Positions 1 to 64,000 of a stretch of DNA of 64,000 bases are shown piece after piece (within the stretch, counting starts at the first letter, position 1; the number at the start of each line of letters is the position of its first letter). A program made the position numbers and the translations under genes. Below the pieces are notes generated by a model, which searched no databases, was not told the origin of the DNA, and saw only the letters and a program-made list of their open reading frames with translations. The stretch comes from Bacteroidota bacterium (GTDB lineage Bacteria; Bacteroidota; Ignavibacteria; Ignavibacteriales; Ignavibacteriaceae). The stretch lies in assembly GCA_022564295.1 (NCBI GenBank), contig JADFLR010000005.1, forward strand, positions 62,001 to 126,000, given 5' to 3'.

Positions 1-18
1 GATTTAGAAGAATAATAA

Positions 19-249
19 AAGTGTAATTAAAACCTTTATTTTAAGAAAATTATGATAACTATTACACTTACATTTTGATATTGATAACGGAGTCAAGTTC
101 TCTTTAATCTACCTAAATTGAACAACGCATATAAAATTATACTCTGTTACCTTTATACTACTTATAAAGTGTAAGTGTAATTTTGTATAAAAATTGTTTG
201 AATATAATTTATAATCCGAATAATTGTTATTACACTTCTGGTTACACTT
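19..249. repeat. Six-copy TTACACTT direct/inverted repeat cluster
   Basis: Exact 8-mers lie at 19-26 (minus sense), 62-69 (plus), 167-174 and 173-180 (minus, overlapping by two bases), 230-237 and 242-249 (plus). The last two plus copies are 12 bp apart and the two minus copies 6 bp apart. The outer copies face each other in inverted orientation. This layout resembles a multi-site protein-binding region, but no partner protein can be named. Confidence 0.6.
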
Positions 250-355
250 TATTCAACTCCTCCTTTATCAAGTCCCAATTATTTCCATATATCAATACAG
301 GAGATAATTGCTAATAACATTAAATTATAATAAGTTGTATATCAGGAGATGTTAT

Positions 356-387
356 CCCCTGCCACTTTACTTCTTTACCGGCAGGGG
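356..387. other. GC-rich stem-loop upstream of first gene
   Basis: CCCCTGCC (356-363) and GGCAGGGG (380-387) can form a perfect 8-bp stem with a 16-nt loop in an otherwise AT-rich region. No T-tract follows on either strand, so it is not a typical intrinsic terminator. It lies about 115 bp before the start of the following gene and could be a leader structure or a remnant of a mobile element. Confidence 0.45.
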
Positions 388-502
388 GGAATGTTAAGAG
401 TTGGCAAGCAGGCATTAAAGGAAATTTATTTCAGTCCAGGTAACATTCATTGATATAATACTGATATGCTGCAAAATTTTTTAACGTTTGAGGAGGAATG
501 AT

Positions 503-985
503 ATGCCTAAATTATTTGGAACATTTATAATAATTTTCTTATGCGGAAGTTATTCAACTGCACAAACCCTATCAGATATATTCTGGGAGTCAAATGCTTA
601 CCCAGAAAATTTTACCCAATATCATCGTCAAAGCAAAATTCAATATGAAGATATATTTCAACGATGTTTTGATACCTTGTTTCGTGATTTTTCTAAATAT
701 AGGCGAGAAGAATTGAAAGAATGTGAGCAAAGGCCATATTGGGATGAATACTTATTGTGTATTGAAGAGGATATTGCTGTTCTGATGCTTAGCTGGCTCA
801 AGAGTATTGACAGAACACTATATGAGCATGTTCCCTGGGAAGAGACAATCTATGGGAGTATTATGATTGAAGCAAAAAAATCATTGTCTCATCGTTCATG
901 GATAGACCATATACGTTCGCTGCATTCCTCTATAGAAGAGCAATTGAAGCCTTGGAATTATTTTGGTTGTACACCCGTCTGGTAA
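503..985 (+). CDS. Small exported protein of unknown function
   Basis: This is a 160-residue protein that I do not recognise. The start is placed at ATG 503 rather than at the in-frame TTG at 488, because AGGAGG at 491-496 sits 6 bp before 503. Residues 1-21 look like a Sec signal peptide (hydrophobic core, then an S-T-A-Q type end), so the mature protein is probably periplasmic or secreted. The remainder is rich in Trp, Tyr and Glu with several Cys and shows no familiar motif. Immediately downstream, in the same reading frame but after two stop codons, lies a decayed T9SS sorting-domain sequence. The gene might therefore be a truncated T9SS cargo, but this is inference. Confidence 0.6.
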   Translation: MPKLFGTFIIIFLCGSYSTAQTLSDIFWESNAYPENFTQYHRQSKIQYEDIFQRCFDTLFRDFSKYRREELKECEQRPYWDEYLLCIEEDIAVLMLSWLKSIDRTLYEHVPWEETIYGSIMIEAKKSLSHRSWIDHIRSLHSSIEEQLKPWNYFGCTPVW

Positions 986-991
986 GATTAA

Positions 992-1183
992 AATTCTTTC
1001 GAAGAGATTAAAATAGTTTTAGAAAAGAATTCTTCAGAAAATGAAATTTCAGAACTTGATATTGTTGCATTTCAAGTCTATGATGCGTTGGGAAGTGAGA
1101 TTGCAACACTTGTAAATAAAGCAAAACTATTAAATATTTTAATTGACAATCAGCAAACTATCTTTCTACAGTATAAGAATTGA
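992..1183 (+). pseudogene. Remnant of a T9SS type A C-terminal sorting domain
   Basis: Translation in the frame of the preceding gene, after stops at 983-985 and 989-991, gives a stretch around 1076-1120 reading VYDALGSEIATLVNK. This closely matches the VYDILGSEVAVLVNEK segment of the intact sorting domain encoded near 40.1 kb. The upstream NYPNPFNPS motif and the terminal strands (GMYIYSIKAG type) are not recognisable and the frame closes at 1183. No start codon or ribosome binding site precedes it. It is read as a decayed 3' end of a secreted-protein gene. Nothing further is recognisable between 1184 and 1362. Confidence 0.6.
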
Positions 1184-1362
1184 TTTGAATACCAAGTTTT
1201 AATAGTGTTATACATAAAGAAAGAAATCCATAATTACTTTTCTTTCGATTCTCAGTGCATGGGAACTTTATTTTGTCTATGTTTTAGTAGTGATATCCTT
1301 ACTTCGATATTAATTTCATTTTTTATGACACTTTTTTCTGCATTTAACCTCTTTTCAATTAT

Positions 1363-1641
1363 ATGGCTTCAAAAGAATTAAAGGAAAAAATAGAAGCAGT
1401 TAAGGAATTGACCGAAATTTTTAAAGTCGAAAGAATGGTCTATTTGGGGGTTACCATAATTGCATTATTAATGCTATTAGGGAGTGCCCTTTCTTTAATA
1501 ATTAAAGGAGAAATTGGCATTGCTGAATTAGGATTACTATTTGGTTCTTCTGGTATGATTACTTACTCTACTGGTAGGTTACTCTTTATGTGGAATGAAG
1601 CATTAAAGCTTTTATATTCATCAAAAAATTCCAAGGATTAA
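1363..1641 (+). CDS. Small two-helix membrane protein, unknown function
   Basis: This 92-residue protein belongs to no family I recognise. It has a charged amphipathic N-terminus (residues 1-24, Lys/Glu rich), a hydrophobic segment at about 25-48, a Gly-rich hydrophobic segment at about 52-72, and a short basic C-terminus. This suggests an inner-membrane protein with two transmembrane helices. The next gene begins 3 bp after its stop, and the AAGGAT near its own 3' end would be the ribosome binding site of that gene, so the two are probably co-transcribed and translationally coupled. The start ATG has no strong Shine-Dalgarno sequence. Confidence 0.55.
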   Translation: MASKELKEKIEAVKELTEIFKVERMVYLGVTIIALLMLLGSALSLIIKGEIGIAELGLLFGSSGMITYSTGRLLFMWNEALKLLYSSKNSKD

Positions 1642-1644
1642 AAC

Positions 1645-2391
1645 TTGGAAAATTCAATGGAAAAATACAGAAAGAATAGAATCCTAAATGCTTTTCTATC
1701 TATTGTAGGTTTCATTATTATCATAATATCTCTTCTCTATTCATATTTTCAGCTTTCAAATGCAGAAGATGAGCTCACTAAAAAAAGAATTCAGATAGAT
1801 AGTTTAAATACAATAAATGATTCACTTAATAATAGTGTTGAAGAATTAAAACTCACACAAAATTCTATCTTAGATTTTTTAGTGTCAGTTACTGGTGAAC
1901 GAAACATAAGTATATTAAACTCGTCGGTAGATTGGAATGAGATTCAAAGTGAAATATTAAATTTGTCATCTGGTAACAGAAAAGATGCAATTCTTTTTGC
2001 AGTTTTACTGGCTTGGAAGAATATTCCATTCAAAATGGGACAACAGAAGGTAGGCATTGGTTTCGATTCCCCACGATTTATATCTTATGTGCTATCACAA
2101 GTAGGTATTGAAATTAAAAGTTCCCGTGGCGAAATATTATCTGAAAGTATTATGAGAAGGTTTGAAGAGGTTGATAATCCTCTTCCGGGTGATTTAGCAT
2201 TCTATCAAGGGGAAGGAAGTTTTGGATTTATTCTTGCATCAACAAACAATTCTAAAAATATTCATGTTGGTATAGGGACTTTACAAAAGAAAGCCCCACT
2301 CCAGATAGTGAGTCTAAATTACATAAGAACCTCACGTTTTCCATTAATTGGTTATTATCGTGTAGTTTATCCAGATGAGAATAAAAATTAG
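1645..2391 (+). CDS. Membrane-anchored coiled-coil protein with degenerate NlpC/P60-like domain
   Basis: This is a 248-residue protein. A TTG start at 1645 follows AAGGAT (1633-1638); an ATG at 1657 is the alternative. Residues about 14-36 form one transmembrane helix and about 40-72 a Leu/Asn-rich coiled coil. Residues about 115-245 resemble the NlpC/P60 fold of cell-wall endopeptidases: a PFKMG segment, then DSPRFISYV where active members have DCSGF, then LPGDLAFYQG, and a C-terminal GYYRV strand. The nucleophile Cys is replaced by Ser142, and the first catalytic His position appears to be Ser/Phe (192-193), while a later His (207) remains. The domain is thus probably inactive and may bind rather than cut peptidoglycan. 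Family assignment is by eye and moderate. Confidence 0.5.
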   Translation: MENSMEKYRKNRILNAFLSIVGFIIIIISLLYSYFQLSNAEDELTKKRIQIDSLNTINDSLNNSVEELKLTQNSILDFLVSVTGERNISILNSSVDWNEIQSEILNLSSGNRKDAILFAVLLAWKNIPFKMGQQKVGIGFDSPRFISYVLSQVGIEIKSSRGEILSESIMRRFEEVDNPLPGDLAFYQGEGSFGFILASTNNSKNIHVGIGTLQKKAPLQIVSLNYIRTSRFPLIGYYRVVYPDENKN

Positions 2392-2592
2392 TAAAAATTT
2401 ACACTCTCCACTATCCTAAAAATCCACAGCTAAATTAAAACAAAATAATGTTAGAGAGCTGAACATTAGTATGTATCAACCAAAATTACCATTTCTGATT
2501 ACTCCCCCCTACCCCATTTTTTCATGGCAAATAATTGACCCTTTATTTACATGATAGATAGGTATATCCAATAATATAAAATACATTTTAAG

Positions 2593-2808
2593 ATGAATCT
2601 AAATAAAGAATCACTTGAGGTTTTGTCAGATTGCATCCTATCAAAAATGGAACAGATATCTAAGATTAATAAAGTATCAACTCGGCTAACTGATTCCATT
2701 AATAAAGAACTTCAATTATTAAAAGAATTAAATACAAAGCTCTGTACAGAATTACATAATAAGACGAAATCATCTAATATCACTGAACAGAACAATAGTA
2801 AAAATTAA
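2593..2808 (+). CDS. Small coiled-coil ORF, unknown function
   Basis: This is a possible 71-residue protein, rich in Lys, Asn, Ser and Leu, with heptad-like spacing of Leu/Ile across residues about 7-55 and a polar tail. There is no recognisable domain and no good ribosome binding site before ATG 2593. It lies alone between the NlpC-like gene and the 3' end of ssrA. It may be a real small cytosolic helical protein or a chance frame in AT-rich DNA. Confidence 0.35.
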   Translation: MNLNKESLEVLSDCILSKMEQISKINKVSTRLTDSINKELQLLKELNTKLCTELHNKTKSSNITEQNNSKN

Positions 2809-2922
2809 TTATGAAAAGCCATTGATGACAAAATTGATGACTGAATTATCTGCATAGGCCATCATTCAATCAACAATGAAGTAAGGAAAGTAAAAATATG
2901 CAACAAATTATAACATCTTTAG

Positions 2923-3283
2923 TGGAGGTGGCGGGAGTCGAACCCGCGTCCGAAATTAAGATCCAAAAAACCTCTACACACATATTCTGTTTTTATTTAG
3001 CTTAAAGCTACCAAACAGACAAGGATCACTTTAAGCTTGCCCCTTAATCCGCCGACGCGGAATTCGCATCCTCAACAAGGGCGGTTGATTCAGCTATCAT
3101 ACCTAACGGCGTCCTTCTGAACCCCGGTATGAGAGAGAACAGAGAACGACTGCGTTAATTTACGCAGCTAAAGCGTAATCGTATTCGCCAATTAAAGTTT
3201 TTTCCCGCCGTTTAACGTGTCTGCAGGAAACACGATGTGCAGTTTAGTGTCTCTTTAATCCCGTCGAAGCCAATTTCACCCCC
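2923..3283 (-). ncRNA. ssrA: tmRNA (SsrA)
   Basis: Transfer-messenger RNA rescues stalled ribosomes and tags the nascent chain for proteolysis. Read on the minus strand, the 5' end starts GGGGGTGAAATTGG followed by the conserved GACGGGA block. The 3' end carries the T-arm GGTTCGACTCCCGCC and CACCTCC, which pairs with the 5' GGGGGTG (one G-U). CCA is not encoded. The resume ORF (plus coordinates 3160-3189) reads GEYDYALAA-stop, close to the GENNYALAA-type tags of Bacteroidota. The length of about 361 nt is normal and the gene is one-piece. It lies 40 bp downstream of the adenosyltransferase gene in the same orientation. Its 3' end faces the accessory-looking 1-2.9 kb strip. Confidence 0.95.
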
Positions 3284-3323
3284 TGTTATTCAGTTGGCAA
3301 ACAGCAATATGCTGCAAGCAAAA

Positions 3324-3872
3324 TCACTGTTTCCATTCAATATCGGGAGTACCGGTTACGGTATTATCAAAACGTGCAAGAACAAATAACAAATCAGATA
3401 ACCTGTTTAGAAATATAATGATGTTATTTCCAATTTTCACGGTACTGTTTAATGCCACAACCATTCTTTCAGCACGCCTGGTAATTGTTCTGCAAATGTG
3501 TAACACTGCAGCACCTTTTGTGCCTCCGGGAAGAATAAAATTTCTTAACTCGTCTAATTTACTTTCGTAATTATCAATCTCTTTTTCAATATACAAATAA
3601 TATTCTTCAGGAGCTCGGAAAACATTCAGCTTTTTTGTCTTCTCATTATCAGGTGTCGCAAGATCAGCACCTATTGAAAATAGCCAGTTCTGAATTTTTT
3701 GTAAAAGATCTTTAACTGATTTATCTGATACTTCAATAACTGCCAATCCAATAAATGCATTTAACTCATCAATTGTTCCGTATGCTTCAATTCTAAACGA
3801 ATTTTTAGAAACTCTCTCACCTCCGAAAAGTCCGGTTTCTCCCTTATCGCCTGTTTTGGTATAAATCTTCAT
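3324..3872 (-). CDS. pduO: PduO-type ATP:cob(I)alamin adenosyltransferase
   Basis: This 182-residue protein transfers the adenosyl group of ATP to cob(I)alamin to make coenzyme B12. The N-terminal ATP-binding signature KIYTKTGDKGETGLFGG (residues 2-18) and the RRAER motif near residue 145 are characteristic of the PduO/MMAB family, and the length is normal. ATG 3872 is chosen over an in-frame upstream start because it overlaps the stop of the preceding gene as TAATG, giving translational coupling, and because family members begin just before the KIYTKTGD motif. It is encoded directly behind the ygfZ-like gene. The substrate may be cobinamide or cobyrinate intermediates as well as cobalamin. 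Confidence 0.9.
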   Translation of the reverse strand: MKIYTKTGDKGETGLFGGERVSKNSFRIEAYGTIDELNAFIGLAVIEVSDKSVKDLLQKIQNWLFSIGADLATPDNEKTKKLNVFRAPEEYYLYIEKEIDNYESKLDELRNFILPGGTKGAAVLHICRTITRRAERMVVALNSTVKIGNNIIIFLNRLSDLLFVLARFDNTVTGTPDIEWKQ

Positions 3873-4972
3873 TAAACAAAAGGCAGTTCGCAAACGGTAA
3901 CGCTAATTGTTCTTCCGTTACTACTTTTGGCAGATAATTTTGTTCCCTCTTTAGCAAAAGCTTTGCGAATAAATGCTAACCCTATTGGAACATCTAATTT
4001 TAAAGAGTTAACGGATGAAGTAACAGTACCAGCTTCAGATCCATCTCCGGATAATAGTATAAATTGTTCTTCGCCCAATAGCCGTTCATCAAATTCAACT
4101 CCGCACAAATACTTTTGAACTTTATTGTAAGTTTCAATACGTTCAATCACTTCCTGCCCAATATAACAACCTTTTGTAGTATCTACTAAACTCATAAGGT
4201 TGGCTTCGTGTGGATTATAATTATCATTTAATTCATTTGGAGCAACGGGAATTCCTTGTTCTATCCGGTAAGTATTATATGCGTCTTCACCAATTAGACT
4301 GAAATCGAAAGGACCATTATACTCTATCATACTTTCTATTAATCTTTTACTATTTTCCATATCAGAAAGCAGCCAAAATTTACTCTGTCCTCTTTCATCC
4401 AATAGCTTTATTAAAAAGAACAAAATATTATCCGATTGAATGATTTTAAGTGTATTCTGTTCAATATCATTTAGAACATTTCCGCAAATAAGTCTTATAA
4501 AAGAATCTGCCTGTGGACCTGATAATTCCAATAGATTGTATTTGCCGTTTGCATCGTTTACCTGAACATCATCGGTGATAATATACTTACGGATCCAGCT
4601 CATTAATTTTGGTTTATTTTCTCTTCCACATATTAGTAGCTGGTAGTCTTCAAAGTTTATCAATTTTCCTAAACCGATTATTCTTCCTTTATCGGAAGTG
4701 AATAAAGTGTCTTTTATATGCGCTTTTGGAATATCTTTTAATGAGTTTGTTGTAATCCTGTGAAGGAATTCCAATACATCTTTTCCTTTTAACTCAATTA
4801 TTCCGTAATGCGAAATGTTCCTTAATCCCACACCGGTGTATAAGCATTCCAATTCTTTTTCTAACGAGTTATATTTATTTATAATTTTGTATCCGTCCAC
4901 CGTTATTGCATCATATCCTTTCAATGATAAGTATTCAATTAAATCAGTAGGTCTGGTATCTAATTCCTGCAT
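3872..4972 (-). CDS. ygfZ: YgfZ/GcvT-like folate-binding protein
   Basis: This 366-residue protein of the YgfZ (IbaG/IBA57) family is a tetrahydrofolate-binding relative of glycine-cleavage T-protein that helps build or repair Fe-S clusters. The signature KGCYIGQE lies near residue 265, containing the invariant Cys, and is followed by a C-terminal beta-barrel segment. The N-terminal GcvT-like part has GIIELKGKDVLEFLHR, typical of the family. Its stop codon overlaps the start of the cobalamin adenosyltransferase gene by one base (TAATG), so the two are one operon. The intergenic DNA upstream (4973-5126) shows no recognised element. Confidence 0.88.
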   Translation of the reverse strand: MQELDTRPTDLIEYLSLKGYDAITVDGYKIINKYNSLEKELECLYTGVGLRNISHYGIIELKGKDVLEFLHRITTNSLKDIPKAHIKDTLFTSDKGRIIGLGKLINFEDYQLLICGRENKPKLMSWIRKYIITDDVQVNDANGKYNLLELSGPQADSFIRLICGNVLNDIEQNTLKIIQSDNILFFLIKLLDERGQSKFWLLSDMENSKRLIESMIEYNGPFDFSLIGEDAYNTYRIEQGIPVAPNELNDNYNPHEANLMSLVDTTKGCYIGQEVIERIETYNKVQKYLCGVEFDERLLGEEQFILLSGDGSEAGTVTSSVNSLKLDVPIGLAFIRKAFAKEGTKLSAKSSNGRTISVTVCELPFV

Positions 4973-5126
4973 TAATTCTCCTTAATCGATTTCAATATAC
5001 TTTAAATTAATATATTTAATAATGTAAAATAAATACAAAATAGTTTTCAAAAAATGCTAAAAGAACTTTTATTTATCCTGCAAACTACCAACCGTACAGT
5101 TACAAGTTAAAAATACAAATAATAAT

Positions 5127-5981
5127 TCAATAGGGTCGTGTTTGCCGTTTATTTCTGGAATTCACGTAAATGCTGTCCTTTACGTTCCACACAAAAGCAA
5201 CGGAATCTTTTGAAAAAATTCTGTCACCGAGATCATAGTATAAATGTTCAAAATAATCGGGGAATTCATCATCATTTATTTTAGCTATTGTTCTTTTAAA
5301 ATTTATTCCTTTGTAAGTCATCAATAAATGAGGTTGACTATTAATTCCATCAATTAAAAAATAATTGTAGTTGATATGCCCTGTTCCTCTGCCGTAATGG
5401 AAATTAACTTCGATGAATGGAAAGTTTTTATAGTTCCAGTGTTTTAAAGTGATATTATTAAAACCGCCGTGTGAAGGAATGAGTGATTCCCAAACTGTTT
5501 CAAAATTTCCGTTTTGGCATCTGAATAGTGTTAAATAGAAATAGGCAGTTCCAAGTTCCGTGCTATCCAAATCAATAAAACTCTGATCATAACCCACAAT
5601 ATTTTTCGGCTCTATCAGTCGTTCCCCTTCGCGCGATTTTGCAATTACACCAAAGATATAACTTCTATCTTTTTTATAATATATAACGGCAGGTTTAGGA
5701 ATAGAGTAGCTTAAAGTTTTGTCAGTATTTACAAGATAATTCCCTTTAGGATAGTTTTCAAGAATGAACTCTTTTAATGCAAGTGTATCGCATGGTGTTC
5801 TGTTACCAGCAAGCTTTTTTTGCTGTTCAAGATTGTACTGTTGAATACGTGCATCTTTTTCAGGTGAATATTCTACACCATTAAGCCGAGTATTGTTACC
5901 TTCTTTGCGGTCTTCACTACAGCCACAAATAATAGTAATAAAAAAAATAATGGGAATTGTAAAAGTAATTCGCTTCATCAA
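5127..5981 (-). CDS. Lipoprotein of unknown function
   Basis: This is a 284-residue protein. Residues 1-20 form a hydrophobic signal ending in IICGC, a lipobox with Cys at about residue 21, so it is probably lipidated and anchored in a membrane facing the periplasm. The mature part begins with a polar, charged linker (about 22-60), followed by a mixed alpha/beta region rich in aromatic residues with no motif I recognise. The start could be either of the first two ATGs. It appears monocistronic, with about 150 bp of featureless DNA on each side. Confidence 0.7.
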   Translation of the reverse strand: MMKRITFTIPIIFFITIICGCSEDRKEGNNTRLNGVEYSPEKDARIQQYNLEQQKKLAGNRTPCDTLALKEFILENYPKGNYLVNTDKTLSYSIPKPAVIYYKKDRSYIFGVIAKSREGERLIEPKNIVGYDQSFIDLDSTELGTAYFYLTLFRCQNGNFETVWESLIPSHGGFNNITLKHWNYKNFPFIEVNFHYGRGTGHINYNYFLIDGINSQPHLLMTYKGINFKRTIAKINDDEFPDYFEHLYYDLGDRIFSKDSVAFVWNVKDSIYVNSRNKRQTRPY

Positions 5982-6135
5982 CTCAAGATTAATTTATACA
6001 ATCTACGAAACGTACAATAATTATGCCGATGAAGATAATAAATTAATGGCAGAATTCATTTGCTATTGTACATTTTTAGAAGGGCTATATAAATGTTAAA
6101 GATAATTTCTACATCCAGCAAGGAAACAGAGTTAA

Positions 6136-7515
6136 TTACTTAGCAAATTCTTCGAAAAAGTACGCAGAACTTAAAATACCAAGATGAAAATGATTCAGAT
6201 CAAAATGCTCGTTTGGTGAATGTAAATTTTCTGTATTCAAACCAAGTCCCATTAAAACAGGTATTGCGTTTAACTGTTTGGTAAAGATAGTTACAATCGG
6301 TATTGAACCGCCTTCGCGCATATAAACTGTTTTCTTTCCAAATGCTCTTGCCATTGCTTTTGATGCTGCAATCGTTGCCTTATTATTCATTGGAGTTACA
6401 ATCGGATAACCACCGTGAAGGTCTCTGACTATAACCCTCACAGATTTTGGCGCTATTTGTTTTACATAATTTGTAAAAAGCTTAGCGATTTTTTTAGGGT
6501 CTTGATTTGGTACAAGCCGCATACTTATTTTCGCCGTTACCTTTGAGGGTAAAACGGTCTTAGCACCCGCTTCAGTAAAACCACCAATAATACCATTGCA
6601 ATCCAACGTAGGACGAACCCACATTCTTTCTAATGTAGAAAAACCTTTTTCACCTTTCAACTCTCTTACATTTATTTCTTTAGCATATTTCTTTTCAGAA
6701 AATTTTAAGGCTTTAAAGCGTTCTCTTTCCTTTTTTGTAACCTTAATAACATCATCGTAAAAACCTGGAATACTAATACGACCGTTCTTGTCCATCATCT
6801 TTGAGATCATTTCTGCAAGTACGTTTATCGGGTTTGCAACTGCTCCGCCAAAAGTACCAGAATGAAGATCTCTGTTCGGACCCGTTACTTCAACTTCCAT
6901 ATACGCTATGCCCCGCAAGCCTAAAGTAATGGTTGGGACACCTGGTGCATAAAGTGCCGTGTCGGAAATAAGGACAGCATCGCATTTTAAAAACTTTGTA
7001 TTTATCTTAACATACTCCTCGAGATTATTACTTCCAATCTCTTCTTCACCTTCTATAATAAATTTAACATTTACAGGAAGTTTTCCGTTTGTATTTAAAT
7101 GCGCTTCAACACTTTTAACATGCATATATATTTGCCCTTTATCATCGGTAGCACCGCGCGCATAAATTTTTCCGTTTCTAATAGTAGGTTCAAATGGTGG
7201 CGTGTCCCACAAATCAACAGGGTCAACAGGTTGAACATCATAATGACCATAAATTAAAACGGTTGGTTTCCCCGGTGCATTCAACCACTCTGCATAAATC
7301 AAAGGATGACCATTAGTTTTAATGATATGCACTTTATTCATTCCTGCATCATTTAACTTTTTAGAAACAAACTCAGCTCCTTTTAACATATCTTTTTTAT
7401 GATTTTCATCCGTACTTATACTTTTTATAAGTAAGAAGTTTTTCAGTTCTTCTATGTATCTGCTGTTATTAGCGTTTATGTAATCTACAACTTTTTTCAA
7501 ATCGTTATCCCTCAC
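6136..7515 (-). CDS. M20-family metallo-dipeptidase
   Basis: This 459-residue zinc peptidase belongs to the M20/M25/M40 family (ArgE/DapE/carnosinase-like), which hydrolyses dipeptides or acylated amino acids. The metal-binding and catalytic motifs are intact: YGHYDVQP (His ligand and Asp, near residue 90), ARGATDDKG (bridging Asp near 120), EGEEEIGS (catalytic Glu-Glu near 155), ISDTALY (Asp ligand), and LHSPNEHF near the C-terminus (His ligand). A dimerisation lid domain lies between about 200 and 320. There is no signal peptide, so it is probably cytoplasmic. It is divergent from lptF with a 214-bp intergenic region. The exact substrate cannot be read from sequence. Confidence 0.9.
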   Translation of the reverse strand: MRDNDLKKVVDYINANNSRYIEELKNFLLIKSISTDENHKKDMLKGAEFVSKKLNDAGMNKVHIIKTNGHPLIYAEWLNAPGKPTVLIYGHYDVQPVDPVDLWDTPPFEPTIRNGKIYARGATDDKGQIYMHVKSVEAHLNTNGKLPVNVKFIIEGEEEIGSNNLEEYVKINTKFLKCDAVLISDTALYAPGVPTITLGLRGIAYMEVEVTGPNRDLHSGTFGGAVANPINVLAEMISKMMDKNGRISIPGFYDDVIKVTKKERERFKALKFSEKKYAKEINVRELKGEKGFSTLERMWVRPTLDCNGIIGGFTEAGAKTVLPSKVTAKISMRLVPNQDPKKIAKLFTNYVKQIAPKSVRVIVRDLHGGYPIVTPMNNKATIAASKAMARAFGKKTVYMREGGSIPIVTIFTKQLNAIPVLMGLGLNTENLHSPNEHFDLNHFHLGILSSAYFFEEFAK

Positions 7516-7729
7516 AGTTTTTATGAAATAAATAATTCACGCTTATTAAATTGTTTAAAAATTTAATCAAATGTACACTGAACAACAAAATAGATGTGAA
7601 AATAATAATGAACGAGTTTGGAACCGAAATGTAATAAAAGTTATACAAAAAAAGTATTGTTGGTTTTAAAATTATAAGCAATTTTGTCATTTCTTGTTAA
7701 ACGATTGCGCCTTACTTATTTTTATTACA

Positions 7730-9109
7730 ATGATTTTACATAAATACATACTTCGAAAGCACATTGCGCCTTTTACATTTTCCGTTTTAACATTAATGTG
7801 CGTTTTTCTTTTACAGTTTCTTATGAAATTTGCCGACCGACTTGTTGGGAAGGGATTAGACACATGGATTATCACTAAATTAGTTGTATTCAATCTTTCG
7901 TGGATGCTTGTTCTCGTAGTTCCAATGGCTTCCCTTGTTGCAACCTTAATGGCATTCGGTAATCTTTCGCAGAACAATGAAGTTACAATTATGAAATCAT
8001 CCGGTGTGAGTCTTTATAAAATGATGATCGCTCCATTTATTACAAGCATTGTTGTGGCATATCTGCTTTTCGTATTTAATAACGATGTTCTCCCTGATGC
8101 GAACCATCAGGCAAAAATATTAATGGGTGATATATCGAGGAAGAAACCAACACTATCACTGGAGCCGGGTTTCTTTTCACAGGAAGTATCTAACTATGCA
8201 ATATTAGTTAGGGAGATTGATGAAACAACAAATAAACTTTCGCAGGTTGTTATTTACGATTATACAAATCCATCAAAAATAAATGTTGTAACTGCACGTG
8301 AAGGTTTTATTTATTTTTCTCCTGATCAATCAAAATTAATAATGGATTTGAGGGAGGGAGAAATTCATGAATCGGATATAAAGAGTTCGGGTATGTACCG
8401 CAAAATTGTTTTTGAGAAACATAAAATTGCAATGAATGCCAACCAGTTTTCTTTTCAGCAATCGGCAAGCGGAATACGCGGTGAACGAGAACTTAGTATT
8501 GAAGCAATGGAAGTAATTGTTGATTCGCTTGATAAACAAAGAGCAAAATATGTGAACGGTTTGCAAAAGGAAACAAACAAATATTTCTTTATGGATTCTA
8601 CTGCAAGGCAAACTGTACAAACACTAATTACACCTCAAACAGAAAAACTTATTTATGTGAGAGTGCTTGATAAAATCAAATCGACAAAAAATATTGTACT
8701 TTCTAATTATAGAAGAGTGGAATGGAGCGAACGAGAAATTGAAAAGTACGAGGTAGAAATTTATAAAAAGTATGCTTTGCCGGCAGCATGTATTGTGTTT
8801 GTATTAATTGGTGCACCACTTGGTATTATGGTAAGGAGAGGCGGCTTCGGAGCGGCTGCGAGTATCAGTCTGGCTTTCTTCCTTTTATACTGGGCGTTTC
8901 TAATAGGCGGAGAAAAACTGGCGGAAAGAGATTTCTTTTCACCGTTCATAGGTATGTGGGCAGCTAATATTCTTTTATTTATTATGGGTATTTTGCTTAC
9001 AATAAAGACAAACAAAGAAACAGTAACAATTCAATTAACGCTTCTAAAAAAACTTATCCCGAAAAAACTGCGTAACAGATATAAAAATGTTAATGATGAA
9101 AATTTTTGA
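7730..9109 (+). CDS. lptF: LptF/LptG-family permease (first copy)
   Basis: This 459-residue inner-membrane protein of the YjgP/YjgQ family is a permease subunit of the LptB2FG ABC transporter that extracts LPS from the inner membrane. The start is placed at ATG 7730 (MILHKYILRKHIAPF), matching family N-termini; an in-frame TTG at 7694 would add 12 unlikely residues. Three transmembrane segments lie at about 14-37, 60-85 and 102-125, then a periplasmic jellyroll of about 230 residues, then three transmembrane segments near the C-terminus with PLG and RRGGFG motifs. Its 3' end overlaps the second family member. Which copy is functionally LptF and which LptG is assigned by order only. Confidence 0.85.
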   Translation: MILHKYILRKHIAPFTFSVLTLMCVFLLQFLMKFADRLVGKGLDTWIITKLVVFNLSWMLVLVVPMASLVATLMAFGNLSQNNEVTIMKSSGVSLYKMMIAPFITSIVVAYLLFVFNNDVLPDANHQAKILMGDISRKKPTLSLEPGFFSQEVSNYAILVREIDETTNKLSQVVIYDYTNPSKINVVTAREGFIYFSPDQSKLIMDLREGEIHESDIKSSGMYRKIVFEKHKIAMNANQFSFQQSASGIRGERELSIEAMEVIVDSLDKQRAKYVNGLQKETNKYFFMDSTARQTVQTLITPQTEKLIYVRVLDKIKSTKNIVLSNYRRVEWSEREIEKYEVEIYKKYALPAACIVFVLIGAPLGIMVRRGGFGAAASISLAFFLLYWAFLIGGEKLAERDFFSPFIGMWAANILLFIMGILLTIKTNKETVTIQLTLLKKLIPKKLRNRYKNVNDENF

Positions 9110-10178
9110 CAAATATCTTATAAAACAGTTTCTTCAAACCATTATATTTGGATTGATGGCGTTTACCATAATTTTTGTTGTGATTGATGCAATGGAAAAT
9201 CTTGATGATTTTATCGATCAGGATTTGCCGGCGGTTGAAATATTGCATTACTACTTTGTATTTGCACCCGAAATAATTAAGTTGATGACACCGGTTGCTG
9301 TTTTATTTGCCGCACTCTTTACAGCAGGAAAAGCATCAAGCTTGAGTGAACTTACTGCTATGGGTGCAAGCGGTATGAGCATTTACAGATTTATGGCGCC
9401 TTTTCTTGTTACTACTCTTATTATCAGCTTATTCTCGATATTCTTTGGCGGATATGTTGTTCCGTTAGCAAATAAATCTAAAATTCATATCGAACAAGTT
9501 TATCTTAAAAAAGGAATAAGATTTTCAGAAAGTAATATTTATTTCCAGGATTCAAAAACAAGAATTGTAAGTATCGGATTTTTTGATCCAGTTACAAACA
9601 TTGCCAGCCGAGTAAGTGTTCAGGAATTTAAAGTAGAAGATATAACACAAATGGTTTCGAGAATTGATGTGCCAAGGTTGAAATATGATACACTGAATAA
9701 TATTTGGATAGCCATTAGCGGTGTAGAACGATTTTTTAATGAAGACAAACAGGAAGCAAATTATTTTGATACATTAAAAATAGATTACTTGTATTTTCGA
9801 CCAGCTGATTTAACAAAGAAACAAAGAAAAGCTCAGGAGATGAATTTGGATGAGCTTGATGAGCTTATTTTAGCACAGGAAAAAACAGGTAATGATCCTA
9901 CCGCAACTTTAATTGAATACCATTCAAGATATGCGTTTGCTTTTACAAGTTTTATAATCGTTTTATTCGGGCTTCCACTTGCGGCAAATAAAAGAAAGGG
10001 CGGTCTCGCCGTTCAGGTTGGATTGAGTATTTTAGTAACGTTTGTTTATCTTGTGTTTATGAAGGTAAGCCAGGCATTTGGAAAGAACGGTGCTCTAGAC
10101 CCATTGCTTACTGCATGGTTTGCAAATATTTTCTTCCTGATTGCGGCAGTAATTGCAACGATTAAAATGCGCTATTAG
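9096..10178 (+). CDS. lptG: LptF/LptG-family permease (second copy)
   Basis: This 360-residue YjgP/YjgQ-family permease partners the preceding gene in LPS export. The N-terminus MKIFDKYLIKQF is typical of LptG. In-frame ATGs at 9087 and 9093 are alternatives, and the start lies inside the 3' end of the upstream gene, so translation is coupled. Transmembrane helices lie at about 15-38, 55-80 and 97-125, followed by the periplasmic beta-jellyroll (about 130-270) and three C-terminal helices containing the conserved GLPLAANKRKGG-type loop. The ATPase LptB and the bridge proteins are not in this window. Confidence 0.88.
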   Translation: MKIFDKYLIKQFLQTIIFGLMAFTIIFVVIDAMENLDDFIDQDLPAVEILHYYFVFAPEIIKLMTPVAVLFAALFTAGKASSLSELTAMGASGMSIYRFMAPFLVTTLIISLFSIFFGGYVVPLANKSKIHIEQVYLKKGIRFSESNIYFQDSKTRIVSIGFFDPVTNIASRVSVQEFKVEDITQMVSRIDVPRLKYDTLNNIWIAISGVERFFNEDKQEANYFDTLKIDYLYFRPADLTKKQRKAQEMNLDELDELILAQEKTGNDPTATLIEYHSRYAFAFTSFIIVLFGLPLAANKRKGGLAVQVGLSILVTFVYLVFMKVSQAFGKNGALDPLLTAWFANIFFLIAAVIATIKMRY

Positions 10179-10330
10179 TATTTTTTATCTGTTAATAATT
10201 TATATTTTTGTCCCCATTTATGTCTCTGGAAACTCGCAGTATAATCATCTTCTTGTGTAAATCTTATATTATATCAGAGTAATTCTTACTCCGATTTTTG
10301 AGATTTTTTGTAAGAGATTTAGTTGAAACG

Positions 10331-10367
10331 AAAAAAAGTCACGGCATAATAAATATTGCAGTGACTT
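10331..10367 (-). terminator. Intrinsic terminator after the DUF3467 gene
   Basis: Read on the minus strand, AAGTCAC (10367-10361) and GTGACTT (10342-10336) form a 7-bp stem, with an inner TGC/GCA pair, and are followed by a run of T residues (plus-strand A at 10331-10337). It lies about 35 bp beyond the stop of the minus-strand DUF3467 gene and separates it from convergent lptG. Confidence 0.7.
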
Positions 10368-10402
10368 AAAAAAAGACAATAATTAGCTGATTATGGTAAA
10401 TA

Positions 10403-10726
10403 TTAATTCACTTTTTCAGTACCCTTAGGCGGAACAAAACCAAAATGCTGATTTGGTGTATTGATTTTAATCTCACCAAATCGTGCTTCAAATTTTTCAA
10501 TATTTTCTTTCAAAGCGTTTAAAAGCATTTTAGCATGCGGCGGGGTTGTAATAATTCTTGCATAAACTTTTGCCTTAGGAACGCCGGGTACAACTCTTGT
10601 AAAATCCAAAATAAATTCAGCAGGAGAATGTGTAATAATTGCAAGGTTGGAATAAATTCCCTCCGCTTCTTTTTCACCCAACTCAATATTTATTTGTTGT
10701 CCCTTGGGCGGCTTAACCTGATTCAT
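10403..10726 (-). CDS. DUF3467 family protein
   Basis: This 107-residue protein matches the small DUF3467 family common in Bacteroidota. It starts with a Lys/Pro-rich segment, then GIYSNLAIITHSPAEFILDFTR, a segment with KVYARIITTPPHAK (about 53-66), and an amphipathic helix ending the fold. The function of the family is unknown. It is cytoplasmic by composition, with no signal or membrane helix. It lies 24 bp behind the TPR lipoprotein gene and just ahead of an intrinsic terminator, so the two form a short operon. Confidence 0.85.
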   Translation of the reverse strand: MNQVKPPKGQQINIELGEKEAEGIYSNLAIITHSPAEFILDFTRVVPGVPKAKVYARIITTPPHAKMLLNALKENIEKFEARFGEIKINTPNQHFGFVPPKGTEKVN

Positions 10727-10750
10727 AATTTATCTTTCAAAAATTAATAA

Positions 10751-11914
10751 TTATCTCAACTGGTCAGCTTTATTAAAAGCATCCATTGCTTCTTCCTGCA
10801 TACTTAAAATACCGTAAACCTTGCCTAACAATTCCCATATTTCAGCATTTTCTGCATCCGATTCTACGATCAATTCTAAGTAAGGCAGCGCTTGACGATA
10901 TTTTTCCATGTCTTCATCAGTATAAACCTCAGTTTCTTCTTCCCGCTCTTTCAGTTGGGAACCCCATTTAACATACGTTAAGCCAAGATTGTATGCTGCA
11001 TTTTCATAATCAGAATCAATTTCTAAAGCTTTAAGAAATTGTTCTTCTGCGGCGGGAAAATCATTTGTTTGTAATAATATTACACCGTAATTATACCTGT
11101 AAATTTCATTATCAGGTTTTGCTTCAACTAGAACTTTTGAAGATTCAAGTGCTTCTGAAATACGACCGGTTTCAATATAAGAAGAATTTAATATTCTTGT
11201 TAATTCCCCGTCAGTTGGATAGATAGCTACACCTTCCTCTAAAATAAAAATTGCTCTGTCATAATACTCAGCAGCTTCAATACTATCTATGGCGTTACCG
11301 CTCATACTGAATTCTGCGCTTTTACTAGTACCGATTGTAAAATAAATCTCTCCTAAATATCTATATCCATCAAGTTCCTTCTTGAGATCAACTAATTGCT
11401 GCAGCGGCTCAATTGCTAGTTCGTTTCTTCCTGATCTCATATATACAAATGCCATATTTTTATATGCATCAGCCGAGTCGGGTTGAATTTTTGCTGCTGT
11501 TTCAAAAGCATCAATTGACTTATCGTAAAATATTTTAGCGCTGTCTTCATCGGCAGTATTATTTGCCCGCTGGAACAAGTTCACCCCACTGTTAAAGCTA
11601 TTAGTCCAGTAAAAATTTTCAGAATTATTTATCTCTTTTTCAAATTTGCTGCTTATGGCTAATGATTTATCATACGACATAATCATGCTCTCTATGTCGT
11701 CTACTTCACCGTAAGTATGTCCTAGGAGGAACCATCCTTCATCGCTTTTAGGATTATTCGCTACATCCTTTTTTAATACTACTATAGCTTTGTCAAAATT
11801 CTTTTGCTGAATGTATAAACGTGCGCTTGTTAACTCAGTTGATGAACATTGAAAACCGCTTAAAATCATTCCTGCAAAAAGAGCAACTGCCAATAATATT
11901 TTAGATTTTTGCAT
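10751..11914 (-). CDS. Tetratricopeptide-repeat lipoprotein
   Basis: This is a 387-residue protein. Residues 1-23 are a signal sequence with lipobox SGFQC, so it is probably a lipid-anchored periplasmic protein. The mature part is a series of TPR motifs, recognisable by the W-LG-Y and A-Y-N-G-Y spacings (e.g. GWFLLGHTYGE, AYKNMAFVYMRSG, AAYNLGLTYVKWG, WELLGKVYG). This gives about eight helix-turn-helix repeats spanning residues 30-385, with an acidic stretch near 325. TPR proteins act as protein-interaction scaffolds; the partner is unknown. It leads an operon with the DUF3467 gene and is divergent from the adenosine deaminase gene. Confidence 0.85.
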   Translation of the reverse strand: MQKSKILLAVALFAGMILSGFQCSSTELTSARLYIQQKNFDKAIVVLKKDVANNPKSDEGWFLLGHTYGEVDDIESMIMSYDKSLAISSKFEKEINNSENFYWTNSFNSGVNLFQRANNTADEDSAKIFYDKSIDAFETAAKIQPDSADAYKNMAFVYMRSGRNELAIEPLQQLVDLKKELDGYRYLGEIYFTIGTSKSAEFSMSGNAIDSIEAAEYYDRAIFILEEGVAIYPTDGELTRILNSSYIETGRISEALESSKVLVEAKPDNEIYRYNYGVILLQTNDFPAAEEQFLKALEIDSDYENAAYNLGLTYVKWGSQLKEREEETEVYTDEDMEKYRQALPYLELIVESDAENAEIWELLGKVYGILSMQEEAMDAFNKADQLR

Positions 11915-12113
11915 CTCTACTCCAATAAATATAAAATTATTAATACTTGAAAATTACCACATTACCTTTCGATAGTCAAGAATTACGAGCCATCCCATAC
12001 GCTTAATCTCAATAATAATGATAAATCTCAATTTTGAAATATTACTTTTGGGTGATTTTATTGCTTTTGCTAACAGAATCAAATATTTTTACCATCAAGA
12101 AATTGAGGTAGTT

Positions 12114-13238
12114 TTGACAACTGAAAAAATTATTAGAGATGTTCCCAAGGTGCTGCTTCACGATCATCTTGACGGCGGTTTAAGACCCCAAACTATTATT
12201 GAATTGGCTAATGAACATGGATACACCCAACTTCCAACCAAAGATCCTGAAGAATTAGCACGGTGGTTTCATCGCGGTGCTAATAAAGGCAATCTCGTTG
12301 AGTATTTGCAAGGGTTTGAACACACCTGCGGTGTAATGCAAACAAAAGATTCGCTCGAACGAGTTGCTTATGAAATGATGGAAGATATGAAGGATGATGG
12401 AGTGTGTTATGTTGAAACACGTTTTGCCCCTGTATTTCATACTCAAATGGGACTTTATTATGAAGATAGTGTTAATGCTGTTCTTAAAGGACTTGAAAGA
12501 GGAAAGAAAGAGTTTGGTGTTGGTTACGGATTGATAATTTGCGGAATGAGAAACATGAAGAACACACTTGACTTTGCAGAGCTTGCGGTAAACTACCGTA
12601 ACCAGGGTGTTGTGGGTTTTGATCTTGCCGGCGAAGAAGGTGGTTATCCTCCCAAAAAACATATTGATGCATTTCAGTTTATTGAAAGAGCAAATTTTAA
12701 CATTACCATTCATGCAGGCGAAGCATTCGGGAAGGAATCTATCTGGCAGGCGATACAATGGTGCGGAGCTCACAGGATTGGTCATGCAACTCATCTTATG
12801 GATGACTTTATATACGATAAAGATGGAAACGTTATTAGTTTCGGAGAGTTAGCTCAATATATTTTAGATAAAAGAATTCCTTTAGAAATTTGCCTGCTAA
12901 GTAATGTACATACGGGTGCTGTTGATAAAATTGAGAATCATCCATTTGGTGTTTTATATAAGGAAAAATTCAGAGTAATTCTAAATACCGATGACCGATT
13001 AATGAGTGACACAACAATGACGAACGAATTTATGCTGGCAATTGAGCATTTTGGTCTTTCATTAGACGATGTTGAAAAGCTTACCATCAATGCAATGAAA
13101 TCAGCATTCATTCATTACAACGAACGGCTTCATTACATTTATAATATTATTAAACCCGGTTATCAGAAAATAAGAGACAAACTTTTATCATTTAATAATT
13201 TATCCAAACAAGATGAAAAAATTCTTCCAAAATTATAA
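12114..13238 (+). CDS. add: Adenosine deaminase
   Basis: This enzyme hydrolytically deaminates adenosine (and deoxyadenosine) to inosine in purine salvage. Catalytic residues are visible: LHDHLDG (zinc His16 and His18), IHAGEA (His ligand and catalytic Glu), HRIGHATHL (His), and NTDDRLMS (Asp-Asp). The open frame reaches back to ATG 12018, but the preferred start is TTG 12114. It has GAGGT at 12105-12109 and gives a 374-residue protein beginning just before the conserved PKVLLHDHLDG motif, whereas the longer version adds 32 hydrophobic residues not typical of the family. The small ORF after it overlaps its 3' end by 26 bp. Confidence 0.9.
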   Translation: MTTEKIIRDVPKVLLHDHLDGGLRPQTIIELANEHGYTQLPTKDPEELARWFHRGANKGNLVEYLQGFEHTCGVMQTKDSLERVAYEMMEDMKDDGVCYVETRFAPVFHTQMGLYYEDSVNAVLKGLERGKKEFGVGYGLIICGMRNMKNTLDFAELAVNYRNQGVVGFDLAGEEGGYPPKKHIDAFQFIERANFNITIHAGEAFGKESIWQAIQWCGAHRIGHATHLMDDFIYDKDGNVISFGELAQYILDKRIPLEICLLSNVHTGAVDKIENHPFGVLYKEKFRVILNTDDRLMSDTTMTNEFMLAIEHFGLSLDDVEKLTINAMKSAFIHYNERLHYIYNIIKPGYQKIRDKLLSFNNLSKQDEKILPKL

Positions 13239-13548
13239 TTATGATTTTACCAAGAACGAAAAGAAACTATTGAGTTCCTTCTGCAAGCAATCGTTAAAGC
13301 AGATGGAGGGTGAGAGACAATATTTTGCCGAAACCAAAGCTTTTAATTCTATTTTAAATAAGCTTGAAACCGACAATGAAACTATAAAATTTACAAAGGA
13401 TGAAAAAACAAGGTTAACATTTCAGTTAAAACAAAATGTTGATTATATAAAAAAGCAAATGAACAAAAGCTGGTTTATTAAAAAGTGGATGATGAAATCT
13501 TTACATAAACAATACAGTAATATATTAGATTCTCATTTCAGAGGATAA
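13213..13548 (+). CDS. Small basic helical protein, unknown function
   Basis: This 111-residue protein is very rich in Lys, Phe, Gln and Asn and has no recognised domain. It appears mostly alpha-helical, with a coiled-coil-like central part. It has no signal peptide and no transmembrane helix, although [15 protein letters not shown] near residue 85 could be an amphipathic membrane-touching helix. Its ATG lies within the last 26 bases of add in another frame, and its stop abuts the urocanate hydratase start (2 bp apart). All three are thus probably one transcript. The tight packing supports it being a real gene. Confidence 0.6.
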
Positions 13549-13549
13549 A

Positions 13550-15214
13550 ATGATTTTAGAAAAAGATAAAACAACAATTAAAGCTCCACACGGTACTGAA
13601 TTATCCTGCAAAGGATGGATTCAGGAAGCTGCGATGAGAATGTTGATGAATAACCTTGACCCGGAAGTTGCAGAGAATCCGGCGAAGCTAATAATTTATG
13701 GCGGAAGTGGTAAAGCAGCCAGGAACTGGGAAGCGTACGAAGCAATTATAAATTCACTTAAAGAACTTGAGAATGATGAAACTCTTCTTGTTCAATCCGG
13801 CAAACCTGTGGGTGTATTTAGAACTCACACAGATGCGCCAAGAGTTATTATTTCAAATTCAATGCTTGTACCAAATTGGGCAAATTGGGATGAGTTCCGC
13901 AGACTTGAAGGATTAGGTTTAACAATGTACGGGCAGATGACTGCCGGAAGCTGGATATATATTGGTTCACAAGGAATTCTGCAGGGAACGTATGAAACTT
14001 TTGCTGAGTGCAGCAGAAAATATTTTAACGGTACTTTACAAGGTAAAATTATTTTAACTGCAGGTTTAGGCGGAATGGGTGGCGCTCAACCTCTTGCTGC
14101 AACTATGAACGGTGCTGCATTACTTGGTATTGAAGTTAACCGTGAACGTGCACAAAAAAGAATCGACACGGGTTATCTTGATGTTCTGACTGATGATATT
14201 GATGAAGCATTGGATAAAGTGTTGAATGCAAAAGAAAATGAAGAAGCTTTATCGGTTGGTCTTGTTGGAAATGCAGGAGAGATTCTCCCGGAAATACTTA
14301 AAAGAAATGTAATCCCCGATGTTCTTACAGACCAAACATCTGCACATGATACATTGAACGGTTACGTTCCGATGGGTATGAGTTTTGAAGAAGCTTTAAT
14401 ACTGCGAAAGGATAATCCCAATGAATATATCAAACAAGCGCAAGCTACAATCGTAACCCATGTTAATGCGATGTTGGAGTTTCAAAAGAGAGGTACTATA
14501 ACTTTTGATTACGGAAATAATTTACGCGGTGAAGCTAAAGACAACGGAGTTGAAAATGCTTTTGATATTCCCGGATTCGTTCCTGAATTTATCAGACCAT
14601 TGTTCTGTGATGGAAAAGGACCATTCAGATGGGTTGCTCTTTCAGGCGATCCGAACGACATTTACGTAACTGACGCTGCAATAAAGAAAAGCTTTCCGGA
14701 TAACAAAGCTCTTTGCAACTGGATTGATATGGCTCAAAAGATGGTTCAATTTCAGGGACTTCCCTCAAGAATTTGCTGGCTGGGTTATGGAGAGAGAGCA
14801 AAGATGGGAAAAATATTTAACGATCTTGTTGCTTCTGGAAAGGTTAAAGCTCCTATTGTAATAGGAAGAGATCACCTAGATTGCGGTTCGGTTGCATCAC
14901 CAAACCGGGAAACGGAAGGAATGAAAGATGGTAGTGATGCGATTGCTGATTGGCCAATTCTAAATGCACTGATGAATACAATTGGTGGCGCAAGTTGGGT
15001 TTCCGTTCATCATGGCGGCGGTGTAGGAATTGGTAATTCAATCCACGCGGGGATGGTAATTGTAGCCGACGGAACAAAAGAAGCTGAAAAAAGATTGGAG
15101 CGAGTTTTAAATTATGATCCCGCTATGGGAATTATTCGTCATGCAGATGCAAAGTACGATTCTGCGATTGATAATGCTAAGAAATTTGAAATAAAGATAC
15201 CGATGCTTAAGTAG
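13550..15214 (+). CDS. hutU: Urocanate hydratase
   Basis: This 554-residue urocanase performs the second step of histidine degradation, urocanate to 4-imidazolone-5-propionate, with tightly bound NAD. The family signatures are clear: [10 protein letters not shown] near the N-terminus, the NAD-binding [18 protein letters not shown] (about 172-190), [14 protein letters not shown] (about 263-276), [10 protein letters not shown], and the catalytic segment around [19 protein letters not shown] (about 442-460) containing the active-site Cys. The length is normal. It is encoded directly after the small helical protein. No hutH, hutI or hutG is seen in the window. Confidence 0.95.
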
Positions 15215-15481
15215 CAAATAATATCAAAAAAAATCATTAAACTTTATTTAATAATTGGATCATTAAAAACTTTAATTGACGGTTTCATTTACCGAGCAAA
15301 CAAGCTAAATAATTCTGTAAATTTGTGTTTTATTCAGGAAAAAGATTGCACATTCAATGGTTTTCAGTTATATGGTAAAATACAATATGTTGAAAACTAT
15401 GCTGACATTAAGGTTTAGATTGTCGAATCATTCCCCGATTTAAAAGTAAAAATAGTAGAATCTTTTCCGGGATTGCCTTAA
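15215..15481 (+). pseudogene. Decayed gene with FPDLKV-type repeats
   Basis: One reading frame directly after the hutU stop translates across 15215-15481 with a single in-frame TAG at 15416-15418. Before the stop it includes a hydrophobic segment, then NGFQLYGKIQYVENYADIKV. After it comes IVESFPDLKVKIVESFPGLP and a TAA. The repeated V-x-x-FPDLKV pattern resembles short proteins annotated as DUF6150/Septknot, and KV(stop)IVESFPD suggests that Gln CAG became TAG. No ATG, GTG or TTG start is available upstream in frame. It is read as a recently inactivated small gene; the family name is a moderate-confidence guess. Confidence 0.55.
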
Positions 15482-15525
15482 TTATTTATTCACATGTTCA
15501 GACACTTAAAATATAGAGGTGTAAA

Positions 15526-16716
15526 ATGAATATAAAAGTATTAATAGCAGATAAATTTCCAGAAAAATATATAGAAGAGCTAAAAAGTTTTGAGCTTGAT
15601 GTTGAATATAATTCTAAGCTTGGGGAGACGGATCTACCGGAAGCCGCCAAAGATCAAGATATACTTATCGTACGTTCAACAAAGGTAAATGCAGATACTA
15701 TAAACACTGCAAACAAACTTAACCTTATCATCCGTGCGGGTGCAGGAGTGAACAATATTGATGTTCCCGCTGCAAACAAAAGAGGTATTTATGTTGCAAA
15801 TTGCCCCGGTAAAAATTCTGTTGCCGTTGCAGAATTAACTATCGGATTAATGATAGCATTGGATAGAAGAATACCTGATAATGTTATTGATTTTAAAAAC
15901 AGCAAATGGAATAAGGCCGAGTACTCTAAAGCGGAAGGACTTAAAGGTAAAACCCTTGGGATAATTGGTGTGGGAAGTATCGGTAGAGAAGTTGCTCACA
16001 GAGCAATTGCGATGGGAATGAACGTTTACGGGAAAGATATCTCGCGAATAGAGGGTGTACAGATAAAAGACTTTTCTGAAATGGATCTACTTTTGCCTTT
16101 ATGTGATGTTATTACTATTCATCTTCCTGCAACGCCCGAAACTATACAGCTATTCAACAAAAAGATGTTTGGATATATGAAACCAAATACGCTTCTGGTC
16201 AATACATCCCGTCCTGCAGTAATAGATGAGGATGCAATGTTAGAAGCAATCAAAGAAAAAAATATAAGAGTTGCACTAGATGTATTTAATGATGAACCGG
16301 AAGGAAAAACCGGCACCGTAAGATCAAAGTTTCAGGATAATCCGAATATTTACGTAACACATCATATCGGTGCATCAACAAATCAGGCACAAAATTCTGT
16401 TGCAGAAGAAACAGTAAATATTATTAAACATTATTTACACAGCGGTATTATTCAACACTGGGTAAACAGAGCGAAAATGACTGGTGCACATTATCAATTA
16501 GTGGTTAAACACTATGATAAAGCTGGAGTGCTTGCTTCAATTCTGGATATAATCAAAAACGGAAATATTAATATCGAAGAGATTGAAAATGCAATTTTCG
16601 AAGGCGGAGTAGCGGCTTGCTGTACAATGAAATTGATGAGCCCCGTAAGTTCAGCAATGTTAAAGCAAATGAGTGAAAACCCGGATGTGATAAGTGTGTC
16701 GCATGTTTCTATATAA
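15526..16716 (+). CDS. serA: D-3-phosphoglycerate dehydrogenase-like protein
   Basis: This 396-residue NAD-dependent 2-hydroxyacid dehydrogenase is most like SerA, which oxidises 3-phosphoglycerate at the entry to serine synthesis. The Rossmann motif GVGSIG lies at residues 148-153. Catalytic residues are visible in LVNTSRPAVID (Arg), DVFNDEPEG (Glu) and VTHHIGAST (His). Residues about 318-396 form an ACT-like regulatory domain, QLVVKHYDKAGVLASILDII. The GAGGTG ribosome binding site lies close before ATG 15526. A terminator follows at 16732. Other hydroxyacid dehydrogenases share this fold, so substrate assignment rests on the ACT tail and length. Confidence 0.85.
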   Translation: MNIKVLIADKFPEKYIEELKSFELDVEYNSKLGETDLPEAAKDQDILIVRSTKVNADTINTANKLNLIIRAGAGVNNIDVPAANKRGIYVANCPGKNSVAVAELTIGLMIALDRRIPDNVIDFKNSKWNKAEYSKAEGLKGKTLGIIGVGSIGREVAHRAIAMGMNVYGKDISRIEGVQIKDFSEMDLLLPLCDVITIHLPATPETIQLFNKKMFGYMKPNTLLVNTSRPAVIDEDAMLEAIKEKNIRVALDVFNDEPEGKTGTVRSKFQDNPNIYVTHHIGASTNQAQNSVAEETVNIIKHYLHSGIIQHWVNRAKMTGAHYQLVVKHYDKAGVLASILDIIKNGNINIEEIENAIFEGGVAACCTMKLMSPVSSAMLKQMSENPDVISVSHVSI

Positions 16717-16731
16717 TTATAGATGAAAAAC

Positions 16732-16762
16732 GGGACTCAAAATAAGAGTTCCATTTTTTATT
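16732..16762 (+). terminator. Intrinsic terminator after serA
   Basis: GGGACTC (16732-16738) and GAGTTCC (16746-16752) form a 7-bp stem with one G-U pair and a 7-nt loop. ATTTTTTATTTT follows. It lies 15 bp past the serA stop on the same strand. Confidence 0.8.
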
Positions 16763-16794
16763 TTAAACAAAATTTACTTCAATTATGTCCTTTA

Positions 16795-17508
16795 TCATTG
16801 CATGATAATACGGTAATTGTAACAACTCATTTCTCCCTGCGATATCCTGTTCATCAAGTTTATAAGTGATATTGTTAGATTTTTTTTAAACTCGGAGCTT
16901 TTTAGATTATAATTATCTGAAAAGCCGCTATTATTACATTCAATTTCATCTGAAATGAGTAATAATTTTGATGAATATTCTTCGAGTAAATTTTTATCAT
17001 TTGAAGCTAATACATAGTTAGTAAACGGTGTAGAAATTATTTTAATTACTTCTTCGGCAATGCTTATTCCCCTAAAACATAGCGTTATTAAAATTCTCAT
17101 CTCCTGCTATAAGATAATTACCGGAAATCTTAGCATCTAATTTTGTTTGGATAGCAATTTCAATATTAGAATCATATAGTTATTTGAAATGATCTTAGAT
17201 AATATAATTTCCATAAAAGAAAAATCACCTGAAAGTTTTAACTTTACTATTTCCTTAAGTCCTGGCTCATAATAAATAAATGAATTACTGAGCGGGCCTT
17301 CAAAAGAAATACCAATAGATTTGGAAACAAATAAATCTTTGTTAGTTATAAGTTTTAAAGTAGGAATAAGTGCAAACTTATGCTGATCATCATTGAGTGT
17401 TTTTGAAAGAATTGATGATGGTAAAAAGTTAACCTTTTCTTTAACCTCATTAACAAGTCCTTCAAAAAGCAAATGCGTGAAAATGTTATCGGGCAAATGT
17501 AATTTCAT
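16795..17508 (-). pseudogene. Frameshifted MqnA-like (chorismate dehydratase family) gene
   Basis: Three frames together give one protein-like sequence on the minus strand. The first part (17508 to about 17180) includes KFALIPTLKLITNKD and SIGISFEGPLSNSF, resembling the ALIPS-E-F and GPV-S segments of the MqnA/periplasmic-binding fold. After a shift in TATATG near 17175 the next frame reads SGNYLIAGDENFNNAMF, like the LIGD segment of MqnA. A second shift near 17068 leads to GISIAEEVIKIISTPFTNYVLA, like the AEEW-PFV motif. Each frame is closed by stops. MqnA makes 3-enolpyruvyl-benzoate for futalosine menaquinone synthesis. The family match is by eye; the frameshifts are directly visible. Confidence 0.55.
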
Positions 17509-17509
17509 A

Positions 17510-17536
17510 TAAAAAAAGCCGCTTAATAAAGCGGCT
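17510..17536 (-). terminator. Intrinsic terminator after rplS
   Basis: On the minus strand AGCCGCTT and AAGCGGCT (17536-17517) form a perfect 8-bp stem with a 4-nt loop, followed by a run of seven T residues (plus-strand A at 17511-17517). It lies just beyond the rplS stop and closes the long atp-ffh-rplS series of genes. Confidence 0.9.
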
Positions 17537-17548
17537 AATAAAGTTAAC

Positions 17549-17893
17549 TTAAGATTTTTTTGATTTGATTCGAGCTGCTTTTCCTGAAAGACCCCTAAGA
17601 TAAAAGAGTTTTGCTCTTCTTACATCGCCTTGTTTAAGCAGCTCAATCTTAGCAATTTTGGGTGAGTTTAATCGAAATATTCTTTCTACTCCAACTCCGC
17701 TTGAAATTTTCCGTACAGTAAAAGTTCTGTTAATACCTGCACCTCGAATACTAATAACATCACCCTCAAATGCCTGGATTCTTTCTTTATTACCTTCAAT
17801 TACTCTAACGTGCACCTTAATATGATCTCCTCCGCGAAAATGGGGTAAATCATTTTTAATTTGCTCTGGCAATATTTTATTTAAATCAACCAT
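17549..17893 (-). CDS. rplS: 50S ribosomal protein L19
   Basis: This 114-residue ribosomal protein sits at the 30S-50S interface. It contains the conserved [31 protein letters not shown] and [22 protein letters not shown] signatures, and its length matches the family. It is the last gene of the ffh-rpsP-khpA-rimM-trmD-rplS operon, an order conserved in many bacteria, and a strong terminator follows directly. Confidence 0.98.
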
Positions 17894-17904
17894 CTCTATC
17901 CTCG

Positions 17905-18582
17905 CTAATTATTATACTCTTTCCATTTTTCAGTTAATTTCTTTGATTGTTCTTCTTTCCACCTGTTTATTTCTTTTTCATTTCCTGAGAGCAGGATGTC
18001 AGGAACTTTCATTCCCCTGTATTCTGCTGGTCTCGTATAATATTGTGTTTCTATTATTTCACCATCCTGAAACGAATCTTTTAAAGCTGCCTCGCTGTCA
18101 TTCAAAACTCCCGGTATTAATCTTACCAAAGCATCAACAATTATAAGAGCAGGTAGTTCGCCGCCGGTTAACACAAAATTACCGATAGAGATTTCATCGG
18201 TTGAAAAATATTCTCTCACCCTGTCATCAATCTCTTTATAATGCCCGGCAATAATAATAATATTTTCTGCGAGTGACAATCTGTTTGCTGTTTTCTGCTC
18301 AAAGATTTTACCTTTAGGAGTAGTAAATATGATGTGTTCATACTTGCGTTCACTTTGCAGCTTTTCAATACATTCAAAAAACGGTTCCGGTTTTAAGATC
18401 ATTCCCGGTCCGCCTCCAAAAGGTTTATCATCAATCTGTTTATGCTTATCGTGTGTATAATCACGCAGATTATGAACGTGAATCTCAACCTTGCCTTTTG
18501 CCTGAGCTCTGCTAATTATACTCGTATTTAAGGGACTGACAAGTAAATCCGGTACAGCGGTTAATATATCAATCCTTATCAT
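17905..18582 (-). CDS. trmD: tRNA (guanine37-N1)-methyltransferase
   Basis: This 225-residue SPOUT-class enzyme methylates G37 of tRNAs to prevent frameshifting. The signature [15 protein letters not shown] lies at about residues 53-67. [10 protein letters not shown] and the knot segment [30 protein letters not shown] bind S-adenosylmethionine. Its start overlaps the 3' end of rimM by 14 bp, and rplS follows 11 bp downstream, in the classical order. Confidence 0.97.
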
Positions 18583-19081
18583 CGTAAGTAATCTCCTTTT
18601 TCAAAATCAATATCTTTTTCTCAGGATCGAATTCTTCAATAAATTCAAGGACTAAAGGAAGAAGAAATTCTTTGTCATTATCCTTTTTTATAACAATCAC
18701 ATCATTTGCAGGCGCAGTAAATGCATCTGTAATTACTCCGATTTCTGCACTACCCTGAAAAACTTTACTTCCAATTAAATCGTTAAAGAAAAAAGTGTTT
18801 TCAGGTAAATTTACAAAATCATCTTTTGCAACAAATAAATCTCTTCCAATAAAAACTCCGGCATCTCTTTCGTCATTAAAATATTTAAATTTAAAAGCGA
18901 AAGCATTCCCGACATGTTTTACCTTCTCAACGTAAAACACTTTTTTGTCTCCCCAAAAATCGATAAACACTTTATCCAAATCATTCAAGAGTTCAGAAAA
19001 ATTCGAAAACAGTTTTATTTTAACAAAACCGTTTCTTCCAAAAAGAGAAATTACTTTTGCTATAAGAAAGTAATCCTTCAC
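18569..19081 (-). CDS. rimM: Ribosome maturation factor RimM
   Basis: This 170-residue 16S rRNA processing factor binds S19 and helps 30S head maturation. The N-terminal beta-barrel begins YFLIAKVISLFGRNGFVKIKLFSNF. A PRC-barrel-like C-terminal domain (about 95-168) includes NDLIGSKVFQGSAEIGVITDAFTAPANDVIVIK. The gene lies between khpA and trmD and overlaps trmD, consistent with translational coupling. Confidence 0.93.
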   Translation of the reverse strand: MKDYFLIAKVISLFGRNGFVKIKLFSNFSELLNDLDKVFIDFWGDKKVFYVEKVKHVGNAFAFKFKYFNDERDAGVFIGRDLFVAKDDFVNLPENTFFFNDLIGSKVFQGSAEIGVITDAFTAPANDVIVIKKDNDKEFLLPLVLEFIEEFDPEKKILILKKEITYDDKD

Positions 19082-19102
19082 AAACGTTTTAGAACTATTT
19101 TA

Positions 19103-19336
19103 TTAGTCCAGGATTTCAAGTATTGCGCGTTTTCCATCTTTAGCTGCAATGGCAGTAAGAAGAGTGCGCATTGCCTGAGCAGTTTTTCCCTGCTTACCAA
19201 TCACTTTACCAACATCATCCGATTGAACCTTGAGGGAAAGTGTTACTTTATTATCCTCCGATTCTTTTTCATCCACATTCACCTGGTCAGGACTATCGAC
19301 AAGATGTTTAGCGATGAATTCGATGAACTCTTTCAT
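19103..19336 (-). CDS. khpA: KH-domain RNA-binding protein KhpA
   Basis: This 77-residue single-KH-domain protein carries the GKQGKTAQAMR segment of the KH loop (GxxG) near residues 47-58 and starts MKEFIEFIAKHLVDSPDQV, typical of the YlqC/KhpA family. It binds RNA and in other bacteria acts with KhpB/Jag in cell-size and division control. It sits in its standard place between rpsP and rimM. Confidence 0.93.
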   Translation of the reverse strand: MKEFIEFIAKHLVDSPDQVNVDEKESEDNKVTLSLKVQSDDVGKVIGKQGKTAQAMRTLLTAIAAKDGKRAILEILD

Positions 19337-19418
19337 TAAACGGAGCCTCCTATATTAGAACTGGGAGCAATTTAGAATTTTTTGTACAAAGGAAAAGAGA
19401 GCAAATATTAAAAGTAGA

Positions 19419-20045
19419 TTATTCCTTTTCTTTTTCTGCTTCTTTTTCATCAGAAGTAGCACCCTTTACTTCTGCTGTACTCACATCAATATTCTCTTTC
19501 TTCTTGGGAGTTTTTTCATCTTTATCTTCAACCGGCTCTTCTGTGGCAGCAGAATCTTTGGATTCTTCAGTTGTACTCTCATCAATTTTCTCTTTCTTCT
19601 TGGCAGTTTCTTCAGCTTTATCTTCAACCAGCTCTTCAGTTGCAACAGAATCTTTGGATTTTTCTGCTTTAGCTTTAGCTTTTCTTGAAATCTTTATCTT
19701 CTTAGCTTTAGAAGTATCACTTGCTTCTTTAAGTTTTTGCCATTTAGCAAGTTCGGATTCTATTTTTTCCTCGTCTAATCCACGTTTTATTAAATCATTC
19801 TTTAATATAATACCTTTTTCACGTAAAAGACTTTTAACTGTATTTGTAGGCTGAGCACCGTTGCTCAACCAATAAAGCACACGTTCTTCTTTTACATCAA
19901 TGGTGTGCGGATTTGTTAATGGATTATAAAGCCCTAAAGCTTCCAAAAACTTACCATCACGCGGCGACCTTACATCAGCGGCCACAATTTTATAGATCGG
20001 CTGCTTCTTCTTCCCCATTCTTCTTAATCTTAACTTGACTGCCAA
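19419..20045 (-). CDS. rpsP: 30S ribosomal protein S16 with long charged tail
   Basis: This 208-residue protein is more than twice the usual S16 length. Residues 1-80 are a normal S16 (MAVKLRLRRMGKKKQPIYKIV, then SPRDGKFLEALGLYNP and ERVLYWLSNGAQPT). Residues about 80-110 follow the common helical extension. From about residue 111 a Lys/Glu/Ser/Thr-rich low-complexity tail contains two imperfect 32-residue repeats (plus coordinates 19481-19563 and 19577-19659). The tail is probably disordered and may extend from the ribosome surface. The gene lies between ffh and khpA. Confidence 0.93.
   Translation of the reverse strand: MAVKLRLRRMGKKKQPIYKIVAADVRSPRDGKFLEALGLYNPLTNPHTIDVKEERVLYWLSNGAQPTNTVKSLLREKGIILKNDLIKRGLDEEKIESELAKWQKLKEASDTSKAKKIKISRKAKAKAEKSKDSVATEELVEDKAEETAKKKEKIDESTTEESKDSAATEEPVEDKDEKTPKKKENIDVSTAEVKGATSDEKEAEKEKE
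19481..19659 (-). repeat. Tandem 96-bp repeat coding the S16 tail
   Basis: Two copies of an imperfect unit start at plus positions 19481 and 19577, an offset of 96 bp or 32 codons, so the reading frame is kept. Each encodes a segment of the form SKDS-ATEE-VEDK-E-KKKE-ID. The copies differ by scattered substitutions, indicating an older duplication rather than an assembly artefact. Confidence 0.75.
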
Positions 20046-20075
20046 ATTAGTTTTCCTCCAACTATTATCATTTTA

Positions 20076-21401
20076 TCAGTTGAATTTAATATTCTGTAAA
20101 GATGATTTACCAAAGCCGTGTTTTGAAAAATGACTCATCATCTTTTTCATTTCATTAAATTGTTTAATTAATTTATTCACATCCTGTATAGAAGTACCGC
20201 TACCTCTGGCAATTCTTTTTCTGCGGTTTCCGTTCAGGACTTTTGGATTCTGACGCTCTTGATTAGTCATTGAGTTGATAACTGCTTCAACTTTTACAAA
20301 AGCATTATCATCAATCCTGGCATTTTTCATTTGCGAACTAACGCCGGGAATCATTCCCAAGAGCGAAGACAAAGAACCCATATTCTTAATAACTTTAATT
20401 TGCTTAAGAAAATCATCAAAATCAAATTTATTTTTCCTAAACTTTTCCTCGAGTTCCTCGGCTTCAGACTGATTGAAGCTTTGTTGAGCTTTTTCAACTA
20501 GAGAAATTACGTCTCCTTTACCCAAAATACGGGATGCAAGCCGGTCAGGGTAAAACATTTCTATCGCATCCAGCTTCTCACCGCTGCTGCTGAATTTGAT
20601 GGGCTTTCCTACAACCGATCTTATTGATAAGGCTGCGCCACCCCTTGCATCGCCATCAAGTTTTGTAAGAACAATTCCATCAAAATTGACTTTTTCGTTA
20701 AACGCCTTTGCCGAATTTACAGCATCCTGTCCGGTCATCGAATCAACAACAAATAAAGTTTCTGTTGGATTTACTAATTCCTTAATAGTTGAAACTTCGT
20801 TCATCATATCTTCATCAACATGCAAGCGTCCGGCGGTATCAATGATCATCGTATCAAAATTATTATCTTTAGCGTAAATTAAAGAATCTTTTACAACCTT
20901 CACAGCATCCTGCTCTTTTAAAGAAAATACTTTTATATCCACTTGATTTCCCAAAAGCTTTAACTGCTCAATTGCCGCTGGACGATAAACATCTGCAGCA
21001 ACAAGTAAAACTTTTCTGTCATTTTCTTTAAGGCGTTTTGCAAGCTTAGCAGAAAAAGTTGTTTTACCAGAACCCTGCAATCCCACTACAAGAATTGTCG
21101 TAATTCCCGAAGCATTGATTTTAAGTTCTTGTCTATCACCACCTAACAACTGAGTAAGTTCATCATTGATGATCTTAGTTATCAATTGACCGGGTGAGAT
21201 TGAAGCTAAAACTTTTTTACCTAGAGCTTTAACCGAAACTTTTTCAATAAACTCTTTAGCTACCTTATAGTTTACATCAGCATCTAAAAGAACTCGTCTT
21301 ATTTCTCTTAAAGTATCAGAGATATTTTTCTCTGTAAGCTTGCCCTGCCCTCTAACTTTCTTAAGGGCAGTTTCTAATTTAAGAGATAAATCTTCAAACA
21401 T
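20076..21401 (-). CDS. ffh: Signal recognition particle GTPase Ffh
   Basis: This 441-residue SRP54 homologue binds 4.5S RNA and signal sequences and delivers ribosomes to FtsY. It has an N-domain (1-85), a G-domain with GLQGSGKTT (107-115), DTAGRLHVDEDMM and TKLDGDARGG, and an M-domain with RKRIARGSGTSIQDVNKLIKQF (near 393) and a Met-containing C-terminus. It heads the ffh-rpsP-khpA-rimM-trmD-rplS series, 50 bp behind atpG on the same strand with no terminator visible between them. Confidence 0.97.
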   Translation of the reverse strand: MFEDLSLKLETALKKVRGQGKLTEKNISDTLREIRRVLLDADVNYKVAKEFIEKVSVKALGKKVLASISPGQLITKIINDELTQLLGGDRQELKINASGITTILVVGLQGSGKTTFSAKLAKRLKENDRKVLLVAADVYRPAAIEQLKLLGNQVDIKVFSLKEQDAVKVVKDSLIYAKDNNFDTMIIDTAGRLHVDEDMMNEVSTIKELVNPTETLFVVDSMTGQDAVNSAKAFNEKVNFDGIVLTKLDGDARGGAALSIRSVVGKPIKFSSSGEKLDAIEMFYPDRLASRILGKGDVISLVEKAQQSFNQSEAEELEEKFRKNKFDFDDFLKQIKVIKNMGSLSSLLGMIPGVSSQMKNARIDDNAFVKVEAVINSMTNQERQNPKVLNGNRRKRIARGSGTSIQDVNKLIKQFNEMKKMMSHFSKHGFGKSSLQNIKFN

Positions 21402-21451
21402 CCGCAGTAAACCTACGAAAGAATTTAATAATAAAAATCATTTTCAAACTG

Positions 21452-22330
21452 CTAACTGGCTTTTAAGGCATTTGCGCCCGAAACTATTTCCAGAATCTCT
21501 TTTGTAATTGCAGCTTGTCTCTCCTTATTATAAGTAAGATTTAGAGACTTAATTAACTCATCGGCATTAGTAGTTGCATTATCCATCGCAGTCATTCTCG
21601 CACTCAATTCGGCTGCATTCGATTCTAATAGTGTTCTCCAAAGCTGGGCTTTCAAATGTTTAGGAATAATATATTTAAATATGTACTCCCGGTTGGGCTC
21701 ATAAATATAATTAATATCGTCTTGATATCTTTCCTCCGAACCGCTTTCGGTTGTGATTGGAAGCAGTTGTTTTGTTTCTAATTTCTGATTGATTATTGAA
21801 ACAAAGGAATTATAAATTAATACTACCTTGTCAATCGCTCCATCAAGAAATTTCGGCACGATAGTATTATATATATTAAGTGCTGAATTATATTCTAACG
21901 ACGAAAACAATCCTGAATCGGTACCGATAATTTCATAGTCCCTTTTTCTAAAATAATCAACGCCTTTTTTACCTGCACAAAAAAGTTGGTAGTTTATATC
22001 TTCAGCTTTCAGTTCTTCATTAATATATCTTTCAGTTTCTTTAATTATATTCTGATTAAACGAACCACAAAGTCCTCTATCAGCCGTAACAACAACAATG
22101 GCTACATTTTTAACATCTCTCTGTGTAAAAAAGGGGTTAGAAGATAAGTCATCCTCATCAGGAAGTCTTGAAACAATTGAAGCGATTTTATCAGTGTAAG
22201 GTCGGGCATTCAAAACGTTTGTTTGAGCTTTTCTCAACTTAGCCGCAGCAATCATTTTCATTGCCCTGGTAATTTTTTGAGTGTTTTTTACTCCAACTAT
22301 TCTTCTTTTTATGTCTTGTAATGTTGCCAA
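21452..22330 (-). CDS. atpG: ATP synthase F1 gamma subunit
   Basis: This 292-residue central rotor shaft of F1 has the family N-terminus MATLQDIKRRIVGVKNTQKITRAMKMI-type helix, the GLCGSFN motif (about 88-94), and a C-terminal helix with SELSARMTAMDNATTNADE-type sequence ending near the catalytic head. It follows atpA by 18 bp and is the last ATP synthase gene of this operon. Confidence 0.97.
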   Translation of the reverse strand: MATLQDIKRRIVGVKNTQKITRAMKMIAAAKLRKAQTNVLNARPYTDKIASIVSRLPDEDDLSSNPFFTQRDVKNVAIVVVTADRGLCGSFNQNIIKETERYINEELKAEDINYQLFCAGKKGVDYFRKRDYEIIGTDSGLFSSLEYNSALNIYNTIVPKFLDGAIDKVVLIYNSFVSIINQKLETKQLLPITTESGSEERYQDDINYIYEPNREYIFKYIIPKHLKAQLWRTLLESNAAELSARMTAMDNATTNADELIKSLNLTYNKERQAAITKEILEIVSGANALKAS

Positions 22331-22348
22331 TTAATAAACTAGTCTAAT

Positions 22349-23899
22349 TTATACACTCTTTTTAAAAACATTTTGAAATTCTTCGGCAACTTTCTTTATC
22401 TTTTCTTCAGTTTCTTCACTAAGAACTTTTTCTTTCTTAATAGTCTCAAAAATATCGTTGTATTTAACTTCGATAAATTCGAGAATTTCCTTCTCAAATC
22501 TTTTAATATCTATAATTGGAATTCCACTCAAATATTCGTTAGTGCCAAGGTAAACACTAACAACTTGTCGTTCTATAGGTACCGGTTCGTACTGCCCTTG
22601 TTTAAGAAGCTCAACAAGTCTTTCGCCTTTTGACAAAGTTCTTTGAGTAGACTTATCAAGATCGGAACCAAACTTAGCAAATGCTTCCAACTCCCTGTAT
22701 TGTGCGAGATCGAGTTTGAGAGTACCTGCAACTTTTTTCATTGCTTTAATTTGCGCATTGCCACCGACACGTGAAACTGAGATACCAACGTTTATCGCCG
22801 GTCTCACTCCTGCGTTAAAGAGATTTGATTCAAGATAAATTTGACCATCCGTAATAGAAATAACATTAGTTGGGATATAAGCCGAAACATCACCTTGTTG
22901 TGTTTCAATAATGGGAAGCGCTGTTAAACTTCCTCCTCCGAGGTCATCACTCAATTTAGAAGATCTTTCGAGTAATCTTGAATGCAAATAAAAGACATCA
23001 CCCGGGTATGCTTCACGTCCCGGCGGTCTTCTCAGCAGCAAAGAAAGTTCGCGGTAAGCTGCAGCTTGTTTTGAAAGATCGTCAAAAACAACAAGGGCAT
23101 GTTTACCATTATCACGGAAATATTCTCCTAAAGTTGCGCCGGAATATGGAGCAATAAACTGTAACGGAGCAGGTTCCGAAGCTGATGCTACAACCACAGT
23201 AGTGTATTGCATTGCATCTTCTTCCTCAAGTTTTGCAACAACCTGGGCAACAGTTGAACTTTTTTGACCGATAGCAACGTAGATACAATAGACAGGTTCA
23301 ATTCCTAATTCTTTAGCTTCTTCAGTATGAGTATATTTTTGACTGATTATTGCATCAATAGCAACAGCGGTTTTACCTGTTTGGCGATCACCAATTATCA
23401 ACTCTCTTTGTCCTCTACCAATCGGAATCATAGCATCAACAGCAACAATACCTGTTTGTATAGGTTCTTTTACCGGCTGCCTTTGTATAACACCTAATGC
23501 TTTTCTTTCTATCGGAAGATATTTATCGGTATTAATTGTACCTTTACCATCAATGGGCTGCCCAAGAGGGTTTATCACCCTTCCTAACATTTCTTCACCA
23601 ACTTGCAGCGAAGCAACTCTCTTGGTTCTTTTAACCATATCACCTTCTTTAATCAGTGCGCTATTACCAAAGAGAACGCAGCCAACACTGTCTTCTTCCA
23701 GGTTAAGCACCATCCCTATAACATCATTCGGGAATTCAACCAGTTCACTCGCCATTACTTTACCAAGTCCATAAACACGAGCAATACCATCACCTATCTG
23801 AAGAACAGTTCCAACATCATAAATATCTGTTTCACTTTCAAAACCGGAAAGCTGCTTTCTTAATATTGCACTTATTTCGTCTGGTCTAACTTCTGACAT
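22349..23899 (-). CDS. atpA: ATP synthase F1 alpha subunit
   Basis: This 516-residue non-catalytic nucleotide-binding subunit of F1 has its P-loop GDRQTGKT at 170-177. The alpha-subunit signature [14 protein letters not shown] follows, along with the conserved [23 protein letters not shown] segment. The length is normal. It lies between atpH and atpG. The catalytic beta subunit (atpD) and epsilon (atpC) are not in this operon. Confidence 0.98.
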
Positions 23900-23926
23900 A
23901 ATTTTTATTCCTATAAAATTCTTTTT

Positions 23927-24481
23927 TTAGTTAAGAGACAAACCACCTTGAACAAATTCTTTTTTAAGCAGTTCTAACTGATGCTTCATAGATGCATCAT
24001 AAACAGTATCACCTACCTGGGCAATAAACCCGCCAATTAAATTATTATCAACTTTAAAATTCAGGATTGTTTTTTTATTCAGGATTTTTTCGAATCGTTC
24101 CTTCAATATTGCTTTTTGATCATCGTTTAGCTCAAAAGCAGATTTTACAGCAAGTTCAACTATCCCAAGATGCTCGTTCCTTAATTCAACAAATCTCTTT
24201 GCTATAGAATAAAGTATTTCTTCTCTTCTTTTTTCGATGATAAAATGAATAAAGTTGGTGGTCTCTTTATCAATCTTTCCAGAAAAAATTTCATCTAAAA
24301 TAGAAATTTTCAACTCTGGCCTTACTACCGGACTTTCAACAACCCGCTGAAGTTCGTCGCTCTCATTAAAAGTATTAATCAATAATTTTACATCGTTGTA
24401 AACTGTATCGAGCATATTTTTTTCGAGAGCAATGCTTAGAAGAGAAAGTGCGTATCTATTTGAAACCTTTGAACTTACCAT
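23927..24481 (-). CDS. atpH: ATP synthase F1 delta subunit (OSCP)
   Basis: This 184-residue stator subunit connects F1 to the b-subunit stalk. It shows the N-terminal helical domain beginning SNRYALSLLSIALEKN and the C-terminal delta signature VDNNLIGGFIAQVGDTVYDASMKHQLELL (about 145-173). Its start lies 2 bp beyond the atpF stop. Confidence 0.94.
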   Translation of the reverse strand: MVSSKVSNRYALSLLSIALEKNMLDTVYNDVKLLINTFNESDELQRVVESPVVRPELKISILDEIFSGKIDKETTNFIHFIIEKRREEILYSIAKRFVELRNEHLGIVELAVKSAFELNDDQKAILKERFEKILNKKTILNFKVDNNLIGGFIAQVGDTVYDASMKHQLELLKKEFVQGGLSLN

Positions 24482-24483
24482 TA

Positions 24484-25023
24484 TTAATTCTTATTAATTT
24501 CAGATAAATATTTATTTACTATCTGTTTGTTTTTATTGGCATCAATATTTTCTTTCATAATCTTTTCTGCAGCGTTTACTGAAATTTCTGCAATCTGATT
24601 TTTCAATTCTTCAAACGCAGCATTTTTCTTTCTCTCAATTTCAGCACTTGCATCTTCAATTATTTTTTGCTGCTGATCTTTGCTTTCCTTCAGCATCTGC
24701 TCTTTAAGATTATCAGCATATACTCTGCTCTGGTCGATGATCTTTTTCGATTCTTCTTCTGCTTTAGAAAGAGTTGCCTGATTTTCTTTGAGAATTTTTT
24801 GAGCTTCTTCTTTCGCCTGCTCGGCTCTGTTAAGAGAATCTTCTATTTCCTTTTCACGATTATCTAAAGCAGTAAGGATTGGTTTCCATGCAACTTTTTT
24901 TAGAATGATCAAAAGAATTAAAAAAGTTAGTATTGTCCAGATTATCAATCCAGGATTAACATCGAGCAGTGACCCCCCTCCGCTTTCTGATGCTAATACT
25001 CCAAGTAAAATGTTCGCGAGCAT
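24484..25023 (-). CDS. atpF: ATP synthase Fo b subunit
   Basis: This 179-residue peripheral-stalk protein has one N-terminal transmembrane helix (about 26-46, [23 protein letters not shown]), followed by a long Glu/Lys/Ala-rich helix predicted to form the parallel coiled coil of the stator. It includes the conserved R-x-x-I/E pattern after the membrane. It is located between atpE and atpH in the usual order. Confidence 0.95.
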
Positions 25024-25068
25024 TTTAAATCCTTATCTAATTAAAAACAGCGGTACTTATACCACTAT

Positions 25069-25296
25069 TTATGCTTTAATTGCTAAAAGAATACAAATAA
25101 CCAACCCGAAGAAGGCAACACCTTCAATAAGAGCTGCGGCAATAATCATCGAAGTTCTTATTGCACCTGTTGCTTCCGGCTGTCGTCCGGTTGCATCCAT
25201 TGCAGAACTTGCAAGCTTACCAATTCCAAGCCCGGCACCTATTACAACTAAGCCCGCGCCTAATCCTGCTCCTAACCATGCTAATGAAAAATCCAT
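25069..25296 (-). CDS. atpE: ATP synthase Fo c subunit
   Basis: This 75-residue rotor-ring protein has two transmembrane helices (about 8-32 and 50-74) joined by the polar RQPE loop (38-41). The ion-carrying carboxylate is Glu58 in AALIEGVAF. The Na+-type signature (Gln in helix 1 and Glu-Ser in helix 2) is absent, since Glu58 is followed by Gly, so proton coupling is inferred. Helix 1 is Gly-rich (GAGLGAGLVVIGAGLGIG), as expected for ring packing. Confidence 0.97.
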   Translation of the reverse strand: MDFSLAWLGAGLGAGLVVIGAGLGIGKLASSAMDATGRQPEATGAIRTSMIIAAALIEGVAFFGLVICILLAIKA

Positions 25297-25327
25297 TTGT
25301 TTATCTCCTTAAATTTATTGTTGTTAT

Positions 25328-26173
25328 TTAATGTTCCTGATGTACAGCCATCCCTATAAACATAGAGGTAAGGATGGTAAAAATATACGCCTGAATTAAA
25401 GCGACTAAAATTTCGAGTAAGTATATAAAAATTGCAAAAAGTATTGCTGCGGGAGCAACCAACACAGTACCCATAAAAAAGATTAATCCAATTAATGCTA
25501 AAATAACAAAATGCCCTGCTATCATATTTGCAAAAAGTCGTATCGCTAATGCGAATGGTTTTGTAAATAATCCTAATATTTCAACAGGAATCATAAGAAC
25601 TAACAGCACCGGAGGAATACCATGCGGAATCAATCCTTTAAAGTACCCAAAAAATCCATTCTGCCTTATTCCAGCAATCTGAATCATAAAGAATGAACAG
25701 ATCGCTAACGCGGCAGTTGCACCTATGTTGCTTGTAAAAGTTGCCGACCAAGGGAGAAGCCCTAAAAAATTGCCAAATAAAATGAAGAAAAAGATTGTAA
25801 GTAAATAAGGAACAAACTTCTCATACCCTTTACCAATGGTAGATTTAGCAATCTCATCTCTTACAACAAGAATAAATACTTCGAAGAAGTTAGTTATACC
25901 TTTCGGAACGAGTGACTTTTTATATCTATTAGCAATTATAGTGAATGTGAGTAGAACCAACAATGCAGCAAGCCACATAAATACAACGTGCTTTGTAGGT
26001 GTCATATCAATTCCGAATACAGTAGGAAACTGAGGAATATGGATAGTAAAGAAAGGTTCAAAATCCAATTCACTTGCATCCATCACATGGTGAAGTATCC
26101 AATCACTCCCAGGTCCGCTGGATTGCTGAACCGAATCAGCAACAGTATTTAATGTATCAACCGTATTACTCAA
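25328..26173 (-). CDS. atpB: ATP synthase Fo a subunit
   Basis: This 281-residue stator channel protein has five to six transmembrane helices. The essential Arg lies in LAIRLFANMIAGH (near residue 212), and the following helix ends in LLEILVALIQAYIFTILTSMFIGMAV, the typical C-terminal signature. A polar N-terminal extension of about 55 residues precedes the first helix, as in Chlorobi and Bacteroidota homologues. It lies ahead of atpE. Confidence 0.97.
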   Translation of the reverse strand: MSNTVDTLNTVADSVQQSSGPGSDWILHHVMDASELDFEPFFTIHIPQFPTVFGIDMTPTKHVVFMWLAALLVLLTFTIIANRYKKSLVPKGITNFFEVFILVVRDEIAKSTIGKGYEKFVPYLLTIFFFILFGNFLGLLPWSATFTSNIGATAALAICSFFMIQIAGIRQNGFFGYFKGLIPHGIPPVLLVLMIPVEILGLFTKPFALAIRLFANMIAGHFVILALIGLIFFMGTVLVAPAAILFAIFIYLLEILVALIQAYIFTILTSMFIGMAVHQEH

Positions 26174-26187
26174 AGAGATGTAATCTT

Positions 26188-26565
26188 CTATCTTTTCCTG
26201 AAATTAAGGTAAATTATTTCGATTATAACGTAAAAAAAGTAAAAAAATAAGATTGAAAATATAAAACTAATCTCATTTATTTCCAAGAAAATTAGTGTGG
26301 ATGTTAACAGAATAAGCAATAAACTAAGGCGAATCAGTAATCCGCCAAACAATGAAACGAGAAATTCCTTATACCCACGGTTAATTCCCCAAAACACAAA
26401 CAGCAAACCAATTATAAAATTTAGGAAAGCGAGAAAATCTCCGATAAGAATTGATTTGAAAATAATTGTATTTGATGCAGCATGTAATGTAAGGATTGTT
26501 AAAACTAATAAACTAATAATGCCAAATGATATTCCGAATGATAAAATGTTTTTAGCTGATTTCAT
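26188..26565 (-). CDS. Small four-helix membrane protein in the atp operon (AtpI-like position)
   Basis: This 125-residue very hydrophobic protein has four predicted transmembrane helices (about 9-28, 36-58, 68-92 and 98-120). It has no motif I can assign firmly. Its position between atpZ and atpB, its size and its topology match the poorly conserved AtpI/UncI-type assembly or Mg2+-related proteins of other operons. Its start overlaps the atpZ stop by 4 bp (ATGA), indicating coupling. The functional assignment is contextual. Confidence 0.7.
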   Translation of the reverse strand: MKSAKNILSFGISFGIISLLVLTILTLHAASNTIIFKSILIGDFLAFLNFIIGLLFVFWGINRGYKEFLVSLFGGLLIRLSLLLILLTSTLIFLEINEISFIFSILFFYFFYVIIEIIYLNFRKR

Positions 26566-26795
26566 TTACCAGATTTAATAACACTTTTAATAAAATTGTA
26601 GAGCCCGGCGGATACTCCAATTGAAGCAAAAACAATTGTAAGTACAGGAGATAAATCAAATTTTTCATCGAGCCAAATACCTAAAAAAACCATAACCGTT
26701 ACCGTAATTGCTAACTGCATACCGAGACCTAAGTAAGGGCCTACCTCACGGTAGAACTTATTAACATTTTTCAGATTATCCGGTTTTATTTTCAT
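26562..26795 (-). CDS. atpZ: AtpZ/AtpI family protein
   Basis: This 77-residue protein has two transmembrane helices (about 21-41 and 49-69). The motif PYLGLGMQLAITVTVMVFLGIWLDEKF is typical of the AtpZ family (F0F1-ATPase subunit, putative Ca2+/Mg2+ transporter), found at the head of ATP synthase operons. Its start lies inside the last 20 bp of the bactofilin gene, so the bactofilin and ATP synthase genes share a transcript. Confidence 0.85.
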   Translation of the reverse strand: MKIKPDNLKNVNKFYREVGPYLGLGMQLAITVTVMVFLGIWLDEKFDLSPVLTIVFASIGVSAGLYNFIKSVIKSGK

Positions 26796-27183
26796 CTTTT
26801 AAATTAGGGGATATATTTGGACGGTTTACTTCTCGTACATCGCCCATATTACTTTTTCCATCGAACTTTGCACCGGCTTCAATTACTAATACTTTGGTAA
26901 TAATATCACCTTTCAGCACACATTTAGTTTCGAGCACAAGTTTTTCTTTTGCATTAACTGTTCCAACAACTTTGCCACCAATAGCAACTATATTTGCAAT
27001 TATTTCTCCATTTATACTGCCGTGTTCTCCAACAGTAACATTCCCTCTTGCATTTAAGTCACCATGCAAAGTGCCGTCAACACGAATGCTGCCACTGCTT
27101 GTTACCTTACCTTCAATCTTAACACCATTACTAATGATTGTAATGTCTTCGGTATTTCCATTAATTTGCCTTGGTTTCAACAT
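26776..27183 (-). CDS. Bactofilin
   Basis: This 135-residue protein of the bactofilin (DUF583) family polymerises into nucleotide-free beta-helical filaments involved in cell shape and localised wall synthesis. The central region (about 15-110) shows the hydrophobic/Gly repeat pattern GKVTSSGSIRVDGTLHGDL and GSINGEIIANIVAIGGKV typical of the right-handed beta-helix, flanked by short polar ends. It is 15 bp downstream of the M23 peptidase gene and overlaps atpZ. Bactofilin and M23 peptidase pairs are known in several bacteria. Confidence 0.93.
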   Translation of the reverse strand: MLKPRQINGNTEDITIISNGVKIEGKVTSSGSIRVDGTLHGDLNARGNVTVGEHGSINGEIIANIVAIGGKVVGTVNAKEKLVLETKCVLKGDIITKVLVIEAGAKFDGKSNMGDVREVNRPNISPNLKDENKTG

Positions 27184-27198
27184 GAATTCTCCTTTAAA

Positions 27199-28029
27199 TT
27201 AGTAATTGATAAAATGCTTTTCAGGATTAACCGGTTTCCCGTTTTTCCAAATTTCAAAATGTAAATGGGGACCTGTAGTTTTTCTTCCGGTATTTCCGCT
27301 AAGTGCTAATAGTTCACCTTGCTCCACATTTTCTCTTGTGCCTTTAATTAATGATGCGCAGTGTTTATAAACACTTATATATCCGTTAAGATGATTTAAT
27401 ATTATCATATAGCCATCATTAACTGTATAATCTGCAAAAATAACATATCCTCCTGCAGATGCATAAACAGGCGTTCCTTCTTTCACTACAAAATCTAATC
27501 CCATATGCCCTTTATCAGAATCAAATTTTCTACTGAGAAAACCATTAATAGGTTTGATGAATAATAACGATTCATCCTGAATTGATTCATCAAATAACAG
27601 TTTATAAACTATCATCAAAATATTACCTTCGGCAGGTAAAGTACTGCCTTGCTTAATAGTATCCTTGGTTTGGCCCGAAGATTCGAACATGGTGGAATCG
27701 CCGAGAATTAAAGCATACTTCAGTCTATCATTTGTTGCTTTTAATTTTTCCAACTCCTTGACCAGGAAAATCATTTTGGTGTTGAGTTCCTCAACTTTTT
27801 GTCTATCCTGTTCACGGAGTCCTGCATTGGCTGGTAAAAAATAATAATCTAGCCCTGTTAATGATAGTGCATAAAACCCAAATACAGCGGTAATAAAAGT
27901 ATATAAGATACCGATCCATAATAAATTAGGTAAGGATAACTTTAACGAACGTGCTCTATGTGAAGTATCCTCCGGGATGAAGATGACAGAGAAGTTTTTC
28001 AGTTCCTTTATGTATTTAAGTAGAGCCAT
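27199..28029 (-). CDS. Membrane-anchored M23 family metallopeptidase
   Basis: This 276-residue protein has a cytoplasmic N-terminus (1-30), one transmembrane helix (about 31-55), a coiled-coil segment (about 75-105) and a C-terminal LytM/M23 domain. Zinc-site motifs are intact: HMGLDF (HxxxD) near residue 182 and GPHLHFEIW (HxH) near 256. It should therefore be an active peptidoglycan endopeptidase facing the periplasm. The pairing with the following bactofilin gene, 15 bp away, suggests filament-guided wall remodelling. Confidence 0.92.
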   Translation of the reverse strand: MALLKYIKELKNFSVIFIPEDTSHRARSLKLSLPNLLWIGILYTFITAVFGFYALSLTGLDYYFLPANAGLREQDRQKVEELNTKMIFLVKELEKLKATNDRLKYALILGDSTMFESSGQTKDTIKQGSTLPAEGNILMIVYKLLFDESIQDESLLFIKPINGFLSRKFDSDKGHMGLDFVVKEGTPVYASAGGYVIFADYTVNDGYMIILNHLNGYISVYKHCASLIKGTRENVEQGELLALSGNTGRKTTGPHLHFEIWKNGKPVNPEKHFINY

Positions 28030-28066
28030 TAATAGAATATAATTAAATAAAAACAGAATTATAAAT

Positions 28067-28696
28067 TTAATTTAACTTTTGCCACAATTCTATGAAATTA
28101 ATTTTGCCCTCTCTTAAAATTTTTGGGTGCTTTTTTGTTAAATCCACTAAAGTTGAGGCCCCTGTATTTTCCTTGTAATTCATAAAAAATATAGCCTCTA
28201 CTTTATCAGCAAACTCATTTTTTATAGAAGGATAATCAGTTAATGTCTGTTGATTGCTAATATTAACACTTGTTGATATCAACGGAGCTTTTAACTCCGA
28301 CAGAAGATTAAGACAAAAAGTGTTGTCAGGTATTCTGAACGCCGCAGCATCATGTTTCAACAAGTTTTTGGTTTTGTAATTTAAATTTAAAATAAATGAT
28401 ATTGGATTTGGCCAGATATTTTTCAGCATTATAATAATTTGGTCATCATCTAAATCGATATATTTAAGTAATGTGTTAACACTATCTACCAAAAGTATAT
28501 ATTGCTTTTGTTCACCTCTGCCTTTAATTCTATTGAGTTTTTGTAACGCTGTATCATTAAAGGGATTGCAGCCAAAACCATATATGGTATCAGTTGGGTA
28601 GATAAATATTCCCCCCGAATAATATATTTTTTTTGCTTCGCTTACGGCTATTTCAATATCAGGTTCAACATTTATCAGTTTTGCGCTTTTACTCAT
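28067..28696 (-). CDS. tsaC: Threonylcarbamoyl-AMP synthase (Sua5/YciO/YrdC family)
   Basis: This 209-residue protein makes threonylcarbamoyl-AMP for the t6A37 modification of tRNA. The YrdC-fold motif YPTDTIYGFGCNPF lies near residue 33 and RIKGRGEQKQYILLV follows. The start is set at ATG 28696; an in-frame TTG at 28717 would add seven residues. The start overlaps the end of the heptosyltransferase gene by 8 bp. The protein lacks the extra Sua5 C-terminal domain, so it is the short type. A YciO-type paralogue role cannot be excluded. Confidence 0.88.
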   Translation of the reverse strand: MSKSAKLINVEPDIEIAVSEAKKIYYSGGIFIYPTDTIYGFGCNPFNDTALQKLNRIKGRGEQKQYILLVDSVNTLLKYIDLDDDQIIIMLKNIWPNPISFILNLNYKTKNLLKHDAAAFRIPDNTFCLNLLSELKAPLISTSVNISNQQTLTDYPSIKNEFADKVEAIFFMNYKENTGASTLVDLTKKHPKILREGKINFIELWQKLN

Positions 28697-29723
28697 TTTC
28701 ACTAAGCATCTTTTCAACTTCTTTAAGAATATCTTCCGGCATTAATTTATAACCGCAATCAAATGTTTTAAGAGGACACTGCCTGTAGCCGTGTATCCCG
28801 CAAGGTTTGCAATCAAGTTTATCATAACTCAAATATCTGCTTTTTTTATTGTAAGGATAAAAGCCGAATCCAGCCACGGTTGAGCAGAAAATTGTTAGAA
28901 CAGGAATATCAGCACACATACCCATATGAGTCGGAGCACTATCGTTAGTTATTAAAAGTTTCGCACGCCTGAGTAAGTGAATTGTTTCTGTAACACTAAA
29001 TTTACCAGCAAGGTTTATAACCTTATCATTAAGATTATAAGCAATTTCATCACAAATCAATTTATCACTTTCACCACCAATTAAAACTACCTTTTCATTT
29101 TTTGCAACTAAAATTTTTATAACTTCACTAAAATACTCTTTTGGATAGCGTTTCGTTTCCCAAACACTTCCAGGTGCAACAGCAATAAATTCTGCATCTA
29201 TTTTATTAGATGACAGAAAATCTGCTACTTTTTCCTTTCCCGTTTCATCAATAATAATTTCAGGTAATATTTTCCAACTTTTATCTTCGGTGTTTTTACC
29301 AATCAATTCAAGGTTCCGCTGAACTTCGTGATCTGTTTGTTTATACTTGACAATATTTTTATATGCATATTTTAAACTGCTATTATCAAATCCATAAGTT
29401 TCTTTAACTCCCAACCTAATAGTTATATATGCACTCCGGAGTGAACGATGAGGTGAATAGATTTTTGAATAAGATTTTTTCCTTAACTCTTTTATAATAT
29501 AATTTAATCCTTTAATACTTTTATGTTTTACTCTTTTGTCGATGACTATCACATCATCAATGTAAGGTGATGATGAAAATATTCCTTGAGTTGAGGGAGT
29601 TACTAAAACATCCAACTTACTTTCGGAACTTTTTTTCTTTAATTCCTGTATCATTGGAAGGGTTAGAATTGCATCCCCAAGGAAAGCTGTTTGAATCACT
29701 AAAATATTTGCGCTGGTTTGCAT
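28689..29723 (-). CDS. Heptosyltransferase-like glycosyltransferase (GT9)
   Basis: This protein of about 344 residues belongs to glycosyltransferase family 9 (WaaF/RfaF type), which adds ADP-heptose to the LPS inner core. N-terminal ILVIQTAFLGDAILTLPMIQEL and C-terminal LINLAGKFSVTETIHLLRRAKLLITNDSAPTHMG are diagnostic. The preferred start is the ATG that overlaps the preceding stop as TGATG; an ATG 12 bp upstream at 29735 is also possible. It lies in an operon with an LpxL-like acyltransferase, in keeping with lipid A-core assembly. Confidence 0.88.
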   Translation of the reverse strand: MQTSANILVIQTAFLGDAILTLPMIQELKKKSSESKLDVLVTPSTQGIFSSSPYIDDVIVIDKRVKHKSIKGLNYIIKELRKKSYSKIYSPHRSLRSAYITIRLGVKETYGFDNSSLKYAYKNIVKYKQTDHEVQRNLELIGKNTEDKSWKILPEIIIDETGKEKVADFLSSNKIDAEFIAVAPGSVWETKRYPKEYFSEVIKILVAKNEKVVLIGGESDKLICDEIAYNLNDKVINLAGKFSVTETIHLLRRAKLLITNDSAPTHMGMCADIPVLTIFCSTVAGFGFYPYNKKSRYLSYDKLDCKPCGIHGYRQCPLKTFDCGYKLMPEDILKEVEKMLSENE

Positions 29724-30592
29724 CAGTGTTTCCATCGTTTATGCATCCACAACCACTGTTCCGGATATTTTCTTATATAACCTTCGAGGTATGCCATATG
29801 CCGTTGACTAAGTTCTTTAATTTTTTCTTCATTGGATTCAGGCAAATTCTCATTAGATATTTCAGTCATCACTGATTTATATGAGTAGTCATCCTGTCTA
29901 ACAGAAATCCCATAAAGAATTGGTGCTCCGGTTTTTAATGAAAGAGCTGCCGGCCCGGTAAGAACGGTAAGATTCCTTTCGAAAAAATTTATTTTAATAC
30001 TTTCTTCAGGACCTCTTTGGTCTGCTACCATTGCAACAATTTTTTTATCCTTAATTGTTTGGTACGTTTGCCTGATTGATATACCCAACGGTACAATTTC
30101 ATTGTTCCATTTGGTGCGTGCTTTATTCATCCAGTTTGTTACGTATGGATTTCTTTGCGGTTTAATTACAACAGAAATGGGAATGTTTAATTGGGCAGCT
30201 AATGAAGTTGCCATAAATTCCCAGTTACCAAAATGTGCAGATAATAAAATTACGCCATTATTTTCTTCATACTTTTCTCTAATCAATTCCACATTACTGC
30301 AATCAACTTGTTTTTTAATGTCTTCTTTACTCATTGCTGGTATATATAATATTTCAGCAAGAGCAATAGCAAAACTTTTATAACTGCCGAATGCAATACT
30401 TTTTAATTTCTTTTCATCGTAATCAGGGAATGCATTATGGAGATTTTCCAAAACAGTTTTTTTACGAATTGGAATAATGTAATAAAACAGTACAGCTATT
30501 AAAAATGAAAATCTTCTTGAAAGGTTTAAGCCAAGCAATTGAAAAAATTTACTACAAGAGAGAAAAAGTATGTATTCAAAAATATTCTTCAT
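29723..30592 (-). CDS. Lipid A biosynthesis lysophospholipid acyltransferase (LpxL-like)
   Basis: This 289-residue HtrB/LpxL/MsbB-family protein puts secondary acyl chains on lipid A. The acyltransferase box is HFGNWE (about residue 113), an HxxxxE/D motif, followed by the ISVVIKPQRNPY segment and VAMVADQRGPEESI. A hydrophobic N-terminus (about 20-40) anchors it to the inner membrane. It overlaps the GT9 gene by one base (TGATG). It starts the minus-strand series that continues through the ATP synthase genes. Confidence 0.88.
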   Translation of the reverse strand: MKNIFEYILFLSCSKFFQLLGLNLSRRFSFLIAVLFYYIIPIRKKTVLENLHNAFPDYDEKKLKSIAFGSYKSFAIALAEILYIPAMSKEDIKKQVDCSNVELIREKYEENNGVILLSAHFGNWEFMATSLAAQLNIPISVVIKPQRNPYVTNWMNKARTKWNNEIVPLGISIRQTYQTIKDKKIVAMVADQRGPEESIKINFFERNLTVLTGPAALSLKTGAPILYGISVRQDDYSYKSVMTEISNENLPESNEEKIKELSQRHMAYLEGYIRKYPEQWLWMHKRWKH

Positions 30593-30711
30593 CCATTCTT
30601 ACTGATTCTGAAATATTAAAGTTTATTTGATAATATAATTTAGATTTGAAAGGGTTTGAAAACAAAAAGAGAAAAGAACAGGGCTTTAAAGATGGGTAAA
30701 CACAAAATCAT

Positions 30712-32076
30712 TTATCTTATAACTATTCTTCTCTGCCAGCCATCATCCCTTAACTCACCTCTTTTTGTAGAATGCAGCAGCATATAGTCCGAAAATCCTG
30801 TAATATCGCCAAAAATAAATTGTACTCCTCCTTCAATATCGTAATAGTTCCATATTTCATAAGGACGTGTATCAATTTGATTGGGATACCTGTCAATCTC
30901 ACTTGGTTGACCATAAACCAGGTACACCCTGCCCCTGTCAGTCTTCCAACCTTCCCTTGAAAGTGCTTTATATTTAATGTTACTTTCCTTTATTCTTCTC
31001 ATATAATCTTTAAGATAATGATTCATATTATCTGAAGGGTCTTCATCTCTTACTTTCCAAAAGTTGGTTAGAAATTTTGCTTTCGCATTTTCTGTAGTGA
31101 GATTTTCATATTTTTCAATTTCCGGCATGGAAGCAATGTAGCGTGATTTCGCAAAAAAGTCATCAAGCTCCTCCTCAGACATAACACCGAACATTCCCAC
31201 AACTAAATTAGAACCTTGAGTTTTAAATGTATCGACATATTCAACCGATGGATTATAAACGAAGAATTTTTTTGAGGATGAAATTCCATAATTTGCTGCA
31301 CTATCAATTAATGAGAGAACCAAAGTATAAGTATCTGTAGGAAGTTTATATGTCATAACCGTTCCCACTTCTACACGCGAATCAAGAGACCGACCAATCA
31401 ATTTGCTTTTTTGATTAACAATCTGACCTTTGCTATTAATAACATGCTCATCAATTCTAAGTTTTCCATCATCTTTCGATTTTACATTGTAAAGTTCTGT
31501 ATAATAAAAAAGCACAGGTTGATTTTCTCCGAATGTACTGGTAGGAATAGGCATTATTTCGAAAGTGTTTTTGTAAAATATGGATGATGTGTTGTCACTT
31601 CCTTGCACAATATTTGAGGCAAGTTGTATATCACCCATTGCAATGCCCAACTGGTAGAAAGGTTTAACTTCTAATATTTCCGTTATCGATCTCTTTTTTT
31701 CTGGATCGATTGCGTCCTTACCAATAATATCACATTTATATATTCCACCGTTCAGAATAAAACCAATCACTCCAACCAGGCTTTTGCTTAAATTCAATGA
31801 ATCTTTTACAATATGAGAAATTAGCCAGTCCTGGTTTACTTGTAATTCTCCTGTTGAAGTGTCTTCTATTGTTATGTGTAAAATACCTTCGGTATAATCA
31901 ATGGTATCTTTGTGGTTAATAGTGAGGGATAACTGATTAAAAGAATAGTAAAATTCTACATAATTTGAAGTTGAATCGTACCCAAACTGTGCATAATCAA
32001 ATTCAAAATCAAATTTATCCTGCGGAAATACTAAACCCGGCAAAAAAAATAAAAAGAAAAAGTATATGTGCTTCAT
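30712..32076 (-). CDS. GWxTD domain-containing exported protein
   Basis: This 454-residue protein has an N-terminal signal peptide (1-18, ending FPQD). A beta-rich middle part follows, and the C-terminal GWxTD domain carries GWKTDRGRVYLVYGQPSEIDR (about 373-393) and FIFGDITGFSDY. GWxTD proteins are found in Bacteroidota, Ignavibacteria and Acidobacteria; their function is not established. It lies downstream of the PorV-like gene, with an intrinsic terminator between them, so it may have its own promoter in the 32077-32162 gap. Confidence 0.9.
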   Translation of the reverse strand: MKHIYFFFLFFLPGLVFPQDKFDFEFDYAQFGYDSTSNYVEFYYSFNQLSLTINHKDTIDYTEGILHITIEDTSTGELQVNQDWLISHIVKDSLNLSKSLVGVIGFILNGGIYKCDIIGKDAIDPEKKRSITEILEVKPFYQLGIAMGDIQLASNIVQGSDNTSSIFYKNTFEIMPIPTSTFGENQPVLFYYTELYNVKSKDDGKLRIDEHVINSKGQIVNQKSKLIGRSLDSRVEVGTVMTYKLPTDTYTLVLSLIDSAANYGISSSKKFFVYNPSVEYVDTFKTQGSNLVVGMFGVMSEEELDDFFAKSRYIASMPEIEKYENLTTENAKAKFLTNFWKVRDEDPSDNMNHYLKDYMRRIKESNIKYKALSREGWKTDRGRVYLVYGQPSEIDRYPNQIDTRPYEIWNYYDIEGGVQFIFGDITGFSDYMLLHSTKRGELRDDGWQRRIVIR

Positions 32077-32102
32077 TGCTAAAAATTATTTAATTATGGT
32101 AC

Positions 32103-32144
32103 TAAAATAAAAAAGCGTCTATTGAAAAGTCAACAGACGCTTTT
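32103..32144 (-). terminator. Intrinsic terminator after the PorV-like gene
   Basis: On the minus strand AAAAGCGTCT (32144-32135) pairs with AGACGCTTTT (32120-32111). An inner TTGA/TCAA pairing follows one mismatch, and TTTTTTATTTT comes next. It lies about 20 bp beyond the PorV-like stop. Confidence 0.85.
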
Positions 32145-32162
32145 ATCCTAATTTCCTGTTTA

Positions 32163-33179
32163 TTATTGGAAGGCAAGTTTTACAGTAAAGATGTGATTTG
32201 AACTTGGAAATTCTTTAACATCTCTGAAAGCATAATCGAAGATGATATCAATATCACCAGCATTGTAATCTACACCAGCACCTAAAGAAAACCCGTAGAT
32301 GTTATCGCTGCTATTTTCTAATAAAAGATTATAACCTCCGCGGATAAAGAAGGTGTTGATGAATCCATATTCCAAACCAAAATTAAAAACATCTTCTAAT
32401 GCATTGTTTGCAACAAAAGATGATGCAAGCAGCAAGTTGTTCTGCTCATTGAAATCGAGTGCATAAGTTAAACTTAACTCGAAGAAACTTGGTATTTGAA
32501 AAGATTCTGCAACGATCTCAAACGTTCCGTCAGTAGAACCCGGTGTTCCGCCAGGAACATCAGTTCTGGTTCTTAGGTCTTCGCCAGAAAACTGCATATT
32601 CGTTCCTATATTTTTAACAGTTACACCAAGCATCAAAGATTGAGTAAATCTATACTGAACGCCGGCATCAAGAGCAAACCCGCTAGCACTAACATTTTGA
32701 ATATTTTCAGTAATGAGTTTAAAATTAGTACCAACTGATATCCTATCGGTCAAAACTTTGGAATATGTAAATCCTAAGGTAAGAAACGTAGGTGAATAAT
32801 TTTGCCCCGTACCATCGGGCAGTTGAACTGTTGTAATTGGAATATCTCCGAAGTCAAACGATTTTAGATCAAATGCAATCGAACCAATATCTCCCAGAGA
32901 TGTACCAATGGCAAAATAAGAAATGTTAATATCTGCAAAATAATTCACATAACTAAACATTGCCTCGGTACGAGGGAAAACATCGAGCCCGGCAGGATTA
33001 TAAAAAATAGATTCCAGTCCGGTGATATTTGCGATAAATGCTCCGCCTGTAGCTATACCCCTGGCACCAATCGGAATGAGTAGTTCTTCAGCACCGGTTG
33101 TACCTTTTCTGGAAACATCACCCGCATAGATTGATGCTGCAAAAGCAAAGCTAAGTATTATTAGTAATATTTTTTTCAT
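32163..33179 (-). CDS. PorV/PorQ-family outer-membrane protein
   Basis: This 338-residue beta-barrel protein has a signal peptide at 1-19. The mature N-terminus is typical of the PorV/PorQ (UPF0164, FadL-like) family: GAEELLIPIGARGIATGGAFIANITGLESIFYNPAGLD. Alternating strands follow, ending in an aromatic C-terminal residue (AFQ). PorV shuttles cargo from the T9SS translocon to the attachment complex. Paralogues in this phylum are numerous, so this one may serve the neighbouring cargo genes. It lies 75 bp behind the 1203-residue secreted protein gene. Confidence 0.88.
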   Translation of the reverse strand: MKKILLIILSFAFAASIYAGDVSRKGTTGAEELLIPIGARGIATGGAFIANITGLESIFYNPAGLDVFPRTEAMFSYVNYFADINISYFAIGTSLGDIGSIAFDLKSFDFGDIPITTVQLPDGTGQNYSPTFLTLGFTYSKVLTDRISVGTNFKLITENIQNVSASGFALDAGVQYRFTQSLMLGVTVKNIGTNMQFSGEDLRTRTDVPGGTPGSTDGTFEIVAESFQIPSFFELSLTYALDFNEQNNLLLASSFVANNALEDVFNFGLEYGFINTFFIRGGYNLLLENSSDNIYGFSLGAGVDYNAGDIDIIFDYAFRDVKEFPSSNHIFTVKLAFQ

Positions 33180-33218
33180 TTTTAAAACTCCACAAGTTTT
33201 ACATAAATTTTTCCACAG

Positions 33219-33249
33219 GCAGGCGAGTTAAATACACCTGCCCTTTTTT
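33219..33249. other. Stem-loop between secreted-protein and PorV-like genes
   Basis: GGCAGG and CCTGCC near 33220-33241 form a 6-bp stem with a loop of about 14 nt; a T-tract follows only on the plus strand. For the minus-strand genes on either side it is therefore a leader or processing structure rather than a standard terminator. It could attenuate transcription or stabilise the porV-like mRNA. Confidence 0.35.
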
Positions 33250-33254
33250 TACAA

Positions 33255-36200
33255 TTAGAATCTCGGTATCTGTTTCTGAGGCATAATAATTGTAAACTTT
33301 AATACTTTATCACCAAACTTTGGTGATAATATAAGTGCAATGTACAAACCAGATGCTGCTCTCAATCCATTTTCATTCTGTAAATCCCATCTCAAGAAAG
33401 GTGAATCCGGTTCGCTTTTATCTGCAGTTGTAAGACTACGCAAAAGTTGGCCGGAAAGAGAGTAAATTCTGATGGTGATTTCCGTTGGCAAATTCGTAAA
33501 CGTTACCCAGGGTTCATCAGGAGGAGTACCATCAAAACCTGTTAATGTATTAAAACCAAATAACGGGTTCGGGAATACATTTACCTTGTTCCACAATTCT
33601 TGTTTGTCCTCTTCAGAAATTGTTGTACCATTTATTGTAAATTGATAAACATCATTTTCAGTATAAGGATATACACTAACAGGAATTATCAACTCATCCC
33701 CCACTGAATAAAATGAGCCCGCATCTGTTCTCTGGAATCCAGCAACATACAAGGTATTAAACCATGGCGAGTTGAATATTGTTCTTTGTTCTTCAGTAAC
33801 GCCTATTGCATCCTCAGGCATATCTTTAGCAGAACCTGCTACCTTTGTCAAATCAGCCCAAACCACCTCTTCACCACTGGGAGTATCGAAAACACCTCCG
33901 GTGTATTCAATCTGTCCACCACCATTAGGAACAAATGGATTACCTCCACCATTAGGATCATACGGAGAATCAAAAATGATAATTATTTCACCAGACGCAA
34001 GCAAGTCTGTTGTAGGATCCCATACACCATCCGGCGTACCATTAGGGAATACACTATTATTAGACCGTTCTACAAATCCAACGGCTAATTGCTCCTCTAC
34101 TCCAAAATTATCATCAACTATCCAGGCAGTAAAAGGAACATCAACAAAACCATTCGGTCTATCATGTTCTGCATCCCAGTTCCCTATTACTCCCTTTCCA
34201 ACAGTATCTGCGGGGGTTAATCCGGATGCATAACGATAAGTATTCCTGGCAAAAACACTAAGATAACCGTTTATGTAACGGAATGCTTTACCTGAACCAT
34301 CAGGACCGAATCTAAGTTCAACTCTTCTCATCCGATCAACTGTGATGATTTTACATCTCTCGTCGAAAGTAGGAATTCCTCTACCTTCCAAAATATCCGT
34401 CCCAACATAGGTTATGCCCGTACCATCATTAGCTTCATCTATATCAGGATCATAAAAATCTGTAAACCATTGTGTACCCTCATATTCAGGCATACCCATT
34501 GTAGCAGTCTGTTCTTCTATTCTAGTAATAAATCCTTCAGTAACTAATTCACTAACTTGATCATCAGTTCCTAATGTATATGATAAACTGGAATCCTTAA
34601 GAAGAGTATTTGTGGTTAGATTAGTAAGATCCCAAAACATCTGGTACAATTCAGAGGAACTATCCTTAAAGAAGGTAACCTCATATTGGCTTGTAGTTAA
34701 TTCATCATTGTTAATAACATCAAAACCTACGTTTCCAAACGAATTACCGCTTATTTGATTTGCGGGTTGTACTACTACCGGGGGATCATTAGCATCAATA
34801 CCAACTACGATAGTGTGTATAATTCTTACATTTTCTACTTCCTGAACAAAACCCTCGGTAGATAGAAAGTAATCTCCCGGTGTACCAATTGATGACTCCG
34901 GATCATCCTTAAATACCAAAGAACTGTAGTTAATATCAGTACCAACAACAGCAAAATAGTATGGTGTTCCTTTTATTACAGGCGATGATGGGTTAAACGG
35001 ATCGTTAAAAATTCTAACCCTTATTCTACCGGTCTCAGGATCAGCATATAGAGCAGAGTCAAGTTTATCTGTTTCCGCGTAAAGTAATTCAAGCCCTCCT
35101 GTTGTAGCATTCTTCTTATATACATTATTTATAAAGTTATTAGTTTGAAATGAAGTGAGTAATTTAATGTTATCTAAGTTACCTACGATAGGAGATGTAC
35201 TATTAGTCCTAAATGCAAAAACAAGATACGAATGAAATTTTAAATCCCATGCTTCAGTTGTACTAAAGAAATTGATCTGCTCCGGTGTTTCCCACACAAT
35301 ATCTATAAAATCATCGCTCGAAGTAATAGTTAGATCTGCCAAAGGAGGAGCGGGTGGAGCCAGGAAATTAAAGTCGAATATAAGCTGTGCACCATCATCA
35401 ATCTCGCGTGCAACAGTAATAGCATCGAGTGGACTAACACCTTGTCCTACAACATACGCAACAACAATCTCATTTTCTTCGCCTTTAATAAGCTCGAATG
35501 GTCCTGTATTGGTCATTTGTCTAACGTCTTCGTTGACTGTGGCAATCCACCCAACATCTGTTACAGGATCACCGGAGAACCAGAATTTCGGATCGACAGT
35601 AGTACAATCGACACCGCCTCTTACTTCTCCAAATGGGAAAGTACACGGATCCGGTGCATTACCAATTCTATCAAGGCCCAAAATATAATTTCTTGCTTCT
35701 TCCTTATTACTGGGATCCCTTAAAGCATCAACACCATTTATGTATAAAACAAAAGAGGAGGTGGGAAGATTTTTTGCACCCGGAAATTCTTCAATACCAA
35801 TTATCTGACCTCTGTTAGAAAAAGCAGTATCTAAAGGAGTGTCACCATCGTCATATATTCCATCACCGTTCATATCAATAAATGTTTCACCAGGTATAAA
35901 AGCAACTGGTCCTGAGAAGAAATCGATCATAAAACAAGGGGGAGTATTTCCATATACATCGTCGGGAGTATTGTTGTAAGTATATCCGGCATTCCTGGGG
36001 ACATCACTTCCAACAACGTCATCCGAATAATCTCCCAGATCAGGATCAGCCCATACTCCGAAATAAACATCTTCCATTACATCTGCTTCACCCGGAGCAC
36101 CTAAACCGACATATTTAAAACGGTATCTGACAAATATCAGGTTACCGATTGCACCTGCCGAAGCAAATGCAAATACCATTTGCCTTATCTCAATTCCATA

Positions 36201-36866
36201 AGGAGGAACTGTTTCCCATCTTCTTTGCGCTGCGGGAATACCATCACTATAAACACACCATACAGTTTCATCACCTATTAAATCAGGTCTGTCCTCATCA
36301 GGATCCCATTCACCGTTTCCGTTCTTATCTACCGGCGTATATACACCATCGCCGTCACCATCATAATAATCAGCTCCTAAACCAACGGCATCCATCCAAT
36401 CCTGCCAGCTAGGACCGAAATCTTCATCTTGTGAATTTAAAACATACATAACAGCATTAGGGTCTCCCTGCCCTCCTGCAACAGTTCCCGGCTGGTAATC
36501 CTCTACAAGGGAAGCAGAAGCAACCGCATTTGACCACATTTGCCCGTTTGCAAAGCCACTTAAAAAGAATCCGGATGAGAATAGAAATGTATTGCCACCA
36601 AATTGGCCACCACTTACGAAACCTTCGACTAATACATCTGCAATAATTCCCTTACTATTTAAAGGAAGCTGGATATTGTTAACATTCAGTACATAGGCAT
36701 CGCCTTGTTTACCAGATTCCTGAACTGCACTTTGTTTATATACGGGATGAAAGGGCTTATTACCGTTTCTATCATCACCCATAAATCCGAAGGATATCAT
36801 TACAATACCAATCAGCAAAAGCACTATATAAAATGTATTTTTTAATTTTTTATTCTTCATTTTCAA
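33255..36866 (-). CDS. Large secreted protein with putative T9SS sorting domain
   Basis: This is a 1203-residue protein. Residues 6-28 form a signal/anchor helix. The N-terminal third carries Asp-rich calcium-binding-like loops (DGDGDGVYTPVDKNGNGEWDPDED near 170-195 and DMNGDGIYDDGD near 330). Middle regions look like fibronectin/Ig-type beta domains (e.g. PPAPPLADLTITSSDDFIDIVWE near 515). The C-terminus has VNVFPNPLFG followed by strands TIRIYSLSGQLLRSL and AASGLYIALI, a pattern of type A T9SS sorting domains, though less canonical than in its neighbours. It lies 37 bp after the TonB receptor gene, suggesting co-expression. Function unknown. Confidence 0.82.
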   Translation of the reverse strand: MKMKNKKLKNTFYIVLLLIGIVMISFGFMGDDRNGNKPFHPVYKQSAVQESGKQGDAYVLNVNNIQLPLNSKGIIADVLVEGFVSGGQFGGNTFLFSSGFFLSGFANGQMWSNAVASASLVEDYQPGTVAGGQGDPNAVMYVLNSQDEDFGPSWQDWMDAVGLGADYYDGDGDGVYTPVDKNGNGEWDPDEDRPDLIGDETVWCVYSDGIPAAQRRWETVPPYGIEIRQMVFAFASAGAIGNLIFVRYRFKYVGLGAPGEADVMEDVYFGVWADPDLGDYSDDVVGSDVPRNAGYTYNNTPDDVYGNTPPCFMIDFFSGPVAFIPGETFIDMNGDGIYDDGDTPLDTAFSNRGQIIGIEEFPGAKNLPTSSFVLYINGVDALRDPSNKEEARNYILGLDRIGNAPDPCTFPFGEVRGGVDCTTVDPKFWFSGDPVTDVGWIATVNEDVRQMTNTGPFELIKGEENEIVVAYVVGQGVSPLDAITVAREIDDGAQLIFDFNFLAPPAPPLADLTITSSDDFIDIVWETPEQINFFSTTEAWDLKFHSYLVFAFRTNSTSPIVGNLDNIKLLTSFQTNNFINNVYKKNATTGGLELLYAETDKLDSALYADPETGRIRVRIFNDPFNPSSPVIKGTPYYFAVVGTDINYSSLVFKDDPESSIGTPGDYFLSTEGFVQEVENVRIIHTIVVGIDANDPPVVVQPANQISGNSFGNVGFDVINNDELTTSQYEVTFFKDSSSELYQMFWDLTNLTTNTLLKDSSLSYTLGTDDQVSELVTEGFITRIEEQTATMGMPEYEGTQWFTDFYDPDIDEANDGTGITYVGTDILEGRGIPTFDERCKIITVDRMRRVELRFGPDGSGKAFRYINGYLSVFARNTYRYASGLTPADTVGKGVIGNWDAEHDRPNGFVDVPFTAWIVDDNFGVEEQLAVGFVERSNNSVFPNGTPDGVWDPTTDLLASGEIIIIFDSPYDPNGGGNPFVPNGGGQIEYTGGVFDTPSGEEVVWADLTKVAGSAKDMPEDAIGVTEEQRTIFNSPWFNTLYVAGFQRTDAGSFYSVGDELIIPVSVYPYTENDVYQFTINGTTISEEDKQELWNKVNVFPNPLFGFNTLTGFDGTPPDEPWVTFTNLPTEITIRIYSLSGQLLRSLTTADKSEPDSPFLRWDLQNENGLRAASGLYIALILSPKFGDKVLKFTIIMPQKQIPRF

Positions 36867-36903
36867 TAATCCTATAAATTGTTTGTATATTCCACAGATC
36901 TAA

Positions 36904-39819
36904 TTAAAATCGAGCAAAGTTTAACTTTAATCCTAACCTAATCAATCTTGGAATTCCAAAATTCCTCGGATCACGTTCCAAGCTCTGATAATCCTGAGCA
37001 AATCCGTCAGTACCTGTTAAAATTCTATTGTTCTCAGCAGCAGCACGTCCTTCAGGTGTATTTAGGAATCCCGTTGTAAAAGGATCACCTGTTGAGCGCC
37101 ATACATTAGTAACGTTTTCTGACCCTGCCAGGTTTTCTATCCACACATACGGTACTATAAAGAAGTCACCAATCGGAAAACTCTTCTCAACCTTGAGGTC
37201 TATTCTAAATGAACCGGGGGCATTAGCAGAGTTAACATAACCGGTGTTATTAGCCGATAGACCATTATCACCAAGCAAGTCCCAGTTATCTGTTGGTGTA
37301 TATGGGCGACCGCTGTTGAATGATAACAATGCATTAATATTAAACATCTCCAAAATTCCGCCTTCGCCTTGTGGAATGTAGAAATCGAGAATCATCACAC
37401 CAGTGTGTCTTTGATCGAAGCTTAAGGGAGCAATAACCTTCGGTGGTTGGCTGTCGAGATTTCTGAATACAGCGGTTTGGCTTGAAGCAGTTGACGAACC
37501 GGTACCTTCTGCTACTGAGAAAGTATATTGCAATGATAAACTAAAATAGCTTAATCTTGTAACATCAAATGAGAATGCAAATCCCTTTGTTGTACCAAAA
37601 TCTGAATTTTCCGAATAGATAGCACTTAGTATTTCACCACCTTCAACTCTCCTCCACTTATGATCCTGAACGTTTACAAGACCTTTAATATTCTTATAGA
37701 AGACGGTTAAATTCATAGCAGAATTAGTCCCTAACAATTGCCTGAAACCAATTTCATATTGTGTGGTTTCTTCTCTAATTAATGCACCGTTGAAAGCAGA
37801 TTGCGGATCCATGGTTAAAAATCTATCATAACTAAAAGGACCTGCATACATATCAATCAATTCAGGATTCTGAACAAATCTACCATATTGTGCATGAAAT
37901 ACGGTTGATTCGGTTACAGGGAAACCGATACCAATCCTTGGCGAAATTTCTACTTCAACAGCTCTCTGCTGAAAATCTTCGATATCAAACTTAGTAGCAT
38001 CTAAACCACCGGCAAAAGGAAGAGCCGGGTTTTTTAGTTCCCAGGATTTAATATCGTTATAATCCAGGCGCAAACCAATATTTAATACAATATCTTCCAA
38101 TTCAAATCTATCCTGTAAGTAAACATAAGCTAATATTGGTTCTCTCGGTCTTAAAAATTCAGCCATTGAAATATCCGACCCTAAATTTTCTAAAGATTCT
38201 AAAAACGCCGGTGTTCCAGTGAAATCACCATCTGTGTGATTAGAACCGGTAACATCATAGCCAAAAACGTATGGCTGTAAGTTTATAAATTTTTCATCCG
38301 TAGTTGGGAATTGAGTATCTGATTGCCCTTTTAATCGGTAAGAAAATATTCCGTAACCTCGTATGGTATGGGTAGCAACACCTGCACCGAATTCCAGAAG
38401 ATGATTATCAAGCTGTGTAGTTAAATCAAAATCCGCCATTATCTGATCATCTTCTCTTCTTTGAAATAAACCGGTCGAATATCCGCGGGGTCTGTAAACA
38501 CCATTTATATCTGTATTGTCAGTTCGTCTTCCATCACCTAATAATTCGACACCAAATCTATCTGCAAAAGCAGTGCTATCACCATAACCAAAAAGATTTG
38601 TAATATGGTCGGAATCACGGAAAAAAGGATTATATCTTTCAAAATCGTAAGCCCTGAAACCTAATGTAAGATTCCAGAATGTTGAATTACTAACAGTTTG
38701 AGACAATCTACCACTGACAGAAAGGTTTTGATTATAGAATTCATCCATAAATTCCGAATCATTCTTCAGCTTCCGAATATCATACGATTTAGCAGTTTGT
38801 TTATTCCATAATCCACTAAATATCAGGTTGAAGGAACCGAAACGAGAGTTGGTTTTACCGCTAAATCTCCAAACATCTGCAGGATTGTTAGGGGTAAAAT
38901 CATTAATAACTCCAATTGAAGGGAATTCGATGGGTATTGCAGGTGGATCGGCATCTTTAAACCATCCTCTTTCGCCTGATAGAAATATTGTATGCTCAGG
39001 AATTCCGGGAATGATGGGACCACTTATCGTTCCTGAATAAAGATTAAAATCATAATCATCAGTATAAGTGGAGGTTAGAACATCAACCAGCATACTATAA
39101 TATGGCTTACCTGATTTTGTGGTTACATTTATAATTCCGGACTGTGCCTGCCCGTATTTAGCTTCATAACCACCGACCTGAAATGAGATCTGATCGATTG
39201 CAACATTACTTACCTGAGAGACTGTATTTCGATTATACAAATTGTTCTGAGGAACACCATCCACGATATAGAGGACCTCGCTGCCACGACCACCCCTGAT
39301 ATTTATTGTGGCATTACCATCTGCACCACCACTGCCTTCCTGAATAACAACACCGGATTGCAATGCAGTAATATTAGCAATTCCTCTAACAGGCAGCCTG
39401 GCTATTTGATCAGCATCAATTACTTTAACTGTATTTGTTGCTTTCTCTTCGAAGAACTTTTTAGATTCTACAACAATTTCAGGAAGTGTGAAGTCTGTTG
39501 AAAGATCAACATTCAGTTCATAGGTAAGGTTTGCAACAATTCTAACCCCTTGAATTGTCTTGGGAGCGTAACCAACGTAACTAACTTTAATATTGTATGT
39601 ACCCGGTGTAATATTAAGTATAAAGTAGTTTCCGTCTATATCTGTTGCGGCACCAAGGTTTGTATTTAATATTATAAGATTGGCGCCAATAAGTGGTTCT
39701 CTTGTATCTGCGTCTAAAACTTTTCCGCTAATTTTACCCACTCCCGTTTGGGCAAAAGCAGAAGAAGTAAGAATCAATAAAGAAAGAGCCACTAAAACAT
39801 TAGTAAAAATTTTATTCAT
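36904..39819 (-). CDS. TonB-dependent receptor with carboxypeptidase-like domain
   Basis: This is a 971-residue outer-membrane protein. A signal peptide (1-23, ends SAFAQ) is followed by a carboxypeptidase-regulatory-like beta-sandwich (about 30-105, GKISGKVLDADTREPLIGANL), a plug domain (about 118-235, LPVRGIANITALQSGVV and INIRGGRGSEVLYIVDGVP), and a 22-strand-type barrel ending in LNFARF with terminal Phe. It lacks a SusD partner gene, so the SusC label is avoided. It lies upstream of the large secreted protein and the PorV-like gene. The transported substrate cannot be read. Confidence 0.92.
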   Translation of the reverse strand: MNKIFTNVLVALSLLILTSSAFAQTGVGKISGKVLDADTREPLIGANLIILNTNLGAATDIDGNYFILNITPGTYNIKVSYVGYAPKTIQGVRIVANLTYELNVDLSTDFTLPEIVVESKKFFEEKATNTVKVIDADQIARLPVRGIANITALQSGVVIQEGSGGADGNATINIRGGRGSEVLYIVDGVPQNNLYNRNTVSQVSNVAIDQISFQVGGYEAKYGQAQSGIINVTTKSGKPYYSMLVDVLTSTYTDDYDFNLYSGTISGPIIPGIPEHTIFLSGERGWFKDADPPAIPIEFPSIGVINDFTPNNPADVWRFSGKTNSRFGSFNLIFSGLWNKQTAKSYDIRKLKNDSEFMDEFYNQNLSVSGRLSQTVSNSTFWNLTLGFRAYDFERYNPFFRDSDHITNLFGYGDSTAFADRFGVELLGDGRRTDNTDINGVYRPRGYSTGLFQRREDDQIMADFDLTTQLDNHLLEFGAGVATHTIRGYGIFSYRLKGQSDTQFPTTDEKFINLQPYVFGYDVTGSNHTDGDFTGTPAFLESLENLGSDISMAEFLRPREPILAYVYLQDRFELEDIVLNIGLRLDYNDIKSWELKNPALPFAGGLDATKFDIEDFQQRAVEVEISPRIGIGFPVTESTVFHAQYGRFVQNPELIDMYAGPFSYDRFLTMDPQSAFNGALIREETTQYEIGFRQLLGTNSAMNLTVFYKNIKGLVNVQDHKWRRVEGGEILSAIYSENSDFGTTKGFAFSFDVTRLSYFSLSLQYTFSVAEGTGSSTASSQTAVFRNLDSQPPKVIAPLSFDQRHTGVMILDFYIPQGEGGILEMFNINALLSFNSGRPYTPTDNWDLLGDNGLSANNTGYVNSANAPGSFRIDLKVEKSFPIGDFFIVPYVWIENLAGSENVTNVWRSTGDPFTTGFLNTPEGRAAAENNRILTGTDGFAQDYQSLERDPRNFGIPRLIRLGLKLNFARF

Positions 39820-39889
39820 CTCTTCTCCACGAAGTTTAATTGAATAATATAGCTCTAATTATAAATTGATTATCAATAATTTTATGCGT

Positions 39890-39946
39890 TAAAAAAAACG
39901 GGCGAATTACACAACAAAAACTCGCTTTATCGGTAACCCACCCGTT
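39890..39946 (-). terminator. Intrinsic terminator after the T9SS cargo gene
   Basis: On the minus strand AACGGGTG (39946-39939) and CGCCCGTT (39904-39897) form an 8-bp stem with one G-U pair, and a T8 tract follows. The loop is long (about 34 nt), so the structure is weaker than others here. It lies about 27 bp past the stop of the minus-strand cargo gene. Confidence 0.6.
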
Positions 39947-39972
39947 AACACATTAAATGATAATCATCAAAC

Positions 39973-42261
39973 TTATTTTAATAACATCATTTTCTTTGAT
40001 ACATTGAATTCACCAGCTTTGATGGAATAGATATACATTCCAGATGCTAACTGAGATGCATCAAAGTCAATAGTATAATTTCCTGCCTCAACTTTCTCAT
40101 TTACCAGCACTGCTACTTCACTTCCTAAAATATCATATACCTTGAGGATAACATTTGATTGCTGGGGAACTGAGAACTTAATAGTAGTACTTGGGTTAAA
40201 TGGATTCGGATAATTTTGTGAAATACTGAATTCTCCCGGAATTAAATTATCATCCTTTACAACACCAGTAGCTATCCCAAAATATGCAAGCGCTTGATAA
40301 GGTGTATTATCATTAGTGTAACCGTACCAGGTATAAACTGGTGCGGAATTTAATGATAACGGATCATACGAAAGAAATACAGTCTTGTTGCCATTTGGTA
40401 ATTCCAGATGAGTTGCACAAGGTAAGACTTGGACATCTGGCATACTCAGGATTCCTCTGGTTTCAAGCATCATATCAACTTCCTGTCCACCTTCCGCCCC
40501 AACAATTTCAAAGGCATCAATCCAGTTTACAACAGTAATTTCAAAATTAGGATTATGTTGCATTGAGTCAGTAGGATTAGCATTGAATGCATCAAACAAA
40601 GGACCGCCAAACATAGTCCCTTCCTGTGGGAAAACTAAGGTTGGTAATTCTTGTCCGCTTGTTCCGTCAAAACTCACATCATTATAAAGCTGTGCTACAC
40701 CAAGAATATCATACTCAAAATCTCCCGCTACATAGGTCGTATCAGCAAAACCAAGCTTTAAACCAAGCCATTCCATTCCGGCTAAGAAATAATTTCTAGT
40801 TCCACCCTCAGCGGCCAGCCAATCTCTGATAACGTCATCATTATAATCAGCTGGACCAGTTGTAGCATATTCGAATATGTTATTATAATTTTCTACTAAT
40901 TCCATAGTTAACGGACCAAATGCCCAAACGTCATGAGCAAATGTAGTAGTTCCTGATTGTACGTCTTCACCGAAATAATAATCCTGTGGATATCCACTCT
41001 CAGTATCGTATCCGTTAAATACAACAAGATTTGGATTTTCAGGACCGAAGATATTATAAACAACTGGCAGAGTTATAGAAACGTTACCGTTAACATCAGT
41101 TGCTTGAATTCTATATGTTATCTGCGTACCGGTGACTTGACCTGGAATTTCTCCAGAATAATTAGGTTCAGCACCAGTCATCGCAACATCTGTAAAAGAT
41201 CCACCATCTATACTATACTGAATAACAGCATCTGCAACACCCATATTTCCACCAGAGGGGTTTCCATCGGTAATTACAGCATCTACGGTTTGAGGATCAG
41301 TAGAAAGAGTTGTTGCTAATTCTGTAAAAGATTCGATATTGGGAGGTGTATCACCGGTAATGACAACAGCTATACAATAATCCCAGGTAAAGTCTCTCTG
41401 CCACCATCCAAAGTCAACACCCACTATTAATCGACCATTCTGGTAAAATTTAAATGCCAGTGGTATGCCAGTTGATTGTGCTGCATACCAGCCAACACGT
41501 TCTGCATCCATAGTTGGATGTAAGTTTTTTGTTGAAACACCAATTATATCACCAGCTAAAACTTCCGGCTCAAAGAGAATGTTCATTTGAACCCAATCAT
41601 AAGTTAAATCATTTAAAGGATCAAGATTTATTACCGGCGTGAAAGGGAATCCTACTCCACCATCACTCCAAAGATCATTACCAAATGGACTAGTTTCGGC
41701 ATTACCATCAGCATTTGTCCATCCCCCGGTTATATCTGGATCATCCAGATAGGCAGTTACATCATTATAACCATTTCCGGTTGCCTCGTAATATCCTAAC
41801 CAAGAAGCTGTTGTGATAGTCGATATTTCATCCAAGTCCCAGGCAAAATTTACCAATTTTAGTGATGTCTGCGTTTCTTTAACATCTTTTGCAACACACA
41901 TAACACCGGCTGCAATAATTCTCATATCAGCCGGGGCCCTAAAAAACTGGGTCATTCTATCCTGCCCGAAAAATCCGAAGTTGAAATTCCCAGCAGGAGC
42001 AAACAAATCCCGGTAGCAAAGTGTATCTTCTGTATCATCCGGATTAAAAAGTATGTCACCAAAAATATTCCTTTTAAGGTTATCATTGTACTGAGGCTTT
42101 TGATACTTTTGTACAGCCTCAAGAGGTACAAACTCACCCCTAGTATTCATCCAGTATATTTTTTCTGCTTTATCCACTTTCTTTTCTATTACCTCTTGAG
42201 CAATGACCATAATAGGCAGTAGAAGTAAAATTAAAAATGGTAACAAAATTTTGTTAAACAT
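39973..42261 (-). CDS. Secreted protein with T9SS type A sorting domain
   Basis: This is a 762-residue protein. A signal peptide occupies 1-21 (MVIAQE). The mature part contains beta-rich domains, including an Ig-like region near 310-400 with IESFTELATTLSTDPQTVDAVITDG. The C-terminal 85 residues are a clear type A sorting domain: NYPNPFNPSTTIKF, VYDILGSEVAVLVNE, and GMYIYSIKAG, ending in KKMMLLK. The domain is cut and replaced by surface attachment during T9SS export. The catalytic or binding role of the body is not recognised. A featureless 312-bp gap precedes it. Confidence 0.9.
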   Translation of the reverse strand: MFNKILLPFLILLLLPIMVIAQEVIEKKVDKAEKIYWMNTRGEFVPLEAVQKYQKPQYNDNLKRNIFGDILFNPDDTEDTLCYRDLFAPAGNFNFGFFGQDRMTQFFRAPADMRIIAAGVMCVAKDVKETQTSLKLVNFAWDLDEISTITTASWLGYYEATGNGYNDVTAYLDDPDITGGWTNADGNAETSPFGNDLWSDGGVGFPFTPVINLDPLNDLTYDWVQMNILFEPEVLAGDIIGVSTKNLHPTMDAERVGWYAAQSTGIPLAFKFYQNGRLIVGVDFGWWQRDFTWDYCIAVVITGDTPPNIESFTELATTLSTDPQTVDAVITDGNPSGGNMGVADAVIQYSIDGGSFTDVAMTGAEPNYSGEIPGQVTGTQITYRIQATDVNGNVSITLPVVYNIFGPENPNLVVFNGYDTESGYPQDYYFGEDVQSGTTTFAHDVWAFGPLTMELVENYNNIFEYATTGPADYNDDVIRDWLAAEGGTRNYFLAGMEWLGLKLGFADTTYVAGDFEYDILGVAQLYNDVSFDGTSGQELPTLVFPQEGTMFGGPLFDAFNANPTDSMQHNPNFEITVVNWIDAFEIVGAEGGQEVDMMLETRGILSMPDVQVLPCATHLELPNGNKTVFLSYDPLSLNSAPVYTWYGYTNDNTPYQALAYFGIATGVVKDDNLIPGEFSISQNYPNPFNPSTTIKFSVPQQSNVILKVYDILGSEVAVLVNEKVEAGNYTIDFDASQLASGMYIYSIKAGEFNVSKKMMLLK

Positions 42262-42574
42262 AAGGCTCTTCCTTAAAATTGTGAGAAATGTTATTAATTA
42301 GGTTTTTTTACTTATTACTTAAATGTAATCTATAAGTTCTTTGTTAAAATAATACAAGCAATTTTTTATGTCAAGTATTTTAAAATCTAAATTTTATAAT
42401 GTGAGTTAGCTTTTTTCTTAATAAATGTCAATAGCTATATTTTTCCGTTCAAATTCAATTGTATCCGCACAGATACAATATACACCTTTTATGTATTATT
42501 TAGCAGTACTTTATTTGAGTTTTTCAATTTCCTTTCAATATCTTTATTATACTTTACTCAGTTTACATAAAAAG
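42262..42574. other. AT-rich intergenic region with small hairpin
   Basis: No gene is seen. The only structure noticed is TTGTATC (42459-42465) and GATACAA (42472-42478), a perfect 7-bp stem with a 6-nt loop, without a T-tract. The promoter of the minus-strand T9SS cargo gene should lie at the left end of this stretch (near 42262-42350), but no box is convincing. Confidence 0.4.
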
Positions 42575-42895
42575 TTAAAGAACAGATTCTAACTTATCTA
42601 CAAGATGTGCTTTCGGTACTGCACCGATTATAGTTTCTTTCAACTCACCATCTTTGAAGAGAAGCAATGTCGGGATACTTCTCACACCATATTTAATAGA
42701 AGTCTGTTGATTTGAATCGACATCAAGTTTACCAATCTTTGCTTTGTCTTCATACTCAGCAGCCATTTCTTCAACGATGGGTGCAATTATTCTGCAGGGT
42801 CCGCACCATGTTGCCCAGAAATCTATAAGAACCGGTTTATCCGATTTAAGAACTTCTTCTTCAAAATTATCATCAGTTATTGTTACAAGTGCCAT
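42575..42895 (-). CDS. trxA: Thioredoxin
   Basis: This 106-residue thiol-disulfide carrier has active site WCGPC at 30-34 and the cis-Pro segment RSIPTLLLF near 74-82. Length and fold are those of a standard cytosolic thioredoxin with no signal peptide. It follows the FabI-like reductase gene by 39 bp on the same strand. Confidence 0.97.
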   Translation of the reverse strand: MALVTITDDNFEEEVLKSDKPVLIDFWATWCGPCRIIAPIVEEMAAEYEDKAKIGKLDVDSNQQTSIKYGVRSIPTLLLFKDGELKETIIGAVPKAHLVDKLESVL

Positions 42896-42934
42896 TTTAT
42901 TATTTCCTTAAAATTATTGTTATGGACAAATGAG

Positions 42935-43747
42935 CTAATTTTCCCCTATATAACTAGCAATGTCTTCCCCACCATCTGCATTGATTATGCCTCCACTTAT
43001 CCATTCTCCTCCATCTCTGCATAAAACAGAAATAACTTTTGCAACATCTTCGGGCGTTGTTAAACGTTTACGAGGATTTTTACTAAGTGCAATTTGTTTC
43101 ATTCCTTTATTGGCGGGAATTTTCCGTAATGCAGGTGTATCGGTAACACCCGCCATAATCGCATTCACACCGGCGTTAATATCACCAAGTTCAACTGCAA
43201 GTTGTCTTACATGAGATTCCAATGCTGCTTTTGCTGCTGATATTGCACCGTAAAATGGAATTGTTGTGTGCGCACCGGAACTTGTCATAGCAAAAACTCT
43301 GCATCTATTAGTTAAAAGATTATTCGAAAAAACTTCCTGCACCCAATAAACCAACGAATGTGCCATTACATCTAATGTCATTTCCATTTGTACTTTGGTC
43401 ATTAATTCCTTTGTGCTTGAGATAAATGGGCGAAGTGCACCAAAAGCTAAAGAGTGCATAACCACTTTAATTAATTGTTTTCTGTTTAATCGTTTAATAA
43501 TACTTTGAATAACTTCTTTTCTTTTAATTTCATCGGCAGCATTAATGTTAAAATATATTGCTTCGGAACCGGTTGCTTTAATTTGTGCAACTGTTTCTTC
43601 AACCTGTGGCATTGTTGCCGCACGGTCTAGATGAACTCCAAAAATGTTATAACCGTCTTTTGCTAACCTGATGGCTGTTGCTCCACCGAAGCCTGATGAA
43701 GCCCCAAGAATTAAAGCCCAATATTTATTGTTCTCTCCCACAGTCAT
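42935..43747 (-). CDS. FabI-like short-chain dehydrogenase (enoyl-ACP reductase type)
   Basis: This 270-residue SDR protein has its NAD(P)-binding motif ALILGASSGFGGATA at 12-26. VMHSLAFGALRPF (near 97) corresponds to the HSIAF region of enoyl-ACP reductases, and YGAISAAK (near 165) gives a Tyr-x6-Lys catalytic spacing as in FabI rather than the Tyr-x3-Lys of common SDRs. This points to an enoyl-[acyl-carrier-protein] reductase of fatty-acid synthesis, FabI- or FabL-like. The glycine motif differs from classical FabI, so confidence in the exact subclass is moderate. It is followed by trxA. Confidence 0.75.
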   Translation of the reverse strand: MTVGENNKYWALILGASSGFGGATAIRLAKDGYNIFGVHLDRAATMPQVEETVAQIKATGSEAIYFNINAADEIKRKEVIQSIIKRLNRKQLIKVVMHSLAFGALRPFISSTKELMTKVQMEMTLDVMAHSLVYWVQEVFSNNLLTNRCRVFAMTSSGAHTTIPFYGAISAAKAALESHVRQLAVELGDINAGVNAIMAGVTDTPALRKIPANKGMKQIALSKNPRKRLTTPEDVAKVISVLCRDGGEWISGGIINADGGEDIASYIGEN

Positions 43748-43816
43748 AAATAGATATTTTATTTTCCATTAAATATTAAAAATAAGTGTTAATAATACTA
43801 AATAGGTAAAAACGAA

Positions 43817-43833
43817 ACAACCGCCTGTTGTTA
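43817..43833 (-). terminator. Possible weak terminator after dnaE
   Basis: AACAAC and GTTGTT form a perfect 6-bp stem with a 5-nt loop. On the minus strand TCGTTTTT follows. It lies about 27 bp past the dnaE stop and ahead of the FabI-like gene. The short stem makes this tentative. Confidence 0.4.
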
Positions 43834-43859
43834 AATTGTGAAGATGAATTCATTCTAAA

Positions 43860-46800
43860 CTATTTGCTGTTCAATTTAATAGCATCATTACCAAACAATT
43901 TTTTTACATCTTGAATAAATTTTTCAGTTAAAGAAACTCTGTACTGCTCCAAAGAAAACAGTTTGCCGCGTGAACCATTATTATTTAAATGAATGAAGAC
44001 AGGAAGTTTACCATCGTTTTTTTGCAGGATCGATTTAAAAGCTGAAAGTTGTTCAACACTGTTTTTCTCCTTATCGATTATGATTTTAACACTTTGAGCT
44101 AATTCTTGCCGAGCAATTTCCATCGGTAAAACTTTGTTAACATGAATTTTAACCGCATCACCGCTGCTTTCCAGATTGCCTAAAATGAAGACGGGCTCTT
44201 CTTCTTTCAGGAATTTTCCATAATCATCATATACTTTAGAAAACATTAAACATTCACACGAACCGGAAAAATCATCAATCTTAAAAAATGCCATTGTTTT
44301 CCCCGCTCTATCAATTTTTGTACGAAGGTCTGTTATCACTCCGCAAGCTTTTACATTTTGCATATCCTGCAGATTTTCGGTTTCTCCCATACGAAATTTG
44401 GTAAATGAATTATATTCGGTTTCATATTTTTGAAGGGGATGACCGGTAACATAAAATCCAATCACTTCTCTTTCACGAGTTAACCGTTCCTTTTCGCTCC
44501 AAGGATCCTGTTTTCTTAGTTTAGGTTCTGTAATTAATACTTCTTCCGTTCCCTCAAATAAACTATCGCCCGAAGACAGTTTTGAGTTTTGAATTTTATG
44601 TCCAAAATCAAGCGCCAATTCAACTGATTCAAACAAAGTTGCTCTGTTTTTAAAAACAGAATCAAATGCACCCGCTAAAACCAAACCTTCAAGCGCACGT
44701 TTGTTTACAATCCTTGTATCAACGTTCATACAGAAATCGAAAATATTATTAAAATTTCTATCAAGCTTCTTTTTCTTTTTTATTATCTCTTCAACAGCAG
44801 TTTTACCAACATTTTTAATCGCAGACATTCCAAATCGTATTTTGTTATCAGCAACATCAAAGTTTACACTTGGTTCGTTTACATCCGGCGGCAATACTTC
44901 TATTTTTAGTTTGCGGCAGTCTTCCAAAAATTTGGTTACTTTATCCGGGCTGCCAAATTCATTAGTAAGGTTAGCAGCAAGGAACTCAGCTGTATAATGC
45001 GCTTTAAGATAAGCTGTTTGATATGCAATGAAACTATAAGCTACAGCATGACTTTTATTAAAACCATAGTTTGCAAATTTATCTATCGCGTCAAATATCT
45101 TTTCTGAATTTTTTTTATTAATACCGTTACTTACAGCACCATCAACAAACTTTACTTTTAATTCCTTCATTGCCAGTAGGTCTTTCTTTCCCATAGCTCG
45201 GCGGAGAATATCAGCTTCGGCAAGTGTCATTCCGGCAATTTTATTTGCAATCTGAATCACCTGTTCCTGGTAAACAATTACTCCGTAAGTTTCTTTTAAG
45301 ATTTCTTCCAGCAACGGATGTAAATATTTAACCTGCTTAACACCATATTTTCTATCTATAAATTCATCAATAAATTCCATAGGACCAGGACGATAGAGAG
45401 CATTCATCGCTGCGAGATCGTTAAGAGAAGTTGGTTTTAACTTTTTAAGGTATTCACGCATTGGCGGAGATTCAAACTGGAACACACCTGTTGTTTGTCC
45501 TTTTGAAAACAGCTTGTATGTTTCTTCATCTTCAAGTGAAATATTATCGATATCAATTTCAACTCCGTGATTTTTTTTAACAAGACTAAGTGTATCTCTT
45601 ATTATAGTTAACGTTCTAAGACCCAGAAAATCCATCTTTAGCAAACCGGCATTTTCTATTTCTTTCATATTAAACTGGGTTACAATATCCTGCTGAGAAA
45701 CTGCATTTGCCAAAGGAACAAAATCGCTTACATCACCGGGAGTGATAACAACACCCGCAGCATGCTTCGATGCATTTCTGTTCATTCCTTCCAACACTCT
45801 TGCATATTTAAGAAGATTTTGTATCTCCGGTTCTTTGGAGTTCTTCAGCCATTTTAGTTCCGGAACTTCCTTAAGTGCCTGATCGATTGAATATACTTTT
45901 CCAAATTTTGAGGGAATGTACTTGGTAATTTTATTTACTGTCGGAATTGGAATTTTTAAAACTCTCGCTACATCTCTAATAACCGCTTTTGAAGATAAAC
46001 GGTTGAATGTAATTATCTGGCTGACGCTTTTCTCTCCGTACTTTTCTCTAACATAATCAATCACATCTCCTCTTTGATCATCTGCAAAATCAATATCAAT
46101 ATCAGGCATCGATTTTCTTGCAGGGTTGAGAAACCTTTCAAAAAGCAGATCGTATTTTAACGGATTGATATTTGTTATTCCAAGTGCATAAGCTACAAGA
46201 CTTCCGGCAACACTTCCTCTTCCCGGACCAACAGGAATGTTTTTCTCTTTTGCTGCATTTATAAAATCCTGCACAATTAAAAAGTAACCGGAAAACCCCA
46301 TTTTTTTAATGGTGTCTACTTCGTATTTAAATCTTTCTTCAACCTCCGCTGTAATCTCGAAATCTTTTTTTTCTAATCCCGCAGTGGCAAGCATCTCAAA
46401 ATATTCATCTAGAGATTTTGCATTCGAATCTTGGGGAATAGGAAACTGCGGGAAATGATGCCCATTAGAATCAAATTTCAAATCTATCTTAGAATCGATT
46501 TCAAGAGTGTTTTCGACAGCGTTATCATAATCTTTAAACAGGTTAATCATTTCATCAGGAGATTTAAAATAAATCTGATCGGTTCCATATCTAAGTTTTG
46601 TATAATCTGCTCCACTTTTATCCGATAAAAGCAATAGGATATTATGAGCTATGGCATGTTCTCTTTCGATGTAATGACAATCGTTTGTAGCGACTAATTT
46701 AATACCAAGTTCTTTTGATAGTTTCGGCATCCACTCAAGTATCGGTTTATCAATTTCTTCACCATGGTCTTGTATCTCTAAATAAAAATCATCTTCAAAA

Positions 46801-47318
46801 ATATCTTTAAATTTCTTAGCAACTTCTCTTGCCTTATCAATTTCATTATTCACCAGGTATGAAGAAACAACGCCTCCGGCACAAGCCGAGGTACAGATCA
46901 GACCTTCTCTATATTTCTCCAACAGTTCAAGATCAATTCGTGGTTTGTAATAGAAACCTTCGGTGTGCCCAAGTGTTGAAAGTTTTGAAAGATTATTATA
47001 ACCGGTTTTGTTTTTTGCTAATAATATAAGATGGTTATAATGTTTACTTTTTTTCCTTCCGTAGGTTTCATTACTTTGTCCCCGCTCAAACCTGCTGCCC
47101 TTTCTAACAACATAAGCTTCCATCCCGATGATTGGTTTGATTCCCGCTTTAGTGGCTTTATTATAAAACTCGGCAATTCCGTACATCACACCATGATCGG
47201 TTAAAGCAACAGATTTCATATTAAATTTTTTGGCTGCATTTACCAATCCATCAATTTTGCAGGCGCCATCCTGCAAACTGTAATGAGAGTGATTATGTAA
47301 ATGAATAAATTCGGACAC
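43860..47318 (-). CDS. dnaE: DNA polymerase III alpha subunit
   Basis: This 1152-residue replicative polymerase is of the DnaE type. An N-terminal PHP domain starts FIHLHNHSHYSLQDGA (residues 4-19). The C-family polymerase core has PGRGSVAGSLVAYALGI and the catalytic aspartates in SMPDIDIDFADDQRG, then the fingers segment TGVFQFESPPMREYLKKLKP, NYGFNKSHAVAYSFIAYQTAYLKAHY, and a C-terminal OB fold (VKACGVITDLRTKIDRAGKTMAFFKIDD). Full length, no frameshift. The region between it and the next gene upstream holds a palindromic element. Confidence 0.97.
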   Translation of the reverse strand: MSEFIHLHNHSHYSLQDGACKIDGLVNAAKKFNMKSVALTDHGVMYGIAEFYNKATKAGIKPIIGMEAYVVRKGSRFERGQSNETYGRKKSKHYNHLILLAKNKTGYNNLSKLSTLGHTEGFYYKPRIDLELLEKYREGLICTSACAGGVVSSYLVNNEIDKAREVAKKFKDIFEDDFYLEIQDHGEEIDKPILEWMPKLSKELGIKLVATNDCHYIEREHAIAHNILLLLSDKSGADYTKLRYGTDQIYFKSPDEMINLFKDYDNAVENTLEIDSKIDLKFDSNGHHFPQFPIPQDSNAKSLDEYFEMLATAGLEKKDFEITAEVEERFKYEVDTIKKMGFSGYFLIVQDFINAAKEKNIPVGPGRGSVAGSLVAYALGITNINPLKYDLLFERFLNPARKSMPDIDIDFADDQRGDVIDYVREKYGEKSVSQIITFNRLSSKAVIRDVARVLKIPIPTVNKITKYIPSKFGKVYSIDQALKEVPELKWLKNSKEPEIQNLLKYARVLEGMNRNASKHAAGVVITPGDVSDFVPLANAVSQQDIVTQFNMKEIENAGLLKMDFLGLRTLTIIRDTLSLVKKNHGVEIDIDNISLEDEETYKLFSKGQTTGVFQFESPPMREYLKKLKPTSLNDLAAMNALYRPGPMEFIDEFIDRKYGVKQVKYLHPLLEEILKETYGVIVYQEQVIQIANKIAGMTLAEADILRRAMGKKDLLAMKELKVKFVDGAVSNGINKKNSEKIFDAIDKFANYGFNKSHAVAYSFIAYQTAYLKAHYTAEFLAANLTNEFGSPDKVTKFLEDCRKLKIEVLPPDVNEPSVNFDVADNKIRFGMSAIKNVGKTAVEEIIKKKKKLDRNFNNIFDFCMNVDTRIVNKRALEGLVLAGAFDSVFKNRATLFESVELALDFGHKIQNSKLSSGDSLFEGTEEVLITEPKLRKQDPWSEKERLTREREVIGFYVTGHPLQKYETEYNSFTKFRMGETENLQDMQNVKACGVITDLRTKIDRAGKTMAFFKIDDFSGSCECLMFSKVYDDYGKFLKEEEPVFILGNLESSGDAVKIHVNKVLPMEIARQELAQSVKIIIDKEKNSVEQLSAFKSILQKNDGKLPVFIHLNNNGSRGKLFSLEQYRVSLTEKFIQDVKKLFGNDAIKLNSK

Positions 47319-47536
47319 GAATAAAACTTTAATAATTGCCTATGAAGGATAAAAACAACTTAAAAGAATTGTAAAATTCTTTATGGAATATTACATAAAT
47401 CAAATAACAAAATCCAAAGCAAAATCCATTAGTGTTGAAAAGTAAAGTGATTGTAATTCCATCTTTCCCGGTTTGCTCCTTAATTTGCTTTTGTTTTGTT
47501 GGAAGAAATAATTTAATCAGTTTTTTTTGTAGTCAA

Positions 47537-47567
47537 CGTAGTCGCAGGACAATTGTCCTGCGCTACG
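47537..47567. repeat. Palindromic element (CGCAGGACAATTGTCCTGCG core)
   Basis: A perfect 20-bp palindrome at 47543-47562 is extended by CGTAG on the left (47537-47541) and CTACG on the right (47563-47567), with one unpaired T at 47542. It stands out by GC content in a run of A/T-rich intergenic DNA between dnaE and a T9SS cargo gene. No T-tract follows closely on either strand. It could be a REP/MITE-like dispersed repeat or a dimeric protein-binding site. Only one copy was found in the window. The rest of 47319-47594 holds nothing recognised. Confidence 0.6.
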
Positions 47568-47594
47568 GATTTGAATGGCATATCTGTAAAATAA

Positions 47595-48959
47595 TTACTT
47601 GATCAGGATCATTCGCTTTGTATCTGTAAATAATACACTTCCGTTTTTACGAGCTATAACCCGGTAGATGTAAACTCCACTGGCTAAATTCTCACCGTTA
47701 AAGTTTATCTCGTAAATTCCTACCGGTTGTGTTTCGTTTAATAGTTCCAATACTTCCGTTCCTAACATATCATAAACCTTTAATGTTACATCTGCATCCT
47801 GGGCAAGTGAGTAGGAAATTACTGTTGACGGATTAAACGGGTTTGGATAATTCTGACTTAAAGAAAAATTCTCTATAATTTTTTCTACTTTATCTTTAAC
47901 GTTTGTTAATAAACTACTCTTATAAATACCTTGAGCAGTACCTATGTAAATGATATCATTAACTTGGTTAATAAATAAATTTGTCATTTGACCTACATCT
48001 GCGAATCTGAATCCGGCACTTCCTATATTTAAAGGTAATTCATCCGTCCCTTCAATTAACTGCCAATATATTGTGTCGTTCTTTGCAACATATAAACCAT
48101 CTCTTCTCAAGTTGAACAATTTATTTGGATGATTAGCATTCATATAAAAAGAAAGGTAGTTCTGATGGTTTGGTAATCCCGAATCAAAATCATACCAATT
48201 AAATTCATCGTTATCGGATGCCTTGTACTCTGCAAAAAGATATAATCTTCCAGGTAAAAATAGATCTGTCCTGGTCTCAACTGGAGATGCGAGCGGGGTT
48301 GAGATACGAAACCAACTAAAACCTTTGTTTGTACTTTTGTATAGATGTAGGTCAAACACAGTATCAACTGTTACAAACAAACTAGTACTATCAATCATAT
48401 CGAACGCGAATGTTAATGCAGACCCGTGACTTGAACCAGGGAAAGCTGAATTATTTATCCAGGTATTACCACCATCCGTACTTTTATATAAAATGTTAAT
48501 AAGCCCGGCTGGAAATGGGTTATAGGTAAGAGCATATACTTCATTTTTATTAAAAGGTGAAATCCCAAACCATTGAATTGAACTATTAATATTACTACTA
48601 ACATTATCCCATGTTTCACCATTATTTGTGGACTTATATAGAGTCCCTGCGACCGAATAGGCACCGCTACCTTTTAGTATAAATAAAGTTAAAGGGGGTA
48701 CAAGGTCGAAACCTAATATAACCCCGTCTCCAAGAGCACTGTCAATCTGCACCCAGTTGTTTCCAGCATCAGTAGAAAAATACAATCCTGATTTATCCAG
48801 ATTTCCAACTCTGTGTGCTGTTCCTGCCCAAATGGTATCACCTGAAACATATATTTGTTTTACAACAAGAGAATCCAGCCCAACAAACTCCCAGGTTTGG
48901 GCGTAAATACTAATTGTGGATAAAAGCAAGAAGAAAATTATAAAGACAGTTTTTTTCAA
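47595..48959 (-). CDS. Secreted beta-propeller protein with T9SS sorting domain
   Basis: The preferred start is TTG 48959, giving a 454-residue protein with signal peptide MKKTVFIIFFLLLSTISIYAQ. The open frame extends 49 residues further upstream but that part looks non-coding. The body shows repeated Asp-box/BNR-like motifs (LYFSTDAGNNWVQI, LYKSTNNGETWDNV, LYKSTDGGNTWINN, LYKSTNKGFSWFRI), as in sortilin/YCF48-type propellers. The C-terminal about 85 residues are a type A sorting domain (NYPNPFNPSTVISY, VYDMLGTEVLELLNE, GVYIYRVIA). Probably a surface or released binding protein; ligand unknown. Confidence 0.88.
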   Translation of the reverse strand: MKKTVFIIFFLLLSTISIYAQTWEFVGLDSLVVKQIYVSGDTIWAGTAHRVGNLDKSGLYFSTDAGNNWVQIDSALGDGVILGFDLVPPLTLFILKGSGAYSVAGTLYKSTNNGETWDNVSSNINSSIQWFGISPFNKNEVYALTYNPFPAGLINILYKSTDGGNTWINNSAFPGSSHGSALTFAFDMIDSTSLFVTVDTVFDLHLYKSTNKGFSWFRISTPLASPVETRTDLFLPGRLYLFAEYKASDNDEFNWYDFDSGLPNHQNYLSFYMNANHPNKLFNLRRDGLYVAKNDTIYWQLIEGTDELPLNIGSAGFRFADVGQMTNLFINQVNDIIYIGTAQGIYKSSLLTNVKDKVEKIIENFSLSQNYPNPFNPSTVISYSLAQDADVTLKVYDMLGTEVLELLNETQPVGIYEINFNGENLASGVYIYRVIARKNGSVLFTDTKRMILIK

Positions 48960-49437
48960 TTTCTTAACAGTTTTAGTTGCATAATAAAAAATATTTATAT
49001 TAATTACATTAGTACTTGTACTAACCTTTTTTGAATACTGTAATAATTTGATGGGGGAATCCAGGAGAACTGCAAGCCGGGCAAGGGTTATAATTTTAGA
49101 AAACAATTTTTATCCAGTCGGGAATATAACCAGCTCCCATCAACTGTCATATATCGATAAATAACATATTCAAAAAATTGATAAGGTACAAGTAAAACCG
49201 GTTTATTACTCATACAACCAACGGCTGCACTTGTAATGTAGGTATATTAATTCTTTACAGAAGCATTGCAGTTTTTTTACTTTATGGCAACTTGTGTTTG
49301 CCGGAGAGCCACCTGCGGGGACACAGGCGTATGCAGTGTTATATTTTTTTTACCGCAGAATAAAAAGAATCCCTTGCAACAAATATCTGCGCTTGGATAC
49401 AAACGAATACTATTTACAAATGACGATTGAACAAGAA
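48960..49437. other. Intergenic region with GC-rich patch
   Basis: No gene is supported. The stretch contains the unlikely 49-codon extension of the propeller gene and an AT-rich leader. A distinctly GC-rich patch at about 49300-49336 (GCCGGAGAGCCACCTGCGGG and following) is unlike the flanks in composition, with a second GC-richer patch near 49209-49222 (CCAACGGCTGCAC). A short frame through it has no ribosome binding site and no protein-like features. The patch may be a dispersed repeat or a recombination relic. Confidence 0.4.
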
Positions 49438-49896
49438 TTATTGACTTCCCGTATGACCAAATCCTCCTTCCCCTCTTTTACTGTGATTCAATTCTTCAGT
49501 TTCTTCTAATCTTGCCTTATAAACTTTAGATAAAATTAATTGCGCAATTCTTTCTCCCGGTTGGATTATGAACTCTTCTTTACTAAAGTTTATTAAAATT
49601 ATCTTCACTTCTCCCCTATAATCCGAATCGATTGTTCCGGGTGAGTTTAAAATCCCGATTCCATGCTTTGCAGCTAAACCACTTCTTGGGCGAACTTGTA
49701 TTTCGAAACCTTCAGGTATCTCTACAGAAAGGTTGGTTGTAATCATCTCCACTTCCATTGGTTTTAGGTTCACCGGTTCTTTTATTGCTGCACGAATATC
49801 CATTCCCGCACTGCCTGATGTGGAATAAGACGGAAGAGGAATGTTATTGAATTCTTCAGACAGACGTTTGAATTTTATTGTGATTTCTTCAATCAT
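49438..49896 (-). CDS. dut: Deoxyuridine 5'-triphosphate nucleotidohydrolase
   Basis: This 152-residue trimeric dUTPase hydrolyses dUTP to dUMP and diphosphate, keeping uracil out of DNA. The five motifs are visible: SAGMDIRAA (motif 1), RPRSGLAAKHGI (2), GTIDSDYRGEVKIIL (3), PGERIAQLIL (4) and the C-terminal Gly-rich RGEGGFGHTG (5). Full length. It follows the flippase gene by 3 bp on the same strand, so they are probably co-transcribed. Confidence 0.96.
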   Translation of the reverse strand: MIEEITIKFKRLSEEFNNIPLPSYSTSGSAGMDIRAAIKEPVNLKPMEVEMITTNLSVEIPEGFEIQVRPRSGLAAKHGIGILNSPGTIDSDYRGEVKIILINFSKEEFIIQPGERIAQLILSKVYKARLEETEELNHSKRGEGGFGHTGSQ

Positions 49897-49899
49897 AAT

Positions 49900-51366
49900 T
49901 TATTTTCCACGAGATTCTTTAAGTTTTGATTTTATAAGTTTTATTTCGCTTCTATCCACAGCAAAAAAGTAAAGATAAGAGATGAAAGCAATAAGCAGAA
50001 ATAATTTTTCTAACAATGCTAAATAATAATCTTCAAATAATACAAAATAGTAGAGCAATGCGGTTATAAATACTCCTATAAATATTTTAAATATTTTATC
50101 CCATTCATAGTTTATGTGATAAAATTTTTGTGTAACTGCATAATATCCTATTGCCATAACAAGGTACGCTGCAAGAGTTGCAAAAGCAGCTCCGTAAATT
50201 CCCATAACGGGTATCAGTGCTAAGTTTGCAGCTATATTAATAATTGCACCCGCACCGGCAATAAACGGCACATATAAACTTTTTTCTTCGATATAAATTC
50301 CTGCAGAATAAATTACGTAAAGACCATTAATCAAATAAGCGAAAAGAATAATTGGTACGATGTTTAGCCCGCTCCAATATGCCGAACCAATTAATGAATA
50401 TCCTTCAATTTGAATTTGTGCAATATCCGCCACGAACAATGAGACACCAACAACAATTATACTGCCCACGAGTGTAAAATAGGTTAATATTTTTGAAAAC
50501 ATTTCTTTAGCGTTTTCTTCTTTTGCATTTTGTAAAAAGAACGGCTGCCAGGCGTATTGAAACATATTCACAAACAGCATCATAAAAATACCTAGTTTGT
50601 AATTTGCTTTATAGATTCCAACTGTTTTTAAATTGGTCAATCTTTCAAGTATTGGAACATCAATTACCTGCACAACCATCACGGCTAATCCTGCAGGAAG
50701 ATACGGAAGACCGAATTTTGCAAACCGCTTAAAAAGAATTGTGTTAAATCTGAATCTGAAATTTTTTGCGATGGTAGGAATTAACAAAAGCAGCGACACA
50801 AAGGATGAAATAATATTGCTTAGTAATATTGCTTCGATGCCCCAATGTAATACCAGAATTAAATACAAGTTTAGAGCAAGGTTAGAAACAATATTTAATA
50901 TCTTTATTATGGAAAACTTTTTTGCTTCCCTGTTCAATCTAAGTTTTAAGAATGGTATTGAACCGCATGTATCCAAAAAGATGATTGCTACTGCAAGGTA
51001 AAGCAAGTAATGATATTCGGGTGGAATACCGAGTTTTGCAGCAATTGATTCTTTGAAATAAATAATAAAAAAACTAAATAGCAGAGATGTAAAGAATACA
51101 GAAATATAAGGTGTGGAAAAATTATCTTTTTCATTGCCAATATCTTTAAATGCTGCAAATTTAAGAAAAGCCGTATCCATCCCGTATATATAAAAAATAT
51201 TAAGGATTGCGATATAAGCGTAAATAATTTGTATAACACCATACTCCTCCGGAAGAAAAATGTTTGTGAAGAAAGGGATAAGCATAAAATTAAGGAATCT
51301 GCCAACCATTGTGCTGATACCGTAAATGGCTGTATCCATACTTAATTGTTTTAGCTTATCAAACAT
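49900..51366 (-). CDS. Polysaccharide flippase (Wzx-like, MATE/MOP superfamily)
   Basis: This 488-residue integral membrane protein has about 12-14 transmembrane helices. N-terminal DTAIYGISTMVGRFLNFMLIPFFTNIFLPEEYGVIQIIYAY is typical of oligosaccharide flippases (PST/RfbX family). These move undecaprenyl-linked glycan repeat units across the inner membrane. It is separated from the exopolysaccharide gene run by a thioesterase and accA but is likely part of the same glycan pathway. The 292-bp region upstream shows nothing recognised. Confidence 0.88.
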   Translation of the reverse strand: MFDKLKQLSMDTAIYGISTMVGRFLNFMLIPFFTNIFLPEEYGVIQIIYAYIAILNIFYIYGMDTAFLKFAAFKDIGNEKDNFSTPYISVFFTSLLFSFFIIYFKESIAAKLGIPPEYHYLLYLAVAIIFLDTCGSIPFLKLRLNREAKKFSIIKILNIVSNLALNLYLILVLHWGIEAILLSNIISSFVSLLLLIPTIAKNFRFRFNTILFKRFAKFGLPYLPAGLAVMVVQVIDVPILERLTNLKTVGIYKANYKLGIFMMLFVNMFQYAWQPFFLQNAKEENAKEMFSKILTYFTLVGSIIVVGVSLFVADIAQIQIEGYSLIGSAYWSGLNIVPIILFAYLINGLYVIYSAGIYIEEKSLYVPFIAGAGAIINIAANLALIPVMGIYGAAFATLAAYLVMAIGYYAVTQKFYHINYEWDKIFKIFIGVFITALLYYFVLFEDYYLALLEKLFLLIAFISYLYFFAVDRSEIKLIKSKLKESRGK

Positions 51367-51658
51367 TATTCTGTTTTGTTGTAATTAAATAGTTCAGTGT
51401 TTATAATTTTTTGTCCTGATCCAGCGGGATAGATTGCATTAATTATAAAGATAACTCTATTTGTCATTCTGTAAGAATCTTGTCATTTTTTTTCTAATCC
51501 TGTTTGTTTATGTTTTTTGTTTGAATAACATGTTTCTTTCTGAATGACAGATGTTTATTTCTGCTTCCTTTTTGATAGATTTTGATAATCTTTTTGTCCC
51601 ATTCCTCATACATTCATCCAATCATCCACCCATACATAATTCAAGCTAACAAGCATAA

Positions 51659-52081
51659 TCATTCGCCATCCTGTTCAAAAAATGGTTTCAAAACATTCAT
51701 AAAAAAATCGGGAGGACGGCAGATCCTTTTCGTTTCACTATTAATGAAAATAAGTTCAACATACCCTTCACAAATGATCACATCTCTTTCGGTACTTCTG
51801 ATTGTATGATCCAAATGAACTTTTAGCTCCGGAAGTTTTTCAACCCGTGTTTCAACTTCAAGCATTTCATCATAATAAGCAGGTGTTTTGTATTTAATAA
51901 ATACTGAATTTACGGGCATTAAATATCCGTTCTCCTCAATAGTTTTGTAAGTAAGGTTTTGCTTGCGTATCATTTCAGTTCTACCCACTTCAAAATATTC
52001 TATATACTTTCCGTTATACACATAGTGCATTTGATCTGTATCAGCATAGCGAACACGTAATTGTGTTTTATGTATTAACAT
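51659..52081 (-). CDS. Acyl-CoA thioesterase (YbgC/4HBT family)
   Basis: This 140-residue hotdog-fold protein carries the 4-hydroxybenzoyl-CoA-thioesterase-like signature RVRYADTDQMHYVYNGKYIEYFEVGRTEMIR (residues about 8-38), with the catalytic Asp in ADTD. The family usually has GxVYxxxY at this point and here reads MHYVYNGKY, a minor variation. It is cytoplasmic. It probably hydrolyses acyl-CoA or acyl-ACP thioesters. A terminator separates it from accA upstream. Confidence 0.85.
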   Translation of the reverse strand: MLIHKTQLRVRYADTDQMHYVYNGKYIEYFEVGRTEMIRKQNLTYKTIEENGYLMPVNSVFIKYKTPAYYDEMLEVETRVEKLPELKVHLDHTIRSTERDVIICEGYVELIFINSETKRICRPPDFFMNVLKPFFEQDGE

Positions 52082-52103
52082 AAAGATTAAATTTTAATGA
52101 TAT

Positions 52104-52128
52104 AAAAAATCCCGAATAATTCGGGATT
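52104..52128 (-). terminator. Intrinsic terminator after accA
   Basis: AATCCCGAA (52108-52116) and TTCGGGATT (52120-52128) form a perfect 9-bp stem with a 3-nt loop. On the minus strand a T6 tract follows. It lies between accA and the thioesterase gene and closes the minus-strand exopolysaccharide-accA run. A second smaller hairpin (CAATCA/TGATTG) lies between it and the accA stop. Confidence 0.9.
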
Positions 52129-52169
52129 AAAAATAAACTAATTTCAATCAAACTTCTGATTGATGTTTT

Positions 52170-53120
52170 TTACTCTATGTATTCACCCATACTTCCGAAT
52201 TTTTCCAACCTTTCTTCAATTAACTTTTCAGGTTTTATTTTAACCAATTTATCAAGTTCTTCCAACAATGCTGACTTTAAAGTATCGGCAGCAGCTTGAT
52301 GATCTTTATGAGCACCACCTAAGGGTTCTTCAATTATTCTATCAATTATTTTTTGTTCAAGAAGATCGGGGGCAGTAAGTTTTAAAGCTTCTGCAGCTTG
52401 TTCTTTATAATCCCAGTTTCTCCATAAAATACTTGAACAGGATTCGGGACTAATAACAGAATACCAGCAATTTTGTAACATTAAAATTCTATTGCCAACA
52501 CCAATTCCCAATGCTCCACCGCTTGCACCTTCACCGATTATTACTACAATTATTGGTACACGCAACCTGCTCATCTCAAAAAGATTTCTTGCAATTGCTT
52601 CGGCTTGTCCTCTTTCTTCAGCTTCAAGCCCGGGATAAGCGCCGGGTGTATCTAACAAGGTAATAACGGGTTTGTTAAATTTTTCGGCAAGCTTCATCAA
52701 TCGAAGTGCTTTCCTGTAACCTTCGGGATTTGCCATTCCAAAATTCCGGTACACATTTGATTTTGTGTCTCTTCCTTTTTGCTGCCCAATCAACATTACT
52801 TTGTAATCACCTAACTTTGCAAATCCTCCAACTATCGCTTTATCATCCCCGTAATGTCTGTCGCCATGTAACTCTATAAAATTTTCTGTCATCAAGTTGA
52901 TGTAATCTAAAGTGAAAGGTCTATCGGGATGGCGTGCAAGCTGTACTCTCTGCCATCTCGTTAAACCTTTGTATAATTCTTCCTTTAACTGAGCTACTTT
53001 TGTTTCTAATCGTAAGATGTCTTTCCCGATATCCAAACTAGCGGAAGATTCTTTCATCTCTTCAAGTTTTTCTTCAAGTTCGAATATCGGCTTTTCAAAA
53101 TCTAAAATTGTTTTTCCCAT
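52170..53120 (-). CDS. accA: Acetyl-CoA carboxylase carboxyltransferase subunit alpha
   Basis: This 316-residue subunit, with AccD, moves CO2 from biotin to acetyl-CoA to make malonyl-CoA. It shows the N-terminal helical part, then [55 protein letters not shown] and the oxyanion-hole region [18 protein letters not shown], all diagnostic. It is the last gene of the glycan run and is followed by a strong terminator. accD is not in the window. Confidence 0.97.
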
Positions 53121-53122
53121 TT

Positions 53123-55105
53123 TTAATCTCTTTTACTCCACATTTTATTTAATGCACGACCAAGGATTTCTAAATCGAGCCAAATGTTTTGATTTTTGGC
53201 GTAATAAAAATCGAGCTTTTCTGCTTCAACATCAAAGATATTTTCAATGTACCAAAAACCGGTAAGCCCTTGTCTTCCCATATAATATATTTTATCCGGA
53301 CTAATTTTCTTTGGGCCTACAAAACTCTTTGTGCCGATCACAACCGAAGGAACATTTAAAATAAAACTTCTAAAATCTGTTTTCTTTTTAGCAAGCTTTG
53401 AAATGAAATATATAAAAGGATAAATGAAAATCAAAACAAACAAGCCAAGTGTTATATCGAATAACCGTTTGATGAATTTAAGCGATGGACTTGATATGTT
53501 GTAATGAACTTCTATTAACGGAATGTCATCGAGCATAGAAACCGATGCTTTGCCTACAATAAAATCAAGCTCGGTACCGCTTATTTTAAATTCTACAGAT
53601 TCATTCTGGCAATCGGCAACCACTGCCATCATTTCACTGTAATTTAATTCTTCCGAAGAAAATATGACTTCACTTATTTTATTTTCAATAATAACTTTTC
53701 TAATATTTTCAATACTTCCAATAACTTCAAACGAATTTATTTTTTTGCCGATATCATCATGGTATTTCCCAATTAGCCCAACAACACTGTGATAATCAGT
53801 TCTCTTAAATTTTAATTTATCCGCTACATGAATTGCATGCCCGTTAATACCGACAACCAAAGTGCGGCTTTTGCTTACATCATCGAATTGGACACCAACC
53901 CTGAAAAAAAGTTTTAATACAATCCTCCAAAGTGAAGTTAAAGTCATCAGCAGAAGATATGCTATTAAAACTACTGCCCTGCTGTAAGCAAACTGCTTGA
54001 AGAAAAACGTAATGGATGTGAGAATAATAAAACTTACAATAACAGCAATAAAATTTCTCAACACAGAAAGCGAATCTCTCCTGTAAACTCCGGAGAGTGA
54101 TGCTATAATAATATGGATGATTGCGGGGACTGAATAAATAACAATGTAATCACCTGCTACAAAACCAAGCCAATCGCTGTAGCTCATATAAATTCTTTCA
54201 GCAAAGAAAAGACAAAGGTCGAATAGTAAAAAGTCAATCAATGCTGATAGTATGGCGAGTTTTCTTTTACCTAAAAATGCAAATACTTTTCTTACGCCAA
54301 TTGCTGAGCGAAGAATAACTTCAACAAGAAAAGAACTGGAAAAATGTTTTTTTACAAACAAGTGCATTGCATCATAAAACATTTTTGTTTCATCCAACCT
54401 GCTTCGCTTTGTGCTTTCTCCCTTGTAATGGATAATCTGCGTTGTGTGAACATAGTAAACTTTAAAGCCTGCTTGCTGTATCCGGTAACAAAGGTCGAGA
54501 TCTTCACCGTACATAAAAAACTCTTCATCAAAACCGCCAACTTTATCATAGGTCTCTTTTATCATCATCATAAAAGAACCGGAAATTGCATCCACTTCGT
54601 TGGTTTGATCTTCATCTAAATAAGTAAGGTTGTAACGGGCGAATAATTTACTCTTGGGGAAAAGGTTGCTTAATCCTGTTACCTTGCAGAACGATGTCCA
54701 CGGACCGGGAAAACTTCTTCTGCAGGCAAGCTGAAGTGTGCCGTCAGGATTTAGTATTTTACAGCCAGCTAAACCTGCTTCGGGATTATCTTCAAAGAAG
54801 CGAATCATTTTATCAAAAGTATCTTCACTAACAATCGCATCGGGATTAATTAGCAACAGATATTTTCCCTCTGCAATTTCCAATGCCTGATTGTTTGCTT
54901 TTCCGAATCCAAGATTTTCGGTATTTGCAATCAATTTAACAGATGAGAATTTTTTACGGATAAGTTCCACACTTCCGTCGTCGGAAGCGTTATCAACAAT
55001 TATTATTTCGTGTGAAATGTTTAATGAAGCTTTCTCGATAGAGTGGAGCAGGTTTTGAAGAAACTCTTTTACGTTATAATTAACTATGATTATTGAAAGT
55101 TCCAC
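53123..55105 (-). CDS. GT2 glycosyltransferase fused to a degenerate sugar-transferase module
   Basis: This is a 660-residue fusion. Residues 1-265 form a GT-A family 2 glycosyltransferase ([51 protein letters not shown]), like rhamnosyltransferases. Residues about 283-400 have four to five transmembrane helices. Residues about 410-520 resemble the CoA-binding-like domain of WbaP-type proteins. Residues 545-660 look like a bacterial sugar-transferase domain ([15 protein letters not shown], then [12 protein letters not shown] and [22 protein letters not shown]). The central block with QxRxG, KFRSM and the catalytic DELPQ is missing, so this end is probably inactive. Confidence 0.85.
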
Positions 55106-55113
55106 TGGTTTAC

Positions 55114-55839
55114 CTATTTAAGTATTCCGAACATACTTGCAAACCGCAGTTTCCAAACCATAACAATTGCTTCGCGCACAATTTTTCTAGACATTTTTGA
55201 AGTGCCTTTTACTCTATCTGTAAATACTATTGAAAGTTCTTTTATTTTAAATCCTTTTTTCCATGCTTTAAAAGTCATTTCAATCTGGAATGCATAACCG
55301 TTTGATTTTACTGCATCGAGATCAATTGCCTTAAGAACTTCCTTTCTGAAACATTTAAAACCGCTTGTTGCATCGCGAACGGGCAAACCTGTAATAACTC
55401 TCGTATACATATTGGCAAACAAACTTAGCATTAACCTCCTCATCGGCCAGTTAACAACATTAACTCCTTCTTTATACCGGCTTCCGAGCACAAGCTCATA
55501 AGTCTTTATTTCGTTAAGAAAATTTTGGATTTCATCCGGATCGTGTGAAAAATCCGCATCCATTTCAAAAATATAATCGTAATTATTTTCAAGGGCATAT
55601 TTAAAACCAGCTATATAAGCGGTTCCCAAACCCATTTTCTTTTCGCGTTTGATAAGTTTTATTCTCGGATTCTTTTCTGCTTCTTTTTCAACCCAGTTTG
55701 CTGTTCCATCAGGTGAGCTATCATCAACAATTAATACATCTATATTTTCATCTTTTGATAAAACTTCGGGCAATAATTTGGGAAGATTTTCCAATTCATC
55801 ATAAGTTGGGATAATAATAAGTGCTTTTTTATTTTCCAT
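55114..55839 (-). CDS. Polyprenol-phosphate mannosyltransferase-like GT2
   Basis: This 241-residue family 2 glycosyltransferase resembles dolichol-phosphate mannose synthase: VDDSSPDGT (38-46), FEMDADFSHDPDEI (the DxD motif, about 94-107), GSRYKEGVNVVNWPMRRL, ATSGFKCFRKEVL and QIEMTFKAWKKGFKIKELSIVFTDRVKGTSKM. It makes polyprenyl-phosphate-linked mannose or glucose on the cytoplasmic face. It has no C-terminal membrane part, so it is of the short type. It sits between the fusion protein and the sugar transferase genes. Confidence 0.88.
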   Translation of the reverse strand: MENKKALIIIPTYDELENLPKLLPEVLSKDENIDVLIVDDSSPDGTANWVEKEAEKNPRIKLIKREKKMGLGTAYIAGFKYALENNYDYIFEMDADFSHDPDEIQNFLNEIKTYELVLGSRYKEGVNVVNWPMRRLMLSLFANMYTRVITGLPVRDATSGFKCFRKEVLKAIDLDAVKSNGYAFQIEMTFKAWKKGFKIKELSIVFTDRVKGTSKMSRKIVREAIVMVWKLRFASMFGILK

Positions 55840-55877
55840 AAAGTTAAAATGTTTAAGAAATAATGAAACAAGAATAA

Positions 55878-57284
55878 TTAATTATTAAAATGTCCCTGCC
55901 CAAACAATACAACAAAAATGGTTCTCATAATAATTTTAAAATCCATACGGAGCGACATATTCTCAATGTAAAAAAGATCGTAACGTAATTTTATTTTTAC
56001 ATCTTCAACCGATTCATCATATTTATGTTTTACCTGCGCCCAACCTGTAATACCGGGGCGTACTTTTAATCTTCTTTTATAATACGGAATCTCTTGTGAC
56101 AATTTCTCAACAAAAAATGGTCGTTCCGGGCGAGGACCTACAATGCTCATTTCCCCTTTAAGAACGTTTATCATTTGAGGCAGCTCATCTATCCTTACTC
56201 TTCTAACAATTTTACCAACACGTGTTACCCTCGGATCATCTTTCGATGACCAAACTGGTCCTGTATGTTTTTCAGCATCTTCATACATCGATCTAAATTT
56301 GATTATCCTGAAAGTAATACCGTTCATTCCGCTTCTTTCCTGTTTAAAAAAAACCGGACCTCTACTTTCTAATTTAATTGCAATTGCTGCACTAATAATT
56401 ACCGGAAATGAAATGATTAGAATAATAAGTGAGGTGAAAACATCCATCAGCCGTTTTAATTTCTTCTCCCATTCAGGCATTAACTCAGGCATAATATCGA
56501 TGAGCGGCATACCGTAAATTTGGGAAGTTCTTGCCTGTCCGCTTAATATTTCATATAAATCGGGTACAATTTTAAGACCGACTTCTTCATGCTCAAGTTT
56601 AGAAATAACTTTTACAAACAATTCATGATCTTCCTTTTCAAGAGCAATTATAACTTCCTTTGAATTCGTATTTTCTACAATGGTTACAATATCATCAACA
56701 GTACCAAGCACTTCTGTGCCTTTATAAAATTTTCCAACATTTTCTGGATTAACCGCTACATAAGCCGTAACATCGAGCCCCAGAGCGGGATGTTCTGCAA
56801 TTTGATCATACACTTCTTTTGCTTTTGGATTATAACCAACAATGATAGCACACTTCCTGCCGATTCCTTTAATAAGCAGTCTGCGCTGAAATCCGCGAAT
56901 CGCCAATCTTCCTGTACCAACAAATATGAGCAGTAAACCCCAATAGATGAAAATTAATATTCTGCTGCTCGATTGAACGTTGTGCAGGTAATCATCAATA
57001 AATATTACAGTGAATAGGATAAAGATACCGACAAAAGATGCTTTAAAAAGAGTTGATAATTCATCAAACCTTGATGCAGCGAACCATGTACGGTACATTC
57101 CAACAAACGTAAAAATGAGAAGCCAGTATACGTAAACAACAGTCATCGGGATATAAACTTCGGGCATGACAATAAGCTGAAACAATCCGGTCTCAACCCT
57201 GATATAAAAGAACACCACCCACGCAAGGTTGATAGTGAGGAAATCTATGAGGAGTACAAGTATTTTTTCAGTTTTTTTGTTCAT
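55878..57284 (-). CDS. Polyprenyl-phosphate sugar-1-phosphate transferase (WbaP/EpsE-like)
   Basis: This 468-residue initiating enzyme of exopolysaccharide synthesis transfers a sugar-1-phosphate to undecaprenyl phosphate. Four N-terminal transmembrane helices (about 8-125) are followed by a CoA-binding-like domain (about 140-260). The C-terminal sugar-transferase domain has KRLMDVFTSLIILIISFPV, FFKQERSGMNGITFRIIKFRSM, RIDELPQMINVLKGEMSIVGPRPERP and RPGITGWAQV. The catalytic Asp-Glu (DELPQ) is present, unlike in the neighbouring fusion protein. Confidence 0.93.
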   Translation of the reverse strand: MNKKTEKILVLLIDFLTINLAWVVFFYIRVETGLFQLIVMPEVYIPMTVVYVYWLLIFTFVGMYRTWFAASRFDELSTLFKASFVGIFILFTVIFIDDYLHNVQSSSRILIFIYWGLLLIFVGTGRLAIRGFQRRLLIKGIGRKCAIIVGYNPKAKEVYDQIAEHPALGLDVTAYVAVNPENVGKFYKGTEVLGTVDDIVTIVENTNSKEVIIALEKEDHELFVKVISKLEHEEVGLKIVPDLYEILSGQARTSQIYGMPLIDIMPELMPEWEKKLKRLMDVFTSLIILIISFPVIISAAIAIKLESRGPVFFKQERSGMNGITFRIIKFRSMYEDAEKHTGPVWSSKDDPRVTRVGKIVRRVRIDELPQMINVLKGEMSIVGPRPERPFFVEKLSQEIPYYKRRLKVRPGITGWAQVKHKYDESVEDVKIKLRYDLFYIENMSLRMDFKIIMRTIFVVLFGQGHFNN

Positions 57285-57291
57285 CTTATTC

Positions 57292-58536
57292 TTATATAAC
57301 TTCTTCTACTATCTTGATTATCCTCTGCGCAAGATGACTCCGGTCAAATCTTCCAAGCACATAATTTCTTCCTTTATTACCTAAATCTTTTAATTGTGGA
57401 TCATTTAATAGTGAAATCAACCCATTCTTATATTCTTCGGGATCACTCGGTTTAACCATTTTTCCTCCTATACAGTCATCAAATATCCGTGCAATCTCTG
57501 AATTTGCTAAAGCAGAAAGAAGAACAGGCACACCTGCTGCCCAGCTTTCGAAACATTTAACAGGTATATTACCACCAGTATCTTTTTCGATATCTTTTCT
57601 TGGTATTAAACTTATATCGCAAACAGATACAAGATCTGCTATTTCTTGATTGGACAAATTTTGGAATGAAGAATAATTCATATTTACTGATATACTATTC
57701 AGGAACTCCTCCTTGAGCACCCCCCCACCGACAGCTATAAAATGAATTTGTTTTTTTTCATTTGATACATTTTCTAATGCTGATTCCATACTTTCAATAT
57801 CATTCATTCCGTAGTTGAAGGAACCAAAATAGATTAATAGTTTTTTTTCTATCGGTAAATTAAATTGCTTTCTAAGGTCATTTATTCTTTCTTCATCCTT
57901 CGGATAAAAAAGCTTTGTGTCTGCTCCATTATAAATTACATCTACCTTGTCATCATTAATCCCCTTTTCTATAATATTCAATCTGTCTCCTTTTGCAGTA
58001 ACTGTAATTTTATCTGCATTTTTAATTAATAATTTTTCTATCATTTTAAGAATTGAAATAATGAATCTATTCTTCAACAATCCAAGTTCAATGCCTATAT
58101 CCGGCCAGATATCCCGAAGATCTAAAATAAATTTAGTGCCTCTCAATTTTGAGACAACAAATGCAGATAAGGAAGTTAAAATAGGTGGAGATGAAGAGAT
58201 TATTATATCGGGATTGAACCTGTTTATTACGTTATAAACAAAAGATGTAATAAGATATGAAGAATAAAGCAATCCCCTACCAATTATTGAATGTGATTTT
58301 GGAATATAAATTGGTAAATAGACTACATCATTATCCCTGTCCACATAATATTTTTTTTCATACCCGGGATAAGGTTTACCGTGAGGATAATTAGGGATAG
58401 GAGCAATTACTTTTACCTTAAATCCTGCGTCCTTCAGTGTTTTAACAAAATACTGAGCTCTTAATGATCCAGCCCCAACTTCAGGAGAAAAAAAGTGTGC
58501 ATAAAATAAAATTTTAATCGACTGTTTCTTAGGCAT
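57292..58536 (-). CDS. Glycosyltransferase family 4 (WbuB-like)
   Basis: This 414-residue GT-B glycosyltransferase is of the WbuB/FnlB-associated type. N-terminal ILFYAHFFSPEVGAGSLRAQYFVKTLKDAGFKVKVIAPIPNYPHGK, LDLRDIWPDI, the nucleotide-sugar C-domain with IYNGADTKLF, and a terminal VPVLLSALANSEIARIF segment are typical. It probably uses a UDP-N-acetyl sugar as donor, which is inference. It lies 7 bp upstream of the initiating sugar-transferase gene. Confidence 0.88.
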   Translation of the reverse strand: MPKKQSIKILFYAHFFSPEVGAGSLRAQYFVKTLKDAGFKVKVIAPIPNYPHGKPYPGYEKKYYVDRDNDVVYLPIYIPKSHSIIGRGLLYSSYLITSFVYNVINRFNPDIIISSSPPILTSLSAFVVSKLRGTKFILDLRDIWPDIGIELGLLKNRFIISILKMIEKLLIKNADKITVTAKGDRLNIIEKGINDDKVDVIYNGADTKLFYPKDEERINDLRKQFNLPIEKKLLIYFGSFNYGMNDIESMESALENVSNEKKQIHFIAVGGGVLKEEFLNSISVNMNYSSFQNLSNQEIADLVSVCDISLIPRKDIEKDTGGNIPVKCFESWAAGVPVLLSALANSEIARIFDDCIGGKMVKPSDPEEYKNGLISLLNDPQLKDLGNKGRNYVLGRFDRSHLAQRIIKIVEEVI

Positions 58537-58538
58537 TA

Positions 58539-58679
58539 TTACTTTGTATCGTCCCCAAGTAAATTATAAATTTTATGTAGCTCTGCAATAAACGCTTCCA
58601 ATCTTATTTTCATTAATTCTTTCATCGAATTTCTTAAATTTATTGAATTATCCATTAACAGCAGTTTTAATTTTTGCAT
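58539..58679 (-). CDS. Tiny ORF ahead of the WbuB-like gene
   Basis: A 46-residue frame, ATG at 58679 and TAA at 58539-58541, ends 2 bp before the start of the next gene. It is Leu/Lys/Met-rich and amphipathic (MQKLKLLLMDNSINLRNSMK at the start). No Shine-Dalgarno sequence is seen and an in-frame TAG lies directly upstream. It could be a small leader peptide, a decayed gene end or chance. Confidence 0.3.
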   Translation of the reverse strand: MQKLKLLLMDNSINLRNSMKELMKIRLEAFIAELHKIYNLLGDDTK

Positions 58680-58734
58680 GTTCTAATAAATAAATGAGCT
58701 GTAATAATTAATCTGATAATTATTTCCAAATACT

Positions 58735-59862
58735 TCATTTTGATTTCTTCAGTAATGTAATCAATTTCTCGTGTTCATCTGAATACATGAACACATGTTC
58801 CGGTAATTCATTTATATTTTTTTTCCACTCCGAAATTTCAGCATCTGACAGTGACAAAATATAATCAACTGTTTTCTCAATTTTTTCCAGATCAAGACAA
58901 ATACCTATACCGTATTTCTCAACGGTTTTACAATCTTCAGTTCCGGTTTGTACAAATACAGGTTTCTTAAAATAGCATGACTCATAAAATCTTATAGTTT
59001 TAGCCCAGCACCAATTACCTACTTCCTTACCCTGATAAGGAAAACACGCCCATACCATATCAACCGAATTATACATTGCAGATAAATCATCGGGAACTAC
59101 GTACGGACCCTCGTTAACAACTCCCTCAGTATTAACAAGTTGGTCATACTCTTTTTGCGTTTTTATTCCCGGGAGTCCCCTGAGATATATTTTAATTTTA
59201 CCTTTACCCTTTTCATCCAACATCTTAAGTATTTCGAGAGTTCGTGCGCATCGTAATACACCAAAATATCCAATTATAAATTCTTTATTGTCTTTTCCTG
59301 CTATTTCCTGCGAACGTGCAACAGACATAATATCAGTATCAAGTTTATTTTCAACCACATGATATCTTAATGATTTTGTGTCCTGTACCTTCTTGAAATA
59401 CTCTGTGTAAAAAGCTTTGGAGGTTATGACAAGTACGGAAACGTATCTGAGAAGAAATTTTTCAAAGAACCGAGCGAGATTATTGATCGGTGCTTTCCCA
59501 ATCAGAATTTCCCGGATATCACCAACTTCATATACAAGCTTAACATTTTTTCTAAAACTTAATTGTTTCGAGATCCAGCCAAGGAAAAGCATGTCTAATC
59601 CGAAAGTATAAACCACATCTGTTTTCCTTACCGCACTCCTAATTTTATTTAATGATTTTACCATGATTACAAAACGTTTTAAATACGACACATGAGTGAT
59701 TTCACCCATCGTATTCATCTCAAAATCAGTTTTCTTCCCCGGATATGAGCCTTTCCTTACAAAGGCGTATATCTGAATATGATCGATCAATTTATTAATA
59801 ATCTCCACTCTTTTTATAAATCTGACATGAATTGTGGAAGAAAGTAAAAAAGTGAATTTCAT
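58735..59862 (-). CDS. Glycosyltransferase, GT-B fold
   Basis: This is a 375-residue protein. N-terminal MKFTFLLSSTIHVRFIKRVEII, a central KLVYEVGDIREILIGKAPINNLARFFEKFLLRYVSVLVITSKAFYTEYF and a C-terminal donor-binding half (FIIGYFGVLRCARTLEIL, SMYNSVDMVWACFPY, WCWAKTIRFYESCYFKKPVFVQ) indicate a family 4-like glycosyltransferase in exopolysaccharide assembly. Its substrate is not predictable. It follows the GT2 gene by 15 bp. Confidence 0.82.
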   Translation of the reverse strand: MKFTFLLSSTIHVRFIKRVEIINKLIDHIQIYAFVRKGSYPGKKTDFEMNTMGEITHVSYLKRFVIMVKSLNKIRSAVRKTDVVYTFGLDMLFLGWISKQLSFRKNVKLVYEVGDIREILIGKAPINNLARFFEKFLLRYVSVLVITSKAFYTEYFKKVQDTKSLRYHVVENKLDTDIMSVARSQEIAGKDNKEFIIGYFGVLRCARTLEILKMLDEKGKGKIKIYLRGLPGIKTQKEYDQLVNTEGVVNEGPYVVPDDLSAMYNSVDMVWACFPYQGKEVGNWCWAKTIRFYESCYFKKPVFVQTGTEDCKTVEKYGIGICLDLEKIEKTVDYILSLSDAEISEWKKNINELPEHVFMYSDEHEKLITLLKKSK

Positions 59863-59877
59863 AATTTACTATTTATT

Positions 59878-60825
59878 CTATTTAGCAATTTTCGTAATTA
59901 ATAATAATGTTCTGAATTTTGACAGAGTTTCTCGGAAATACCTTGTTTTAAATGTAAACAACCAAGCAATTAAGAGTAATATTCCCCTTACAAGATTACC
60001 GGCAAAAAAAAGTATATGAGCTAAAACTCTTTTAGGAAATGAGTAATGCTTTTTAAATAAGTTTAACACAGATAGAGTGTGATGCTTTTGATGAAACCAA
60101 CCGGTTTTTAAAGTACCTCCTTTTAGATGAATAATTTTAGTTTCGGGATAATATATTATTTTACCTTCGCTATCCCTGAATCTTTTGCACAGATCGTTGT
60201 CTTCACCATAGAAGAAATAGTCTTCATCAAAACCATCAAGTTCTAGAACATCCTCTCTCTTGAAAAGCATAAAAGCCCCCGTAATTGTCTCCACCTCTGT
60301 TATTTCATTTATACCTCTGTGCATCAAGTAATGTCTGTTAAAGTATTTTGACCTGGGGAATATTCTAAACAAAAAGGAATACGTTGTAAATGACAACCAG
60401 AGTGTTTGAAAACTGTATACGGAATGCTGAACACTTCCGTCTTTATTCAATAATTTGGGTGCTATAAGTATTCTGCCTTTTTGTTCACTGAGGTACTGTA
60501 ATAATATTTGCAGTGTGTTTTCGACAAATATAATATCATTATTTAAAAATAATATAAATTCTCCCGTCGCTGTTTGAAGTCCCTGATTATTGGCTGGTCC
60601 GAAACCCCTGTTTTCATCGTTCAAAATAAATTTGCAATCAGGAAATTCAACCATCAATTTCTCGGCCGAACCATCTCTTGATGCATTATCTACCACTATG
60701 ACCTCGTAACTGAAACCCTCTGAAAATTTTTTAAGAGATTCTATTGTATCTTTGGTTATTTCAAAGCTCTTAAAGTTTACTATTATTATCGATATATCTA
60801 AACTTTCCAAAATTTCTTCATCCAT
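59878..60825 (-). CDS. Glycosyltransferase family 2 (rhamnosyltransferase-like)
   Basis: This 315-residue GT-A enzyme has SIIIVNFKSFEITKDTIESL, VVDNASRDGSAEKL, RGFGPANNQGLQ, LFLNNDIIF (DxD-type) and FFYGEDNDLCKRFRDSEGKIIYYPETKIIHLKGG. One C-terminal hydrophobic segment (about 270-292) may hold it to the membrane. It is close in sequence style to the GT2 half of the fusion protein near 54.5 kb. It lies next to a broken glycosyltransferase gene. Confidence 0.9.
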   Translation of the reverse strand: MDEEILESLDISIIIVNFKSFEITKDTIESLKKFSEGFSYEVIVVDNASRDGSAEKLMVEFPDCKFILNDENRGFGPANNQGLQTATGEFILFLNNDIIFVENTLQILLQYLSEQKGRILIAPKLLNKDGSVQHSVYSFQTLWLSFTTYSFLFRIFPRSKYFNRHYLMHRGINEITEVETITGAFMLFKREDVLELDGFDEDYFFYGEDNDLCKRFRDSEGKIIYYPETKIIHLKGGTLKTGWFHQKHHTLSVLNLFKKHYSFPKRVLAHILFFAGNLVRGILLLIAWLFTFKTRYFRETLSKFRTLLLITKIAK

Positions 60826-60870
60826 TTAGGTTCTTTTAAAAATTTATACAATAATTCCATATCTGAACCA

Positions 60871-61200
60871 TCAAAATATATAGTTCAATATTCCATGGGC
60901 TTTTCGCCTAAGCGCTTTAGTGTGACAATCAACAATTAAAATTACTTTATTGAACCGAAGAATTTTATATATCGCAATAATCAACAGATGCATAAAAGAA
61001 TATTGGTTTAAAATCTAATCCGGTCTTTTGGTTAAAAGAATTTTTCTGGTCCATAGCGAACTTAATAAGTGTCTGCTTAGTAAATTATCATTTCTAAAGT
61101 ACTCATAAACGGGTACATGTAATGATTGTGCAATATTTCCAGTTCTTGCCCCATAGTACCAGGTTAGCCACATTTTTTCAACATTCGAAAGTTTTGTCAT
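60871..61200 (-). pseudogene. Truncated glycosyltransferase gene with in-frame stop
   Basis: The frame from ATG 61200 reads 61 residues beginning MTKLSNVEKMWLTWYYGART (GART followed by NIAQSLHVPVYEYF), like N-termini of GT-B enzymes in glycan loci. A TAG at 61015-61017 interrupts it. The same frame then continues for 48 residues, ILNQYSFMHLLIIAIYKILR and on to VDCHTKALRRK, to a TGA at 60871. The VDCHT segment matches the expected acceptor-domain continuation. The rest of a normal 350-400-residue enzyme is absent. It begins 1 bp after the heparinase-family gene stop. The decay is directly visible; the exact subfamily is not. Confidence 0.7.
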
Positions 61201-61201
61201 A

Positions 61202-62986
61202 TTAAACTCTGGAAACTTCGATTTCTGAATAAAAGGGAAATGAAACTAATTTAAAATTAACGGACAATTTACTTGACAATCGTGATACATCATATGCAGG
61301 AAATATATTTATTGAATGTTCAGAAACATTAAACTTGCTTCTTGAATAAATCTTCATATGCCAGCTATTTTCCCGCCCACTAAGAATTATTACATCTTCA
61401 TTAACAATAAAAGTAATGTTTGGCGCCAGAATAAAGTTAATGAAAATATTGTGAACTCCAGTCCCTAATACTGAATCCTTTAAGATAATTCCAGCTTCAT
61501 TAAAGGAGACTTCTCTTTTATGTGTGAATTCACCTCTTTTCTTAAAACCGGTAAATTCTGCTCTCATCATCAAATTGTTTTTATAATTTACGGATTGTCT
61601 TAAATGAGAAGGAAGAAATGACCACCTAAAAAATCCCCACAGAAATGCTTGATCTTCCCCATCAACAGATAAAGTATTATGAGAAAGAGCTTTTTTCTGT
61701 AAGAGAGACTCTTCGATATTATTGTAAGTATTAGTCCCGGGATCAATGAATAAAAGTTCCTTGTTGAAATAAAGGATACTTAATAAATCAGAATGACCGT
61801 GACCAGGATTACTTTTATAACCAATATTTCCTATATCAAAAATAATTTTGGAATCACCAACTTGCGAAATTAAATAACTTTTAGTGATAACTAATTTATT
61901 ATCAGATTTCTTGTTATCATTTCGTTCACTTAAGATGAGATTAGTAAGTCTAATGCACAAATTAATATCCTCTTTAAGCGAAGAGTTCAAAAACGTGTAG
62001 CAGTTATCTCCAATCATAGGAATTGTTCCATCAGGAAAAAGAAAGCCTTTAATTAAATTGGATGCTTTTGCTATTTTATTTTTTACTTCAGTACTTATTT
62101 GCTGACCCAAAACCGATAAACCATAAAGCCAAATTAAGCTGAACAATGTAACCTGAACATGGTAGTGAAAACTGAATTCAAAATGTAATCCATCCTTATA
62201 AAATTCTTTGCCAATTTCTTTTAATAACTTATTTTTATTACGGGTAGAATAAACTTCAGAATTTTTCCATTCTGAAAAAATGTTATAAACCAACCATTGA
62301 GAAAAATATTGTATTAAAACATGGTTCCCGGGTACATGATTTTCGATATTGTGACTAATAATTTTCAAATGAAGTATAATAGAATTTACAATTTTCTCCC
62401 AATTATTTGACTCGGGTTGAAATTGATCAGGTAATGAATGCAGAATTTTCATCCAGTTAATAAGTCGCATTGATGTGTTAAAACCGTTCCATTTACTATT
62501 TCGTGAAACAGAGATATTATCAATCCACTCAACAATTATTGCAATTTTTTCTGGAGGTGTCATCTTTAATTCATTGGATATCTCAGCAATTAAGTGGAAC
62601 CTATACAGGTTATTCATAATTTCTAAATCAGTTCCTTCAAAATCATCCAGGTTCAATTGATAGTAAGATTTATTCTCAAGTACTTTTTTCATAAATAGCC
62701 GAAAGTATTTATCCTCGTGAATTAAACTATCCTCAGTAATTCTCCAGATTTTTACAAATCCAAACAATGAATTGATATTAGACTTAACCACACTATAATT
62801 ATGCAGATTTTCCTTATGTTTTAATACAAAGAATGGCAGATAAGGTTTGATGATTCTATTTATCAAAAAGTAAAATAATTGCTTAAATTCAAATCTTCTT
62901 ATATTATCACAATACAATAAAACCTTTTTTATAATGTTTAGTTGTAATGCATCAGGATTGTTTTTTGTTCTTTTATTTCTGCTCAT
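61202..62986 (-). CDS. Heparinase II/III-family protein
   Basis: This is a 594-residue protein. The N-terminal two thirds are an alpha/alpha-toroid (NWEKIVNSIILHLKIISHNIENHVPGNHVLIQYFSQWLVYN). The C-terminal beta-sandwich starts with YKSNPGHGHSDLLSILYFNKELLFIDPGTNTYN, carrying the conserved GHGHxD of heparinase II/III-like lyases. No signal peptide is present. Such proteins are common in exopolysaccharide loci (alginate-lyase-like) and may edit or degrade the polymer. The substrate is probably uronic-acid-containing, consistent with the AlgD-like gene divergent from it. Confidence 0.85.
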   Translation of the reverse strand: MSRNKRTKNNPDALQLNIIKKVLLYCDNIRRFEFKQLFYFLINRIIKPYLPFFVLKHKENLHNYSVVKSNINSLFGFVKIWRITEDSLIHEDKYFRLFMKKVLENKSYYQLNLDDFEGTDLEIMNNLYRFHLIAEISNELKMTPPEKIAIIVEWIDNISVSRNSKWNGFNTSMRLINWMKILHSLPDQFQPESNNWEKIVNSIILHLKIISHNIENHVPGNHVLIQYFSQWLVYNIFSEWKNSEVYSTRNKNKLLKEIGKEFYKDGLHFEFSFHYHVQVTLFSLIWLYGLSVLGQQISTEVKNKIAKASNLIKGFLFPDGTIPMIGDNCYTFLNSSLKEDINLCIRLTNLILSERNDNKKSDNKLVITKSYLISQVGDSKIIFDIGNIGYKSNPGHGHSDLLSILYFNKELLFIDPGTNTYNNIEESLLQKKALSHNTLSVDGEDQAFLWGFFRWSFLPSHLRQSVNYKNNLMMRAEFTGFKKRGEFTHKREVSFNEAGIILKDSVLGTGVHNIFINFILAPNITFIVNEDVIILSGRENSWHMKIYSRSKFNVSEHSINIFPAYDVSRLSSKLSVNFKLVSFPFYSEIEVSRV

Positions 62987-63295
62987 TTTAAAGGATTTTT
63001 GTATTCAGAATAAAAAATTATGCTCTCAAAGAATTGAATAACTTGTTATTTCAATTGGATTTGATTTTATATAGATTTTTATAATAATATTATTAAAAAG
63101 CAAAAATAGTAAATCGAATTGATATTAGTAAATAAGTGTGGACGCAACTCAATTCGATAATAATAATCCTTCTTGAATTTGAAAATACGGATGATAAATC
63201 ATTTTGTGCTTTAACAAAATTTAAAATGACTTTTGTTTCACTTAATAAATATTCAATTCTACATAATCTCTTTTAATCAATAGGAATAATTAAAA
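62987..63295. other. Divergent intergenic region, nothing recognised
   Basis: This is 309 bp of AT-rich DNA between the minus-strand heparinase-family gene and the plus-strand dehydrogenase. It should contain both promoters, but no convincing boxes, repeats or terminators were found. Confidence 0.6.
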
Positions 63296-64000
63296 ATGGA
63301 CATAACAATCTTTGGTTTGGGCTACGTTGGATGCGTTGGATTAGGTTGTCTGGCTGAACAAGGTCATAATTTAACTGGAGTAGATATAGATAAAGCTAAA
63401 GTTGATCTTATTAATAATGAGAAGGCAACAATCGTTGAAAAAGATATTGATGAATTGATCAAAAGGAATTCTAAAGATAAAAGAATAACTGCAACGACTA
63501 ATAGTTTTGAAGCAGTAGTTAATTCGGAGGTTGCTATCATTTGTGTTGGCACTCCCAATGATGAAAACGGTCACCTCGATATGACATATATTTACAGAGT
63601 TGCAAAGGAAATTGGAGAAGCATTAAAAGAAAAAAATGAATTTTATACTGTTGCTATTAGAAGTACAGTAATGCCAGGAACAAATAAAAAAGTCGCCGAA
63701 ATAATTCAGAAATTCAGCAATAAGATTAATGGAAAAGACTTTGCAGTTGTTTCAAATCCGGAATTTATGCGTGAGGGAAGCGCAGTAGCAGATTTCTTTA
63801 ATCCGCCATATACCATCTTATCTTCAGAATCAGAAAAAGGGCTGGGAAAAATGAAAATGGTTTATCAATCATTAAACTCAGAAGTAATAATAGCACCGAT
63901 TGAAAGTGCAGAACTTATCAAGTTTGTTAATAATTCATTTCATGGGTTAAAAGTTGCTTTTGCAAATGAGGTCGGTAGAATTTGTAAATCCTTAGGAGTA
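63296..64000 (+). CDS. GDP-mannose 6-dehydrogenase (AlgD-like), partial
   Basis: The first 235 residues of a nucleotide-sugar dehydrogenase; the frame runs off the window end. MDITIFGLGYVGCVGLGCLAEQGHNLTGVDID is the Rossmann N-terminus. ICVGTPNDENGHLD, AIRSTVMPGTN, NPEFMREGSA and KVAFANEVGRICKSLGV match the GDP-mannose dehydrogenase AlgD more closely than UDP-glucose dehydrogenase. It oxidises GDP-mannose to GDP-mannuronate. The start ATG follows AGGAAT about 10 bp upstream. The catalytic Cys would lie beyond the window. Confidence 0.88.
   Translation, partial: MDITIFGLGYVGCVGLGCLAEQGHNLTGVDIDKAKVDLINNEKATIVEKDIDELIKRNSKDKRITATTNSFEAVVNSEVAIICVGTPNDENGHLDMTYIYRVAKEIGEALKEKNEFYTVAIRSTVMPGTNKKVAEIIQKFSNKINGKDFAVVSNPEFMREGSAVADFFNPPYTILSSESEKGLGKMKMVYQSLNSEVIIAPIESAELIKFVNNSFHGLKVAFANEVGRICKSLGV

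Follow-up and report, generated by a model that had tools for sequence, protein, structure and literature searches.

Results

A GT2 Protein with a WbaP-Like C-Terminal Half.

The window analysed here, a 64,000-nucleotide stretch of contig JADFLR010000005.1 from an Ignavibacteriaceae bacterium (Bacteroidota), carries on its minus strand a gene cluster transcribed in the order WbaP, ppm-like GT2, fusion, accA, thioesterase, and wzx. The WbaP-type PGT (55878..57284, −) is intact by Pfam and by its QERSG, KFRSM, and DELPQ motifs. The ppm-like GT2 (55114..55839, −; Pfam/NCBIfam, synteny) resembles polyprenyl-phosphate-sugar synthases and lies directly upstream of the gene studied here, an ORF of 660 aa with a GTG start (53123-55105, −). 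Directly downstream, in the window and in most relatives, is accA (52170..53120, −), and a Wzx-like flippase gene (49900..51366, −) belongs to the same neighbourhood, both assigned by Pfam and synteny. The coordinates leave only 8 nt between the ppm-like gene and the fusion and 2 nt between the fusion and accA. The WbaP-ppm-fusion-accA order is conserved among relatives and is ancient. Also in the window are a T9SS type A sorting domain protein near the glycan locus (47595-49106, −) and, where the glycosyltransferase cluster has its upstream end, a heparinase II/III-like protein (61202-62986, −).

An earlier note on this DNA had read 53123-55105 as a single ORF joining a glycosyltransferase to a sugar transferase, and its coordinates, strand, and length hold. 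The GT2 domain (residues 1-270; 54296..55105, −), defined by Pfam, family conservation, and fold match, is followed by a WbaP-type bundle of four membrane helices (residues 278-411; 53873..54274, −), delimited by AlphaFold2 helices, a TIGR03025 match at 289-571, and a family profile that also matches the WbaP neighbour. Next come a PF13727 domain (residues 412-538; 53492..53872, −), assigned from Pfam and the WbaP literature with a beta-hairpin at about 510-535 (PMC10942596); a reentrant membrane helix (residues 540-572; 53390..53488, −) with Lys546-Arg547 and Pro563, placed by conservation, K-P spacing, and the PglC literature; and a PGT remnant (residues 573-660; 53126..53389, −) seen by Pfam and in the family alignment. 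PF13727 is annotated as CoA-binding and in WbaP is a dimerizing, uridine-nucleotide-binding DUF (PMC10942596). Pfam matches fall at 4-233 (GT2), 341-508 (CoA_binding_3), and 587-655 (Bac_transf), and the NCBIfam EPS_sugtrans model matches from residue 289 with a score far under its cut-off. The C-terminal half thus has the large-PGT (WbaP/WcaJ) architecture, with the bundle and PF13727 ahead of the PGT module, and it retains the helices, CoA-binding-like domain, and terminal motifs that the earlier note had recognized, the last being SxVG, K/R-x-GLTG, and YY..N...LD.EI.

The GT2 half is far more conserved than the rest of the protein. Asp38, the NPD at 87-89, the GED at 200-202, and His226 are essentially invariant among 153 family members, and the domain matches GalNAc-T2, WrtF, and RmlT in fold (Z about 20-23.5). 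Pfam, motifs, and fold agree on a GT-A domain with a nucleotide/metal motif and a catalytic base, suggesting that this N-terminal domain, the only intact active site of the fusion, is apparently an active glycosyltransferase.

Comparison of the whole protein by VIA-align listed GT2 matches only, and the C-terminal half was hence modelled alone. AlphaFold2 gave a pLDDT of 79.8 and pTM of 0.59 for the whole fusion and 78.7 and 0.48 for residues 272-660, pTM values at which the domain arrangement is unreliable. The structural comparison with WbaP that the earlier note had proposed gave a clear best Foldseek match of the C-terminal half to WbaP (8T53, E 2.4e-12), ahead of a next match at 4.7e-5 and then Rossmann-fold proteins; the overall rmsd was poor at 16 Å, and the relative domain positions are untrustworthy. 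WbaP was found by both sequence and fold. The hairpin (residues 512-527) was of low confidence in the monomer model, as reported for WbaP.

Loss of the Catalytic Block.

The Bac_transf match of the fusion covers profile positions 96-177 of 179 only, and that of the neighbour at 55878-57284 covers 1-178. The spacing between the KRxFD Lys and the SxVG Ser is 48 residues in the fusion and about 103 in intact WbaPs; the complete PGT module has a median length of 117 aa in the fusion family against 190 aa in intact WbaPs. The half-length match and shortened module bear out the earlier claim that the QxRxG, KFRSM, and DELPQ region, complete in the neighbour, is absent here. An alignment revealing a diverged but intact Asp-Glu dyad would have overturned that claim. 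Measuring positions from SxVG, we found two acidic residues at the aligned dyad position in 0/150 family members, excluding a dyad that has diverged in place, and DE in 117/118 syntenic WbaPs. Fusions from KSB1 and Marinimicrobia, read directly, align over an LPxxxxxLKGDMSxVG-like stretch with NK, SR, or AK in place of DE. A search of the fusion family for QxRxG and KFRSM motifs returned three isolated, apparently chance matches. The DDIP at 526-529 could be rejected as a hidden dyad: it belongs to the PF13727 beta-hairpin, precedes the reentrant helix, and aligns with YGMP of WbaP. An open frame and the same architecture in full-length relatives ruled out a pseudogene, a local deletion, or a frameshift concealing the catalytic block. 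Judged by its motifs and length, the module is a PGT-derived pseudoenzyme and not a catalytic PGT.

The single exception among the syntenic WbaPs (L128:4935-6263, +) has DK for DE, is without normal QxRxG and KFR motifs, and is apparently a second, independent pseudo-PGT. Another WbaP neighbour (L098:10955-13447, −) is N-terminally fused to a WecA-like polytopic PGT (Glycos_transf_4 by Pfam), so that one chain holds initiating transferases of two kinds; L085 and L075 are similar, and these proteins are 828-834 aa in size.

Residues Retained in the Module.

In PglC, the reentrant topology is set by Lys7-Arg8 and Ser23-Pro24, with a bond between Lys7 and Asp169, and polyprenol phosphate binding has been linked to Pro24 and to two basic residues, Arg88 and Arg145 (PMC6133551, PMC10519829). 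We mapped these positions onto the fusion through the alignment of its WbaP neighbour to PglC. Among 153 rows, the Lys7 equivalent (Lys546) is Lys in 142, the Arg8 equivalent (Arg547) is Arg in 117, the Pro24 equivalent (Pro563) is Pro in 136, and the Asp169 equivalent (Asp644) is Asp in 151; residue 611, equivalent to Arg145, is Lys or Arg in 133. The commonest Lys-to-Pro spacing, 17 residues (104 members), equals that of PglC, and by sequence alone the fusion has a reentrant helix with Lys-Arg and a helix-breaking Pro. The Arg88 region of PglC falls inside the deleted block. The catalytic site has thus gone, with most membrane and lipid-contact determinants retained. By analogy with PglC, the retained residues may still bind lipid, or they may serve folding alone.

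Distribution and Evolutionary History.

Close relatives, 55-80% identical along their whole length, were found in Ignavibacteria and related metagenome assemblies; KSB1 (42%), Marinimicrobia, and Calditrichaeota contigs carry more distant members. At a cut-off of E 1e-30, 144/149 class genomes had full-length or reduced homologues, as did 211/296 phylum genomes in a limited first look at 1e-45; both counts include some partial and GT2-only matches. After 120 further loci were fetched, 165 members were aligned, 153 of them at least 600 aa long. The search for fusions with the same deletion, which the earlier note had suggested, found the dyad missing in all 150 members compared. The missing block described there therefore stands, and the impression of a single odd gene does not, the architecture being class-wide and largely phylum-wide. 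Its recurrence across class and phylum beside the same genes marks the dead half as an enduring feature of the protein, as opposed to gene decay.

In a quick-method phylogeny of the helix bundle and PF13727, scored by SH-aLRT only, a single branch with support of 99 separated 58 fused modules from 33 WbaP-type proteins. For this unrooted tree, a single event of fusion and loss is the most economical interpretation, short of proof. Computed pairwise with the closest relatives, dN/dS was about 0.05-0.12 in GT2, the helix bundle, and PF13727, and in the PGT remnant it was 0.08-0.23, values taken only where dS was unsaturated, as several comparisons were saturated. These ratios indicate that the dead module is under purifying selection.

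Several members are reduced. Proteins from a Calditrichaeota (L029) and a bacterial contig (L030) stop after PF13727 and have lost the PGT remnant, which is only partly kept in L154 and L186 (family f27). Four GT2-only proteins of 392-428 aa (L170-L173) are nested among the fusions in the GT2 tree; hydropathy found no helix bundle in them, and three of the four match the PF13727 profile weakly. Because GT2 is kept in lineages without the membrane module, it is GT2 that stays constant, and derived lineages can dispense with the membrane module. Reading of neighbouring ORFs placed an E2-dehydrogenase-like gene next to L172 and also to L161, L164, and L167, and a GH3-like gene next to L170, L173, and also L163. 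Within a few kb of its fusion, L163 has a PMT_2-like (GT39-type) ORF (L163:12181-13881, −; Pfam), and a similar-looking one, judged by eye (L173:2693-4384, +), lies near the GT2-only gene in L173.

Discussion

The explanation we consider probable is that a WbaP-type PGT joined a GT2 before the divergence of the sampled lineages, leaving an active GT2 glycosyltransferase whose PGT pseudoenzyme would serve as a membrane and polyprenyl-lipid docking scaffold. In such a protein, a large monotopic PGT of the WbaP type, fused C-terminally to GT2 and, from its motifs, deprived of its site of sugar-phosphate transfer, would no longer initiate a glycan. Its helix bundle, PF13727, reentrant helix, and PGT remnant would instead hold GT2 at the inner leaflet. 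A genuine PGT or the neighbouring ppm enzyme would make a polyprenyl-linked sugar, which the dead module may present or orient so that the GT2 domain can add the next sugar. The earlier note had suggested such docking by a fusion of GT2 to a dead WbaP module. The fusion itself is well supported, and the retained PglC-type residues and purifying selection lend the docking role indirect support. An intact PGT is encoded in 147/149 class genomes, in keeping with this reading and ruling out a genome without one as the general case. That role is not always needed, as several lineages keep GT2 with little or no transmembrane region and a PF13727 vestige. The absence or reduction of the membrane module in some lineages argues against the scaffold in that the module is not essential to the role of GT2.

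The same reductions raise the question of whether the module is merely a generic membrane anchor that is drifting away, lipid recognition being irrelevant. The loss of the remnant in L029 and L030, its reduction in L154 and L186, the missing membrane bundle in L170, L171, and L173, and the much better conservation of GT2 than of the remainder are all consistent with drift. However, Lys, Asp, Tyr, and Gly in the dead module are near-invariant across phyla, dN/dS of the remnant is well under 1, and the fusion is near-universal in the class, so we regard a drifting anchor as rather unlikely. A possible, if doubtful, alternative is that the dead module pairs subunits, with PF13727 forming a heterodimer with the adjacent intact WbaP and bringing the GT2 site beside the initiating enzyme. 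WbaP dimerizes chiefly through the PF13727 beta-hairpin (PMC10942596); this hairpin region is present in the family, with the same low confidence in the monomer model as in WbaP, and most members have an intact WbaP gene in the same cluster. Homodimers would explain these facts equally well, and many members have no intact WbaP nearby.

PF13727 could also be the working part, sensing uridine nucleotides and regulating GT2, by analogy with the WbaP domain, which binds them (PMC10942596). The weak PF13727 matches that persist in the reduced GT2 proteins L171-L173 would fit a sensor, but these vestiges are short (37-50 residues), weak, and drawn from a 13-sequence set, and a sensor seems to us distinctly unlikely. 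That the shortened module gained a new catalytic activity is hardly credible: although a few of its residues stay invariant, those checked in the remnant are the ones that intact WbaPs also keep, and the family alignment contains no family-specific residue of catalytic type in the module.

The docking scaffold that we favour departs from known systems in defined ways. Like the large monotopic PGTs WbaP and WcaJ (TIGR03025/TIGR03022; 8T53, 9S7S), the fusion runs in the order bundle, PF13727, reentrant helix, terminal motifs; unlike them, it is without the Asp-Glu dyad, QxRxG, and KFRSM, its PGT module is about 70 residues shorter, and that module sits C-terminal to a GT2 domain. It keeps equivalents of Lys7, Arg8, Pro24, and Asp169 of the small monotopic PGT PglC and a basic residue at Arg145, but not the catalytic dyad or the Arg88 region. 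With the TIGR01556, RmlT, and WrtF GT2s it shares fold and catalytic motifs, whereas they have no counterpart of its WbaP-derived membrane half. Monotopic PGTs fused to other functional domains are known (PMC10942596), and here too a PGT fold is joined to a second domain; in contrast to those, the PGT part of this family is, by its sequence, catalytically dead in every member examined. Our search of the open-access literature found no description of a GT2-pseudoPGT fusion, although a prior mention is possible.

The pathway served may be suggested by the neighbours. The ppm-like enzyme occurs in 117/118 phylum genomes with one match each. Bacteroidota O-glycans have conserved reducing-end sugars that include mannose and rhamnose, and according to a 2025 review their shared core machinery is unidentified and the pathway resembles eukaryotic O-mannosylation (PMC12871550). 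A phylum-wide polyprenyl-phosphate-sugar synthase and a rhamnosyltransferase-like GT2, both of putative sugar specificity, would hypothetically fit the O-glycan core. We speculate, as a very unlikely extension, that the mannose-rhamnose core of Bacteroidota protein O-glycosylation is built by the ppm enzyme together with the fusion, or with the reduced orthologs of the fusion, the dead PGT being the lipid-docking platform. More generally, the family shows cleanly how an enzyme module can become a structural part and be retained for very long. The fusion permits a direct test of how glycosyltransferases locate lipid-linked acceptors, and its conserved neighbourhood points to one of the phylum's core steps in making envelope glycans.
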